Below are positions 1 to 64,000 of a stretch of 64,000 nt of DNA, piece by piece. The position numbers were made by a program, and so were the translations under genes. Below the pieces are notes generated by a model. The model saw only the letters and a program-made list of their open reading frames with translations, did not search any database and had not been told where the DNA came from. Location: assembly GCA_964035015.1 (NCBI GenBank), contig OZ036002.1, forward strand, positions 14,469,199-14,533,198, in the 5' to 3' direction. Every line of letters starts with the position of its first letter. Position 1 is the first letter of the stretch. The DNA comes from Corallium rubrum. Its lineage: Eukaryota > Cnidaria > Anthozoa > Scleralcyonacea > Coralliidae.

Positions 1-963
1 TTAATGTTTAAATGCCTTTAATAACTGCTTAATTCTAGCCCTTACTTAAACTCCAACCCAATCCCTAACCCAAGCCCTGCTCTTAACTGTAATCTTAAAA
101 TGACAATTTTAGGTAAATTGGGAAAAATGGGAAACCCGGTCGCTAATCGCATTGTTAAAATAATGTGATAATATATCGCTTTCGTTCTAATCTATTCTTT
201 ACTGTCTACATTAACTCTGGTAACACATGAATTGATTTGTCTCAACAATGATCAACGCGCTTTTTGAATAAGTACTTTATACGCCTACATGTAACTCAAG
301 CAGTACCAAATACAGTTGATTTCTGCGTATATACAGACAATCAGATGGCCGAGGGCCTAACATGTCAACAGTACACTTGAAACATTAGTTAAAAGGCTAT
401 TCATATTTCATAAAGATCCTGGTTCGAACCCAAACAAGCACTCGCTCTGTCTTTTCGTCCATGAAAAGCTTCTCGTTTTAGCGCGAAAGTTGAAGTGCGT
501 TACGAAATAATTATAATAACACTTTGCATGTATTGTTTTATTATGCGATGCTGAATTACTGAACACGAAAAAGTATTGCATGTAAACGAGCATTGACCGC
601 GCGCTTGCTTTAGTATATTAAGATAAGAGTGAATACATATAATATCATAACCTAAAAGTTATGAAATGCATACTATCTGGTACATAGGTATATGGTTTAG
701 AAAGCAGTCACTGATTTGCAAAAATTGACAAAATCGTTTAAACTTTACTGTATATCGACAGACCAGTAGACCACTATCAGCTGTCTGTCTTGTGATTGCG
801 TGCAAAAGCGAAACTCGACTTCCAATCTTCCAGTGGTTGTTCTGGTACACGCTCGTAAACCCTTCGGACATACGAATAAGACTTCTGAAGTATGCCTATT
901 AGCGTTTCGCCTTGATCACGTGATTGACGAAAACATTCGGATGGTTTAGCAACCAGTATCCGC
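1..963 (-). mobile_element. HINE-type non-autonomous Helentron, partial copy 1
   Basis: The 5' end of this minus-strand copy is seen at 963, where the terminus reads GCGGATACTGGTTGC on the minus strand. Its body matches, in reverse complement, the interior of the copy at 38946-41014; for example the GGTTAGGGATTGGG-like stretch near 40780 corresponds to about 50-75 here. The 3' end lies outside the window. No coding capacity is visible. Membership rests on shared ends and shared interior with the better-delimited copies. Confidence 0.75.
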
Positions 964-1131
964 AAAAACGCACGTTAAGTGGATTTACATAATAGTTTTA
1001 TTTATTGTTCAACCTGCTGTTTGTTCTTTTTGTAATCTTGGCGGCGAGCAGCTTTTGGCACAGCATAACCTATGTTGACTTGATTTATTTTTGCGACGTC
1101 ATTACAGCTTGTTTTCCCCTGGACATGTTAA
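964..1131. repeat. Inverted duplicate of sequence at about 5034-5130
   Basis: The stretch from about 990 to 1125 reappears in inverse orientation at about 5034-5130. Both contain the same block around TGACGTCGCAAAAATAAATC, with a roughly 30-bp difference between copies. It flanks HINE copies on both sides and looks like an older repeat that they inserted next to or into. No gene is seen. Confidence 0.55.
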
Positions 1132-2011
1132 CTGTTCAGTTTTGTGAACAGGAAAAAAAACATGAAACGCGGTGCCTATAATCGCATTAAAATATGATAT
1201 TTATATCGCTTTAATTTCGCAAACGCGGACGCTAATCGCATTGTTAAAGAATATGATATTTTTTATGTTTTATATGTCTATGTTTTAGACTCTGGTAACA
1301 TATGCATTCATGCGTCTCAATAAATCGATGTTCAACGCGTTTTTTGAATGGGTATTCCATACGTCTACATGTAACATAAATAAAGCCAAGCACGGTGGAT
1401 TTCTGCGTGTAAACCTATAGCTAAAACATCTTGGTCGAGCGCTTAGAAAGATCTTTAATCCGAAGCCAAACAAGCGCTCACATGCACTGCAAGTCTTCGT
1501 CCTTGGAAAGCTTGTCGTCTAGGCGACAAAGTCGAAATGCGTTCCGGAATTATTATAGTAACACCTTGTATGGTTTTATTACGTGATGCTGTATTGAACA
1601 CGAGAAAGTATGGCATGTAAATGTGCAGTCACCGCGCGCTTGTATTTATAGTATAAAACAACAGTACATACATACATACACATACATACATGCATGCATA
1701 AAAATGTATTAAAATGCTGAAATACATATTGTTTCGAAACCAGACTATCCGCAAAAATTCTCAAAAACGTTCAAATTTATACGGACAGACCAGTAGCCCA
1801 CTGTGAGCTGTCGACTTGTCATCATAATTCTTGGCGACTTGTGATTGCGTGCAAATGTTCATTACCTGAAACAAAACTCAACATTTATCTCCCATTCTTT
1901 ATTCGTGTTCACGTTCGTAAACCCTTCTGACATATAAATAAGACTTCTGAAGTATGCTGATTCGGACTATTGCTATTGGTCTGCGTTAATCACGTGATTG
2001 ACGAAAACATT

Positions 2012-2046
<35 letters not shown>

Positions 2047-2412
2047 CCGCGCTCATGACATAGCGGATTATGGTTTAGCAACCAGTATCCGCAAAAAGGT
2101 CTTGGTAGCTAAATTTAGTAAACGAGTTATTTATTTTACAGAGACTTTCCATAAGACTTTTCATGACTGATAAGCGCTGGGCCGACATGTTTAACTCTAT
2201 ATAATTCACAAGCGGAAATTTTCAGGCTGTGCTTTGCGCCGGCTGTAATGCTTTAATTCGAAAATACGTGTTGCATGATCACACGCTTGTCGTGTTGAGT
2301 TCTAACATTACACTGGAGCGAAATTAAAGCGATATAAGTATCATATTTTTAATGCGATTATAGGGACCGCGTTTCATGTTTTTTTCCTGTTCACAAAACT
2401 GAACAGGTACAT
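1132..2412. mobile_element. HINE copy 2 inside a foldback bracket
   Basis: A minus-strand HINE copy ends at its 5' terminus at 2092 (GCGGATACTGGTTGC on the minus strand) and runs back to about 1205. As in other copies, a (CA)n microsatellite lies just inside the 5' end (about 2013-2045). The outer edges (1132-1200 and about 2310-2412) are inverted copies of each other and both include CTGTTCAGTTTTGTGAACAG, itself palindromic, so the copy sits in a composite foldback. The exact 3' end of this copy is not resolved. Confidence 0.55.
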
Positions 2413-2490
2413 GTCATTGACAAAAGTATAGGTACGCGTACATGCGGATACTGGTATTTATTTGGCTTGAGAGTCTAAAATAACTAATGG

Positions 2491-2877
2491 GCCTTTTCAC
2501 CAATAGCGGCGCCATCTTGAATTCGCAATGCATTGTGGTCTATCCAGGATAATAAGCTCAATTAAAAGGGCGATTGCTTAGTGTTGAGACACAATGCGGT
2601 AATTTTGTCTTGATTAACACTTTCATGGCAACAATGTCTAGATATGATCGTTGTCATATTGGTAAAAGCAATAATTCTCGTACATATAAGGATACATTTG
2701 TTACGAATCTATCTTTACACGTCCGAGAATTGTTGCAATATGACAATTATTATATTTAGATATTGTTGCCACGAAAGTATTTATAAAGAAAAAATTACCG
2801 CATTGTGCCTGAACTCCCTGGATAGACCATAATGCATTGCGAATTCAAGATGGCGCCGCTATTGGTGAAAAGGTCTA
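2491..2877. mobile_element. Foldback MITE nested in HINE copy A
   Basis: Inverted arms of about 60 bp begin GGGCCTTTTCACCAATAGC on the left and end GCTATTGGTGAAAAGGTC on the right. A second internal inverted pair surrounds GACAACGATC near 2640. The HINE copy at 54063 onward lacks this insert at the corresponding point (about 54126), so an empty site exists in the same window. The TSD is not clear. The equivalent insert in copy B is at about 18330-18716. Confidence 0.7.
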
Positions 2878-3016
2878 CTGTGGATTGTAATTTCAATTTC
2901 ATGCAAACATACCAAAATATACTGAAAATAATAGAGAATCTTGTGACATATATAAGAGCCCAGCACAAAACTCGAGGTAATTGTAATATTCAAAATATTT
3001 ATTTAGACGTAATGTT

Positions 3017-3060
3017 TTGTTATTATTATTATTTTTATTATTTTTATTATTATTATTACT
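3017..3060. repeat. (TTA)n microsatellite
   Basis: Imperfect TTA/TTT tract inside HINE copy A. The matching tract in copy B (about 18138-18186) is longer, so it varies between copies. ORFs read through it are artefacts. Confidence 0.9.
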
Positions 3061-5011
3061 CGGGCTACCAGGTTTCGGTGGCGTTTCTGTATTATTTTTC
3101 TGGTCGACAATTTGCAATTATTGCATCATCCCGATATGCTTTGCGAAACCACGTGGTGTGCTATCGATCTGGTATTGCTCCGTCTTGAAGCTTTTAGAAG
3201 ATCACAAGTGACTTTAGAACACTGTTATTAATCAGTCATGTGGCTGAAAATTGTGCTCCCTACGCTTTAGCGGTAATCAAACAAGAACGCAAGTCATCGC
3301 AAGTTGGCAGTCACGCTATCTCAGCCAGCCTCTCTGAATAATTTCCCGAAAATATTATGTACCGTGACAAAGTAAAACTTGCTTAAAACACTCATGAAAC
3401 CTTTATTTTGTTAATTTGGGTGTTCGAACGCCCGCTACAGAAATTTGTGACTGCCAACTTGCGATGACTTGCGTTCTCGTTTGATTACGGCTTTACAACT
3501 GCAGATCTTGATGGCGATAAATCTACATTAGACGGTGCTGAGCTATTTACAGTATATTTCGATATGGGTTAATATTCCGCTGTCTCGATCAAGACAAACT
3601 GATTAAAAACGATTTATATGATTTATTCAATTTTAATACTGAAAAGTATTACTCATGCTCACAATCTGATAACTTGCTGACTTTTGAAAACTATCTGCAA
3701 GATGAGCGAGACATAAACAACGTTGAAAACAGAATTGACAACTTGCAAAGTCCCTATAATCGCATTAAAAAATATGATATTTATATCGCTTTAATTTTTC
3801 GCTCGAGTGTAATTAACGTGATCGTGCAACACGTATTTTCGATAAGCATTAGATAGCGCCGGCACAAAGCACAGCCTGAAAATTCAGTTCTGCTTGTGAA
3901 TTATAGTTAAACATCTCGGCCCAGCGCTTATCATGTTAACACTTCAAACATTAATGCAAAGGCTATTCAGGTTTCAGAAATGTTGATTCGAACGGTTTAA
4001 CACTCTTGTCTGAGCAAAAACGCTAAAAATTGACTGCACCCTTCTGCCTTCTTTTTCCCTTCAACATGTGCTCTTTGTTACGTAGAAATAACAATAATCG
4101 TTAATTTAACCCTAATCTCTAACCCCTGACACTAAAATGTTTGAATTCACGTTTAGGTAAATCGGCAAAAACAGGAAACGTGGACGCTAATCGCATTTTA
4201 AAGAATATGATATTTTTATGTTTTATATTGTCTATGTTTTAGACTCTCGTAACACATGCATTGATGCGTCCCAATAAATGAATGTTCAACGCGTTTTTTG
4301 AATAAGTATTGAATACGTCTACATGTAACATAAACAGTGCCAAGCACGATAAAACATCTTGGCCGAGCGCCTAACACGTAAACACTTGAAACATTTAATA
4401 GTTAAAAGGGCATTCAGATTTCAGAAAGATCTTTAATCCGAAGCCAAATATTAAAGCGCTCACACTGTTTCTTCGTCTTTGGAAAGCTTGTCGTTTAGGC
4501 GACAAAGTCGAAGCGCGTTCCGGAATTAGCATAGTAACATCTTGTGTGGTTTTATTACGTGATGCTGTATTGAACACGAGAAAGTATTGCATGTAAATAT
4601 GCAGTCACCGCGCGGTCCGCGCGCTTGTATTTATAGTATAAAACAACAGTATATACATACATAAAAATGTATTAAAATGCTGAAATACATATTGTTTCGA
4701 AACCAGACAATCCTTATACCAACAGACCAGTAGCCCACTGTCAGCTGTCGACTTGTCATCATATTTCTTGGCGTCTTGTGATAGCGCGCTAATATTCATT
4801 ACATGAAACAAAACTCAACTTTTTATCTCCCATTCGTTGCTCTGGTACACGTTCGTAAAACCCTTCGGACATATAAGTATGCTGATTCGGACTGTTGCTA
4901 TTGGTCCTTTGCGTTGATCACGTGATTGACGAAAACATTCTTACACACACACAAACACACACACAACCGCGCTCATGACATAGCGGATTATGGTTTACAA
5001 CCAGTATCCGC

Positions 5012-5147
5012 AAAAATGTTAGACGCTAAGCTAGGGGAAAACAAGCTGTAATGACGTCGCAAAAATAAATCAAGTCAACACCAAGATTAAAAAAAGAACA
5101 AACAGCAGGTTGAACAATAAATAAAACTATTAAGTCTATTATATATA

Positions 5148-5224
<77 letters not shown>

Positions 5225-7038
5225 TATGTTTTAAATTTTGGCAAAAATACACCTGCAACTCAAACGAACTCTTGTTGCGTCAAAAAATACTAAGCTTTGT
5301 GCCAAAATTTAAAAATAGGTAACTTAAACGATAAATAAAGTGATTAAAACTGCTTAATTTTAATCTATGGCCGTTCACGGGAAAGCTAAACCTAACTAAA
5401 TTGTAACCCTGAAATCCACGGCTCATCAGTGCACCTGTATATTTCTTATATTGAAACAATTTTGAGAAACAAAAAAAACAAACGAACTATAGTGGTAGAC
5501 GCTAACCTAAGGCAAGAAAAACTGCGCTACCCGGTTCAAACTAGCTGTAATGACGTCGCAAAAATAAAAAAATTCAACATAGCTGTATTTGTTACATTGT
5601 AACAATTTTAAGAAACAAAAAAGGTAAAACGAACTATTGTCGTTAACCTATATGGCAAGATACACTGTGCCTTCCGGTTCAAACCAACTGTTATCACGTC
5701 ATAAATAATATAAAAAGTAAACATAACAACTTCTGCTTTGCCAAAATCTGCTTGTTGCCAAAAGTTTTTAAAGATTACAAAAGGCATCTCACTTTACCAT
5801 AAATGTGATTGTGTTATTTATGTGGAAAAGCTGGCAACGTATTTGATTCTCAATTAACGTAAAATTATCAATTGACTTTCCGCTACTTCGATTTGCCAGT
5901 TGAATGAAAGTCAAGGGATTCACTGGACACTTATCACCTACTAATTCTACCGCCATAATCTACATTTCTTCTTTAATACAACAACGTAGAAAGGGAAAAC
6001 AACATATTGCTCAGTAAAACGTGACACATATATCCAGGCACAAGATTTCTTCCACGTCCTCAGCGACATTCAAAAGCTAGTCATTTTTTACGCAACCTTC
6101 CAGGTTTGTAGATATAGATATAGATATAGATATAGATATATGTATAAATAACTTTTTTCGAAATCCATTGAAGTTTCAAACCGAACTGTGTTTAAATTAG
6201 CTGCAGTATACTGTTGAGTTTATACATTCACTATAATGTCCAACACGCATCCTCATCTTCTAATTTTTAGACCTACAAGACCGCTCAAAAATTATACAGA
6301 GCGAGAGGTGGACCGCAGAGCAAAGGAAGTAGGGTCATCCTATTTTGAACCTTATATAGTAAGGTTTGATATATATTGCCGAAAAAGAGAACGTAGAGGA
6401 GTCTAACATTTCGAGGGGCGTGCCTTATTTTGATGCTTAACTGGGGGCGTCTTATCTGATTTCGCGTCTTGCGTATTGTCAATACTGAAAACCCGAAACC
6501 TTCTGTAAGCCTATGGGCTCTACAGGAAGGTATGTTGTCTGATTTCAAATGGCAACAAAACAGTTCATTCAGTGACTTAATCTCTCTCTGGAAGTTTTTG
6601 TGCAGTTAACCTATAACTAATATTAAATTAACTCTTTCCTGTCCGAATTGGTCTTTGATATTTTATCTAACGCCAGACGATTTTATTCACCTCTGGGGTA
6701 GTGGGGGAGCCCTCGGACAGGAATGAGTTATAAAACTCTCTAATAAATCATTTTCAAATTGTCTGCCTTTCTGACTTTTGCAGTACTAAGGTGACGAGCG
6801 GTTTTCTAAAATGAGGCATTGAAAATACGACAAAATTTAAACTTTTAAAGTTATAGTTGTTTGCATAGTAGCGGGCTTCACTTGCGGAGAAGTGAAAACA
6901 AAATTGGTTAAAACAAAATTTAGAAACAACAGTCCATTGAACTGCACAACTGTCTTCCCTGGTGGCATTTCAGGCATATTGATTGATATAACCTCTTGTA
7001 AGCGGACAGTATGCACTTTATTTTTGTTAAAATAGTTC
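5012..7038. other. Intergenic repeat-rich DNA without a gene
   Basis: The stretch contains a long (TA)n tract at about 5141-5227, three diverged copies of a block centred on CTGTAATGACGTCGCAAAAA (near 5050, 5550 and 5690), and a short (GATATA)n tract near 6112-6141. ORFs here are short, lack recognisable domains and have no codon-like pattern. I see no RNA gene. Confidence 0.6.
5141..5227. repeat. (TA)n microsatellite
   Basis: About 80 bp of almost perfect TA dinucleotide repeat. Confidence 0.95.
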
Positions 7039-7047
7039 TTATCAAAT
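7039..7047. repeat. 9-bp target-site duplication, left copy
   Basis: TTATCAAAT occurs here and again at 8413-8421, directly flanking the inverted termini of the 7048-8412 element. Confidence 0.85.
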
Positions 7048-8412
7048 GGCATGGTGGAAAATGCGGAGTGCGGAGTGCGGAGTGCGGAGTGCGGTGTGCG
7101 GAGTGCGGTGTGCGGAGTGCGGAGTGCGGAGTGCGGAGTGCGGAGTGCGGAAGAAAATAGAAACGCCGACTACTAAAACTTCTCATTATAATAAGATAAT
7201 AATAACAAAATTCAAAGGTCTGATCGTTTGATTTTCAAATTTTACACTACCGAAGCTTATCGCGCAGCTGGTAGTTGTTATTACGTGTCCTATTTCAAAC
7301 AACAAAGCCGTTTCGTTTAAATAAGTCTTTGTGTTAAGTAAAAAACCGTGTCTAAACCAAGCCAATATTATTCGTATAGTTGTGTATGGTTGTTACTTTG
7401 CTTAGCGTGTGAAAACGTACCACGTTCATCTTAAAAAAGCATGGAAAACGTCGCGCGTGCCGACCGGACTCCGCATTTTCCACCACAGTAGAAAATGCGG
7501 AGTCTGATAAATAGCTTCTGGCAGTTCAGGCAATATAATCTCGTTGTCTTGTCATAAACCAACTAACCAAGCCAGTATTATTCGTATAGTCGTGTATGGT
7601 TGTTACCTTGCTTAACGTGTGAAAACGTACCACGTTCATCGTAAGAAAGCATGGAAAACGTCGCGCGTGCCGACCGTACTCCGCACTTTCCACCACAGTA
7701 GAAAATGCGGAGTCTGATAAATAGCTTCTGGCAGTTCAGGCAATATAATCTCGTTGTCTCGTCATAAACCAACTAACCAAGCCAATATTATTCGTATAGT
7801 CGTGTATGGTTGTTACCTTGCTTAACGTGTGAAAACGTACCACGTTCATCGTAAAAAAGCATGGAAAACGTCGCGCGTGGCGACCTGACTCCGCATTTTC
7901 CACCACAGTAGAAAATGCGGAGTCTGATAAATAGCTTCTGGCAGTTCAGGCAATATAATCTCGTTGTCTTGTCATAAACCAACTAACCAAGCCAATAATT
8001 ATTCGTATAGTCGTGTATGGTTGTTACCTTGCTTAACGTGTGAAAACGTACCACGTTCATCGTAAGAAAGCATGGAAAACGTCGTGCGTGCCGACCGGAC
8101 TCCGCATTTTCCACCACAGTAGAAAATGCGGAGTCTGATAAATAGCTTCTGGCAGTTCAGGCAATATAATCTCGTTGTCTTGTCATAAACCAACTAACCA
8201 AGTCAATAATTATTCGTATAGTCGTGTATGGTTGTTACCTTGCTTAACGTGTGAAAACGTACCACGTCCGACCGGACTCCGCATTTTCCACCACAGTAGA
8301 ATATTATTATTATCTTATTATAATGAGAAGTTTTAGTAGTCGGCGTTTCTATTTTCTTCCGCACTCCGCACTCCGCACACCGCACACCGCACTCCGCATT
8401 TTCCACCATGCC
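7048..8412. mobile_element. Non-autonomous TIR element with satellite-like interior
   Basis: The ends are inverted: the left begins GGCATGGTGGAAAATGCGG and the right ends CCGCATTTTCCACCATGCC. Just inside each end lies a short tandem array of a 7-bp unit (TGCGGAG and variants) in opposite orientations (about 7063-7150 and 8361-8399). The interior (about 7376-8280) is a near-identical 211-bp tandem repeat. A 9-bp TSD (TTATCAAAT) flanks it. A 9-bp TSD is typical of Mutator-like (MULE) elements, so a MULE-derived MITE is my inference. No transposase is encoded. Confidence 0.8.
7376..8280. repeat. About 4.3 copies of a 211-bp tandem repeat
   Basis: Units start near TATAGTCGTGTATGGTTG at about 7376, 7586, 7796, 8008 and 8218 and differ by only a few substitutions. 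Each carries a palindrome made of CCGCATTTTCCACC and its inverted partner, which also resembles the element's own TIR. The repeated 64-residue ORFs on the minus strand are by-products of this periodicity. Confidence 0.9.
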
Positions 8413-9238
8413 TTATCAAATACGGTGGTGAAATGGACGACACAAAATAATAGGATTATGGAGCAAGAAGATTATGATTAACTAATAAGATCATGAAGTC
8501 TGTGTTTACATAAGAGGCGTGGGACTTTCTTCCCGGAGGGTTGTAGTTAGGTTTAGGTCCAACGGGGGGTTGTGGGTAGGTTTAGGGTTGCCAGGGGGGT
8601 TGTGGTTAGGTTTAGAGGTGGGGGTCGGGTTGGGGGTTTGGGGGCAGGGAATTGTTTCTTTAAAATTGATGATTATTGTCAATTCTACGATATTTCACAA
8701 ATAACGATAATCATCATTTGGAGATGAGAGAATATGTGTACAAAAGGAGTCACATTACAATTATTAACTATTAATTGAATATTAAGGAACCTCTCATAAG
8801 CGGACACTTCCCGTAAAGTGAACACCATTCACTCATTACTCGGTCCCGAAAGTGTCCGCTTATACGGGAGGTTTGACTATATGTATGACTGAAGGGGGGA
8901 CAAAATAGGATAAATAATTTGCAATACTTTCCATAATTCTTGCCCCCCCCCCCCCCCCATTTATTGGGCTGTGTCTTAATATATGTCGAAGCAGAAGTGA
9001 AATTAATCTCTTTTTTTTTCAATTTTAGGTGGTCTGAATTTCAATAACAAAAGCAAGACTCACAAGTCGAAGTCCTTGCCAGTTGCCAACTGCCTTGCAA
9101 GAAATTCAAATTAGACACTTGCGTGACACTTCACGCTCTCGCGTGATACTTCACGCTCTAAATACAAACGAGAAATTTCCTATTCAATTTAATATTGCCG
9201 ACAGATAAAGCAGTTGTACTATTAAACACACAGATTCA
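8413..9238. other. No gene; G-rich minisatellite, small hairpin MITE, poly-C tract
   Basis: About 8530-8650 holds a G-rich minisatellite with the recurring core GTGGTTAGGTTTAG. About 8788-8876 is a hairpin with inverted arms around AAGCGGACACTT and AAGTGTCCGCTT. A C18 run lies at 8941-8958. I could not find the 5' terminus of the Helentron that starts coding at 9239. It should look like a T-run followed by GC(G/T)GATACTGG, and it is absent here. Confidence 0.5.
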
Positions 9239-10546
9239 TTGCAACACCAGTTAAAATATGGGGATTACAATACAACAATACCGCTTAAGTATCGGCTCGC
9301 ACAACAACTTTTGCAAAAATGTAAGCAATATCAGAGCAATCTAAAAGGACAATTTTGGAGCGCAATATTCTATTTTTGTTGTTTAAATGTTTTCTGTCCA
9401 TCAGTGTTAACAATTATTTTACAAAGGTGGAAGCGTTTAAATGTGCTTACAGGTTGGTTTGCTAAATTATTTTGCTTAAATGTGTATCTACCATTCTTAC
9501 TAAATGTTGAAAATGATGTCGAAGAAAATCTAGGTCCAACGATATTCAACATTAATCCTAGTAAAACCATGTGTGCTGACTTTAGTCAACAAAGTGCAAT
9601 GTCGTACAACCTGTATGCTTCACTTTTGTTGATAATGGCAAACGACATTGAGAAAAATCCAGGTCCTGCTCTACTTGAGATAATTAATCCAACAAAAACA
9701 ATTTGTGCTAATTTTAGTCAAGGCAATGAAAGTATATTTGGACAAAATGCAGGTAAACAATGCGTAGCCATGTCTTTGTCTGCGATAATACATAATCAAA
9801 TAAAACGTATCACTACATGGGATTCAACATTTTTGAATACCATATTGTGTGCAGGAAATAACCTTTATAGTTTTATTACCAATTTTATAAATAAAGACTT
9901 CTTACTATTAACTGATGTTCCAGAAATGATTTCAGTGCATGAGAAAGTCTATCATTTACAATACAGTGACCCCTTTGCTGGTGAAATATTTATGACTAAA
10001 GACAATCAACCTTTTTATTCCCTAACAACTGTTTTTAATAAATTGTTCTCCGAATCACAATATAATTATCAACATTGTTTGTTGACCCTTGACTGTAATA
10101 CGGTGGCAGTATTCAAGATGTCTGATGAAAGCTTTAAAATCTTTGACTCTCATGCAAGAGATACATATGGCATGCCAGACGAATCTGGGCAATGTGTGTT
10201 AATTTCAATCGAATCTTTAGATAACCTGGTGCTATATTTTCAAAACATTTACCTTCAAAATGTTGTTACACCCTTTGAAATCAAGGGAGTCAAATTACTA
10301 AATTTAGAAACCCATAACAATTACAATCCCACTTTATTGCATAACAATGGATGTGTATTTGTCAATCAAAATGAACTTCACAATAATGTGGCCCCACAAA
10401 ATAGGGACAAAACACAAAATTTTAAAATAAGTAACAATACAGAAAGTAGGCAAAAAACCCTGTCAAAACGTAGAGAAAAATACAAAGAGAGGAGAAATGA
10501 TGAATCTGCTGAAAAAAAAAGAAAAACGATTAGCAAAAGCATGTGA
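9239..10546 (+). CDS. Helentron ORF: tandem 2A motifs plus C76-like cysteine peptidase domain
   Basis: This is the first coding block of the Helentron. Residues 1-92 are hydrophobic and unrecognised. Residues 93-100 read DVEENLGP and 136-143 read DIEKNPGP. The second is a canonical 2A ribosome-skipping motif, which releases the upstream peptide between Gly142 and Pro143. The first has Leu for the essential Pro. The segment after each motif is also repeated (INPxKTxCAxFSQ), so the module is a tandem duplication. From about residue 160 the ORF resembles the papain-like deubiquitinase fold of peptidase family C76: GKQC with Cys175, then FDSH with Asp303 and His305 as a plausible triad. The C terminus is rich in Lys/Arg. 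A run of nine A at 10512-10520 shifts the frame, and the true continuation is in the next ORF. Peptidase domains are known Helitron accessories; the exact family assignment is my inference. Confidence 0.7.
   Translation: MQHQLKYGDYNTTIPLKYRLAQQLLQKCKQYQSNLKGQFWSAIFYFCCLNVFCPSVLTIILQRWKRLNVLTGWFAKLFCLNVYLPFLLNVENDVEENLGPTIFNINPSKTMCADFSQQSAMSYNLYASLLLIMANDIEKNPGPALLEIINPTKTICANFSQGNESIFGQNAGKQCVAMSLSAIIHNQIKRITTWDSTFLNTILCAGNNLYSFITNFINKDFLLLTDVPEMISVHEKVYHLQYSDPFAGEIFMTKDNQPFYSLTTVFNKLFSESQYNYQHCLLTLDCNTVAVFKMSDESFKIFDSHARDTYGMPDESGQCVLISIESLDNLVLYFQNIYLQNVVTPFEIKGVKLLNLETHNNYNPTLLHNNGCVFVNQNELHNNVAPQNRDKTQNFKISNNTESRQKTLSKRREKYKERRNDESAEKKRKTISKSM
9515..9538 (+). other. Degenerate 2A-like motif (NLGP)
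   Basis: The codons read D-V-E-E-N-L-G-P. The Leu codon CTA is one base from the Pro codon CCA, so a single C-to-T change would account for loss of the NPGP core. Skipping activity is predicted to be lost or very weak. Confidence 0.75.
9644..9667 (+). other. Canonical 2A motif (NPGP)
   Basis: The codons read D-I-E-K-N-P-G-P and follow the usual hydrophobic lead (YASLLLIMAN). This matches the D(V/I)ExNPGP consensus exactly. It would split the N-terminal 142 residues from the peptidase-containing remainder during translation. Confidence 0.85.
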
Positions 10547-11360
10547 GCGTGCCAGAGAGAGGCGAAAAAATGAGTCTGATGAAAGTAGAGAGAAAAGATT
10601 AACCAAAAATCGCCAAACACTTAAATTAGGAAAACAAAATGAATCCACCCACACTAGTGTAAAAAGATTGGCCAAAGAGCGTGAGAGGGTTAAACAAGCT
10701 AGACAAAATGAATCTTTTGAAAGTAAAGAAAAGAGACTAGTCAAAAACTGTGAAAGGATGGAAGTAACTAGACAAAATGAATCTTTTGAAAGTAAAGAAA
10801 AGAGACTAGTCAAAAACTGTGAAAGGATGAAAGTAACTAGACAAAATGAATTTTTTGAAAGTAAAGAAAAGAGACTAGTCAAAAACTGTGAAAGGATGGT
10901 AGCAGTTAGACAAAATGAATCTTTAAAAAATAAAGAAAAGAGACTAGTCAAAAACTGTGAAAGGATGGTAGCAGCCAGACAAGATGAATCTTTTGAAAGA
11001 AAACAAAACAGACTAGTCAAAACCCGTGAAAGGATGGAAGTAACTAGACAAAATGAATCTTTTGAAAGTAAAGAAAAGAGACTAGTCAAAAACTGTGAAA
11101 GGATGGTAGTAGCTAGACAAAATGAATCAGCAGACACAAAGAAAAAAAGACTATCACAGGTGCAAGAATATAAAAATAACAAAAGCATACAACAATCAAA
11201 GACTGCGACTGACATAATAAGTGAATTTCACAATGCTGTATCACAAGGGCCTCTTTACATTTGCACATGTTGTGATCAATTATGGTACAAACATATTAAC
11301 ATAGTGTTTGCCTGGCAGAAAAAATCCGGCTATCAAATCCTGACTCAATCAAATACCTGA
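10497..11360 (+). pseudogene. Helentron basic repeat region and zinc-binding motif (frameshifted continuation)
   Basis: After the A9 run the coding frame moves here. The segment is dominated by a highly basic, probably helical repeat of 23 residues (69 bp). Its core is NESFESKEKRLVKNCER, repeated about seven times between roughly 10690 and 11130 with few changes. Similar Lys/Arg/Glu repeats precede the Rep domain in other Helitrons, where they may bind nucleic acid. Near the end CTCCDQLWYKH gives a Cys-x-x-Cys typical of Helitron proteins. A further frameshift at about 11290 ends the ORF early; the frame continues through WLCQSCKKYLRK at about 11390-11420. The near-identity of units suggests recent repeat expansion or gene conversion. 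Confidence 0.7.
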
Positions 11361-11911
11361 ACAACATAATAAGTGTAAACAATCTGGAGTGGCTTTGCCA
11401 ATCTTGTAAAAAATATTTAAGGAAAACTAAAATCCCACCTTATGCAATTGCAAATGGTATGAAGTTTCCACAAAAACCTGATTTTTTTAATTTGAATGAA
11501 TTAGAATGCAGACTTACAGTATTGCACCAAGATTAGCATTTCAAAAGATCATGCAAGCTCCAAGGGGAAAGCAATTGACAATAAATGGTAATGTGGTAAA
11601 TGTACCAGCAGATGTAACTAACACTGTTAATGTGTTACCAAGGCTACCACAGGAAACTGGTACAATAAAAGTTCAATTAAAACGCCGATTACAGTATAAG
11701 AGTTCAGCACTGTCTTTAAATGTGAGACCACATAAGGTTTTACAAGCAGCAGCCTGGCTAGCAAACACTAGTACCCTATATCAAGAAGAGGGAATAACAT
11801 TTGACCAAAATTGGGCAATAAATTTTAATGAAGGCAGCCATAATGATGCAGGTCAATTTCAAGTAAATGGGCCTGAAGAGAACTGTAATACACAAAATAC
11901 TTCAGAAAATA
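11361..11911 (+). pseudogene. Helentron DUF6570-like segment, interrupted by insertion I
   Basis: From about 11382 the frame reads WLCQSCKKYLRK, then a proline-rich stretch (IPPYAIANGMKFPQ). After another frame change near 11515 comes APRLAFQKIMQAPRG, INGNVVNVPADVT and KLKRRL-like text, ending at SEN just before the insertion. This order (CxxC, APR..., GNVVNVPAD...) is characteristic of the region between the N terminus and Rep in Helitron polyproteins (DUF6570). The protein is split by insertion I at 11912 and resumes in frame at 19078. Frameshifts make it a pseudogene. Confidence 0.7.
11902..11911. repeat. 10-bp target-site duplication of insertion I, left copy
   Basis: TCAGAAAATA is repeated at 19078-19087. 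Deleting the insert and one copy joins QNTSEN to NMADSN in a single frame. Confidence 0.85.
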
Positions 11912-11939
11912 CATACATGTCCAATACTGTCGAACTCAT

Positions 11940-12690
11940 ACGGGTCGTAAAGGTTCATTGACGACCCGTAAGCTGAATTTTCAGTTCGTCAAAACGTCTC
12001 ATGCTGTCCATTACAAATTAACTCGGAAAACGTACGCAACGACAATTTTGTCGATCCGTACGAGTCGTTACGGCTCGTATCTTACTTTTACGGGTCGTTA
12101 CGACCCGTAAAAAGCCTCATTATATATTCAGTGTGGTCATGCAAGGTAGGCCACGAAAATGTTCTCGATCCGTACGAGCCGTGGCGGGTCGTATGGTACT
12201 TTTACGGGTCGTTACGACCCGTAAAAAGCCTCATTATATATTCAGTGTGGCTAAGGTAGCCCACTGTGACTAAGGTAGCCCACGGAAATTTTGTCGATCC
12301 GTACGAGCCCTGACGGGTCGTATGCTACTTTTACGGGTTGTTACGACCCGTAAAAAGCCTCATATATTCAGTGTGGCTAAGGTAGCCCACGGAAATTTTG
12401 TCGATCCGTACGAGCAGTGACGGGTCGTATGCTACTTTTACGGGTTGTTACGACCCGTAAAAAGCCTCATTATATATTCAGTGTGGCTAATGTGGCCGAC
12501 GAAAATGTTGTCGATCCGTACGAGCCGTGACGGGTCGTATGCTACTTTTACGGGTCGTTACGACCCGTAAAAAGCCTCATTATATATTCAGTGTGGCTAA
12601 GGTAGCCCACGAAAATGTTGTCGACCCGTACGAGTCGTGACGGGTCGTATGTTATTACTTTTACAGCTCGTCACCACCCGTAAAAACCCA
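11940..12690. repeat. Left satellite array of insertion I (about 110-bp unit)
   Basis: About six units, each with the palindrome made of TTTTACGGGTCGT and ACGACCCGTAAAA around one T, then a shared TATATATTCAGTGTGG block, a GTAGCCCACGAAAATG block and a second half-palindrome GATCCGTACGAG. Its inverted counterpart is the array from 13741. Confidence 0.9.
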
Positions 12691-13740
12691 CATTATATAT
12701 TACGTATGCCATCACAATTATCATGTTTGATTGCCTCGTTCTTTTAAAACCTCAAACCCCTAAATATATATCTCAAATGCCAATTATCATACTCAAAACC
12801 CAAAATATCTCTCGAAAACGGAATCTAGAGTATCATTATGATTGCCTCGTTCTTTTAAAACTTCGAATGCCTAAATATATATTTCAAATGGCAATTATCA
12901 TATATCATTGCCTCCTTCAAAAGTCAAAACCCAAAATATCTCTCTCAAACGCGATCTACAATATCATATATGATTGCCTCGTTCTTTTAAAACCTCGAAT
13001 ACCTAAATATATATCTCAAATGGCAATTATCATATATCATTGCCTCCTTCAAACCCAAAATATCTCTCAAACGCAATCTAAAACATCATGCTATCATTGC
13101 CTCGTTGATTTAAAACCTCCAACTCCTGAATATATATCTCAAATGCAATTATCATATATCACTGCCTCCTTCAAACCCAAAATATCTCTCCCAAACGCGC
13201 TCTAGAATATCATATATGATTGCCTCGTTCTTTTAAAACCTCGAATACATAAATATATATCTCAAATGGCAATTATCATATATCATTGCCTCCTTCAAAC
13301 CCAAAATATCTCTCCCAAACGCGCGCTAGAATATCATATATGATTGCCTCGTTCTTTTAAAACCTCATATACCTAAATATATATCTCAAATGGCAATTAT
13401 CATATATCATTGGCTCCTTCAAAACCCAAAATATCTCTCTCAAACGCAATCTACACCATCAAGTATCATTGCCTCGTTCTTTTAAAACCTCGAACCCCTA
13501 AATGTATATCTCAAATGCCAATTATCATACTCAAAACCCAAAATATCTCTCGCAAACGCAATCTAGAATATCACTAAGATTGCCTCATTCTTTTAAAACC
13601 TCGAATACCTAAATATATATTTCAAATGGCAATTATCATATATCATTGCCTCCTTGAAAACCCAAACTATCTTTCTCAAATGCGATCTACAATATCATAT
13701 ATGATTGCCTCGTTCTTTTAAAACCTCGAATACCTAAATA
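12691..13740. repeat. Central satellite array (about 120-bp unit)
   Basis: About eight units beginning near GATTGCCTCGTTCTTTTAAA, each with AAATATATATCTCAAATGGC and CCCAAAATATCTCTC. The sequence is unrelated to the flanking arrays. The 160-residue ORF across 12723-13205 follows the period and is not a gene. Confidence 0.9.
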
Positions 13741-15807
13741 TCGTACGACCCGTAACGACTCGTACGGATCGACAACATTTTCGTGGCTTACCTTAGCCAC
13801 ACTGAATATATAACGACCCCTTTTACGGGTCGTAACGACCCGTAAAAGTAGCATACGACCCATTACGACTTGTACGGATCGACAACATTTTCGTGGCCTA
13901 CCTTAGCCACACTGAATATATAATTACCCTTTTTACGGGTCGTAACGACCCGTCAAAGTAGCACACGACCCGTTACGACTTGTACGGATCGACAACATTT
14001 TCGTGGCCTACCTTAGCCACACTGAATATATAATGACCCTTTTTACGGGTCGTAACGACCCGTAAAAGTAGCATACGACCCGTTACGACTTGTACGGATC
14101 GACAACATTTTCGTGGCCTACCTTAGCCACACTGAATATATAATGACCCTTTTTACGGGTCGTAACGACCCGCGTCAAAGTAGCACACGACCCGTTACGA
14201 CTTGTACGGATCGACAACATTTTCGTGGCCTACCTTAGCCACACTGAATATATAATGACCCTTTTTACGGGTCGTAACGACCCGTAAAAGTAGCATACGA
14301 CCCGTTACGACTTGTACGGATCGACAACATTTTCGTGGCCTACCTTAGCCACACTGAATATATAATGACAGTTTTTACGGGTCGTAACGACCCGTCAAAG
14401 TAGCACTCGACCCGTAACGACTCGTACGGATCGACAACATTTTCGTGACCTACCTTAGCCACACTGAATATATAGTGACCCTTTTTACGGGTCGTAACGA
14501 CCCGTAAAAGTAGCATACGACCCGTAACGACTTGTACGGATCGACAACATTTTCGTGGCCCACCTTAGCCACACTGAATATATAATTACCCTTTTTACGG
14601 GTCGTAACGACCCGTAAAAGTAGCATACGACCCGTAACGACTTGTACGGATCGACAACATTTTCGTGGCCTACCTTAGCCACACTGAATATATAATGACC
14701 CTTTTTACGGGTCGTAACGACCCGTAAAAGTAGCATACGACCCGTTACGACTTGTACGGATCGACAACATTTTCGTGGCCTACCTTAGCCACACTGAATA
14801 TATAATGACCCTTTTTACGGGTCGTAACGACCCGCGTCAAAGTAGCATACGACCCGTTACGACTTGTACGGATCGACAACATTTTCGTGGCCTACCCTAG
14901 CCACACTGAATATATAATGACAGTTTTTACGGGTCGTAACGACCCGTCAAAGTAGCATTCGACCCGTAACGACTCGTACGGATCGACAACATTTTCGTGA
15001 CCTACCTTAGCCACACTGAATATATAGTGACCCTTTTTACGGGTCGTAACGACCCGTAAAAGTAGCATACGACCCGTAACGACTTGTACGGATCGACAAC
15101 ATTTTCGTGGCCTACCTTAGCCACACTGAATATATAATGACCCCTTTTACGGGTCGTAACGACCCGTCAAAGTAAAGCATACGACCCGTAACGACTTGTA
15201 CGGATTGACAACATTTTCGTGGCCTACCTTAGCCACACTGAATATATAATGACCCTTTTTACGGGTCGTAACGACCCGTAAAAGTAGCATACGACCCGTT
15301 ACGACTTGTACGGATCGACAACATTTTCGTGGCCTACCTTAGCCACACTGAATATATAATTACCCTTTTTACGGGTCGTAACGACCCGCGTCAAAGTAGC
15401 ATACGACCCGTTACGACTTGTACGGATCGACAACATTTTCGTGGCCTACCTTAGCCACACTGAATATATAATGACAGTTTTTACGGGTCGTAACGACCCG
15501 TCAAAGTAGCAGCATTCGACTCGTACGGATCGACAACATTTTCGTGACCTACCTTAGCCACACTGAATATATAATGACCCTTTTTACGGGTCGTAACGAC
15601 CCGTAAAAGTAGCATACGACCCGTAACGACTTGTACGGATCGACAACATTTTCGTGGCCTACCTTAGCCACACTGAATATCTAATGACCCTTTTTACGGG
15701 TCGTAACGACCCGTCAAGGTATAGCATACGACCCGTAACGACTTGTACGGATTGACAACATTTTCGTGGCCTACCTTAGCCACACTGAATATATAATGAC
15801 CCTTTTT
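13741..15807. repeat. Right satellite array of insertion I (about 110-bp unit)
   Basis: Roughly nineteen units in reverse orientation to the left array, each with the CGGGTCGTAACGACCCG palindrome, GATCGACAACATTTTCGTGG and CACACTGAATATATAA. Higher-order periodicity is visible: variants such as CCCGCGTCAAAG, and GACAGTTTTTAC before the palindrome, recur every few units. Units contain CCCTTTTTACGGG, the intact form of the site used by HINE copy B. Confidence 0.9.
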
Positions 15808-15850
15808 GCGGATACTGGTTGTAAACCATAATCCGCTATGTCATGAGCGC

Positions 15851-15924
<74 letters not shown>

Positions 15925-18143
15925 ATGTTTTCGTCAATCACGTGATCAACGCAAAGGACCAATAGCAACAGTCCGAATCAGCATATTTATATGTCCGAAG
16001 GGTTTTACGAACGTGTACCAGAGCTACGAATGGGAGATAAAAAATTGAGTTTTGTTTCATGTAATGAATATTTGCGCGCTATCACAAGACGCCAAGAAAT
16101 ATGATGACAAGTCGACAGCTGACAGTGGGCTACTAGTCTGTTGGTATAAATTTGAACGGTTGTGAGAATTTTTGTTGGATTGTCTGGTTTCGAAACAATA
16201 TGTATTTCAGCATTTTAATACATTTTTATGTATGTATATACTGTTGTTTTATACTATAAATACAAGCGCGCGCACCGCGCGGTGACTGCATATTTACACG
16301 CAATACTTTCTCGTATACAAAGTGTTTATACTCTAATAATTCCGGAACGCGTTTCGACTTTGTCGCTTAAACGACAAGCTTTCCAAGGACGAAGAAACAG
16401 TGTGAGCGCTTGTTTGGCTTCGGATTAAAGATCTTTCTGAAATCTGAATGCCCTTTTAACTATTAAATGTTTCAAGTGTTTACGTGTTAAGCGCTCGGCC
16501 AAGATGTTTTAGTTATTTTTATGTATGTATGTATGTACTGTTGTTTTATACTATAAATACAAGCGCGCGGTGACTGCATATTTACATGCAATACTTTCTC
16601 GTGTTCAATACAGCATCACGTAATAAAACCACACAAGGTGTTACTATGCTAATTCCGGAACGCGCTTCGACTTTGTCGCCTAAACGACAAGCTTTCCAAG
16701 GACGAAGAAACATGCAGTGTGAGCGCTTTAATATTTGGCTTCGGATTAAAGATATTTCTGAAATCTGAATGCCCTTTTAACTATTAATTAAATGTTTCAA
16801 GTGTTTACGTGTTAGGCGCTCGGCCAAGATGTTTTATCGTGCTTGGCACTGTTTATGTTACATGTAGAGTATTCAATACTTGTTCAAAAAACGCGTTGAA
16901 CATTCATTTATTGGGACGCATCAATGCATGTGTTACGAGAGTCTAAAAACATAGACAATATAAAACATAAAAATATCATATTCTTTAAAATGCGATTAGC
17001 GTCCACGTTTCCTGTTTTTGCCGATTTACCTAAACGTGAATTCAAACATTTTAGTGTTAGGGGTTAGAGATTAGGGTTAATCGTTAGAAATTAACGATTA
17101 TTGTTATTTCTACGTAACAAAGAGCACATGTTGAAGGGAAAAAGAAGGCAGAAGGGTGCAGTCAATTTTTAGCGTTTTTGCCCAGACAAGAGTGTTAAAC
17201 CGTTCGAATCAACATTTCTGAAACCTGAATAGCCCTTTGAATTAATGTTTGAAGTGTTAACATGATAAGCGCTGGGCCGAGATGTTTAACTATAATTCAC
17301 AAGCAGAACTGAATTTTCAGGCTGTGCTTTGTGCCGGCGCTATCTAATGCTTATCGAAAATACGTGTTGCACGATCACGTTAATTACACTCGAGCGAAAA
17401 ATTAAAGCGATATAAATATCATATTTTTTAATGCGATTATAGGGACTTTGCAAGTTGTCAATTCTGTTTTCAACGTTCTTTATGTCTCGCTCATCTTGCA
17501 GATAGTTTTCAAAAGTCAGCAAGTTATCAGATTGGTGAGCATGAGTAATACTTTTCAGTATTAAAATTGAATAAATCATATAAATCGTTTATAATCAGTT
17601 TGTCTTGATCGAGACGCGGAATATTAACCCAGATCGAAATATACTGTAAATAGCTCAGCACTGTCTAGTGTAGATGTATCGCCATCAAGATCTGCAGTTG
17701 TAAAGCCGTAATCAAACGAGAACGCAAGTCATCGCAAGTTGGCAGTCACAAATTTCTGTAGCGGGCGTTCGAACACCCAAATTAACAAAATAAAGGTTTC
17801 ATGAGTGTTTTAAACAAGTTTTACTTTGTCACGGTACATAATTTTTTCGGGAAATTATTCAGAGAGGCTGGCTGAGATAGCGTGACTGCTAACTTGCGAT
17901 GACTTGCGTTGTTGTTTGATTACGGCTTAAGCGTAGTGAGCACAATTTTCAGCCACATGACTGATTAATAACAGTGTTCTAAAGTCACTTGTGATCTTCT
18001 AAAAGCTTCAAGACGGAGCAATACCAGATCGATAGCACACAACGTGGTTTCGCAAAGCATATCGGGATGATGCAATAATTGCAAATTGTCGACCAGAAAA
18101 ATAATACAGAAACGCCACCAAAACCTGGTAGCCCGAGTAATAA

Positions 18144-18189
<46 letters not shown>

Positions 18190-18780
18190 ACATTACGTCT
18201 AAATAAATATTTTGAATACTACAACTACCTCGAGTTTTGTGCTGGGCTCTTATATATGTCACAAGATTCTCTATTATTTTCAGTATATTTTGGTATGTTT
18301 GCATGAAATTGAAATTACAATCCACAGTAGACCTTTTCACCAATAGCGGCGCCATCTTGAATTCGCAATGCATTATGGTCTATCCAGGGTGTTGAGGCAC
18401 AATGCGGTAATTTTTTCTTTATAAATACTTTCGTGGCAACAATATCTAAATATAATAATTGTCATATTGCAACAATTCTTGGACGTGTAAGGATAGATTC
18501 ATAACAAATGTATCCTTATATGTACGAGAATTATTGCTTTTACCAATATGACAACGATCATATCTAGACATTGTTGCCATGAAAGTGTTAATCAAGACAA
18601 AATTACCGCATTGTGTCTCAACACTAAGCAATCGCCCTTTTAATTGAGCTTATTACCCTGGATAGACCACAATGCATTGCGAATTCAAGATGGCGCCGCT
18701 ATTGGTGAAAAGGCCCATTAGTTATTTTAGACTCTCAAGCCAAATAAATACAGTATCCGCATGTACGCATTGCGTACCTA
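15808..18780 (+). mobile_element. HINE-type non-autonomous Helentron, copy B (full length)
   Basis: Starts GCGGATACTGGTTGTAAACC, has a (GT)n tract inside (about 15852-15920), and ends ...CAGTATCCGC, hairpin GTACGCATTGCGTAC, CTA. The left flank is GACCCTTTTT and the right flank is TTTTTACGGGTCG, while neighbouring satellite units read GACCCTTTTTACGGGTCG. The satellite therefore supplies an empty site and shows insertion into a run of five T. It carries the same nested MITE (about 18330-18716) as copy A and is inverted relative to it. Confidence 0.85.
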
Positions 18781-18908
18781 TTTTTACGGGTCGTTACGAC
18801 CCGTCAAAGTAGCATACGACCCGTAACGACTTGTACGGATCGACAACATTTTCGTGGCCTACCTTAGCCACACTGAATATATATTCTAAGAGACACCCCC
18901 CCCACACC

Positions 18909-18940
<32 letters not shown>

Positions 18941-19077
18941 TTCTTCCACTCCCCCCATATATACGGGTAGTACGAGCCGTAAAAACAACACATACGACCC
19001 GTAACGACTTGTACGGCTATAACACAACATTTCACGAAACTAACGACCCGTATGCTTTCCACAGTATTGGACAACCA
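18781..19077. repeat. Distal end of insertion I
   Basis: One and a half further satellite units are broken by a C-rich low-complexity tract (about 18895-18935), then the diverged right terminus with ACGACCCGTAT and ACAGTATTGGACA. The 19009 start of the downstream ORF lies in this repeat and is not a real start. Confidence 0.8.
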
Positions 19078-20400
19078 TCAGAAAATAACATGGCAGATTC
19101 AAATGATGATGGTTTTAGTGAAGATGAAGCAGAAATACCTGCAGGGGTCACTGATAGTATGCTAACAGCTACTGACTTTCTTAATGACAGCGAACGAGAG
19201 AAAATTCATAATGTTGCACCTGGAGAAGGAAATAAACCACTCAGTATATTCCGAGATAAATATTCAGAAGAATTAGCTTACCCTGGAATATTCTTAGGTC
19301 AAAAAAGACCAGAAGACAGACAGCGGTTAGTTAGTGTTTACTACAGTGATATTTGTAAATCTGAATTGAGAAGGTCTGACCGAAGAGCTGCCATGTGTGT
19401 TGAAAATATTTTTTTCAAAACTAAAAAGCTACAAATGAAAATCTTGTTAGGAAAATCTCAAATTGCTTTAAGAAAATGTAAGCAAGGGAATAACCAAACA
19501 ATAACAGCTGGTCATTTAAAGCAACAGGGTGGTTTAGAAAGACTTATTCACCATGATGAAGGGTATAAGTTCTTAAGAGCATTGAGAGGCTCTCCACCAT
19601 ATTTTGAAAAAGCAAAAAAAGACTTGTTTGCTATGATCTGACAACTAGGTCCAGCAACATTATTTTGTAGCTTTTCATCAGCTGAAACAAAATGGATCCA
19701 TTCGCTCAGAATACTTGGTAAACTTGTTGACCATAGAGACTACAGTGATAATGAGCTAGAAAACCTAAATTGGGATGAAAAATGTAGATTAATTCAAAGT
19801 GACCCAGTAACTTGTGCAAGACATTTTGACTATCAATTCAATACATTTTAAAAAAAATTCTTAATGAGCAACATTGCACCCGTAGGAAAAATTAAAGATT
19901 GGTTTTACAGAGTAGAATATCAACAAAGAGGCTCACCACATATTCACATGCTAATCTGGCTAGAAGGGGCACCTGTATTTGGAGTTGATGAGGATGATGA
20001 TGTAATATCATTTATTGACCAAATTATTACTTGCCAAAAACCAAACAATAATTCCGCACTACTTGATCTTGTAAATAGACAGACTCACAGACATTCTCAC
20101 ACTTGCCGTAAAAGGTCAAAAAATGTGTGTAGGTTTAATTATCCACAACCACCGATGAGCACAACTAAAATACTATATCCTTTAGACAACAACTTTACTC
20201 CAACTGGTATAAAAAAACTGAAAGAATCATGGAAAGATATCTCAAAAACACTAAATAACGTCAAAGAGGGAGAAGATATCAGCTTTGATCAACTTATGAG
20301 TGATTTAACTGTGACTGAGGAAAAATATATTTTAGCAATTAGATCATCTTTTAATTGTCCTACCATATTTTTAAAAAGAACACCAAATGAACTAAGAGTC
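19078..20400 (+). pseudogene. Helentron Helitron-like N domain and HUH Rep, N-terminal half
   Basis: The Helentron frame resumes at SENNMADSN. The sequence has Helitron_like_N features: PLSIFRDKYSEELAYP, LRGSPPYFEKAKKDLFAMI, then a TGA at 19639-19641 where related proteins have Arg (a CGA-to-TGA change fits CpG decay). After a second break near 19850 comes the Rep HUH motif, GSPHIHMLIW (about 19930-19956), with two His coordinating the metal for DNA nicking. A CRFNYPQPP segment follows. Coding stops at NELRV where insertion II enters at 20401, and resumes as [16 protein letters not shown] at 30938. Two stop/frame lesions make it non-functional. Confidence 0.8.
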
Positions 20401-20409
20401 CCCTGGTAG

Positions 20410-20890
20410 AAATCCTGATCAGGATCCTGGTAGGATCCTAACAGGATCCTGGTAGGATCCTAACAGGATCCTAACAGGATCCTAACAGGATCCTAATAGG
20501 ATCCTAAATTTTCTTAAACTAAAACTAGGATCCTACTAGGATCCTGTCAGGATCCTACAGGATCCTGAGTAGGATCCTACAGGATCCTACAGGATCCTAC
20601 AGGATCCTGAGTAGGATCCTACAAGATCCTGAGTAGGATCCTACAAGATCCTGAGTAGGATCCTACAAGATCCTGTAGGATCTTGTACAAGAACTTATAG
20701 GATCCTACTTAGGATCCTACAGGATCTTATACTGGATCCTATAGGATCTGTAGATCCTACTGGCTACATGATCTTATACAATATCCTACAGGATCCTACA
20801 GGATCTTGTATAGGATCCTACAGGATCTTGTACAGCATCCTACAGGATCTTGTATAGGATCCTGTGCAAGATACATGAAATCCTGTAGGA
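20410..20890. repeat. Left GGATCCT subterminal array
   Basis: Dozens of copies of AGGATCCT and near variants, spaced about 10-21 bp, many in the form TAGGATCCTACAGGATCCTG. The core is palindromic, so both strands carry it. Confidence 0.95.
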
Positions 20891-21189
20891 TTTCCTAGAA
20901 TATGTGAAATCCTCTAATTAGATCTTGTGGCATGAGGATTATAATATATGAAATCCTCTAGAATAATGTGCAGGTAAAATATACAGTAAAACACAAAATA
21001 TTGTACTGCTAGAATAATTTATTTGTCATTATTAATTGTCAATATATCTGAGGGACTACTGTACAAGTACAAATTTACAGTACTAGTGTATATAATACAT
21101 TAGCTAGTAAATAATAAATTGTGGATACTTCCATATTTAATTCTTTGAAAGTTTTCATGGTGATAATGTAATATAAATAAGTTTTGTGG

Positions 21190-21560
21190 AAACACCACGT
21201 AAACTATTTCTTTGCTAAGCTTTCGGCCTGTTGACTCAGGCCTTCATCAGAGCAATGACAACAAGTTGTTGGCTCGCGTCATTTATAAACTTCGCAACTG
21301 ATCAATTAAATCACATAAGAATACAATGGCGTATCACGTTAATTTTATTAATTTTATTTTATTAATTCTATTTTCAGAGAACATTCCTGATTTTGTTTTC
21401 TAATTAATAAAATTAACGTGATACACCATTGTATTCTTACGTGATTTAATTGATCAGTTGCGAAGTTTATAAATGACGTGAGCCAACAACTTGTTGTCAT
21501 TGCTCTGATGAAGGCCTGAGTCAACAGGCCGAAAGCTTGGTGTTTCCACAAAACTTATTT
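21190..21560. repeat. Foldback with hammerhead-ribozyme-like ends
   Basis: Two long arms (about 21192-21345 and 21402-21556) are inverted copies. The outer part of each arm, read outward, has CTGATGAAGGCCTGAGTCAA followed by CAGGCCGAAAGC. This is a CTGATGA...GAAA core with a 6-bp stem II. The right arm reads on the plus strand (about 21505-21538), the left arm on the minus strand. A third relative is at 60470-60510. Stem I is imperfect and I could not place a convincing cleavage site, so self-cleavage is not established. Hammerheads of this type are known from Penelope-like elements and metazoan retrozymes. Confidence 0.6.
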
Positions 21561-22748
21561 ATACTTCCATATTTTCCAATTATTATCTACTGTAACTACA
21601 TTAACAATTTCAATGCAATACCAATTGTTATAAGCCCTTAGAAAGTCATGGCTATATAAAACAAAAGCTAATAAAAAATAAAAAGAATTGAAATATGGAA
21701 GCATCCACAGACAACAAGAAGTTAAAATTAATAAACATGCAAAATTTTACAGTGACCATCCAACAATTAAGCCGCAGTAGAGTGAGGCAGTGATCAGACA
21801 CAATTTTATTTATCCACACCTCAAAGTAATGAGAACGTCCACTGTTTTCACTTTTTTGAGTATATCCAGGTTTGATTGGCTTAAAAATAACTTTTATTCA
21901 AAATTTTGTTAGGTGGCCATGGTACAGGGCATTTTACTGTAACCCATTCCTCCCCTGAGCTATTATATTACTTTATTTTATTAATACTGTATTCATAGTA
22001 ATTTTACTCTGTATAATTCCAGACAATTGTACATGTACTTGTCAAAAGGAAGCTCCATCAGCAAACTTAGAGTCCTAGAAAGCAAGAAATCAACAATTAT
22101 TAATAACCCCATTTCTACTGTTGCCCAATGCCAGACTATTACACTCATCAGTTCCATCAGACGGACAAACTTCAGCAAATCTAGGCACCAATTAGGTTAC
22201 GTGTAGGCTGTAACTACAAAAGACTAGTCAAATCTAATTTTTCTCAGTTACAAACTGAATTATATTGTACACTACGTCGCTATCAAGCGGCGACATCCTG
22301 AGAACATTCGAACAACAACTGTGACTGGTTTTAAACTAGATTTTTAGTTACAATTTATCTTGAAATTGAAGTCTATGCGAAGCTATTGGCTATGTTAGCT
22401 ATCAAGCACCAAAAATAAGCCGCGTCTAGCACATGCAGTCAAAGAAATGACACTAAATCTCGGGAATAAAATAAGTTTAACCTTACCTGAGTATAATCGT
22501 CGGTTTATATTTATACTAATCTGCGGCACTGCGCTGAGTGATATTCATTATGGCACGTCTTAGTCCAAATTTCGAGTATATATACACTGAAAAGCGGTAA
22601 TATTTGTTAGTCATCTCATCAACCAAGTTGACAAAGCTAATTCGTTGTAAAAGTTTGATCCAATTGTAAGAAACTTTGCCTCTCCAGCATCTAAACGTCG
22701 CTAACGACCATTCTTACTGCTTCACAATTTAAATTTTTATGCGCTAGT
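21561..22748. other. Left arm of insertion II without a gene
   Basis: AT-rich DNA with short meaningless ORFs. No repeats of note were seen apart from scattered TACTGTA. It ends at the 6-bp TSD of the nested transposon. Confidence 0.5.
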
Positions 22749-22754
22749 GTCATG
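22749..22754. repeat. 6-bp target-site duplication, left copy
   Basis: GTCATG here and at 28974-28979, directly outside the two TIRs. Confidence 0.9.
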
Positions 22755-23016
22755 TATGGTGGCCTAGGAGTGCCATAAGAATTTTTGATATATTTATTAT
22801 TATTTTTTTTTATTTTATTTTATTTTTATTTAAAAATTAATTTTTTTATTTTTGAATATTTTTTTATTTTATTTTTTTTAAATAAAGAAATACTTTTTAT
22901 ATTTTATTTTTTGTTTTTAAAACGTTTTTATTATAAGAAAAAAATTTAAAAAAATAAACAAATAAAAATAAAATGAAAAATTTGGCAGCCTATGAGTGCC
23001 ATAACCATAATGCTTT
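22755..23016 (+). repeat. Left TIR of the IS3EU-like transposon
   Basis: 262 bp. The outer 35 bp and inner 30 bp are ordinary sequence containing AGTGCCATAA twice (outer and inner, as AGTGCCATAAG and AGTGCCATAACC). The middle is extreme A/T-rich DNA. Inverse of 28708-28973 with only a few differences. Confidence 0.95.
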
Positions 23017-23079
23017 GAGGGTGGGGTGGTGGGGACAAACATGTGTGTGTATTGTACGATTTTACATGTATATCGGATC

Positions 23080-24369
23080 ATGTCGAATAAAGCAAGAAAT
23101 AACAAGAAGTGGGCGGATTTTAAGCAAAAGCATGCTGAAAAGAGACGTAAAACAGACGAGAAGCAGCCAGATGCTGTGGACGACTTAACTGTTCCAAGAT
23201 TGTCTGCTGAGGTCGAGGGGAAATGCCAGAAATACAGTCGAATTGGGCCGTTAGCTATCGTGCCGTTCCCTTATGATGCATTAACGCTTGACAACATCAA
23301 GAATGCGTGCAAAAGTTATTTTGATGTGGCATCCTTTATGGCATGCGACGTGCTGGCAGGTGAGAGAGGGCCGTCGTACACGAGCATAGATCAGATAAAA
23401 AACTTTAAACTGTTGCATGTAAGATTTTACTTTGACGACAAAGAGACTGAGCCTGAGGAAGGTGGTGAAGCCTTCGGTTCCAGTAGTACTTGTAGTCCAA
23501 CAGTGAAGAAAGCTAAACTGAAAAAGATTGATCTTACTACAAAAGATGTTGAATCACGAAGATCTTTGCCTGTTGAATCCCCCAAAAAGGTCGTGCAGCA
23601 TTCAGCATTTCCAAAATCAGTGTCTCTGAGCACGCTTCTTCAACTTGGCAAGCTGATCCCTCCTGCATGTGACCAGGAGATCATCGAACTTTACCTTGAA
23701 GAGTTTTCTATGGAAAAAAAAGAATGGCTTGTGCCATTTTCAGCCAAGGTATCTGTGAGTAAGTCACCTTTTTCCAGTGGAGCCTTTAGAAATGCCTTTA
23801 ACGCCCAAGCCATCTCTGGTCTGAAAGGAAGGTATGTTCTTATAAAACGCTACAAACCTGATCAGATCCAATCCATAGAAGATTTATTTGGGTCTTTGGA
23901 TAATCATACAAGAAAATCTGTGCAAATGAATAGTCTGGCAAGATATTATGCCATGCTGTTGGAGAAAGAGAGCTCTATCCATGCAGAGTATGGAGAAACA
24001 TTCAAGTATTCTAAAGTGTATTTAGGCAGGAATGACCATCAACTTGTAACCTTGGAGTTATACCTGGAAGGTGAGTTCATCAAGTACATCAACAATGATG
24101 GAAATATTGTGGTTAGTGGAAGCGAGGTTGCAGACAAGGCAGAAGCATTCACACATTTTACATATGTGAAGTCAGAAAAAGCAATTATGGTTTTGGATAT
24201 CCAAGGAACTGGGTATGGTCTATGTGACCCAGAAGTGGCAAGTACCAAGCTTCTGGATGATGACAGTCAGACCATACTATTTTGCTGTGGAAATCTGTCC
24301 ACACAAGCAATAGAACAATTTTTATCAGAGCACAAGTGCAACAAATATTGTGCCCTTCTTGGTATATAA
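23080..24369 (+). CDS. Alpha-kinase family protein kinase (transposon cargo)
   Basis: 429 residues from the ATG at 23080 (MSNKARNN...). An upstream in-frame ATG at 23026 would add 18 unlikely residues. The N terminus is basic. Residues about 50-125 form an unknown conserved-looking domain (IVPFPYDALTLDNI, FKLLHVRFYF), followed by an acidic/serine linker. The C-terminal part has alpha-kinase (MHCK/EF2K-type) hallmarks: ATP-binding Lys256 in YVLIKRY; LEGEFIKYINNDG at about 329-341; catalytic-core HFTYVKSEK and VLDIQGTGYGLCDPE with Asp373; and the zinc site GNLSTQAIEQF...HKCNKYC with His418, Cys420 and Cys424. All key residues are present, so an active serine/threonine kinase is plausible. The stop overlaps an AATAAA at 24368. 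The gene is a single exon, lies 63 bp inside the left TIR and points toward the transposase. Its substrate is unknown. Confidence 0.85.
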   Translation: MSNKARNNKKWADFKQKHAEKRRKTDEKQPDAVDDLTVPRLSAEVEGKCQKYSRIGPLAIVPFPYDALTLDNIKNACKSYFDVASFMACDVLAGERGPSYTSIDQIKNFKLLHVRFYFDDKETEPEEGGEAFGSSSTCSPTVKKAKLKKIDLTTKDVESRRSLPVESPKKVVQHSAFPKSVSLSTLLQLGKLIPPACDQEIIELYLEEFSMEKKEWLVPFSAKVSVSKSPFSSGAFRNAFNAQAISGLKGRYVLIKRYKPDQIQSIEDLFGSLDNHTRKSVQMNSLARYYAMLLEKESSIHAEYGETFKYSKVYLGRNDHQLVTLELYLEGEFIKYINNDGNIVVSGSEVADKAEAFTHFTYVKSEKAIMVLDIQGTGYGLCDPEVASTKLLDDDSQTILFCCGNLSTQAIEQFLSEHKCNKYCALLGI

Positions 24370-25568
24370 TAAACTCCATGTGAATACTTCAATAACCTTA
24401 GACAACATTCAAATGTAACTCTGTTTGAAAACCAGTATGTTGAGTTTTATTCCTGTTTCTATCTGAAGCATGTTATACATGTACAATACAGTACAGTAAT
24501 GGTGGCACCATAAATGTCTTAAAATTGGTAGGGGGTTACATCCTTGATAAAAATGGTAAACTGGGGATGGAAAAAGATTGGACTGATGACTGTGATTTTC
24601 CTTCTAGATCATTCTATTTTCCTGACACTTTTTTTCCAGATGAGGGCCTGGGTTCCCCATTCCAGTGCCACCATTTTCTGTTTGGTGCTTTGTAGTGGAT
24701 TGTTAAAGTTATTAATATTTACACCAGAAAGAGATACAGTAACTGCATTGTGAACTCTTGGAAATTGACAATAAATTTTGATATTTTTACATTTAAATTG
24801 ATATACATGTAAGCTAACAGTACAACTTTCTTTTCCCTGTTAAACCCAGTCATCTAAGTTTGCAATACCTGATCTAGGGAATGTATATATATAATTGTTG
24901 GGGGAATGCTGTTCCCCCTAATCATTTGGCCAGGATACAGTGATACACCCATTAACTTTCATGACCAGTGGCCACGCCAATTTGATTATTATGACTAGTG
25001 GCCATGCCCATTTGACTTTGGTGAGTGTTCCCCCACTTCTAAAACGTGAAAAACATCACTGATATATAGTATCTTCAGGTTCAAGTATATTATTAATGAC
25101 AATGGCATCATTTTTCATATACATGTATACTGTAGTCAAGTGAATGCAGCTTTGTAATACTTACTACAATTCGTATTTCACATTTCTATAACAGCTTAAT
25201 TAACTGGTTTTGAGGAGATGAAACGTGCCTACATGTAGGCAAATCTAAACCAAGTTCTTTCACTCCTTCCAACAGTGCCATTGCATCATTGACAGTTAAT
25301 TATCTATGATAAGTTCCAAATTTGGATAGTTCAATGGGTTCTCAGGGTTGGAATCAAGTGAATATCTGCAATTTGCACCTTAGTTAGTCAAATGAGAAAA
25401 ACTGCACATTGCATGCGTACAAATGCAAAAGAATTTTTAAAAAGTAAATTAAATGACCAAGTTTTCCAAAGCTCTTTATTTTAAAAGAGATTAAACATTC
25501 ATTTTCCTTCAACTAAGTTGAACCTTGGGTGCTACTTTTAAAACTAATCAAATAAATCTTACAGTAGT
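24370..25568. other. Spacer between the two convergent genes
   Basis: No gene seen. Plausible 3'-end signals exist for both genes: AATAAA at 24368 and 24771 for the kinase, and AATAAA (minus strand) at about 25474 for the transposase. A small hairpin with GGGGGAATG and its inverse lies near 24900. Confidence 0.5.
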
Positions 25569-28500
25569 TCAGGCTAAATTTGCTTTAAGATACAAGTATG
25601 CATCTGCAGCCTCTGCAGGTTTAATTTCATCTGTGTCAGGAATAAGTACTTCACAGCGTGCTCGAAATGCTGGATCCAAAAAGTCATCAGTTCCTTCCAA
25701 AACACCTGATAATTCAGCAACTTCCCTCAAATGTTCTTCATTGATGACATGACCACACTTGTCACCTCCATACCGTTCAGGAAAGCTATAAACATGGTCT
25801 GGTATTCCAGTTGGAAGTTGTTTTTTTGCTTGCTTTCGGCCACGATGACTATTCCACACTGTTTCTCTAAAAATGTCCAGTTCCCTTTGAACAACTGGAA
25901 TGTACACAAATGCAAGTAAATCTCTGAAAAAAATAATTGTACAGTACCACAGTTTAGCAGAAAAAATAATCTACTGAATTAATGCTCCTTGTATACTCGA
26001 GTTGCAAGCCATTAGTCAACCTTACGGAATGACTGTCAGAGGTTGAGTTAAACAATGGCTTAACTGGTACTGTACTACATGTAAACTTTATTAAATATTA
26101 TGGCTAGGATTTGAACCCACAATGTTCAGTTTACCAGTCTGATGCTCTACTAACTGAGCTACAAGGTCAAGTTAGGAGCAAGTTGTGGTATGATGGTAAC
26201 CTTATTCTCCACATGCACAATCCCACATAATTTAATGCATCACATGTATACATGTAGGGCCTACCAGTACTACCTGTGAAGGGGGTCATCTCTTTCATAA
26301 TCACCATCTTCTAACAGTTTCCTGAGTTGATCCTTAAAGAATCTTTCCAGTCTCTCCAAAAGCTCTTTCCACCATCTCTCTATCTTGTTTTCTGTAGAGG
26401 GGCCATATATCACACAGTCTGCTGCATCTTGAGTATCACAGTGCTTACTAAGGAGATATGAATGCATAGTAGCCATATCCACAGTTTCAGTCCCCTTATC
26501 TAGGCGTAGGCGTGATGGCATTACTATAATCAGATGATACAGTAATCAGACTAAGATTGTCATTTTTTAATTTTTCTCATCTGGTCACCTTCAAAAATAT
26601 ATTGATTATTATGTTATTGTCATAATGCTGATTAAAGCATGGGGTTGACCTTTGCTATGGAGTCACTAACTTACCTCTAGATTCAAACAAGTATTCCAAA
26701 TAATACCGACCAACAACTTTCGGATTGTTGTTTGATGTCCAGATACGAAGAAATTGTATTCTGCCACTATAAGTGTCTAATCCTCCATAGATGCATAGTG
26801 GAAATGTGGCTTTCTGATAGCCACATAACTTATCATGCCCATCAAGAGACATTGTCCAATCTGAACCCTTAAAGAGACAATACATATATACAGTTTCTGT
26901 CCAGTATAACATATTGGCTCCATACAAGAGGCACATCACTCCACAGGCACAGAAAGGTGTACAGGATTTTTTGGGATTATCTTAATATTTTCCCACACAT
27001 TTTATGGATTTTCTAGGACTTTCAAGGGATTTTATGAAATTTTCCAAGATTGTCTTCAAATGTTAAGAGATGTAAAGGATTTTTTCAAAAGTGAACAAGA
27101 TTTTTTTGAGTGATGTGCCCCCAGGCTGAGGTCCCACATCTGTCATGTACACTGGTCCAATAATTACATGTACAGTAAATATATACTGACAGTACATACA
27201 GTAACCAGGCCTTGAAATTTGGGGGCATAATTATGTTCCCAGGGTGAACCAAACATGGCATAATTTTTATCTAATAATATAAATAAATAATAAATAATAA
27301 TTTTTAATAATACAAAGTTTAGATCCAAAATACAGAACATTCTTAAACTTGATTCCTAAACGTTTGATTGAATTTTACTTAGAATTATTAAAAATGTCTT
27401 ACACTTTCCATGTCTTAGATATTAGTAGTTATTGACCATTATTTTTTATACAACTTTATTCTGTTGTTTTAAATTTAACACAGGCCCTCCATTGATAACA
27501 GTATGCTTATATATACTGAAGGAGTACATCTGTTATAAATTTTGTTACATGTAATAATAATAATATAATAAGAAATATATAATAATGAGCTAATAATATA
27601 ATAATACAGTAGCATTATATTTATAGTATATATTGTAGTAATTTAATTGTATTTTTGTAAATATTATATACTAATATATCTTAATAGGTAATATATGATT
27701 ATCTATGATGGTGTAAATAGTAGAATTCTAATTCTAGTAATATGTAATTCTAGTTACCAGGCTGTTTGAATAAAGTATTATTATTCTTTTTATTATTATT
27801 ATTATTATTATTAATAATTAATTATTTTTTAATTTTGTATTATAATTATATACAGTAATTGTATACTTAGGCATGCTATAAAAGTATAAAACTCACTGGT
27901 GGTACTTGGTTACAAGAACACTTTTTTTGTATTTTAACTAACTTTAAATTTAGTAACTCTGAACTTACTAGCTGCAAATTATAGTACATATAAAGCCCAG
28001 TGATTCCTGACTTTTTTCTCCAGACCCTTCTTGTAATCCCTATTGCCAGAGATGAATGACCCTCATGCAGTCACTCAGGTCCTGGAAATTAGATTTTTCA
28101 TGATGTGAAACTAGTCTTACCATTGCAACCATATTGATAAACATCTTTTAGTTGCATATATCTACAATACATAACATTACCTTTGATGTAAATACACCTT
28201 TTGGAGCTTGTCTCCGCTTGCCAACACCACTTCTTTCTTCCAGACCTCTGGGATCCACTTCAGCCATCATAGCATACACAACGTCCCTTGGCACTTTTAG
28301 GTGATGAATTTCCCGAATCTTTTTGTGCAAGGCACGATATCCTAGCAATTGTCCAGGTCCCTTCATCTCTTCCTGCACTGCAACCTGTACATCGTTCAAA
28401 TCTGTTTGATAATCTATGTACCTGATGTTGAAATGACTCAATCGACGACAGAGTGCGGATACTCCATGCGTACATTGGGTACTTGTCGGAAACAAAATCT

Positions 28501-28610
28501 AGTATTTCTTTCCTTTTAAGGTTTTGTTTGACGTATCTTTCCAAATCTTCTTTAAGCTCTTCGTCGTTTTCCCAATCACTGTTCATTATTCGCGGATTTA
28601 TCGATGTCAT
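25569..28610 (-). CDS. IS3EU-like DDE transposase (integrase core), four exons, one frame offset
   Basis: Exons on the minus strand: 28610-28181, 26867-26675, 26523-26274 and 25923-25569. All introns are GT-AG and phases match (0, 1, 2). The product is about 408 residues if one base (28448) is skipped. The N terminus (about 1-143) carries a helical DNA-binding-like region with WSIRTL then RRLSHFNIRYID, and GYRALHKKIREIHHLKVPRD, typical of IS3-type integrases. The catalytic core shows Asp152 (SLDGHDKL), Asp216 (RLRLDKGTET) and Glu256 (ENKIERWW), giving DD(39)E. A C-terminal HRDLLAFVYIPVVQREL segment completes the family pattern. Length and order agree with full-length relatives. The single offset at 28448 could be a recent mutation or a translational frameshift; the rest is intact. 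It starts 98 bp inside the right TIR. Confidence 0.85.
26101..26168 (-). other. tRNA-derived sequence in transposase intron 3
   Basis: On the minus strand there is a good A box (TAGCTCAGTTAGTAGAGC), an anticodon-arm-like segment with loop CTGGTAA (anticodon GGT would be Thr) and a B box (GGTTCAAATCC). The acceptor stem does not pair and the T stem has mismatches, so this is a tRNA pseudogene or SINE head, not a working tRNA. Confidence 0.55.
26868..28180 (-). other. Intron 1 of the transposase gene
   Basis: A 1.3-kb intron with donor GTAATG and acceptor TTTAAG. The interior (27220-27870) is very A/T-rich with ATT runs. No ORF of note and no nested element with clear ends. Confidence 0.65.
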
Positions 28611-28707
28611 CCGAAATTAAATATTGTTTGTTTGCAATGCAAAAATTCGCGCTTTAAAAGACCACTGAACCACACATTACGGGCTCATTACACGCTTGCC
28701 TTCAAAT

Positions 28708-28973
28708 AAAGCATTATGGTTATGGCACTCATTGGGCTGCCAAATTTTTCATTTTATTTTTATTTATTTATTTTTTTAAATTTTTTTCTTATAATAAAAA
28801 CGTTTTAAAAACAAAAAGTAAAATATAACAAGTATTTCTTTATTTAAAAAAAATAAAATAAAAAAATATTCAAAAATAAAAAAATTAATTTTTAAATAAA
28901 AATAAAATAAAATAAAAAAAAATAATAATAATAAATATATCAAAAATTCTTATGGCACTCCTAGGCCACCATA
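28708..28973 (-). repeat. Right TIR of the IS3EU-like transposon
   Basis: 266 bp, inverse of 22755-23016. Small differences are confined mostly to homopolymer lengths in the A/T-rich middle. Confidence 0.95.
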
Positions 28974-28979
28974 GTCATG

Positions 28980-29620
28980 TGACAATTACGTGACTCATTA
29001 CCAGGTCTCGCGTAATGCGCCGATAGATCGATAAATTGTATGTCAGACGTAATATTGTATTCTACAAGATTTTTGGCGGGATTTTACAAGATCTTTAATA
29101 CAAGATTCTGTAAGTTCTTAGTAATTCTTTCTTGAGCCGACCAAAATGGCCCTTTCATTACATTACTCTGTCTGATTTTATTTTTCAAAGACTCGAAGAG
29201 AGAAGTTTGAGAGTCCAAAACAGGTGATTAAACAATTCGGGAAAAGACTAAAACTAAATGTTATGCATAGTTAAACAGTCTGACAATCAAAAACTGTTAC
29301 CAAATAAATAGCAACAGTTGTTGCTATGGCAACAATTACGTTTCAAAATGGCTGCCAATTACCCTTCAAACTAGTTCAATTCGAAAAAACTTTGGTGACC
29401 CCCAATTTTTCTTTCGTTAAAACTTTTCTTATAGTATGAGTAATCAATAGGCCGATTTTAAAAAAAATTCTGTAGAACGAAATTTTTTAAAAATATTTTT
29501 CCGGAAAAAAAATTACTCGTTCTACAGAATTTTTCTAAAATCGGCCTATTGATTACTCGTTTTTTTCGAATTAAATTAGTTTGAAGGGTAATTGGCAAGG
29601 GTAATTGTAACAGTTTTTGA
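28980..29620. other. Right arm of insertion II, proximal part; includes a foldback
   Basis: No gene. Between about 29365 and 29610 two arms carry inverted GTTCTACAGAATTTTT-like and ATCGGCCTATTGATTACTC blocks around a GGAA centre, plus outer inverted GGGTAATTGG/CCAATTACCC blocks. Confidence 0.6.
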
Positions 29621-29945
29621 TTCCTAGTAGGATCCTACACAGGATCCTAGATTTCTTGGTAGGATCCTACGCAGGATCTTAGATTTTGTTGGTAGGATCT
29701 TACTCAGGATCCTAGATTTTCCTGCTAGGATCCTACTCAGGATCCTAGATTTTCCTGCTAGGATCCTACTCAGGATCCTAGATTTTCCTGCTAGGATCCT
29801 ACTCAGGATCCTGGATTTTCCTGGCAGGATACTACTCAGGATCCTAGGTTTTCTTGGTAGGATCCTACTCAGGAACCTAGATTTTCTTGGTAGGATCCTA
29901 CTCAGGATCCTAGAATGTCTAGTTTTAAATATTATGGTATCCTTC
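29621..29945. repeat. Right array A: 36-bp GGATCCT-containing tandem repeat
   Basis: About eight units of roughly 36 bp, each TAGGATCCTACTCAGGATCC plus TAGATTTTCCTGC or close variants. The minus-strand 107-residue ORF through it is periodic and spurious. Confidence 0.9.
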
Positions 29946-30066
29946 ATAAAAAGATCTTCGTATTGATTTCAGGATGTTCCCTAACAAAGATTCTGAGTTC
30001 CCTAACCAAGATTCTGATTATAGGCTTCTGTAAAGCTTAGAATCCTGTCAGGACCCTGGTTAGGAT

Positions 30067-30430
30067 CAGGCACGTAGCCAGGATTCTGAAAGGGGGGGAG
30101 CCGAAGTCAAAATAAATTTTTAGAGGGGTCCGGGGGCATGCTCCCCCGGGAAATTTTGAAATCGGAAGTCGCTGAAATACCATTTCCTGGCTTTTGGAGG
30201 AAGATTTTACAGACTCTAAAGGTTAAAAAACGTCATATAAAATACTCAAAACATGCAAACGTCACATAGATACTCAAACTGCATACACTCAGTAGATTGA
30301 ATACACTGTTTACAGTTTATTTCCTGACACAATGGCATATTGCATCAGTTTTGTAGTTACATGTCTGTTGTTTTATATCAAAAGGGGGGGAGCCGCGGCT
30401 CCCACGGCTCCCCCCCTGGCTACGTCCCTG
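30067..30430. mobile_element. hAT-like MITE nested in insertion II
   Basis: Ends CAGGCACGTAGCCAGG and CCTGGCTACGTCCCTG are inverted, with inner G-rich/C-rich extensions. An 8-bp direct repeat GTTAGGAT flanks it (30059-30066 and 30431-30438). The TIR type and 8-bp TSD fit hAT elements. Because the host DNA is itself a GTTAGGATC-rich repeat, the TSD is suggestive rather than proof. Confidence 0.75.
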
Positions 30431-30935
30431 GTTAGGATCATGTTAAGTTTAGGATCCTGTCAGGATATTGATTAGGATCCTGCATAGCTTCCTCCTGTAG
30501 TAACACTGAACCAATAAGAGATACTCCTTAATACTTGACTTCCAGAGAGAACAGCTTAAATATGACTGCTAAGGCTATTCAGTATAAATAAAGCTAATTT
30601 AGTTTACTCTAGTTTCTTCCTCTAGTAACACTGTTAAGGATGCTGTCAGGATCCTGGTTAGAATCGTGCGAAGTTCAGGATCCTAGGTTAGGATCCTGTT
30701 AAGTTTAGGATCCTGTCAGGATCTTGATTAGGATCCTGCAAAGTTCAGGACGTTGTCAGGATCATGGTTAGGATCCTGCTAAGTTCAGGATCCTGTCAGA
30801 ATCCTGGTTAGGATCCTGCTAAGTTCAGGATCCTGTCAGGATCCTGGTTAGGATCCTGTTATATTTAGGATCCTGACAGGATCCTACAGGATCCTGTAGG
30901 ATCCTATAGGATCCTGTTTAGGATTTCTACCAGGG
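30431..30935. repeat. Right array B: GGATCCTG subterminal repeats and right terminus
   Basis: Repeats of the form GTTAGGATCCTGCTAAGTTC and CAGGATCCTGTCAGGATCC, closing with the inverted terminus AGGATTTCTACCAGGG. Confidence 0.9.
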
Positions 30936-31714
30936 TCAATAATTATAACCCTGCATGTCTGAGTGCATGGCAAGCTAATATGGATATTCAGTATGTTCTT
31001 GATGTTTATGCTTGTGCAATGTACATAGTTTCATACATTTCCAAAGCACAAAAAGGAATGAGTGAATTATTGCGAAAAGCTTGTGATGAAGCAAAAGAAG
31101 GTAATGCTAGTATTAAACAGCAAGTAAGAGACATTGGCAATAAAATTTTAAAGAGTGTAGAAATTAGTGCTCAAGAAGCAGTTTACATTGTTCTTCAATT
31201 ACCAATGAGAAAATCATCACGCCAAGTTGTATTTATTAACACATCACCTCCTGATGAAAGAGTTCAGCTCTTAAAACCAATTAGTGAGATTCAAGAAATG
31301 GAAGATGAATGTGAAGAAATTCATTCGGGTGGGCTTTTAAAACGATATGTTGACCGTCCTACTTGCTCACAAAATGTTACTTTAGCTGATTGGGCAGCAT
31401 GGTATGATTCATGTGGAAAACCCTTCCACAAAAAAACAACAAAATTAGATATTGATAATCTTCCAATAGAAACAACAGTTGATGATGAAAATAATGATGA
31501 TGAAATATCTGATCAATTTTTCAAAAACAGTGAAACAAGTAAGAAAACTAAAAAACGATCAAATGCCAGAATCATTAGAAGTGTCTGGTTTAATAAAGAA
31601 TCTCAACCAGAAAAGCATTATCATGAGCTCATTATGCTCTTTACTCCATGGAGAAATGAAGCAACTGATTTAATCAAAAATTGTTCCTCTTACAAAGAAC
31701 GCTTTAGCCGATGA
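30936..31714 (+). pseudogene. Helentron Rep C-terminal part with catalytic Tyr motif
   Basis: The frame resumes as [22 protein letters not shown]. The Rep nuclease motif follows: [15 protein letters not shown] (about 31015-31060), with two Tyr and a Lys in the Y-x3-Y-x2-K arrangement that forms the covalent DNA link in rolling-circle transposition. Further typical blocks are [13 protein letters not shown] and the domain linking Rep to helicase ([31 protein letters not shown]). A frameshift near 31705 ends the ORF; the frame continues, broken, into the acidic linker. Confidence 0.8.
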
Positions 31715-32551
31715 AATTGCTGAACAGATGAACCAATATACATTATACAGTTTGTGGAGATGACTTGAATGAAATTCAACAACATTTAGACCAGCATGAT
31801 GATGATCAATTTGGACCAATAGCACCAGTTACACAGCATGATGAACTACAAGATGAGAATGAGGGTAATGTTGATTTACATCCTGATTTTAATGAAAGGT
31901 ATGATCTATCAGATGATATTGGTATCCCATCAACATCACTAAATATATAATGAACCTCTTAATTGTGTTAAATGAAATGCAAGATGATGAGTACAGAGCA
32001 ATGGTGCAATCACTAAATAAAAAAAACAAAAGGAGTTTTTCTGTCATGCTTTACACCTTATTAAAACATCTGACAAACCATTTTACTGTTTTTAAGTGGT
32101 GGAGGAGGTGTCGGTAAATTTTACATAACAAAATCAGTCTATCAAGCTGCACTCAAATACTATAACACACGTGCTGGTGAAGATTTTCATCACGTAAAAA
32201 TATTACTATTGGCTCCAACTGGAAAAGCTGCGTATTATTAAAGGTAGCACAGTACACAGTGCTCTTGCAATCCCAGCTAGTCAATCTTTAAAAAATTACA
32301 GACCACTGGACTCCAGTTGGTTAAACACTTTAAGATCTCAACTAGGTGGTGTGAAACTAATATTATTAGATGAAGTATCAATGGTTAATTGGGAACAATA
32401 TGTTTACTGTTCAAATCAACAACCGACTCAAAGACATAAAGGGCAGCAAGGAAGATTTTGGATGTGTTAGCATAATTGCAATTGGAGATTTATTCCAATT
32501 ACAACCTGTATTTGATGGTTATGTTTTCAATGATATCCAAAATTCAGAATA
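31715..32551 (+). pseudogene. Helentron PIF1-type helicase, N-terminal motifs
   Basis: Spread over several frames. An acidic linker with HDDDQFGPIAPVTQ comes first, then the Walker A loop GGGGVGKFYITK (about 32098-32133), LLLAPTGKAA (motif Ia), GSTVHSAL, and the Walker B motif LILLDEVSMV at about 32356-32385. VSIIAIGDLFQLQPV (motif III) follows near 32470-32510. At least three frame changes and a premature stop (31948-31950) show that the helicase is dead. The order and spacing match Helitron SF1B helicases. Confidence 0.75.
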
Positions 32552-33740
32552 TTGCAACTTGCTCCTAATCTGTGGAAAAAATACTTTCATACGTTTGAAC
32601 TTGATGAAATTATGAGACAGCGAGAAAGCAGAGTTTTCGCTGAGATTTTAAACCGACTAAGAGAAGGTAAACATACTAAAAATGATATCATGAAGATTAA
32701 AGAAAGATGTGTTGAAGAAATAAATTGCCCAACAGAAGCTCCTCGTCTCTTCATAAAAAACAATAATGTTGATGAGTATAATGAAACAGTTTATCAAAGA
32801 TTGACAGGAAATAAATACATTATTAACGCACAAGACAGTGTGATTGGAGCTAATTCTGCTGAATTAAGAGACAAAATATTGAGGCAAATACCACACGTTG
32901 CTCTAAGAAACACAAAGCAGCTTGCAACAAACCTACGCCTTGCTGAAGGTCTCAGAACAGAAATTGCATTAAATGTAAGAACTGACGATGGTCTAACAAA
33001 CGGTGCTAGTAATGTTATTAAATTAGTTCAACTACATCAACCACGTAAACCATCTGGTATAATATGGGTAGAGTTTGACGATGAAGATCTTGGAAAGAAA
33101 ACTAGACATGAAAACAGACATCTTTATGTGCAAGGTATACAACGGACATGGACACCAATTAAACCAGTAACTACACAATTTGTTGTTGGTAGAAACAAAG
33201 CAGCTCAAGTAGTAAGAAAACAATTCCCACTTCGTCTAGCAGCAGCTAAAACTGTGCACAGGTCTCAAGGAGATACTCAGACTGAAATTGTTGTCAATCT
33301 TGACACTAAAAGAGCTTTTCCCCATATCCATTATGTTGCACTTAGTAGAGTTACTACGATCGAAGGATTATATGTCACTGACCTGTGTGAAAATAAAATT
33401 GCTGTTGATCCAAAAGTTGTAGCCGAAATGCAAAAGCTAAGGACAGAAAGAAGCTTGCAGCTTTGTTTTACCCCACTTTATGACATCCATCAATCTGAAT
33501 TAAAGGTTTGTCATTTAAATGCTCGATCACTACACAAACATATTGAAGATGTTAGAAAAGACTTTAATTATTCTTCCAATGATATAGCAATATTTACAGA
33601 AACAAGGTTCAGCCCATTCGACGACAATTTAATGGTTTTCAACTATTTAGAAATGACGCCATGTTTAATCAGCATGATAATAGACGACCATACGGTGGTA
33701 CAGCGGTTTACAGCAAGATGCCATTTGTTGAGGGATATCC
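32552..33740 (+). pseudogene. Helentron helicase C-terminal part and start of EEP endonuclease
   Basis: A long open stretch reads the C-terminal helicase region: ELDEIMRQRE, then KTVHRSQGDTQTEIVVNL and HIHYVALSRVTT (motifs V and VI, about 33248-33360). It runs directly into an endonuclease/exonuclease/phosphatase domain: KVCHLNARSLHKHIED, and IFTETRFSPFDDN (about 33590-33625) with the metal-binding Glu. An endonuclease behind the helicase is the mark of the Helentron/Helitron2 branch. After a frameshift near 33650 the correct frame (RRPYGGTAVYSKMPF) runs to 33740, where insertion III interrupts it. Confidence 0.8.
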
Positions 33741-33872
33741 TAACCTGCAATCAGGCCAGTTGTTAAACTATGGCCTGATACAAATGTCGTTAAAACTTCG
33801 TGCAGTACTTCCAGATTTTGGAAGTCGTCCTGATTGGCTATTGCAACAAAGGACTCGATTGATAAGGTTTAA

Positions 33873-34415
33873 TTGGCTAGCGCGCAAATCTCTACTTCCT
33901 GTAGTCTTAATAAAAACAAGGCAGGTTGCTTATCAATAGAGGTATTCGAAGACGTTCTTGAAAAGGTATTAAATATTTTTCAATTAAAAGCTTTAAAACC
34001 GGATCAGAAAGAAAGCATTAGACTTTTAGCTGTTGAGCGGCGCGATGTTTTGGCTGTGTTACCGACTGGTTATGGGAAGAGTATAGTTTACCAGGTGTTG
34101 CCCAAAATTTACGAAGAAGGGTACAAGATGCTTCATGCCGGAGACGATAAGAAGTTTTCTGTTATCGTTGTTAGTCCACTAGAGTATATACGGATTCAAC
34201 AAGTAAGCAAATTAAATAGCCTTGGGATTAAATCTGTCTGTCTGGAAGAGATTGCAGAGTTGTATATGGCGATATCGAACGGACAATACGAAGTCATTTT
34301 CGGAAGTGCTGAACAGTGGTTCTCTTCGAAATGGAAGAAGGTCCTTCAGGAAGAAAAATTAACAAATATACAAGCCCTGGTTGTAGATGAAGTTCATACG
34401 GTTGAATTATGGTGA
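33873..34415 (+). CDS. RecQ-like DEAH-type helicase fragment
   Basis: Residues from about 30 on resemble the N-terminal half of a RecQ ATPase: LKPDQKESIRLLAVERRDVL (RecQ motif 0-like), LPTGYGKSIVYQVLP (Walker A), VVSPLEYIRIQQV (motif Ia, usually SPL..L..DQ), GSAEQWF and VVDEVHTVELW (DEAH-like Walker B). It stops at a probable splice donor (TGGTGAGCAT) or truncation right after Walker B. The second RecA domain, the zinc-binding domain and the HRDC domain are missing from the window. The first 25 codons are unlikely to be real, and a start near 33933 or an upstream exon is possible. It could be captured host sequence or cargo of insertion III. Confidence 0.7.
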   Translation: MASAQISTSCSLNKNKAGCLSIEVFEDVLEKVLNIFQLKALKPDQKESIRLLAVERRDVLAVLPTGYGKSIVYQVLPKIYEEGYKMLHAGDDKKFSVIVVSPLEYIRIQQVSKLNSLGIKSVCLEEIAELYMAISNGQYEVIFGSAEQWFSSKWKKVLQEEKLTNIQALVVDEVHTVELW

Positions 34416-34619
34416 GCATATTCTTAATATTTATGTATATTATAATTCAACATTGTGTGCCTACTGTATTTCCACTGAGCTCATTTGTTTGTGTACTACA
34501 AAATGAGTTACACCTAGCTTTTGTATTGTATTTTATGTTTCAATTCTCGATGGTTAATTGTGTGTGCATGTATGTTTTCTTACTGAGTTTATGCTTATAT
34601 GTTTACAATCAAAGGTCAA

Positions 34620-35564
34620 AAGTAAGCGGTAATTTCTCCTTGGCCTCATCCATCAGCTGCCCGTTCCGATAATTAGCCAATTTCTTGACATCATCTCGAT
34701 ATTTGAAAACACAGGTTCGATCTTTTGAATACTTGGCCAATTCTCTTTTCATTCTTCGATTTTGTTCTGCTGTCAGCGCTTTTCTGAATGGAGGGAAGTC
34801 AAAAGCTGCGCTTGCTGCTGATTCGTATTTTTCACCGCGAGATTTTTGACCATCGTCATTTCCTTCTTCTCACATTCATGTTCTATCACTCGTGAACGGT
34901 AACCCACAAAAATCTACGAATTAATAGCAGATAAAAACGATTTAGTTAAATATATATACATATTATAGATATAATTAAAAAGCGTAATAAATTTATCAAG
35001 TTTACCTTTACAATAGTATGGAATTCTTCGTTCGCCTCCAACGGCAAATTCATTAAGGATGAAATTTCATCGTTGATAGTGGCTACCTGGCTCTCGTAAG
35101 GTAACGTTCTTTTGGAAACAGGATTGTCGCGGGTAATCCTTTCCTTTGTTTTTTTCTTAGATGGAGTTAACCCACTAGGTGATCGGATAACTGCACGCTT
35201 TGACGTAGTGTCGTTTTTCGGAAGAGTTTCTTCGTCGTCCCCCTGATCGGTACTGCCTGCATGGAAGCGCCAGGACAATTTCATGATACAAAGAATGGCA
35301 GTTGAACACTTTTCGAGCGCATTTCCTACATACATATGTAGATTGTCGTTCGCTTAGAGTGAGACGATTGAATGAAGACGTATTTATTCCGATGGAATTG
35401 ATCAGGTCGTTGATAACAACAGGTGTTGTACTCGGTTGTAGGTTCGCCTTCGGTAAAAACTCTTTATTTCGAGTTTCACGAAAAAACGGTACTACGTTCG
35501 CTAAACTTCCTAATTTTGTGGAAAGATTCAGGCGACAAAGGACACAATGTTTGCTGCTCATCAT
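34620..35564 (-). CDS. Zinc-finger-associated protein in insertion III (exons not fully resolved)
   Basis: Starts MMSSKHCVLCRLNL at 35564. CVLC and, about 70 residues later, CRKCARKVFNC give a treble-clef Cys4 pattern like ZAD-type domains. A polar basic region with SPSGLTPSKKKTKERI follows in a second frame (about 35230-35000), requiring an intron or frameshift near 35240. A third block on the same strand (about 34850-34625) is helical and basic (FRKALTAEQNRRMKREL, ANYRNGQLMDEAKEK). Such Cys4 proteins occur next to RecQ-like genes in invertebrate mobile elements as far as I know, but I cannot name a function. Confidence 0.5.
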
Positions 35565-35801
35565 GAAATGTACATGTTCTCTAGGGAAAACATTGCTTTT
35601 GTAGGCGTGTTTTTGTTGTTGATTTCACTTTTGTTGTGATTGGTAGGTTCTTGTGATAGGTTGTCAATCATTGACAATTTGCTAATGGGGCGGAAGGAAG
35701 TTTTTAGTAGAAACGTATCAGGCGTTATTTTTCATTTTCCCGCGCACCCAACTTTCCACGCCCCCTGAGAAACCCGCAAAATAACGCCTGATCGCAGGTT
35801 A

Positions 35802-36207
35802 GGGATATCCGTACTGTCACAATGTTCATGGTATTGAATTCACTATTATAAAAGTCACCAACCAACAAGATTTAACTATAATAGGAGTTTATCGCTCTCC
35901 AAAAATTCCTGTAAGGCAACTTTGTTCAGCATTACTTGATATTCTTTGTGAGCATGCTTCACAGCAAAATATATTTATTGGAGATTTTAATGTGAATTGG
36001 ATGGTTGATGTAGAACGACAACCACTTTTTAATGTTATGGTAAGAGACAATGGCTACATACAGTTAGTATCTAGTTTTACAACTGATAATCACACACTAA
36101 TTGATCACATATTTACAAATGTATCCCATCAGCAAATCAATTCAGGTATTTTAGAAACATATTTTAGTGACCACAAAGCAATCTGGGCTTCATACAATAG
36201 ACTATAG
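35802..36207 (+). pseudogene. Helentron EEP endonuclease, C-terminal half
   Basis: Continues the frame broken at 33740: YCHNVHGIEFTII, LTIIGVYRSPKIPVRQL, FIGDFNVNWM (Asp and Asn of the EEP active site, about 35976-36003), LIDHIFTNV and ETYFSDHKAIW (catalytic Asp-His, about 36160-36190), with the stop at 36205-36207. This half is free of lesions. The domain would cut target or element DNA during Helentron mobility. Confidence 0.8.
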
Positions 36208-37566
36208 CCAAAATATTCACTCTGTTTCATAAGAGCAAAAACTAGTCTATTAACTCTATTGACACCATAACAATTCAACAAGATAAGGGACATAAAGAAA
36301 TGCTAAAGACTTAATTAATTCACACATTCAATTTCATTCAGTAATATAAATTACAAGACAGTATAAACTCCAGATAAAATTGCTAAAATAATGCAAATTA
36401 CGTAAATTTAACTATGTTGTAAAAGTGAAAAATGTTTTAAAAAATTGGTAATTCAAGACCTTGTCCTCAAAGTGATTTGAGAACAGCTTTTGGGGTGATT
36501 CAGTTAATTATCACCCCATTTTACCATCCAAGCCCATATGGCGAACATCAGGTATGTGTTACTAATAATTGTTTCTGGATTTTTATTTATTTATTTTGTT
36601 TATTTATTCTTTTTGTTCTATTTTAGAAAATGACATATTAACAACGTGACCAATATTCAATGAGAAAAAAAGTTGATCAACACAAACAGAAAACGCTTGT
36701 CAACAGACTCACTATATACATTGTTGAACCATACCTTTTGCTGGTCTAGCAACAGCATCAATACAGGAAAGCAAATTGTACATTGTTACAATTGTATGCC
36801 AAGATCCATAGTGTATATAACTTAAAACAATGGATCAAGATTATGGACAGCTGAATACGAACCACAGTGTAACGTTAAATTGCATATGCACCATATATCA
36901 ACTACTGTATATCAATACAAGAAAGCTACATTGGAAATGTTGGTAATTTACTTTCTGGAAAAATTGCACACCCTGGTCCTGGATAATAATCTTTTATTGC
37001 TTCAAAAACAATTTGACAGTGCACAGAGACTGCATGAAAAACTTAAAATATAAGAATTGGTGTTTGTACTGGTCATAATTATCTTAGAAAGCATGTTATA
37101 GTTTGTAGAGCAAAAGTTAAATCATATAATATCACAATGCTAATTATGATCAGGTTTGTTTTGGTTTTCCACTTTGAATTTAATGATCATAATGTATCTT
37201 TGTAAAAATATAAGACAAAACTGTCATAAGCTATAAAAAGTACTAAAACAACTTTCCATTTTATTGGTTTATAGTCTAATGTAATACAAAGTTAAATATT
37301 TAAATTCGCTGCAATGGTAATTTGAAAATGTAACAAGTACTAAGTAATACAACAAAAGTATTAGATTTAAAAAAATATTTTGTATAATGCAACTCCATCG
37401 ACTTTTGTGCTGAACTCATATATATATCACAAGATTATCTAACATTTTCTATGTTTTAGTGTGTTTTCACCATGCAATTGAATTTACAATGCTCAACTAT
37501 TTATCTTACACTTAGGCTTTCAAGCCAAATACATTCCAGTATCAGCATGTACGCATTGCGTACCTA
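36208..37566 (+). other. 3' non-coding tail of the Helentron
   Basis: 1.36 kb of AT-rich sequence without an ORF or nested element. It ends with a segment closely related to the HINE 3' ends: GGCTTTCAAGCCAAATAC, CCAGTATCAGC, the hairpin, then CCTA followed by TTTTT. The tail therefore belongs to the element and the boundary is at about 37566. Confidence 0.7.
37533..37566 (+). terminator. Helentron 3' terminal hairpin
   Basis: The subterminal inverted repeat CCAGTATCAGC is followed by GTACGCATTGCGTAC, which folds into a 6-7-bp stem, and the element ends CTA before a T-run. Rolling-circle elements use such a hairpin as the transposition stop signal. The same hairpin ends HINE copies A-D. Confidence 0.75.
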
Positions 37567-37995
37567 TTTTTCTCTACGTGTATGATATAATCAAAGGAAT
37601 TGATATTGTCTTTGTTTGCCTTCTCGGGTGCGTGGGGACTGAATAGTGTTGCAAAACGCGCAAAATGTTTTCTATGAAGGCATAGAGATATGGGAAAGCA
37701 TATGCAAAGCAGTCAAAATTGATAAATAAAGGGTTTTGTACGTAGGAGAGAGGCTTGTTGTTTTAATTCAAAACAAAAAGAGGAAACATATGTCTATAGA
37801 TTGCGTGACGTTACGTCCTAATGATTCCGATCATTTACATGTACGTAAAACCTTAAACTTCTTCGCGATTAATTTCCGCTGAAGTTAAGCAGCAAAACTT
37901 TCAATTAGGCATTAATTTAATTTTTACTATATGTGATTTTCTCTACGCCACAACAGTCGATTACTTAATCGACACACTGCCACTGGTGTGCATGC
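37567..37995. repeat. Duplicated host segment, copy 1 (undisturbed)
   Basis: Begins TTTTTCTCTACGTGTATG and includes CTTCTCGGGTGCGTGGGGAC and AGTCGATTACTTAATCGACA. The same segment recurs at 38592-38945 plus 41015-41095, where it is split by HINE copy C. In this copy the site reads TTTAATTTTTACTATATGTG without the element. Confidence 0.85.
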
Positions 37996-38591
37996 CAGTT
38001 ATAATACTTTAAGTTTATTTATTTACAATTATTTAAACACGGTAACATCTCAACCATAGCCCTAACATATCTAAAAGTTATAATACAAGTTATAATAAAA
38101 TAAAAAGGTTGATTTTCAGATGGCCGTGCATGTAAGACTAAAATGGTAAATATGTACATGAATTTAATAAGGTAAAAAATGTTTAAAATATTAAAAAATT
38201 TAGACAACTATTTATACAATTCAAAGCTTTCTATCAAGTTGAATGTCATTCCAAGCTGCAGCACCTTTATAACTGAAGCTTCTTTTAAGAGCGTTGGTAT
38301 TAGGTTTAGGCAAATAGAGAACATGGTTGTTACTTCTTAATTGATAAATTTGATTAAAAGAGATTGTGAATAACTCCCGGAGGTAATTAATTGAATTACC
38401 CTTCATTATTTGTATCATTAAAGTATCCATTTGTTTTTCTCTTCTTACCTGTAAGGTGTCCCAGCCGAGTTTGGTTCTGACAACATCAGAGGGTGTTTCA
38501 TAGCAATCACCTGTAATTATACGACCTGCCTTATTTTGGAGCTTTTGCTATCAAGAAATGATAACACATCGTCCTGGGACACAAAGAAATG
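37996..38591 (-). pseudogene. LINE reverse transcriptase, C-terminal fragment
   Basis: On the minus strand the translation reads KLQNKAGRIITGDCYETPSD (thumb region of jockey/CR1-like reverse transcriptases), LGWDTLQVRREKQMDTLM, then YLPKPNTNALKRSFSYKGA and AAWNDI, the conserved C-terminal ending of these proteins. The N-terminal RT, including YxDD, is absent, and one frame change lies near 38545. It is a 5'-truncated retrotransposon remnant with about 210 bp of 3' tail. Confidence 0.75.
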
Positions 38592-38945
38592 TCGTTTTTC
38601 TCTACGTGTATGATATAATCAAAATAATTGGTATTGTCTTTGTTTGCCTTCTCGGGCGCGTGGGGACTGAATAGTGTTGCAAAACGCGCAAAATGTTTTC
38701 TATGAAGGCATAGAGATATGGGAAAGCATACGCAAAGCAGTCAAAATTGATAAATAAAGGGTTTTGTAGGAGAGAAGCTTGTTGTTTTAATTCAAAACAA
38801 AAAGAGGAAACATATGTCAATAGATTGCGTGGCGTTACGTCCTAATGATTCCGATCATTTACATGTACGTAAAACCTTAAACTTCTTCGCGATTAATTTC
38901 CGCTGAAGTTAAGCAGCAAAACTTTCAATGAGGCATTTAATTTTT
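38592..38945. repeat. Duplicated host segment, copy 2, left part
   Basis: Matches 37567-37915 at high identity and is cut by the HINE at 38946. The remainder continues at 41015. Confidence 0.85.
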
Positions 38946-38991
38946 GCGGATACTGGTTGCTAAACCATAATCCGCTATGTCATGAGCGCGG

Positions 38992-39040
<49 letters not shown>

Positions 39041-41014
39041 AGAATGTTTTCGTCAATCACGTGATCAACGCAAACGACCAATAGCGCTGCGGATCCGAAT
39101 CAGCATACTTCTTATTTGTATGTTTGAAGTCTTATATGTTCGAATTGTTTACGAACGTGTACCAGAACAACGAATGGAAGATAGAAAGTTGAGTTTTGTT
39201 TCAGGTAATGAACATTTGCGCGCAATCACAAGACGCCAAGAAATATATGACAAGTCGACAGCTGTCAGTGGGCTACTGGTCTGTCGGTATAAATTTGAAC
39301 GGTTTTGCGAATTTTTGCGGATTGTCTGGTTTCGAAACATGTATTTCAGCATTTTAATACATTTTTATATGCAGTTCATTTATACTATAAATACAAGCGC
39401 GTGGTGACAGCATATTTACATGCAATACGTTCTCGTGTTCATTTCAGCATCACTATAATAATTCCAGAACGCGTTTCGACTTTGTCGCCTAAACGAAAAG
39501 CTTTCCAAGGACGAAGAAAGAGTGTGAGCACTTGATTTGCTTCGGATTAAAGATCTTTCTGAAATCTGAATGCCCTTTTAACTATTTCAAGTGTTTACGT
39601 GTTAGGCGCTCGGCGAAGATGTTAATTTAGCTATAAGTTTACAGGCAGAAAATCAAATCCACCATGCTTGTGACTTTTTATGTTACACGTAGACGTATTC
39701 AATACTTACTCCAAAAACGCGTCGAGCATTGATTTATTGAGACGCATCAATGCATGTGTTATAAGAGTCTAAAACATAGACATATAAAACATAAAAATAT
39801 CATATTGTTTAACAATGCGACTAGCGTCCGCGTTTCCTGTTTTTGCCGATTTACCAACTATGATTTACCTAACCTTACCGTGTGTTCAAACATTTTAGTA
39901 TAGGAGTTAGAGATTGTCAGATTGGGGTTAATCGTTAGAATTTAACGATTATTGTTATTTCTATAGGTGAGACGTAAGAGTACATGTTGAAGGGTGTAGT
40001 CAATTTATAACGTTTTTGCTCAGACAAGAGTGTTAAACAGTTCGAATCAATATTTCTGAAACCTGAATAGCCTTTGAATTAATGTTTGAAGTGTTAACAT
40101 TATAAGCGCTGGGCCGAGATGTTTAACTATAATTCACAAGCAGAAATTTCCAGCCAGGCTGTTCTTTGCGTCAGCTCTAATGCTTTAATTCAAATATACG
40201 TGTGGCATGATCACACGTAGTCTGCGAAGCAGACTGCTGCTCGACCGCTCCCCCCTGGAAGCGCCAGAACAACTGGCCCTTCTGGGGGGAGCGGTCGAGC
40301 AGCAGTCTGCTTCGCAGACTATAGCTTACACCCTTATTGTCTTTAGTTCTAATATTACACTCGAGCGAAATTAAAGCGATATAAGTATCATATTTTTTAA
40401 TGCGATTATAGGGACCGTGTTTCATGTTTTAACTAATGTTTCAAGTGTACTGTTGACATGTTAGGCCCTTGGCCAAGATGTCTTAGCTCTTTATTGATTG
40501 TCTGTATATATACGCAGAAAGAAATCAACTGTACTTGGTACTGCTTGAGGTACATGTAGGTGTATAAAATACTTATTCAAAAAGCGCGTTGATCATTGTT
40601 GAGACAAAACAATTCATGTGTTACCAGAGTCTAAGGTAGTAAAGATTTGAACGAAGCGATATATTATCACATTCTTTTAACAATGCGATTAGCGATCGGG
40701 TTTCCTGTTTTTCCCAATTTACCTATAAAATTGTCATTCAGATTAGAGTTAAGATTAGAGTTGGGGCTGGGCCTGGGTTAGGGATTGGGTTGGAGTTTAA
40801 GTAAGGGCTAGAATTAAGCATTATTGTAAAGTTATCAAGGGCATTTAAAAATTAATAATTATGGTCGATTCTATACGATACGTGAGAGCATATGCTGATA
40901 TGTCGAAAGGTTATTAAGCATTTTCAGTATGTTTTAGTGAACAATTTACGTTGTTCAATCATTATCTGTAGGCCAAATAAATACCAGTATCCGCATGTAC
41001 GCATTGCGTACCTA
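38946..41014 (+). mobile_element. HINE-type non-autonomous Helentron, copy C (full length)
   Basis: Starts GCGGATACTGGTTGCTAAAC, with a (GT)n tract at about 38995-39037. Ends ...CCAGTATCCGC, hairpin GTACGCATTGCGTAC, CTA. Comparison with the undisturbed paralogous site at 37911-37940 gives the exact boundaries: insertion into TAATTTTTAC, with five T on either side of the element afterwards. A short palindromic MITE sits at 40219-40321. The 141-residue ORF at 38982 crosses the microsatellite and is not a gene. Confidence 0.9.
40219..40321. mobile_element. Palindromic MITE nested in HINE copy C
   Basis: Two perfect arms of about 37 bp (TAGTCTGCGAAGCAGACTGC at the outside, GACCGCTCCCCCC at the inside) flank about 25 bp. 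It would form a very stable hairpin. HINE copies A and B lack it at the equivalent place. Confidence 0.8.
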
Positions 41015-41095
41015 TTTTTACTATGTGATTTTCTCTACGCCACAACAGTCGATTACTTAATCGACACTCTGCCACTGGTGTGCATGCTGGTTTTA
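41015..41095. repeat. Duplicated host segment, copy 2, right part
   Basis: TTTTTACTATGTGATTTTC onward resumes the segment broken at 38945; compare 37921-37995. Confidence 0.85.
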
Positions 41096-42130
41096 AATCA
41101 AAGTAAATTAATTGGCAGTCTAACACAAACAGTCTAACATCGTCAGGTCTTTTTTTGATATCCTGTTCAACCTTCGTGTGCTTTTTCTAAATTCATCAAA
41201 AGAAAAGAGGCTGTGTTTGCTTTGCCAGTAACCTAGTGTTAATAATCAGAGGATGTCACTCACCCAACGCCATCTAACGTCATTAATCATTATACAAATG
41301 GCCTATTACTCTTGTGATTCAAAACAAATTGCAGAAATCATGTTTAGATTGACGTAATTACGTCTTGATATATTGCGTCCGTTTAGAGTTACTAACATTT
41401 TTTCTTGTATTTTCGTTGCGACCAATTTCCTAGTACCAATGGAAAATTTTCATGTCTCTGTGGCAGGTAGGATTGTGTGTGGCGTAACCATATAAAACCA
41501 CAATTGATCCAGCTGGTGTGTGGGCCGCAAAAACACGGGTTTACAAACAACGGCTGGAATCGAGCCTAAGGGGGAGGGGAGTTGGTAAATGGTTGTTCGT
41601 GACACGTGATTCGTGTTAAAATGAGCCCGTGAAACGTGAAAGGAACTGAATTAGAACTGTGATTCGTGAATTTGGGGTTTAGCGTGATGCGTGATTTGCT
41701 TGCTATTAGATGCGAGGCTCATGATTTGTTTATAGGATTTCGTGAAAATTAAATTTTACCAAGAACATTGTCTTTGATGCCAACGTGTCTGGGAGTAGAA
41801 TACAACTAAAAAGCTTTGAGAGCATTTGGAAGAGACGGGAAAGTACTAGTGTGGCTAGTGTTTGTCCCCGAGCCCGGTGAGGGTGCTAATCTCGACATGC
41901 GTGTAGTCCACTTTACACGCGTGTAGAAAAAGGTGTCACGTTTGGTACAGTGTCACGCGGTAAGAATTGTTGGACACTGGACAAATAGTATTTTGCTTTC
42001 GTTTCAGTTAAAACGAAACGGAGCATGAAGAAAAGAAGGATACAACTTGAAACCAAACGCCGTATGGTAAACAAAAACTCGATCTGAATTGCAGTATTTG
42101 TGGTCACTCCGTGGTCAAATCATTTTAAAG
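41096..42130. other. No gene seen
   Basis: Unremarkable AT-rich DNA with a cryptic repetition of CGTGA/GTGATTCGTG motifs near 41595-41705, which recurs at about 43490-43540. No domain-bearing ORF. Confidence 0.5.
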
Positions 42131-42134
42131 TTAA

Positions 42135-42529
42135 AGCCCCGGTCAAACGAGGATGAGAGTTGGTGAGAGTTGGCAAGCGAGAGTTTGTCTGAAAGTTTTC
42201 TCAACTCTCATTCCCCGGTCAAACGAGGATGAGAGTTGGTGAGAGTTGATGAGAGTTGACGAGAGTTGTAGGATTTACCGCGCGTATCAGGGAGACTAGG
42301 AACGAATTTCGAGGTAAACAAAGTACTAAACTCTCATCAACTCTCATATGCCAACTCTCATGACCGGTCAAACGAGCAAAAACTCTCATCAACTCTCATT
42401 TGAACCAGCTCAAAGTTGATGAGAGTTGATAAGAGTGCATGAGAGTCGATGAGAGTTGGTGGTCAAACGCGACCGAAAGTTGCAACATTCATCGACTCTC
42501 ATCAACTCTCATCCTCGTTTGACCGGGCC
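42135..42529. mobile_element. TTAA-flanked MITE of GATGAGAGTTG repeats
   Basis: Inverted ends containing CCCGGTCAAACGAGG and CCTCGTTTGACCGGG. TTAA lies directly outside both (42131-42134 and 42530-42533). The interior is made of inverted arrays of GATGAGAGTTG. A TTAA TSD fits Kolobok or piggyBac families. Confidence 0.8.
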
Positions 42530-42533
42530 TTAA

Positions 42534-43966
42534 CGGTAGGATTCTTGTTGTTTTCAAATTTTCGCTTAACCTGCTTCACGTTTCGTGCTTTCCCTTTGCT
42601 CGTCCAAAGCATAAATCACCTTAACTAAAGCTAACTTAAAACACTACCGTAGACTTTATGTGGACGAGATGTTTTTCATTGGCATGGCATGCACCTTTTA
42701 TTATTAAACACTCATGGGCTTTGGCGATTTTTTTGGCTGTATTTCCAAATTTTCGACTGAAACGTTGTCTGTTTAATACTTCTTTCTACAATCCGATTCA
42801 ACCGAATTGTTTTTATCTCGGACTCTATTATAAATGTAATTTTTGAGCTGTTGTTAGTTGTAATGACTTTTAATTCTGCCTTTGCAAAACATGTATGCAT
42901 AGGGAAGCCATTTAAAGCTTGTTAAAAATAATCCCTTTCGAAACCTCAAAAAAACATATTTTGTACAACCAGAATTTAACAATGAAATCGGCTAAGTTTG
43001 CTTTGATATGTTAAATCAGTGTTTAGTCATCTTATCCATAAATTATAGAATTATCTGGAGGATTATCATTTGTTTTTATATCTGCTTGTTATATATTGGC
43101 TGTACATCAGGTGTGCTTATTTTAATCAAGGTGGGTGGTTGGTTGGGTGGGGGGTGTTTCAAAAAAATCATTTAATAAAAGTGGGCGAGGGGTTGTTGCA
43201 TTCATGTATTTCTAGTATTTGATGTATTTGAGACTGTCGTGGCGAGGTCGGGAGGTTAAGTCACTTTGTTTCTCGGGTTGTATGGACAATGGACGACAGT
43301 AACATATATACACTGAAGTTACTTAACGTTAGTTTTTGGTAACTTTTCACATAGCCGTAGGGGACATAAAACAGAGGCAACGTCAAATTCACCAATCATA
43401 GAAACCTAAAGATGTAATTAAACCATTGCTAGCCTCCCCGTTGTAGACTAAATGTAAATCGGTTTAATCATACGCCACTTCGTCAAAATTGGTGATGCGT
43501 GAAATTTTCTTAAAAGTACACGTGATGCGTGAAATTGTGAGATATTTCCACCGCAAAATACAATTTTAGCAAAGAAAAATTTTCCAGCCTTCCAAACAAT
43601 AGAGTGGTTCGTCCGTAAGCGTGCGCGTACATTGATATCTGAATGTGAGTATTTCATTGGTGCAACTTCTTTTTTTTCGGCGCTGAATCGCAAAGAACAA
43701 GGATTAAAATTTATTAATGATATTTCTTAAAGAAACCAAATGGAACTCAGGAGAATACATAGAGAAACGAACATGCAAGGTATCATTTTGTTGTGCTATC
43801 GTTTTATACATGGTTAAAAAGTATATGCATGTAGCTAGTTATTATGACGAAGAAACTCCTAGGAAATCGTCGATACGTCCGACTTACTTTGAAATAATTG
43901 AAATAAACTTGACTAAACTAAGGGAAATAAAAACAATTGTGTTCCCAGTTAGTTTATTTACTATAA
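42534..43966. other. No gene seen; region downstream of the DUF4430 gene
   Basis: AT-rich, with a G-rich patch near 43130-43190. The ORF at 43448-43693 (minus) has no recognisable domain. Confidence 0.5.
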
Positions 43967-46981
<3,015 letters not shown>

Positions 46982-47156
46982 GATGTTCAAAATCCAAAGT
47001 TTGAAATCTTCAACTGAGAAGGCCACTAGGTAGAGTGAGAAGCTAGCAATCAAAGGCTATTACTATAAGAATATCACCAGGCAAGATCTTTTAGACAACA
47101 ATTATGATTATTCGCAGTACGTCTTCCGGTCTGTTTCAGCAATATTTACCTGCTGG

Positions 47157-47490
47157 GTGGCTTATGCTGTTACGGGTGGCGTGTGCTGTTAGGGCGCTGC
47201 CTCTCACCGCTGTAGTTAAGCCCAGTTGGACGAGGTTAGTACTTGGATGGGTGACCGTCTGGGAATAGCTCCGTTCTCGAACTTGAATTTCATGTGAGTA
47301 GAGTTTAGTTGGTCTCTCCTGTGCTTCGGGGTTTTTTCGCAGGGTTCCGCGGTTTTCCTCCCTCCGTAAAATCAACACTTCGGTCTTAGTTTATGTCGTG
47401 CACTTTTAACATGAGCCTCTGGCTCGGATGATTGGGCGACCACATCCTGTGTTTACGACGTTAAATAAATCATTACTCATTACTCATTAT
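47157..47490 (+). mobile_element. 5S-rRNA-derived SINE
   Basis: The head contains AGTTAAGCCCAGTTGGACGA and TTAGTACTTGGATGGGTGAC then GTCTGGGAATA, matching the internal promoter region of 5S rRNA. The first 40 or so bases of 5S are diverged. The body includes TTTTCCTCCCTCCGTAAAAT, and the tail is a CATTACT short tandem repeat. Transcription by RNA polymerase III from the 5S-like box is expected for this SINE class. Confidence 0.8.
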
Positions 47491-47499
47491 GCAGATTAT

Positions 47500-47784
47500 T
47501 TGGTATAAGTGGTTATTTTTAACAATTAGACAACGAGCCCGAGTTTTCTATGAGCGAATAGAGCGTTTTCATCTTACGTCACGGCGGCCATATTGGTGTA
47601 CCAAAACAATGAAATAGCGGCCATATTGGTGTACGGTATGGGAATTAGCTCTTTCTTATTCAAATATTTCGTATTGTTTCACCACACCAATGGGCCACCA
47701 ATCACGTGAGTGAAAATGCTCTATAGTCAATTGGCTAATTAGACGGCCCGCCAACCTCGATAAAAGTGTCTCAAAAACACCGTT
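47500..47784. other. No gene; short repeats of a TGGTGTACCAAAACA motif
   Basis: The motif GGCCATATTGGTGTAC occurs twice (near 47585-47640) and is related, inverted, to the tandem array at 50515-50845. Confidence 0.55.
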
Positions 47785-49112
47785 GATGGCATTTTTTGTT
47801 ACAAGCAGGTAACCATGCCAGATAGTATCGGATAGCGTATATTTTGAAGGTGGTGTTGGTGGTGTTGGTGTGTGTGTGTGTGTGTGGGGGGGGGGGGGGG
47901 TGTTACCAGTCGTAATTTGAAATTTATATACTAAAATTTGGGTTTTTTTATTTTTTTAAAAGCACACTGAGATGAATGGGATTTCTATGGAGTTATGCAA
48001 ACTATACGTATGTGTTTTATTTTGAATGGCTCGCTTCAGAGCGTTATCCAATCAGCGTGCCTCCAGTTCTGGTTAACTAATTCGCATAACTCACAATCAT
48101 AAACAAACAAGAAATATGCCGTGAATACACCTAAATATAACACTTCGAAGAAAAGCCACAACAACGTAAGCTTGCTAAGAATCAGAAATTTATTTGATCT
48201 GGTAGATACAGAGAAGTCTCATCTTCGCAATTTACTTCGTTTTATTTTGGTAATTAATTTGCCGAGCTTTTGTAGTATGCGTCGGGGACTGGGACCTAAT
48301 GGCGGCTGGACGTGGCTTCATTAGGCTCTTGTTAGTTTTAAATTTCTTAGCTTTTAATACTTATCATATTTATATTTAGATATTTATTAATAGATAAAGT
48401 TAGTTGGGTATATTGACAAATTAGATAAGCTAGGTAAGACGAATTTCACAATGACAATGTAACGATCGATTTTTAGGTAAAACTTTTGTAATCCAGTCCC
48501 TTATGAAGTTATGAAGTTGTAAATAAGTTTGTTATCTTTTATTTTTTTTTTGTAACCACATTGTAATTCAAATCTTTTTTTGTGAAAATGTGGAATAAAC
48601 ATCATTATTATTATTATTATTAATATAGTACAGTGTTGCTCATGATATCTCCAGCACTTTAACTCACCGGATCAACAGTGCTATCTTGTGATACATGGAT
48701 GGTAACCGGCCTAGTCATTTTGATTAATGTCTAAGCTACATTTCTATGGTAGTTACCTGTTTGTAACAAAACGTTGGCTACTTGTTATGGCTGTTTTTCG
48801 AAGTGTTATATTTAGGTGAATTTGCGCCATGTTTCTTGTTTGTTTATGATTGTGAGTTATGCGAATTAGAATAATCAGAACTTCAAGCACCGCGCTGATT
48901 GGATAGCATTCTCAATTTAGCCAATCCAAATAAAACACAAACGTATTAGGCAGCACTTTACAGATATCCCATTCATCATATTGTGCTTCCAAAAATCTCC
49001 AAATTTTAGAATATAAATCAATAATTACGACTGGTAACACCCCTTACCTTCAAAGTATACGCTACAAGAAGGTAACCATGATAAATCATATCGGATAACA
49101 AAAAATGCCATC
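47785..49112. mobile_element. Large foldback element
   Basis: Left arm about 47785-48152 and right arm about 48797-49112 are inverted copies: ATGGCATTTTTTGTTA versus TAACAAAAAATGCCAT; GGTGTTACCAGTCGTAATT versus AATTACGACTGGTAACACC. Left-arm GT and poly-G tracts (47870-47900) break the match. The centre (48153-48796) is unrelated and contains ...GGACTGGGACCTAATGG..., an AATAAA and an (ATT)n tail, like the 3' end of a LINE. Confidence 0.75.
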
Positions 49113-49189
49113 AAAAGTAATATTTTGAAGCTTTGGCCGGTTGTCTAAATTGTTTTAGTATAAATTTACCAACAAAAGTTAAATAAATT

Positions 49190-51390
49190 CTCGACCGTAA
49201 CGTATTCTTTGAGGCGCGTTTAATACATTTTTTAATAGCGCCAACAACAAACGTTCAACATTGTCATTTCGGAACTTTCCCTGTCCCATAGTACAGTATT
49301 TCTGTAACATATTGTAAACGATGTTGAATAATGTTGAAAGCAAGAGTGGCCAAATGAATTCAACATCGTTCAACATTCATGAATGACAATTAATTGAACG
49401 CGGGCTACCACAAAAGCTGGAATCGACAATAACCCGCATGGCGCATGTCTCTGTTCAACAAAGTTGAATGAAATGTGGCCAAATGCGTTCAACACCTTTC
49501 AACATTTTGAGAACAATAGAAATGTTGAACGCGTGTTGAACGAAAATTTGAACATGTTCAAATTTCGTTCAACATCATTCAAATACGAGACGGAGGACTT
49601 TACCGGGATTTCAAAGTCCGAGTGATTTTTAATGCCCGAGGGTTTTGAAATCCCGGTAAAGTCCGACGTCGAGTGTTTGAACTGACTTCTCAAACATAGT
49701 AATTTACATATTTTCAAAGTCCTAGGGCTTTGAAATATTTCAAAGTCCCAGGACTTTGAAATATTTCAAAACGTTATCACGTGATCAGCTAGATGGATCT
49801 TTCTCCTGTTTCAACACATAATTACTTGGGCCACTGTGGTAGCCGAGTCTAGGTTTCGGTCGTGTTTTTTGTGTCGCGATATTGCCCCAAGAGGCTTTGC
49901 GAAACTGCAGGCATGACGTCACAGCTCAAATGCTGATCAGCTGATGTTTCATCATGGCGGATTTTCATGCAGGAGCAGCGAGTTTTTTCTTTTGACGCAT
50001 TTGGTTGTGTTGTTCGAAGTGAATTTGTGTTTTAATGATAAAGACGCTCGCAATACTTTTATACCATAGTAGACGTGGGTTGGTCCGCGATCTCGATAAC
50101 CGTACGCTGAAAATGTGTAGTTCTCGATCAAACGTTTACGAAAATTATCGATCAATGTGATTCTCCGACAATTTACATGTGTTGTTAATTAAATGGTACT
50201 AAAAAATGTTGCTCAGTGCTGTAAATCAAAGAACAAAGAAAGTTGATAAAGCCAACTTGCAAGTGAAAGGTAAACCTGCTGTGTTTTACATCTTCATCGA
50301 AGTTGTCATTTAGCTGAACTGACTTGTGTCTGTGAATGCTGTATGTAAGCTTAAATGTATTGAGGTATATAACTGTATTAAGATTTGTGGTTTGCTTTAT
50401 TTGTTTGTATTGTTTATTATTGTACTGGTGTCTTGCACTAAAAGTCGATGTTATTAAACAGTTTATACATTACTTTCATCAAGTGTGTATTATTGTTTGG
50501 ATACATAAATATGGCCTGACCATTCCAATGTTTTGGTACACCATTATGGCCACCATTTCATTGTTTCGGTACACCAGTATGGCCACCATTTCATTGTTTT
50601 GGTACACCAGAATGGCTGATTGGCCACTATTTCTTTGTTTTGGTACACCAGAATGGCTGATTGACCACTATTGCATTGTTTTGGTACACCAGAATAGCTG
50701 ATTGGCCACTATTTCATTGTTTTGGTATACCAGTATGGCCACCATTTCATTGTTTTGGTTCATCAGTATAGCCACCATTGTTTTGGTACACCAATATGGC
50801 TGATTGGCCACTATTTCATTGTTTTGGTACACCAGTGTGGCCCAGTGCCCACTATTAAGTAGCCCGAGTTAACGCCTAGCGGGCGTCTTGTTAAACATTA
50901 ATTTCTTTTGTTTTTGGTTCATGAATTATTGAGTTTGAGAACGTCGTTGAATGGTGTTGAACTATTACGTAAAGTCCTTCGTCTCGTCATAGTCCCTAGA
51001 ATTATATTGTCTGGAGACACGGCGAACATCAAAACGGTTAACAATGAGCTACAATTTAGGTTGAGGGTGGCAAATAAGGTGCACAATCTTTTGTTTTACG
51101 TTCATTAATATTTATAAAGCAACGCTGCTATTGGTTGATTGCTTCATTATACCAAAAATACAATGTGTTCAGCAAGCGTTAAGGTGAAATAAGGTGCACA
51201 AACGTGAACAAAAACCTAGAACAATTGTCTTTTTCCAGACAATTTATTTCTAGGGACTATGGTCTCGTATTCGAACTATTACTTCAACATCATTCAACAG
51301 GGGTGGTCAAACGCTTTCAACAAGTTGAATTCAACAATGTTGAACGATGTTTAATGAAATGTTGAAAGCGTTTGGCCAGGCCTTAACTGA
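49190..51390. repeat. Composite foldback of GTTGAAC-type repeats
   Basis: Blocks rich in GTTCAACATT and its inverse lie at about 49240-49590 and 51280-51370. The right part ends GTTTGGCCAGGCCTTAA, resembling the TTAA-flanked MITE at 42135. The interval contains unrelated inserts, inverted AATTTCAAAGTCC blocks (49600-49760) and a tandem array (50515-50845). Confidence 0.5.
50515..50845. repeat. Tandem minisatellite, 33-45-bp unit
   Basis: About eight units built on TTGTTTTGGTACACCAG(T/A)ATGG with optional CTGATTGGCCACTATTTCA. Confidence 0.85.
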
Positions 51391-52128
51391 TCAAAAAGTT
51401 CAAGTTTTCTTGAATAATTTAGCATGGGTTTTCATGTACAATATTGAAACAATATATTTCCACTCATTTGAAAAGTTGCAAGGAACATTCATTTTAAAAT
51501 GTAGTTTACATCACGAAATCTTATCAATAGCAAACTTAAATGTGTTTAAACTGAACTGTGTTTTGTTTGCAGATATTTCGTTTGAAAACGAACACAGATA
51601 AACAATTTAACTATCTTACCATTAATAATTTCCATTCTAACCATTCTGTAGCCGTTTTTTTCTTCTGTAGACTTATTTCTTAAGCGTAAATGTTCCATTT
51701 CTTCTGTCATTTGCCCACTCATTTATATCATTTCGGCGCCATTGTTAATTGCTTAAACAGAACGTTAACAGAACGACCGCTGGCTCTACTGATCATTGCT
51801 CGTGACATAGTACGCATTTTGTGATTGGTCAATTTAGTTAAAAGAAGGTTTGTCATTGGCTTATCCCAGGGGTTTATGTCACCAATTATAAACTCCTGCA
51901 ATAGCCAATGAAATTTGAGGATTCGCATTATAAACTTGTAAATTTATACTAATAATTGTTATAATACGATCCTATCGGTTTTCTTTGATGTTCCGCGGTT
52001 TATATACAGGTTATAAACATCCCAACCTTATATAAATCTCGCAATAACAATAGAACCTCGTCACAAGTTCTTTTCCTATTGAATTTTTTAGAAAACCTGT
52101 TTGATCATGTTATGAATAACTTGATATA
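51391..52128. other. No gene seen
   Basis: AT-rich DNA with only short domainless ORFs. Confidence 0.5.
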
Positions 52129-52291
52129 TAGACCACTTTCATAATAGTAAATAATTTGAATATTCTTTTATGTGCATCTTAATAAGCCTTTCTAGCCTCG
52201 TTTGTGTGTCTGCAATTCAAAAGAATCTTTGCTTCATAACGAGGATAAAAGAATATTTAAAGTGGTGGCCATTATGAAAGTGGTCTATATC
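52129..52291. mobile_element. Short TIR MITE (TATAGACCACTTTCATAAT type)
   Basis: Ends ATAGACCACTTTCATAAT and ATTATGAAAGTGGTCTAT are inverted, with TA on each side as a possible TA TSD (mariner-like). A related unit with ATAGACCTTATTCATAAATG ends is at 59077-59254. Confidence 0.75.
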
Positions 52292-52725
52292 GCTAATAAA
52301 CCTCGGGTGAGGTTCTTAACCTATACTTATGTTCTCCATATTAGGGAAAGGTTATTAGTATGTGTCATGCGGCCTGGTCTATGAAACACTCCCTTTATTT
52401 TAAGAAGAGGGTCAGGCAAATTATGTAAAAAAAAAAAAAAAATTTGTTATATCATACCATTTCAACTATATGTCATATGCACATGCTACCGCTTGGGAGC
52501 ACACTATAGGTTTTTTTAAAACAAATATATCATGTTTCAAATGAGTTCTGGGAAACGTTTTCTCGGAAATATGGTCGTCGCAGAATGCATTTCTCCGCTT
52601 GTAATCACTTCCACAGTTCTGTCCAACGGGGTATTTGGCGCGTATATATTGTAGACACTTGCGTGCAAACGGAGGGAAAGAGCTGCGCAATGTTGCGACA
52701 CTTGCAGTTAATGAAACGATATATA

Positions 52726-52727
<2 letters not shown>

Positions 52728-52789
<62 letters not shown>

Positions 52790-52830
52790 GTTTTATTACA
52801 CACTCTCTTTGGTATATGTATATATATATA

Positions 52831-52870
<40 letters not shown>
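52728..52870. repeat. Two (TA)n microsatellites
   Basis: 52728-52780 and about 52816-52868, separated by a short unique piece. Tyr-Ile ORFs here are artefacts. Confidence 0.95.
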
Positions 52871-52871
<1 letters not shown>

Positions 52872-53500
52872 ATGTTTACAACATGAGCGGCCGTGTTGTA
52901 TCGAATATACAATCACCAGCCGAAGGCGAGTGATTGTATATTCAATACAACAAGGACGCGAGTGTTGTAAACAACTTGTGAAATGAATGAATAGTAAAAA
53001 TCCCTTTGGGATATTGAGATGCTAATTAGTTACAAGCACTAGTGGTTGTATCAGAAGAGTATACATCCACTAGTGGTCGTAACTAATTAGCATCATTGGT
53101 TTTAGTTTGTATGGGGTTTACAGGGGTATACATGTGACGTAATGTCTGAAATTGGATTGGCTGCAAAACTCATGAATTAGTAATGAATTTCACAAAGTAT
53201 ATATATATATATATATTTATCACATACTTGTGCCTTTATCAGGGTGATAACAGCGGGACATAAAAACGATATGTCCCGCTGTCCCGTCATATATCCCGCT
53301 GTCTTGCGTTGGGAGCCCTAAAACATGATAGAGGCACAAGTATGTGATAAATAGGTTATCACATTCGTGACTCGGTACATCAGTTTTATCGCTTTCAGGA
53401 CGATATCGTAATTGTCCCTCGTTCGCTGCGCTCACTCGTGACAATAACAATATCGTCCCTCCAGCGATAAAACTGATATCACCTCGTCCCTCATGTGATA
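52871..53500. repeat. Series of palindromic MITE-like hairpins
   Basis: Three separate inverted pairs: GTGTTGTATCGAATATACAA with its inverse (52890-52950); ATGCTAATTAGTTAC with GTAACTAATTAGCAT (53020-53094); and GTGATAACC / ATATCGTCC / AGCGATAAAACTGAT arms in 53345-53505. No coding sequence. Confidence 0.65.
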
Positions 53501-53502
53501 AC

Positions 53503-53504
53503 CT

Positions 53505-53580
<76 letters not shown>
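53503..53580. repeat. (TA)n microsatellite
   Basis: About 75 bp of nearly perfect TA. Confidence 0.95.
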
Positions 53581-53583
<3 letters not shown>

Positions 53584-53880
53584 CACTAATTTTTTCACAT
53601 TCAACGAATACTTCCTGCAAATACACGGGACAACAATAGTACCTATGGCACCAACCTACGCTAATGGATTCATGGCAATCCTATATATTGTGGACCCATG
53701 GAATAGAAACTCTTAATCAGTTCCTAAACTACATCAACAATTTCCACCCTACAATTAAATTTGAATATAGTCTCACTCGCACAAGACAGTCAACTTAATT
53801 CCTTGACAAAACCATTTACCTCAACGAAAATATCAAATTCGAATCTGACCTATACATCAAACCAACTGATCGCGTGCTTT
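53584..53880 (+). pseudogene. Penelope-like reverse transcriptase fragment
   Basis: Translation gives FFTFNEYFLQIHGT, PMAPTYANGFM and, after frame changes, LNQFLNYINNFHPTIKFEY, TIYLNEN and DLYIKPTDR. This order (LQIHGTxxGxxMAPxYAN, then HPTIKF, TxYLN, LYxKPTD) is characteristic of Penelope-like element RTs. The catalytic YxDD is lost in a small deletion after MAIL, so the copy is dead and truncated at both ends. Confidence 0.75.
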
Positions 53881-53885
53881 TACGT

Positions 53886-54058
53886 TACTAAAGAAATACC
53901 AAATGGTTTTCCGTGTTTGGATACTCTGACCCAAACACGCGGGAAATTGCGAGACTGGAGAAAAGGGTAACAAAACACGAGCCGTAGGCGAGTGTTTTCA
54001 GCTTTTCGAAAGTCGAGCAATTTCCCAAGTGTTTGGATAAAAGTCTCCAAACACGGAA
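53886..54058. mobile_element. Foldback MITE, family shared with 46266-46447
   Basis: Outer arms CCGTGTTTGGA and TCCAAACACGG are inverted, inner arms contain AATTGC...GCAATT, and the centre holds AAACACGAGCCGTAGGCGAG. Confidence 0.7.
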
Positions 54059-54062
54059 AAAA

Positions 54063-55420
54063 TAGGTACGCAATGCGCACATGCGGATACTGGTATTTAT
54101 TTGGCTTGAGAGTCTAAGATAACTAATTGTGGATTGTAATTTCAATTTATGCAAACATACCAAACCGAGTCTAGGTTTCGGTGGCGTTTCTGTATTATTT
54201 TTCTTGTCGACAAATTGTAATCATTGCATCATCCCGATAGGCTTTGCGAAACCACGCGGTGTGTTATCGATCTGGTATCGCTCCGTCTTGAAGCTTTTAG
54301 AAGATCACAAGTGACTTTAGAACACTGTTATTAATCAGTCATGTGGCTGAAACTTAACTGCAGATCTTGATGGCGGTAAATCTACACTAAACGGTGTTGG
54401 GCTATTTACAGTATATTTCGATCTGGGTTAATATTCCGCTGTCTCGATCAAGACCAACTGATTATAAACGATTTATATGATTTATTCAATTTTAATACTG
54501 AAAAGCATTACTCATGCTCACAATCTGATAATTTGCTGACTATTGAAAACTATCTGCAAGATGAACGAGACATAAACAACGTGATCATGCAACACGTATT
54601 TTCGATAAGCATTAGATAGTGCTGGAACAAAGCACAGCCTGAAAATGTCTGCTTGTGAATTATAGTTAAACATCTCTGCATGCCCAGCGCTTATCACGTT
54701 AACACTTCAAACATTAATTCAAAGGCTATTCTGAGGTTTCAGAAATATTGATTCGAACGGTTTAACACTCTTGTCTGAGCAAAAACACCGTTCTGCTTTC
54801 TTTTTCCCTTAAACATGTACTCTTACGTCTCACCTAATAGAAATAACAATAATCATTAATTTCTAACGATTAACCCTTATCTCTAACTCCTAACACTAAA
54901 ACGTTTGAACTCTTGTTTAAGTAAATCGGAAAAAACAGGAAACGTGGACGCTAATCGCATTGTTAAAGAATATGATATTTTTATGTTTTTTATGTCTATG
55001 TTTTAGTAGACTCTGGTAACACATGCATTGATGCGTCTCAATAAATGAAAGTTCAACGCATTTTTTTGAATAAGTATTGAATATGTCTATACATGTAACA
55101 TAAACAGTGCCAAGCACGATGGATTCCTGCGTGTAAGGCTTATAGCTAAAACATCTTGGCCGTGATGCTGTATTGAACAAGAGAAAGTATTGCATGTAAA
55201 CATGCATTCACCGCGCGCTTGTATTTATAGTATAAAACAACAGTACATACATACATACATACAATACATACATACATACATACATACATACATACATACA
55301 TACATACATACATACATACATACATACATACATACATACATACATACATACATACATACATACATACATACATACATACATACATACATACATACATACA
55401 TACATACATACATACATTAA
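54063..55420 (-). mobile_element. HINE-type non-autonomous Helentron, copy D (5' truncated)
   Basis: The 3' end at 54063 shows TAGGTACGCAATGCGC, then GCGGATACTGGTATTTATTT, as in the other minus copies. The left flank is an A-run (T-run on the element strand). The body follows copy A but lacks the nested MITE, and it runs out in a (CATA)n tract at about 55240-55417 before reaching the 5' end. Confidence 0.8.
55238..55417. repeat. (CATA)n microsatellite
   Basis: About 44 tetranucleotide units; Met-Tyr-Val-Cys and Ile-His-Thr-Tyr ORFs are artefacts. Confidence 0.98.
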
Positions 55421-58400
55421 AATTGATGGTAAGCATTGAGCACACATTTAGTGTATATATATAACTCATCAATCGAAAAACCTCCTTCCACCTAAGCTTA
55501 ACATCTGTAATATAATATAAGTCTTTCTACTTGATTCTGTTATTTGCCTATATTAGAAATCTGGACAAACTCATATTATATAAATCATATTATAACTTAC
55601 CTTCAGTCAGTCAGTCAGGCCTTCTGTATACTGTAATATCATGATTTTGAAAACAATTTAGAAAAGACAGCACTCAGTGTCCAACTTCTCAAAGCTTGGA
55701 TAGTTTGAAAAACATTTCATTCAACGAATACATCAAAACATTCACTCATAACATCTTCTAAACGTCTTTCAGGTACTTTAGTGGCAAATATTAAAACAAA
55801 ATTCATTTTAAAGTTCAACAAAATGCTTTTGATACATTTAAGTCAGGTCGCCATCAGAGGAGGTTGGACAGCTGCCGCAAAGCATCATGGTCCTAACGCT
55901 AAAATCGGTTCATTTGCATCTGACCGCAAACGAGGAATGAACTCTGCTGGGTGGACTAGATGCACAAAAACTTTTGAAAACTCGTCACAGTTGATCCAGA
56001 ATTGATAAATCTGATGACCAGAAAAATACGAGAACAATTCGTGATGACCATAAACAATTAATATGATCAGATTGTGCTTTATTTGGCGTATATTCGTGAC
56101 AATGGCGTTATGGGGGATGGGCATTCAAGATAGTTTTCAAGGACTACTCAAGTTCCTTCGGATTCGACGCATTTTATGTTACAAATAATCTAACAAATCA
56201 GAAACGAATTAGATATTTACAGCAAAGAAGGACTTGGTTGTGCTGTGCAACGTGTGATTCGTTACAACTGGAGAAAAGCGTGAGGTGAGAAATCAACATA
56301 AATTTGTTGTTTGGCTAGTGGTTAATGATTTCCCTCTCAAAGTTTCCCATAATTTCTAACCTTGTGATGCATTTTCCATGGTTTAATGTTTTGCAGTATT
56401 ACTGTAAACTTCTAATTGTTGTGTGTAGCAATTATCTGGATCAATTAGTTACAACTATCATCCTTGTTGGGGGTTTTTCCAATTGTTTTAACAAACAGTC
56501 TTGTTTCCTTTTACTTACTGCACTTGTATCCCAAATTTTATAAAATTGTGAATAAAGCTGGCTTAAAATTTATTATTCAATAACAATCTTGTATTTTTCT
56601 TTGTATTAAGGTGAATTCAAAATTGAAATAATTTATTGGATTGCCTCCAGAATCTATTGATAAATTTTGTATAACTGGTCAAATACTTCTATTTTATCAA
56701 ATAAAGTGTATTTCCTGTATGTATCCTCAATATATATGTAAATAAGAAACTTGAATAAAATTAAAATAGTTTGTCTCATTATTGATCTTGGTTACTTCTA
56801 AAGCACTACTGTATTGACACTGATACAGGTGCATTCAATTCGGGCATATTTTTGCAGTGAAGCCCACCCCCCCACCCCCCCTGCCAAGAAAACATCAACT
56901 TTGGCACATTTAGAGAAGGCATTAGAAAAGTTACAGTATTAAGGTAGACATGTGAATGAACTATAAGACAGACAAAGTCCAAGCCCAAGGGTGTCTGTCT
57001 TAGACAGAGTTCACTCAAAAGCAAGGGGATGAATAATATGCAGGCATTCAATTAGGCTTTGAGACCCAGCATTTGCAATTAGATTGTATAATAATATGCA
57101 AGATAATACAGTACTTCTGTGTTAAAATTTTATTAGTTATGTCCACAATTATTATGCATTGCCTTATGTAATTATACAACATGACAACATGCAAAACTTC
57201 AAACTACATATTATTTTAATGTTATTTGGTAAAAAAGAATCCATCAATTCATCATTGTAAAAATCCTGTTTAGACTGGTGCTTGTGCCCGGGCACACAGT
57301 CTGAAGTATGCCACCAAAGTAAGTTATTCCAACACTGACATCTGTACTGTATATCTTCACTTCCTGTAAAAAATGGGATGTGAGATTGAATTATTAACCC
57401 TTTCATGTCTTAAGAGTCGACTGTAGTGTACAGCCAATGCCCAACTATTGTATTCACTTTATGGGTGGACACAGGGGCACATGCCAACACCCCCCACCCC
57501 ATCCCCACTTGGTTAGAGCCCCTTTTGCAATAAAAAAGCTCTTCATCAGAAGACATGTGCCTCAAGGGACTTTTGAAAGTGTACACTTCCCACCCATCAG
57601 CTTGCTTCTCATATCACTGACTCATGATCAGTTGAAATGGGACAACTGGCAAAAGGAATAATATATATTTGTATACTGAAAAATAATACGAACAACAAAT
57701 TATAACAAATTAGCAATACTAAGCAAAAAATACTACAACTACAATATATTTATATTCACAACAACAATGACTAACAATAAACTACAAATAATCCACACAT
57801 ACATTTTTAATAATACTGCTGTCATGGAACACAATGTTACTTAATAAATGAAAAATAGCTATACGTATCAGTTCTGTATACAGATATAGCAGATCTTTAA
57901 GAAAGTTCAGTACATCCTGTAATAATTACAAATGTATGTAGGCCTAGTGATATATATACAATTTTTTCAGAATGATGGTGTTTTTATACAGCGAGGGCAA
58001 GCGTTTTGGACCATAAAAAGACAAATCTCAAATTTTACTCTTTAATAATTGTCCACCACTCATTCTACACTTACTCAAAGGAATAATGCTCTAAATATTA
58101 GGAGACTTCCAAAATTCTTGAGAAAAAAACAAACTTTAGTGGCGAAAGTCTCTCCTAAAATATTGGGCGCCATCTTAGCGAAAGCCGAAAATACCATGGT
58201 CGGTTCAACGGCGAATATCTCGAAAACGGTTGCGGGGGCGAGGGGGGGCGTCCGGATAGAATCCAAGATTAGACATTTCTTCAACTTATTACGCAAAAAT
58301 TAGAGAATTCGAACCATGGGAATTCGAGATTTTTTGCTTTGAAGATTGTTGACAAACCGGAAGTGGGGTCTTCGCTTAGCGCGACACGACCTACATAAAC

Positions 58401-60460
58401 CATCAAAATAAAATAGAAAAATGCATTTACCTTGCAAAATCCTGCAGATATGGATAGTCCAACAATATATCAAACGATATCGCTGTTTTTTTAGAGAAAA
58501 AAATGAATGACAATAGCGTAATATTCGGTATTCTAAGTCCAATGCAAAATTTTCAGCCGATCAAACGATGAGAAAATAAGCCATTTCATTGGTCGAGATA
58601 TTCACGTGGTACTTGTCCAACCACCTCTGGGTCGCCATATTGGATTTTGTCTTGAAGTAAAACAGAGCTACCCCAAGCTACATATTTGAAATTGGTTCTA
58701 TGTTGATTTGTTGCTTAAATATACGTCAAAAAGCTGATATAAACGTTTCAGCTTTGAAGTTTCTACTTTGGTTTTTTAAAGACTAGAGACTTCAAAATCG
58801 TTTAATTGTTTATATCAATTCTCTGAATCAAAATCAAGCAACAATTTTCAAGACAAAACACTGGAAAGTAGGAATTGATTTCCAATTCTAGTTAAAACTT
58901 ACCAGTTTTCCATATGTTTTAACAATTAATTTATAATCCAATACTGATAAAAGTCATGTAGTACATGAGCTTGAAGAACTGTGGAAAACTTGAATGAATA
59001 TCTTTCAAAATCAGTATAAGCATTTGATTTGCTCTCTTTGAGTTTTGTTAGCCAATCAGAACAAATGCTTAATATATAGACCTTATTCATAAATGGCCGA
59101 TGATTTAAAATCCTTTGATGATAAATTAGCTCCTCTGACCTCGTTTTAGAGTAAAGAATCTTTTAAATTTCGCGCTTGAAAACGAGTTCAGAGGAGCTAA
59201 TTTATATGTACATAAAAGAATATTAATTCCACGGCCATTTATGAATATGGTCTATTCAACATGATAAAATGTGCACTGTATTACATCTTTCTGCATTTAC
59301 CAGGGCCTTTTTTAACATTCAAGTTGAAGGAGGAAAGGCCCTCCCCCCAGACCCCCTCCCCCCTTGAACCCCCTTACGAATTGATTTTCCTCCCCTCCCC
59401 CAAGAGAAAGTTCCTTTTTGCTGAAGTAAAAACAAACGAACAAAGAATTAAGCGATAAGAATATAAAAGGAAAATTTCGGACTTAGCTTTGAAGAAGGAA
59501 TACCTATATAATTAACTCACCCCCACATACAAATGTGTTGTATTTTAACTAGTTTTGATGACATTTTGTAACCTTCAGTGTTCCTAAAAATCATCTTTCA
59601 GAATGCAGGAAATGGCTTTTCCGAGACTCTAAATTTTAAATTTTCTCCGAGGTGCATTCCCCCAGACCACCCTAACCCCCCCCCCCCCCCCCCAGGGCCT
59701 TCATTTACAAAATGTTGCAACGATTAACAGTATTATAAAAACCGTGACAATCGAATACTGATAAAAGTCATATAGTGCATAAGCTTGAGGAATTTTGAGG
59801 AAACTGACAACCTTCAAAATCCATATAAGCATTTGATTTGCTCTCTTTGAGTTTTATTAGCCAATCAGAATAAAATCTTAATACTCAACCTGATAAAATT
59901 TGCATTGTAGTACATCTTTTCTGCATTTACAATAAAATTGCACTTTTCTTAGCCAATCAAAGTTGTGAAGTTTTTCCATGTATTTTATTATGCAGCAAAT
60001 GTCACACATTTTAAGTGTTTATATTTTGCACCATTTTATTATGAATACATTTAAAAAAGTTTAAGACTAATACAAGACTATCTCTATCTAATAATATAAA
60101 AGAAAACTCAATGTTTTCAATCCTAATTGTATTAATGTAAATCTACAGTTGTTGTCAGTTCAAGTTATAATAAAAGATTAAATTTCAGAGCTACAGTTAC
60201 TTACATCAGATTAATTTAAACTATACAATACATCAGCATTACATCACATTAACTCACACTTATTAACTGTACCGAAAAAGATGGCGACTTGTAAATTTAA
60301 CCATAATTGTTTTCGCGTAGTAAACATTATTTCTTTGGGGAATTATTGAAAAATACGGCTTGAAAAAAATAAACTTTGATGGAAAACGACTTTTTGCCTA
60401 CTTAATGCATGTTAACATAATAAACATTATAATAGAATCAAGAATTACCAAGTTTCTTAT
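55421..60460. other. Long stretch without a recognisable gene
   Basis: AT-rich. Points noted: a C-rich patch near 56862-56882; a MITE with inverted ATAGACCTTATTCATAAATG-type ends at 59077-59254; a C17-like run near 59674-59692; and a repeated GATTTGCTCTCTTTGAGTTTT block near 59022 and 59836 within a roughly 800-bp diverged duplication (about 58950-59300 and 59750-59960). ORFs of 60-108 codons show no domain. Confidence 0.5.
59077..59254. mobile_element. Short TIR MITE
   Basis: ATAGACCTTATTCATAAATGG is inverted at the right end with one difference (...CCATTTATGAATATGGTCTAT), and inner inverted AGCTCCTCTGA / TCAGAGGAGCT arms are present. Confidence 0.75.
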
Positions 60461-60610
60461 TTATTGCAGATCTTTCGACCTGTTGACTCAGACCTTCATC
60501 AGAGCAAATGACAACATCGTGTTGGCTCACGTCATATAAACAAAACAACTAAACAACCAGAATGACGTAAGAACACAATGGCGTAGTTACGTGCTTATAC
60601 GTTTATTCTA
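60455..60610 (-). repeat. Hammerhead-like repeat, third copy
   Basis: On the minus strand there is CTCTGATGAAGGTCTGAGTC followed by AACAGGTCGAAAGATC. The stem II arms (GGTCTG/CAGGTC) remain paired through G-T pairs although the sequence differs from the copies at 21190-21560. The flank TGACGTGAGCCAACA is shared with them. Confidence 0.6.
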
Positions 60611-61304
60611 AAATTAATTAATTAAATGACATAATGGCATCAGGACTGTTGATCGAAGAGAGCTAACCAAGTGCTATTCAATGGCTGACTCTCCTGTGAA
60701 ATCGTAGGATTTTTTTAAATCTTTAATAGATTTGATCTGTTAAAGGTCTGAATCCACAGATCAAAAGCTAAGCAATAAATAATAGACTTGTGTTACCACA
60801 AATCGTTACGCTTCTGTTAAAATTTGTCACCATGTAAATATTCAAAATAATTAATAGTAAATATTGTTTATTTCATTTTCGAGATGCTCTAAGTTTACGA
60901 AGTATTATGGTTAAATTACACCCGCCATTTTCTGGTATATTTTCGATTAAAGAAACATAATAGTCAGAACTACATACATAAAAACGCACAAGATTTTACA
61001 GATCTGTAATCTTGTTGACATGTTGTGCAATTTTTGTTTGGGTGACTGACAGAATGTTTGTGTTTAATTAATTCAGTCTATTCAGAGGTTGGCTTTTTGC
61101 AAAAAATAACGGGTAAAGGTTTTGACTCTCAATAAAATCTGCTCAAATTGATACAAAAGAATTTTACTTTGTGGAAAAGAAATAATTTGGCCGCAAAAGA
61201 TATCCACAACTAAATCTTTAAGCAAAATGAAGCTGGATGTTTATTTAGGTTTGCTAAAGAGTGGAGAGCTGTTTCTCTAGTATAAACCAAAACCATGCTG
61301 TCAC

Positions 61305-61715
61305 TTTGCAAACCAGACTTTAGTTTTGTGGTGCTTGCTTCATGTTTAATATTCAATTTTTTGACAGAGGATAAATAAAAACGATGTATTCTCCTTGCAA
61401 ACCAGACTTTAGTGTGGCAGAAATAAAGCCAATGTACTACTTGTAAACCAGACTTTAATCTTGACAGTGCATCCATGTGGTAGCTTCACTTGTCTAATAT
61501 TCAATTTTTTTGACAATGTTTACAAATGGAATCAATGTATTCCTTGCAAGTCAAACTTTAGTCTTGACATCGTGGTCCCTATTTTATGTTTAAATCCAGT
61601 TTTTGACAGAGAAAAAATAGAGGCGATGTATTCTTCTTGCTAACCAGACTTTAGTCTTGATATATAGCGTTGTCGTTCTTTCATGTTTAATATTCAGTTT
61701 TCTGACGAACGGCAG
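61305..61715. repeat. Diverged tandem repeat, about 90-100 bp
   Basis: About 4.5 units beginning AACCAGACTTTAGTCTTGAC, with TCATGTTTAATATTCA and GATGTATTC(C/T)CTTGC inside. No coding function is seen. Confidence 0.75.
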
Positions 61716-64000
61716 GCTTAGAGTAAAACTGTAAATAATCCAATATCTGAAATAGAGTAAACTGATGGTTGACAGTCAGAGTTTAAAATGGTTCAAGGAC
61801 AGCCTTCGTTAAAATAGAACTTCTCAAAGTGTTGTTGTTTGACGGTTGAGGTTAGTGGAGTTCAGGTGTATGAAGGACCATGGGTTAAACATTCTTGACA
61901 TAATCTGTAGACAGTTAGAGTTAAGATAGTTCCAGATAAGTTTGTTTAGATATTTATCCTTAGTTTAATACAATGAATCAATGATGATAAACTACAGGTG
62001 TGAACCAGATAAAGAATGTCTGAAAATATATTCCTGGTTGAACATTTCAGTGCTTGGTAACATCGAGATCAAAGTTTAATGCTTGTAGTTGATATTCAGT
62101 TGTCAGTTTACCGAATGCCAGTATTCGAGGTTTTCCAAATTAAAGAGATACACTTTTGAAAGTTCAAACCGCTTGATTTGACTAGTAAAATAGTTCAAGT
62201 TATAATTCAAAGAATTGGGTTCAAATTTTCAGTCATCATTCCAAGCATTTACCATGTTAATAATATGGATAAATAAAGCAACTGACAAGGCTGGAAACCA
62301 AAGTATATAGATCTAGAGGAACCAATCAGATACCATTAAACCAACTTGTGGACGCAGATCAACTTTTAGCTTCATCATCAAGAATAATTGTCATGGTTCA
62401 AGCTTTAAAATTGGATATATTCTTTATGTACTTTATTTGTTATCGTAGCCAAGGTTTTGAAACTCGTCGATATAAAAATTTGGGTTTCCTTGAAGGCGTC
62501 AACAAAGCAACAGAAAGCACAGATTTAATTATTACCACAAGTGTCTCAAATAAGTGTTGTCTTCCTGGACCAATGGTGTTAGTTTGAGTTTCTCTGTATT
62601 CAAGTACCACACAGTTTGTTTTCTCTTTGGTGAAGTAACCACTGCAAGATTCCAGAATCCCAAGAATAATTTCCAAAGTTTAAGCAGCCTTGATTTGACT
62701 AGACAAACAGCTCGAATTATCTTTATCACTCAAATGGAAACATTGTATTGTACAATTGCTTAAAGCATTAGACGCAGATATGTCATTTCATGAATTAATA
62801 TTTAAAACATGAGCAGCAGTGTTTTCTTATCAGATTTAAAACACGAGGTGATAGCCGAGTATTTTAGATCTCATAAAACACATACTGCGAATGTTTTGAA
62901 TAGCTTTAGAAACGACCCATTTGGTAAGTTCATTGGAGTAGGAATTTTGAAAAACAATTGAAGAGTTTTTAAAGAGAATGGGACATCATACTTGGGCAAA
63001 ATATGGGCTGAAATTTTATCAAGTTTACCCTTTACAGCCAAGACCATATGTTGTATTGTATAAAATCTTCTGGTTTTAGCAAAAAAAAAAAATCCTAAAG
63101 TTTTCAACAAGCTGTAAAGGGTCAAGAATATAGTTTCTCAACCATTTACAATCATTGCAGAAGATCTTTTTCTTTGCTACATACAATTCAACTAGTGTGA
63201 ACCAGAAAAGATAAATATGATTTTTAAAATGGCTAACAGGCTGCAAAAGGTTAAGTATCCCATCACATAATTTTTAACAAAAAGCCAACCTCTGAATTTG
63301 ATTTTGACAGTGACCAACATGCAGCTATTACTTGAGTTAACTTTTGCAAAGTTACAGCACGAGAAATGTTTTTTACAACTTGCAAACTTGGCTTAGGATA
63401 TTCTATACAGCGTAAAAACGTTGTATAATAACGATAAATACATGACCATTATAATTACTAAAAGCAGTGGCCTAGATAGTTCAGAATCAGTTAAAAACAT
63501 TTAAACACGAAACATTCATGCAATTTTTTTTATATACAGTAGAGTACATTGTTGGTATTTACGCCACTAATAACATTATTAATTTTACATGTGGATTATA
63601 AAACACATTTTTTTGAAAGTTGTTCGTCTACACAACGTTTTCAAACCATTTACTTTATAACGTTAGTCACCACTACCAACCGTCTTTCTCAAGACTACAT
63701 ACATTAACCTAGACGAACAACTTTCACAAACATGTACTATAATAATACTATTAGGTTCAAACCATTTACCGTTATGTAATTGTGTACATCACAATTGTAT
63801 AATTGTGATAAAATATTCGATTAACAAATTAGTTTTACAAAGTAACTAAATAAGATATACCGTTGACACACACTTTCAAAACATTCTCACTTTACACTTA
63901 TACTGGAGAAAACTCAAAACTGAAGTATTTGACTTTACTAAATTACAATTTGGTTTCTATATGTTAACACTTTCACTGCCACAATCAACTTTTATTATCT
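61716..64000. other. No gene seen to the end of the window
   Basis: AT-rich DNA with only short domainless ORFs. One inverted pair, AAAGTTGTTCGTCTA (63617) with TAGACGAACAACTTT (about 63710), forms a 120-bp foldback. Confidence 0.5.

Follow-up and report, generated by a model that had tools for sequence, protein, structure and literature searches.

A DNA transposon of 6,219 bp in Corallium rubrum carries an alpha-kinase gene alongside its transposase gene. Recurrence of the pair, purifying selection on the kinase and the parallel divergence of the two genes all argue that the kinase belongs to the transposon. The pairing of these genes was previously known from fungal IS3EU elements; what is new here is that it is widespread in the C. 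rubrum genome.

Structure of the element and its two genes

The element occupies positions 22755 to 28973 of the window, the 64,000-nucleotide stretch of DNA that we analyzed, and runs from TATGG at one end to CCATA at the other. Comparison of its ends delimited TIRs of 262 and 266 bp with 96.99% identity: a left TIR on the kinase side (22755 to 23016, forward strand), starting TATGGTGGCC, and a right TIR on the transposase side (28708 to 28973, reverse strand). The tip of the left TIR is repeated internally (22757 to 22778 versus 22983 to 23004, 86%). Copies of a 6-bp TSD, GTCATG, were read from the sequence at 22749 to 22754 and 28974 to 28979. Between the TIRs, an alpha-kinase gene on the forward strand converges with a four-exon integrase-type transposase gene on the reverse strand. 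The long TIRs, the TSD and the two convergent genes had been described in an earlier note made from the window alone, and our analysis confirmed them. The CpG observed/expected ratio was 0.04 in the element's first intron and 0.14 in its intergenic DNA, compared with 0.92 for the window, a depletion expected of a long-methylated element.

The kinase gene is a single exon (23080 to 24369, forward strand) that was defined by its ORF and a Pfam match and encodes 429 amino acids without an internal stop. Its catalytic domain (23776 to 24351, forward strand) matched Pfam Alpha_kinase (PF02816) over residues 233 to 424, with an E value of 3.8e-34 and a score of 118.8 bits against a curated cut-off of 21.3. 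In a 101-row kinase alignment, Lys256 was lysine in all 101 rows, Asp373 was kept in all 99 rows having a letter, and His418, Cys420 and Cys424 were kept in 93/96, 93/95 and 91/94 rows, respectively. We take these residues to be the ATP lysine, the catalytic aspartate and the zinc ligands, as the earlier note had claimed. The fold matches that of the ChaK kinase (1ia9; E value, 2.9e-16), identity in the fold matches to known alpha-kinases is low (18 to 25%), and comparison with PDB sequences gave its best matches to a TRP-channel kinase, MHCK-A and eEF2K. Relative to two other copies of the element (C20 and C25), the window kinase carries an extra residue just before the ATP lysine, so its open frame is no proof of an active enzyme.

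The kinase probably also bears a ubiquitin-like (beta-grasp) domain at its N terminus, at approximately residues 35 to 118 (23182 to 23433, forward strand), as modeled with AlphaFold (pLDDT, 86) and compared with Foldseek. Most of the top Foldseek matches were to ubiquitin-like, PB1, DIX and RBD domains, none of the E values was as low as 0.001, and a Pfam search with this domain gave no match. The protein thus resembles TRPM6/7, MHCK-A, eEF2K and ALPK1 in its catalytic fold and active-site residues but differs from them in having the probable ubiquitin-like domain in place of their other parts.

The transposase gene was reconstructed on the reverse strand with a GT-AG model. Exon 1 (28181 to 28610) encodes a helix-turn-helix region, and its frame is broken at about 28447 to 28449. 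Alignment placed the first catalytic Asp (SLDGHDK) in exon 2 (26675 to 26867) and the second catalytic Asp (DKGTE) and the Glu (NKIERWW) in exon 3 (26274 to 26523); exon 4 spans 25569 to 25923. The three motifs are common to 28 aligned transposase relatives. When the read-through protein, with X at the frame break, was searched against Pfam, it matched rva_4, "Integrase core" (E value, 6.3e-19). Exon 1 is uninterrupted in all three sister copies, forming a single 144-residue stretch with no stop. The transposase is integrase-type, as the earlier note proposed, and its gene is spliced, but the 408 residues given in the note are obtained only if the exon 1 frame break is skipped. The exon 1 translation contains no Cys and hence no HHCC zinc motif ahead of the integrase core. 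Judged by its sequence features, namely an integrase-core DDE transposase related to IS3/IS481, TA..TA termini, 6-bp TSDs and no HHCC motif, the element fits the IS3EU superfamily. The earlier assignment to an IS3EU-type element making 6-bp TSDs is likewise borne out by the integrase core, the TATGG..CCATA termini and the TSDs of three copies.

Recurrence and co-divergence of the kinase and transposase

A DNA search that skips simple repeats, and may therefore miss copies, found four copies of the window family: the window copy (C18), C20, C25 and C46. Three copies have two termini arranged as expected, and each of them has a matching 6-bp TSD of its own (C18, GTCATG; C25, GACAAC; C20, CACGAG); C46 is a rearranged copy with GTCATG at both ends. 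Chance TIRs were rejected on the grounds that TSDs are present in other copies. Every copy found bears the kinase, contrary to what stray cargo would predict and to the kinase-free copies that the earlier note had considered as grounds for doubt. It is damaged in two of the four, by one stop in C20 and by a frame break in C46.

Among the matches listed, the genome contains 96 merged kinase loci, and the kinase is accordingly not a single-copy host gene. A convergent transposase match lies within 10 kb of 66 of these loci, bearing out the co-occurrence that the earlier note had suggested looking for, and at one further locus the neighboring transposase is on the same strand (67/96 paired); random placement of loci would give 0.38 such pairs. 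Among the same listed matches, no transposase match accompanied 29 of the 96 kinase loci, and no kinase match accompanied 28 of the 95 transposase loci. Sixteen further elements from about 12 families were delimited. Both termini were found in 15, allowing one mismatch, with exact 6-bp TSDs in 12, inexact TSDs in 3 and no second terminus in the remaining one. The architecture is thus repeated in about eleven other families having both termini. Coincidental juxtaposition or an assembly artifact, for which we found no support, is excluded by the matching 6-bp TSD that each of C18, C25 and C20 has as its own, and exact TSDs in 12 of the 16 further elements argue the same.

Comparison of codons indicates that the kinase is under purifying selection, the result of the dN/dS check proposed in the earlier note. 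The single well-diverged, unsaturated pair gave a dN/dS of 0.19, and eleven close pairs from two families gave 0.05 to 0.41; differences at the three codon positions were 0.44/0.34/0.65. Six very close pairs had no synonymous changes and 0 to 5 amino acid changes, and the pair formed by the window copy and C25 gave a dN/dS of 0.54, resting on three changes. These last comparisons suggest that the youngest copies may be drifting.

Across 12 representatives, kinase distances were strongly correlated with transposase distances (Mantel r, 0.876; none of 10,000 permutations as high). Linkage alone can produce such co-variation, which therefore does not demonstrate interaction between the two proteins. 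Mean identity was 0.44 for the kinase versus 0.59 for the transposase, indicating that the kinase is the faster-evolving protein. Distances were also broadly concordant in four public kinase/transposase pairs, of which the Dendronephthya pair is uncertain because two transposase clusters lie on its 4.4-Mb contig; we did not count a Patella pair whose members share an 80-Mb contig, and public-pair matches at short lengths (1503, 1640, 1668 and 1686) were taken as coincidence. The two trees have 2 of 9 splits in common, a level reached by 39 of 2,000 random relabelings, and the kinase and the transposase have the same nearest neighbor for only 4 of the 12 representatives, so genes may have been swapped between families. 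The term "cargo or accessory gene" in the earlier note was right insofar as this is a genuine element gene under selection, but "cargo" undersells a kinase that travels with its transposase.

Named relatives of the kinase come from Cnidaria, Hemichordata, Arthropoda and Mollusca, with transposase pairing checked in Cnidaria only; no named fungal sequence was present among the kinase relatives listed. Searches of IMG/VR with the kinase and the kinase-plus-transposase alignments gave no relatives. Recent accidental capture, in which a host alpha-kinase gene was taken up once by one transposon and now drifts, would suit a window family of which only four copies were found, two with damaged kinases. 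It is nonetheless very unlikely given the 66 convergent pairs among the matches listed, the eleven or so other families with both termini, the spread of kinase relatives over four phyla, the purifying selection and the fungal counterparts in print.

Possible roles of the kinase

We consider it probable that both genes are this IS3EU-type transposon's own and that the transposase acts at the TATGG termini. The transposase would cut and join there, and probably binds the tip motif, which recurs within each TIR. Bearing a basic N terminus and a ubiquitin-like domain that could serve for docking, the kinase would act in trans in the nucleus, phosphorylating host proteins that, left unmodified, would silence or block the element. 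We put forward this role for the kinase tentatively. The earlier note had suggested that the kinase could phosphorylate the transposase or host repair or chromatin factors.

Another IS3EU-like lineage of the C. rubrum genome, a divergent one with transposases at 29 to 33% identity, bears on this question. At all four loci examined, of 12, a HECT ubiquitin ligase gene takes the kinase's place. Two loci of this sister lineage, L057 and L058, lack a kinase yet are complete elements, bounded by TIRs and 6-bp TSDs of the same style; on that basis we rejected the view that a kinase is required in all IS3EU-type elements. Within the kinase-bearing clade, loci L061 and L062 have an open transposase but no kinase, which counts against the explanation we prefer; at both, a terminus was found on the transposase side only.

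The kinase could instead phosphorylate its own transposase, limiting or licensing transposition, for example by cell cycle stage. Tight linkage, co-varying distances and convergent order in 66 of the 67 neighboring pairs among the matches listed are consistent with such regulation. Against it, L057 and L058 are complete without a kinase, so transposase chemistry does not need one, and faster evolution better suits a host-facing protein. We regard regulation of the transposase as the less likely role. Host silencing proteins are the favored target because the kinase is the faster evolving of the two proteins, because the element's first intron and intergenic DNA are CpG depleted like long-methylated DNA, and because a HECT ligase stands in the same place in the sister lineage and a TET/JBP dioxygenase occurs in fungal relatives, as described in passages of Kojima 2025 (PMC12730594). 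Alpha-kinase, HECT and TET/JBP enzymes all act on proteins or chromatin.

The alpha-kinases eEF2K and ALPK1 have roles in growth, translation or stress signaling. A beneficial passenger aiding the host or the element indirectly through such processes would fit the best PDB matches of the kinase, but it is improbable in view of the low identity to known alpha-kinases in the fold matches and of the adjoining transposase at 67 of 96 loci among the matches listed.

Known systems and implications

The earlier note knew of no kinase-bearing member of the superfamily; this was mistaken, since alpha-kinase genes of fungal IS3EU elements are described in Kojima 2025 (PMC12730594). According to the passages concerned, rust IS3EU elements end in TAYGG..CCRTA, with 6-bp TSDs and TIRs longer than 30 bp, and TET-positive IS3EU elements of rusts and Tuber, like the window element, have oppositely oriented transposase and alpha-kinase genes in one TIR unit. 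Unlike it, all TET-positive families there have a TET/JBP gene between the two. The likeness described here is one of gene arrangement, termini and TSDs (PMC12730594). In open-licence papers, we found the pairing in print for fungi only, and in PMC10045372, which treats the IS3EU/GingerRoot superfamily (Repbase), the word "kinase" is absent from the main text. The C. rubrum genome has a large Alpha_kinase set, as do rust fungi, where passages of PMC4469406 report a lineage-specific PF02816 expansion (79, 39 and 5 genes in three of the genomes tabulated and none in the remaining seven), treated there as gene family expansion with no link to transposons.

We found no open-licence paper joining IS3EU with HECT, and among the listed papers joining HECT, DNA transposon, transposase and ubiquitin, none was on HECT-bearing elements by its title. 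A broader reading, to which we give about even odds, is that the position convergent to the transposase serves IS3EU-type elements as an accessory slot that various protein-modifying enzymes have come to occupy. In one transposase clade the occupant would be the alpha-kinase with its ubiquitin-like domain, and in another the HECT ubiquitin ligase. Each enzyme would stay with a single transposase lineage, and a common strategy would be suggested, in which host proteins are rewritten so that the element escapes silencing. The HECT lineage offers a natural comparison, within one genome, for learning how such enzymes serve a DNA transposon.

The pairing is widespread: the matches listed include 96 merged kinase loci, the diverged families examined number about a dozen, and the active site is conserved. 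Annotated kinase matches are named TRPM6-like, myosin heavy chain kinase-like or alpha-protein kinase-like. With kinase-bearing transposons this widespread, the large alpha-kinase gene sets in genome annotations may be transposon genes.

The window element, its copies and its fungal counterparts

The element at window 22755-28973 is bounded by TIRs of 262 and 266 bp that are 97% identical, start TATGGTGGCC and are flanked on either side by the 6-bp TSD GTCATG. Within it lie two convergent genes separated by 1,199 bp. The first (23080-24369, plus strand) encodes a 429-residue protein whose alpha-kinase domain (PF02816, E 3.8e-34) is at the C terminus; its frame is open, and compared with C20 and C25 it has one extra residue directly before the ATP lysine. 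The second, on the minus strand, is a transposase gene of four exons with GT-AG introns, whose product has an integrase core (PF24764, rva_4; E 6.3e-19 when the frame break is bridged by X in translation). Its exon 1 frame is broken in the window, and exon 1 in three sister copies is a single open stretch of 144 residues. A version of the left TIR tip (22757-22778) is repeated about 226 bp inwards (22983-23004, 86%) and is likely a second, putative transposase site.

Protein matches indicate that the host is probably a cnidarian. A TIR search of the genome (474 Mb, 312 contigs) identified four copies of this family, namely, the window copy (C18), C25, C20 and a rearranged copy, C46; other matches were weak and AT-rich. 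The kinase was present in all four, with a frame open in C18 and C25, interrupted by one stop in C20 and broken in C46. The TSDs of C25 and C20 are GACAAC and CACGAG. The C46 copy (G000 contig C46:865-14641) is in two pieces whose terminal repeats run in the same direction, with GTCATG flanking both termini and about 8 kb from the last match of one piece to the terminus of the other, an arrangement that suggests an inversion or a later insertion.

The TIRs, the TSD, the two genes and the kinase in all four copies found establish the kinase-bearing IS3EU-type transposon described in the earlier note as genuine. The accompanying claim that no kinase-bearing member had been described did not hold, since the kind has already been noted in fungi: according to Kojima 2025 (PMC12730594), all families of fungal TET+ IS3EU have a TET/JBP gene between oppositely oriented transposase and alpha-kinase genes. 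The two genes are oppositely oriented in the window element as well. Among open-licence articles naming both an alpha-kinase and a transposase, transposons are, by title, the concern of Kojima 2025 only. PMC10045372 describes the termini and TSDs of IS3EU, and the word kinase is absent from its main text. Of two further papers, one tabulates alpha-kinase genes in three genomes (79, 39 and 5) and describes the family as highly expanded in rusts (PMC4469406), and the other lists alpha-kinase enrichment (PMC5295586).

Several other features of the window were observed. Across 24370-28179, the CpG observed/expected ratio was 0.04 in the element's first intron and 0.14 in the intergenic part, compared with about 0.5 within its coding sequence and 0.92 for the window as a whole, a pattern that would fit methylation of the element's ancestors. 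The element region is flanked by two ORF sets (18877-20409 and 30869-33766, plus strand) that by eye resemble separate portions of a single Helitron-type replication/helicase protein; the element and its flanking repeats may be nested in an older Helitron-like element. Adjoining the element, 29624-29968 is an apparent short-period tandem repeat, open on both strands, with an ILRRILDF-like translation. An ORF of repeated basic units (RQNESFESKEKRLVKNCERM) at 10431-11360 (plus strand) is possibly part of another mobile element.

Kinase-transposase pairs and a HECT-bearing sister lineage

Protein searches of the genome gave at least 108 kinase matches (at least 96 loci after merging) and at least 109 transposase matches (at least 95 loci). 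A transposase match lies within 10 kb of 67 of the 96 kinase loci, convergently at 66, where random placement would yield 0.38 pairs. We examined 16 further elements, chosen nonrandomly as those with both sides readily obtained; as C1a, C22 and C20b are close copies, and likewise C1b, C13 and C1c, they represent about 12 families. Both TATGG-type termini were found in 15 and an exact 6-bp duplication in 12; in C51, C22 and C1d, each bounded at both ends, the duplication is inexact, and C15 has no terminus on the transposase side. Repeated co-occurrence inside matching TIRs, which the earlier note proposed as a check, was found in 4/4 family copies, and 15/16 further elements have the pair between two termini; no copy with the window's TIRs was found to lack the kinase, and the kinase is not single-copy.

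Named kinase relatives among the matches listed include the cnidarians Acropora, Exaiptasia, Actinostola, Actinia, Desmophyllum, Paramuricea and Dendronephthya and, beyond Cnidaria, the hemichordate Saccoglossus, the sea spider Nymphon and the limpet Patella, whose protein has part of the kinase domain only, below Pfam's cut-off. Four public kinase/transposase pairs, linked by consecutive gene numbers or by contigs of equal length presumed to be the same, show broadly concordant distances to one another and to the window pair.

Twelve of the at least 95 transposase loci, at 29-33% identity, have no kinase match within 10 kb. At the four examined (L057 to L060), no kinase match was found in 8-9 kb, and each has an ORF, convergent with the transposase gene, whose HECT match exceeds the cut-off of Pfam. 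Two are complete elements with TACGGTGGCC termini (TACGG..CCGTA), L057:616-5807 (5,192 bp, TSD AAAAAC) and L058:3290-8120 (4,831 bp, TSD CCCATC); no TIR pair was found at L059 or L060. The HECT frame is broken in both complete elements, whose transposases begin with a zinc-ribbon region at the N terminus; the HECT protein's zinc-ribbon and CUE matches fall below Pfam's cut-offs. In a transposase tree rooted by choice on L057 to L059, with L060 left out, these three stand apart from the kinase-bearing clade. L061 and L062, from the other 16 unpaired transposase loci, fall within that clade, with no kinase found in 9 kb. As read from sequence, a divergent IS3EU-like lineage carries a predicted HECT ubiquitin-ligase ORF in place of the other clade's alpha-kinase. 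No report of a HECT-bearing IS3EU was found in open-licence literature.

Co-divergence and selection

Across 12 representatives, kinase and transposase distances were correlated (r 0.876; 0/10,000 permutations as high), with transposases partly covered, at 247 to 427 residues. The kinase evolves faster (mean identity 0.44 versus 0.59). Some exchange of kinases and transposases among elements may have occurred, because the two genes share a nearest neighbor in just 4 of the 12 representatives and their trees share 2 of 9 splits, a number reached by 39 of 2,000 random relabellings.

Most kinase pairs (257/276) were saturated or had a dS of at least 1.6. The sole well-diverged unsaturated pair had a dN/dS of 0.19, and eleven close pairs from two families ranged from 0.05 to 0.41; in six pairs dS was zero and the proteins differed at 0 to 5 residues, and the value of 0.54 for window and C25 comes from three changes. 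By codon position, differences were 0.44 (first), 0.34 (second) and 0.65 (third). This comparison, proposed earlier as a check, indicates that the kinase protein is under purifying selection over longer times; the youngest copies may be drifting.

The kinase protein and its candidate targets

We aligned the window kinase with 100 of 120 listed homologues (126 found), leaving out 20, most of them short or lacking a listed domain. Every row (101/101) has the ATP lysine, and, among rows with a letter there, Asp373 is kept in 99/99, His418 in 93/96, Cys420 in 93/95 and Cys424 in 91/94. The AlphaFold model (mean pLDDT 85.7) matches the folds of the TRP-channel kinase ChaK (1ia9, E 2.9e-16), MHCK-A and eEF2K at 20-25% identity and of ALPK1 at 18%. 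Close to the N terminus lies a segment (about 85 residues) that has no Pfam name and contains a DxLAxxxGP-type motif in 170 of 217 kinase clusters. Modelled alone (pLDDT 86.4), it is predicted with moderate confidence to be ubiquitin-like, because ubiquitin-like, PB1, DIX and RBD domains make up most of its top PDB matches, although no match reaches E < 0.001. The KRRK sequence at residue 21 is a candidate nuclear signal.

Within the element's lineage, the kinase is an integral gene. Histone H3 is a substrate of the TRPM7 kinase. The transposase itself is a somewhat less likely candidate target; we tentatively favor host silencing or chromatin proteins, which the kinase would phosphorylate.
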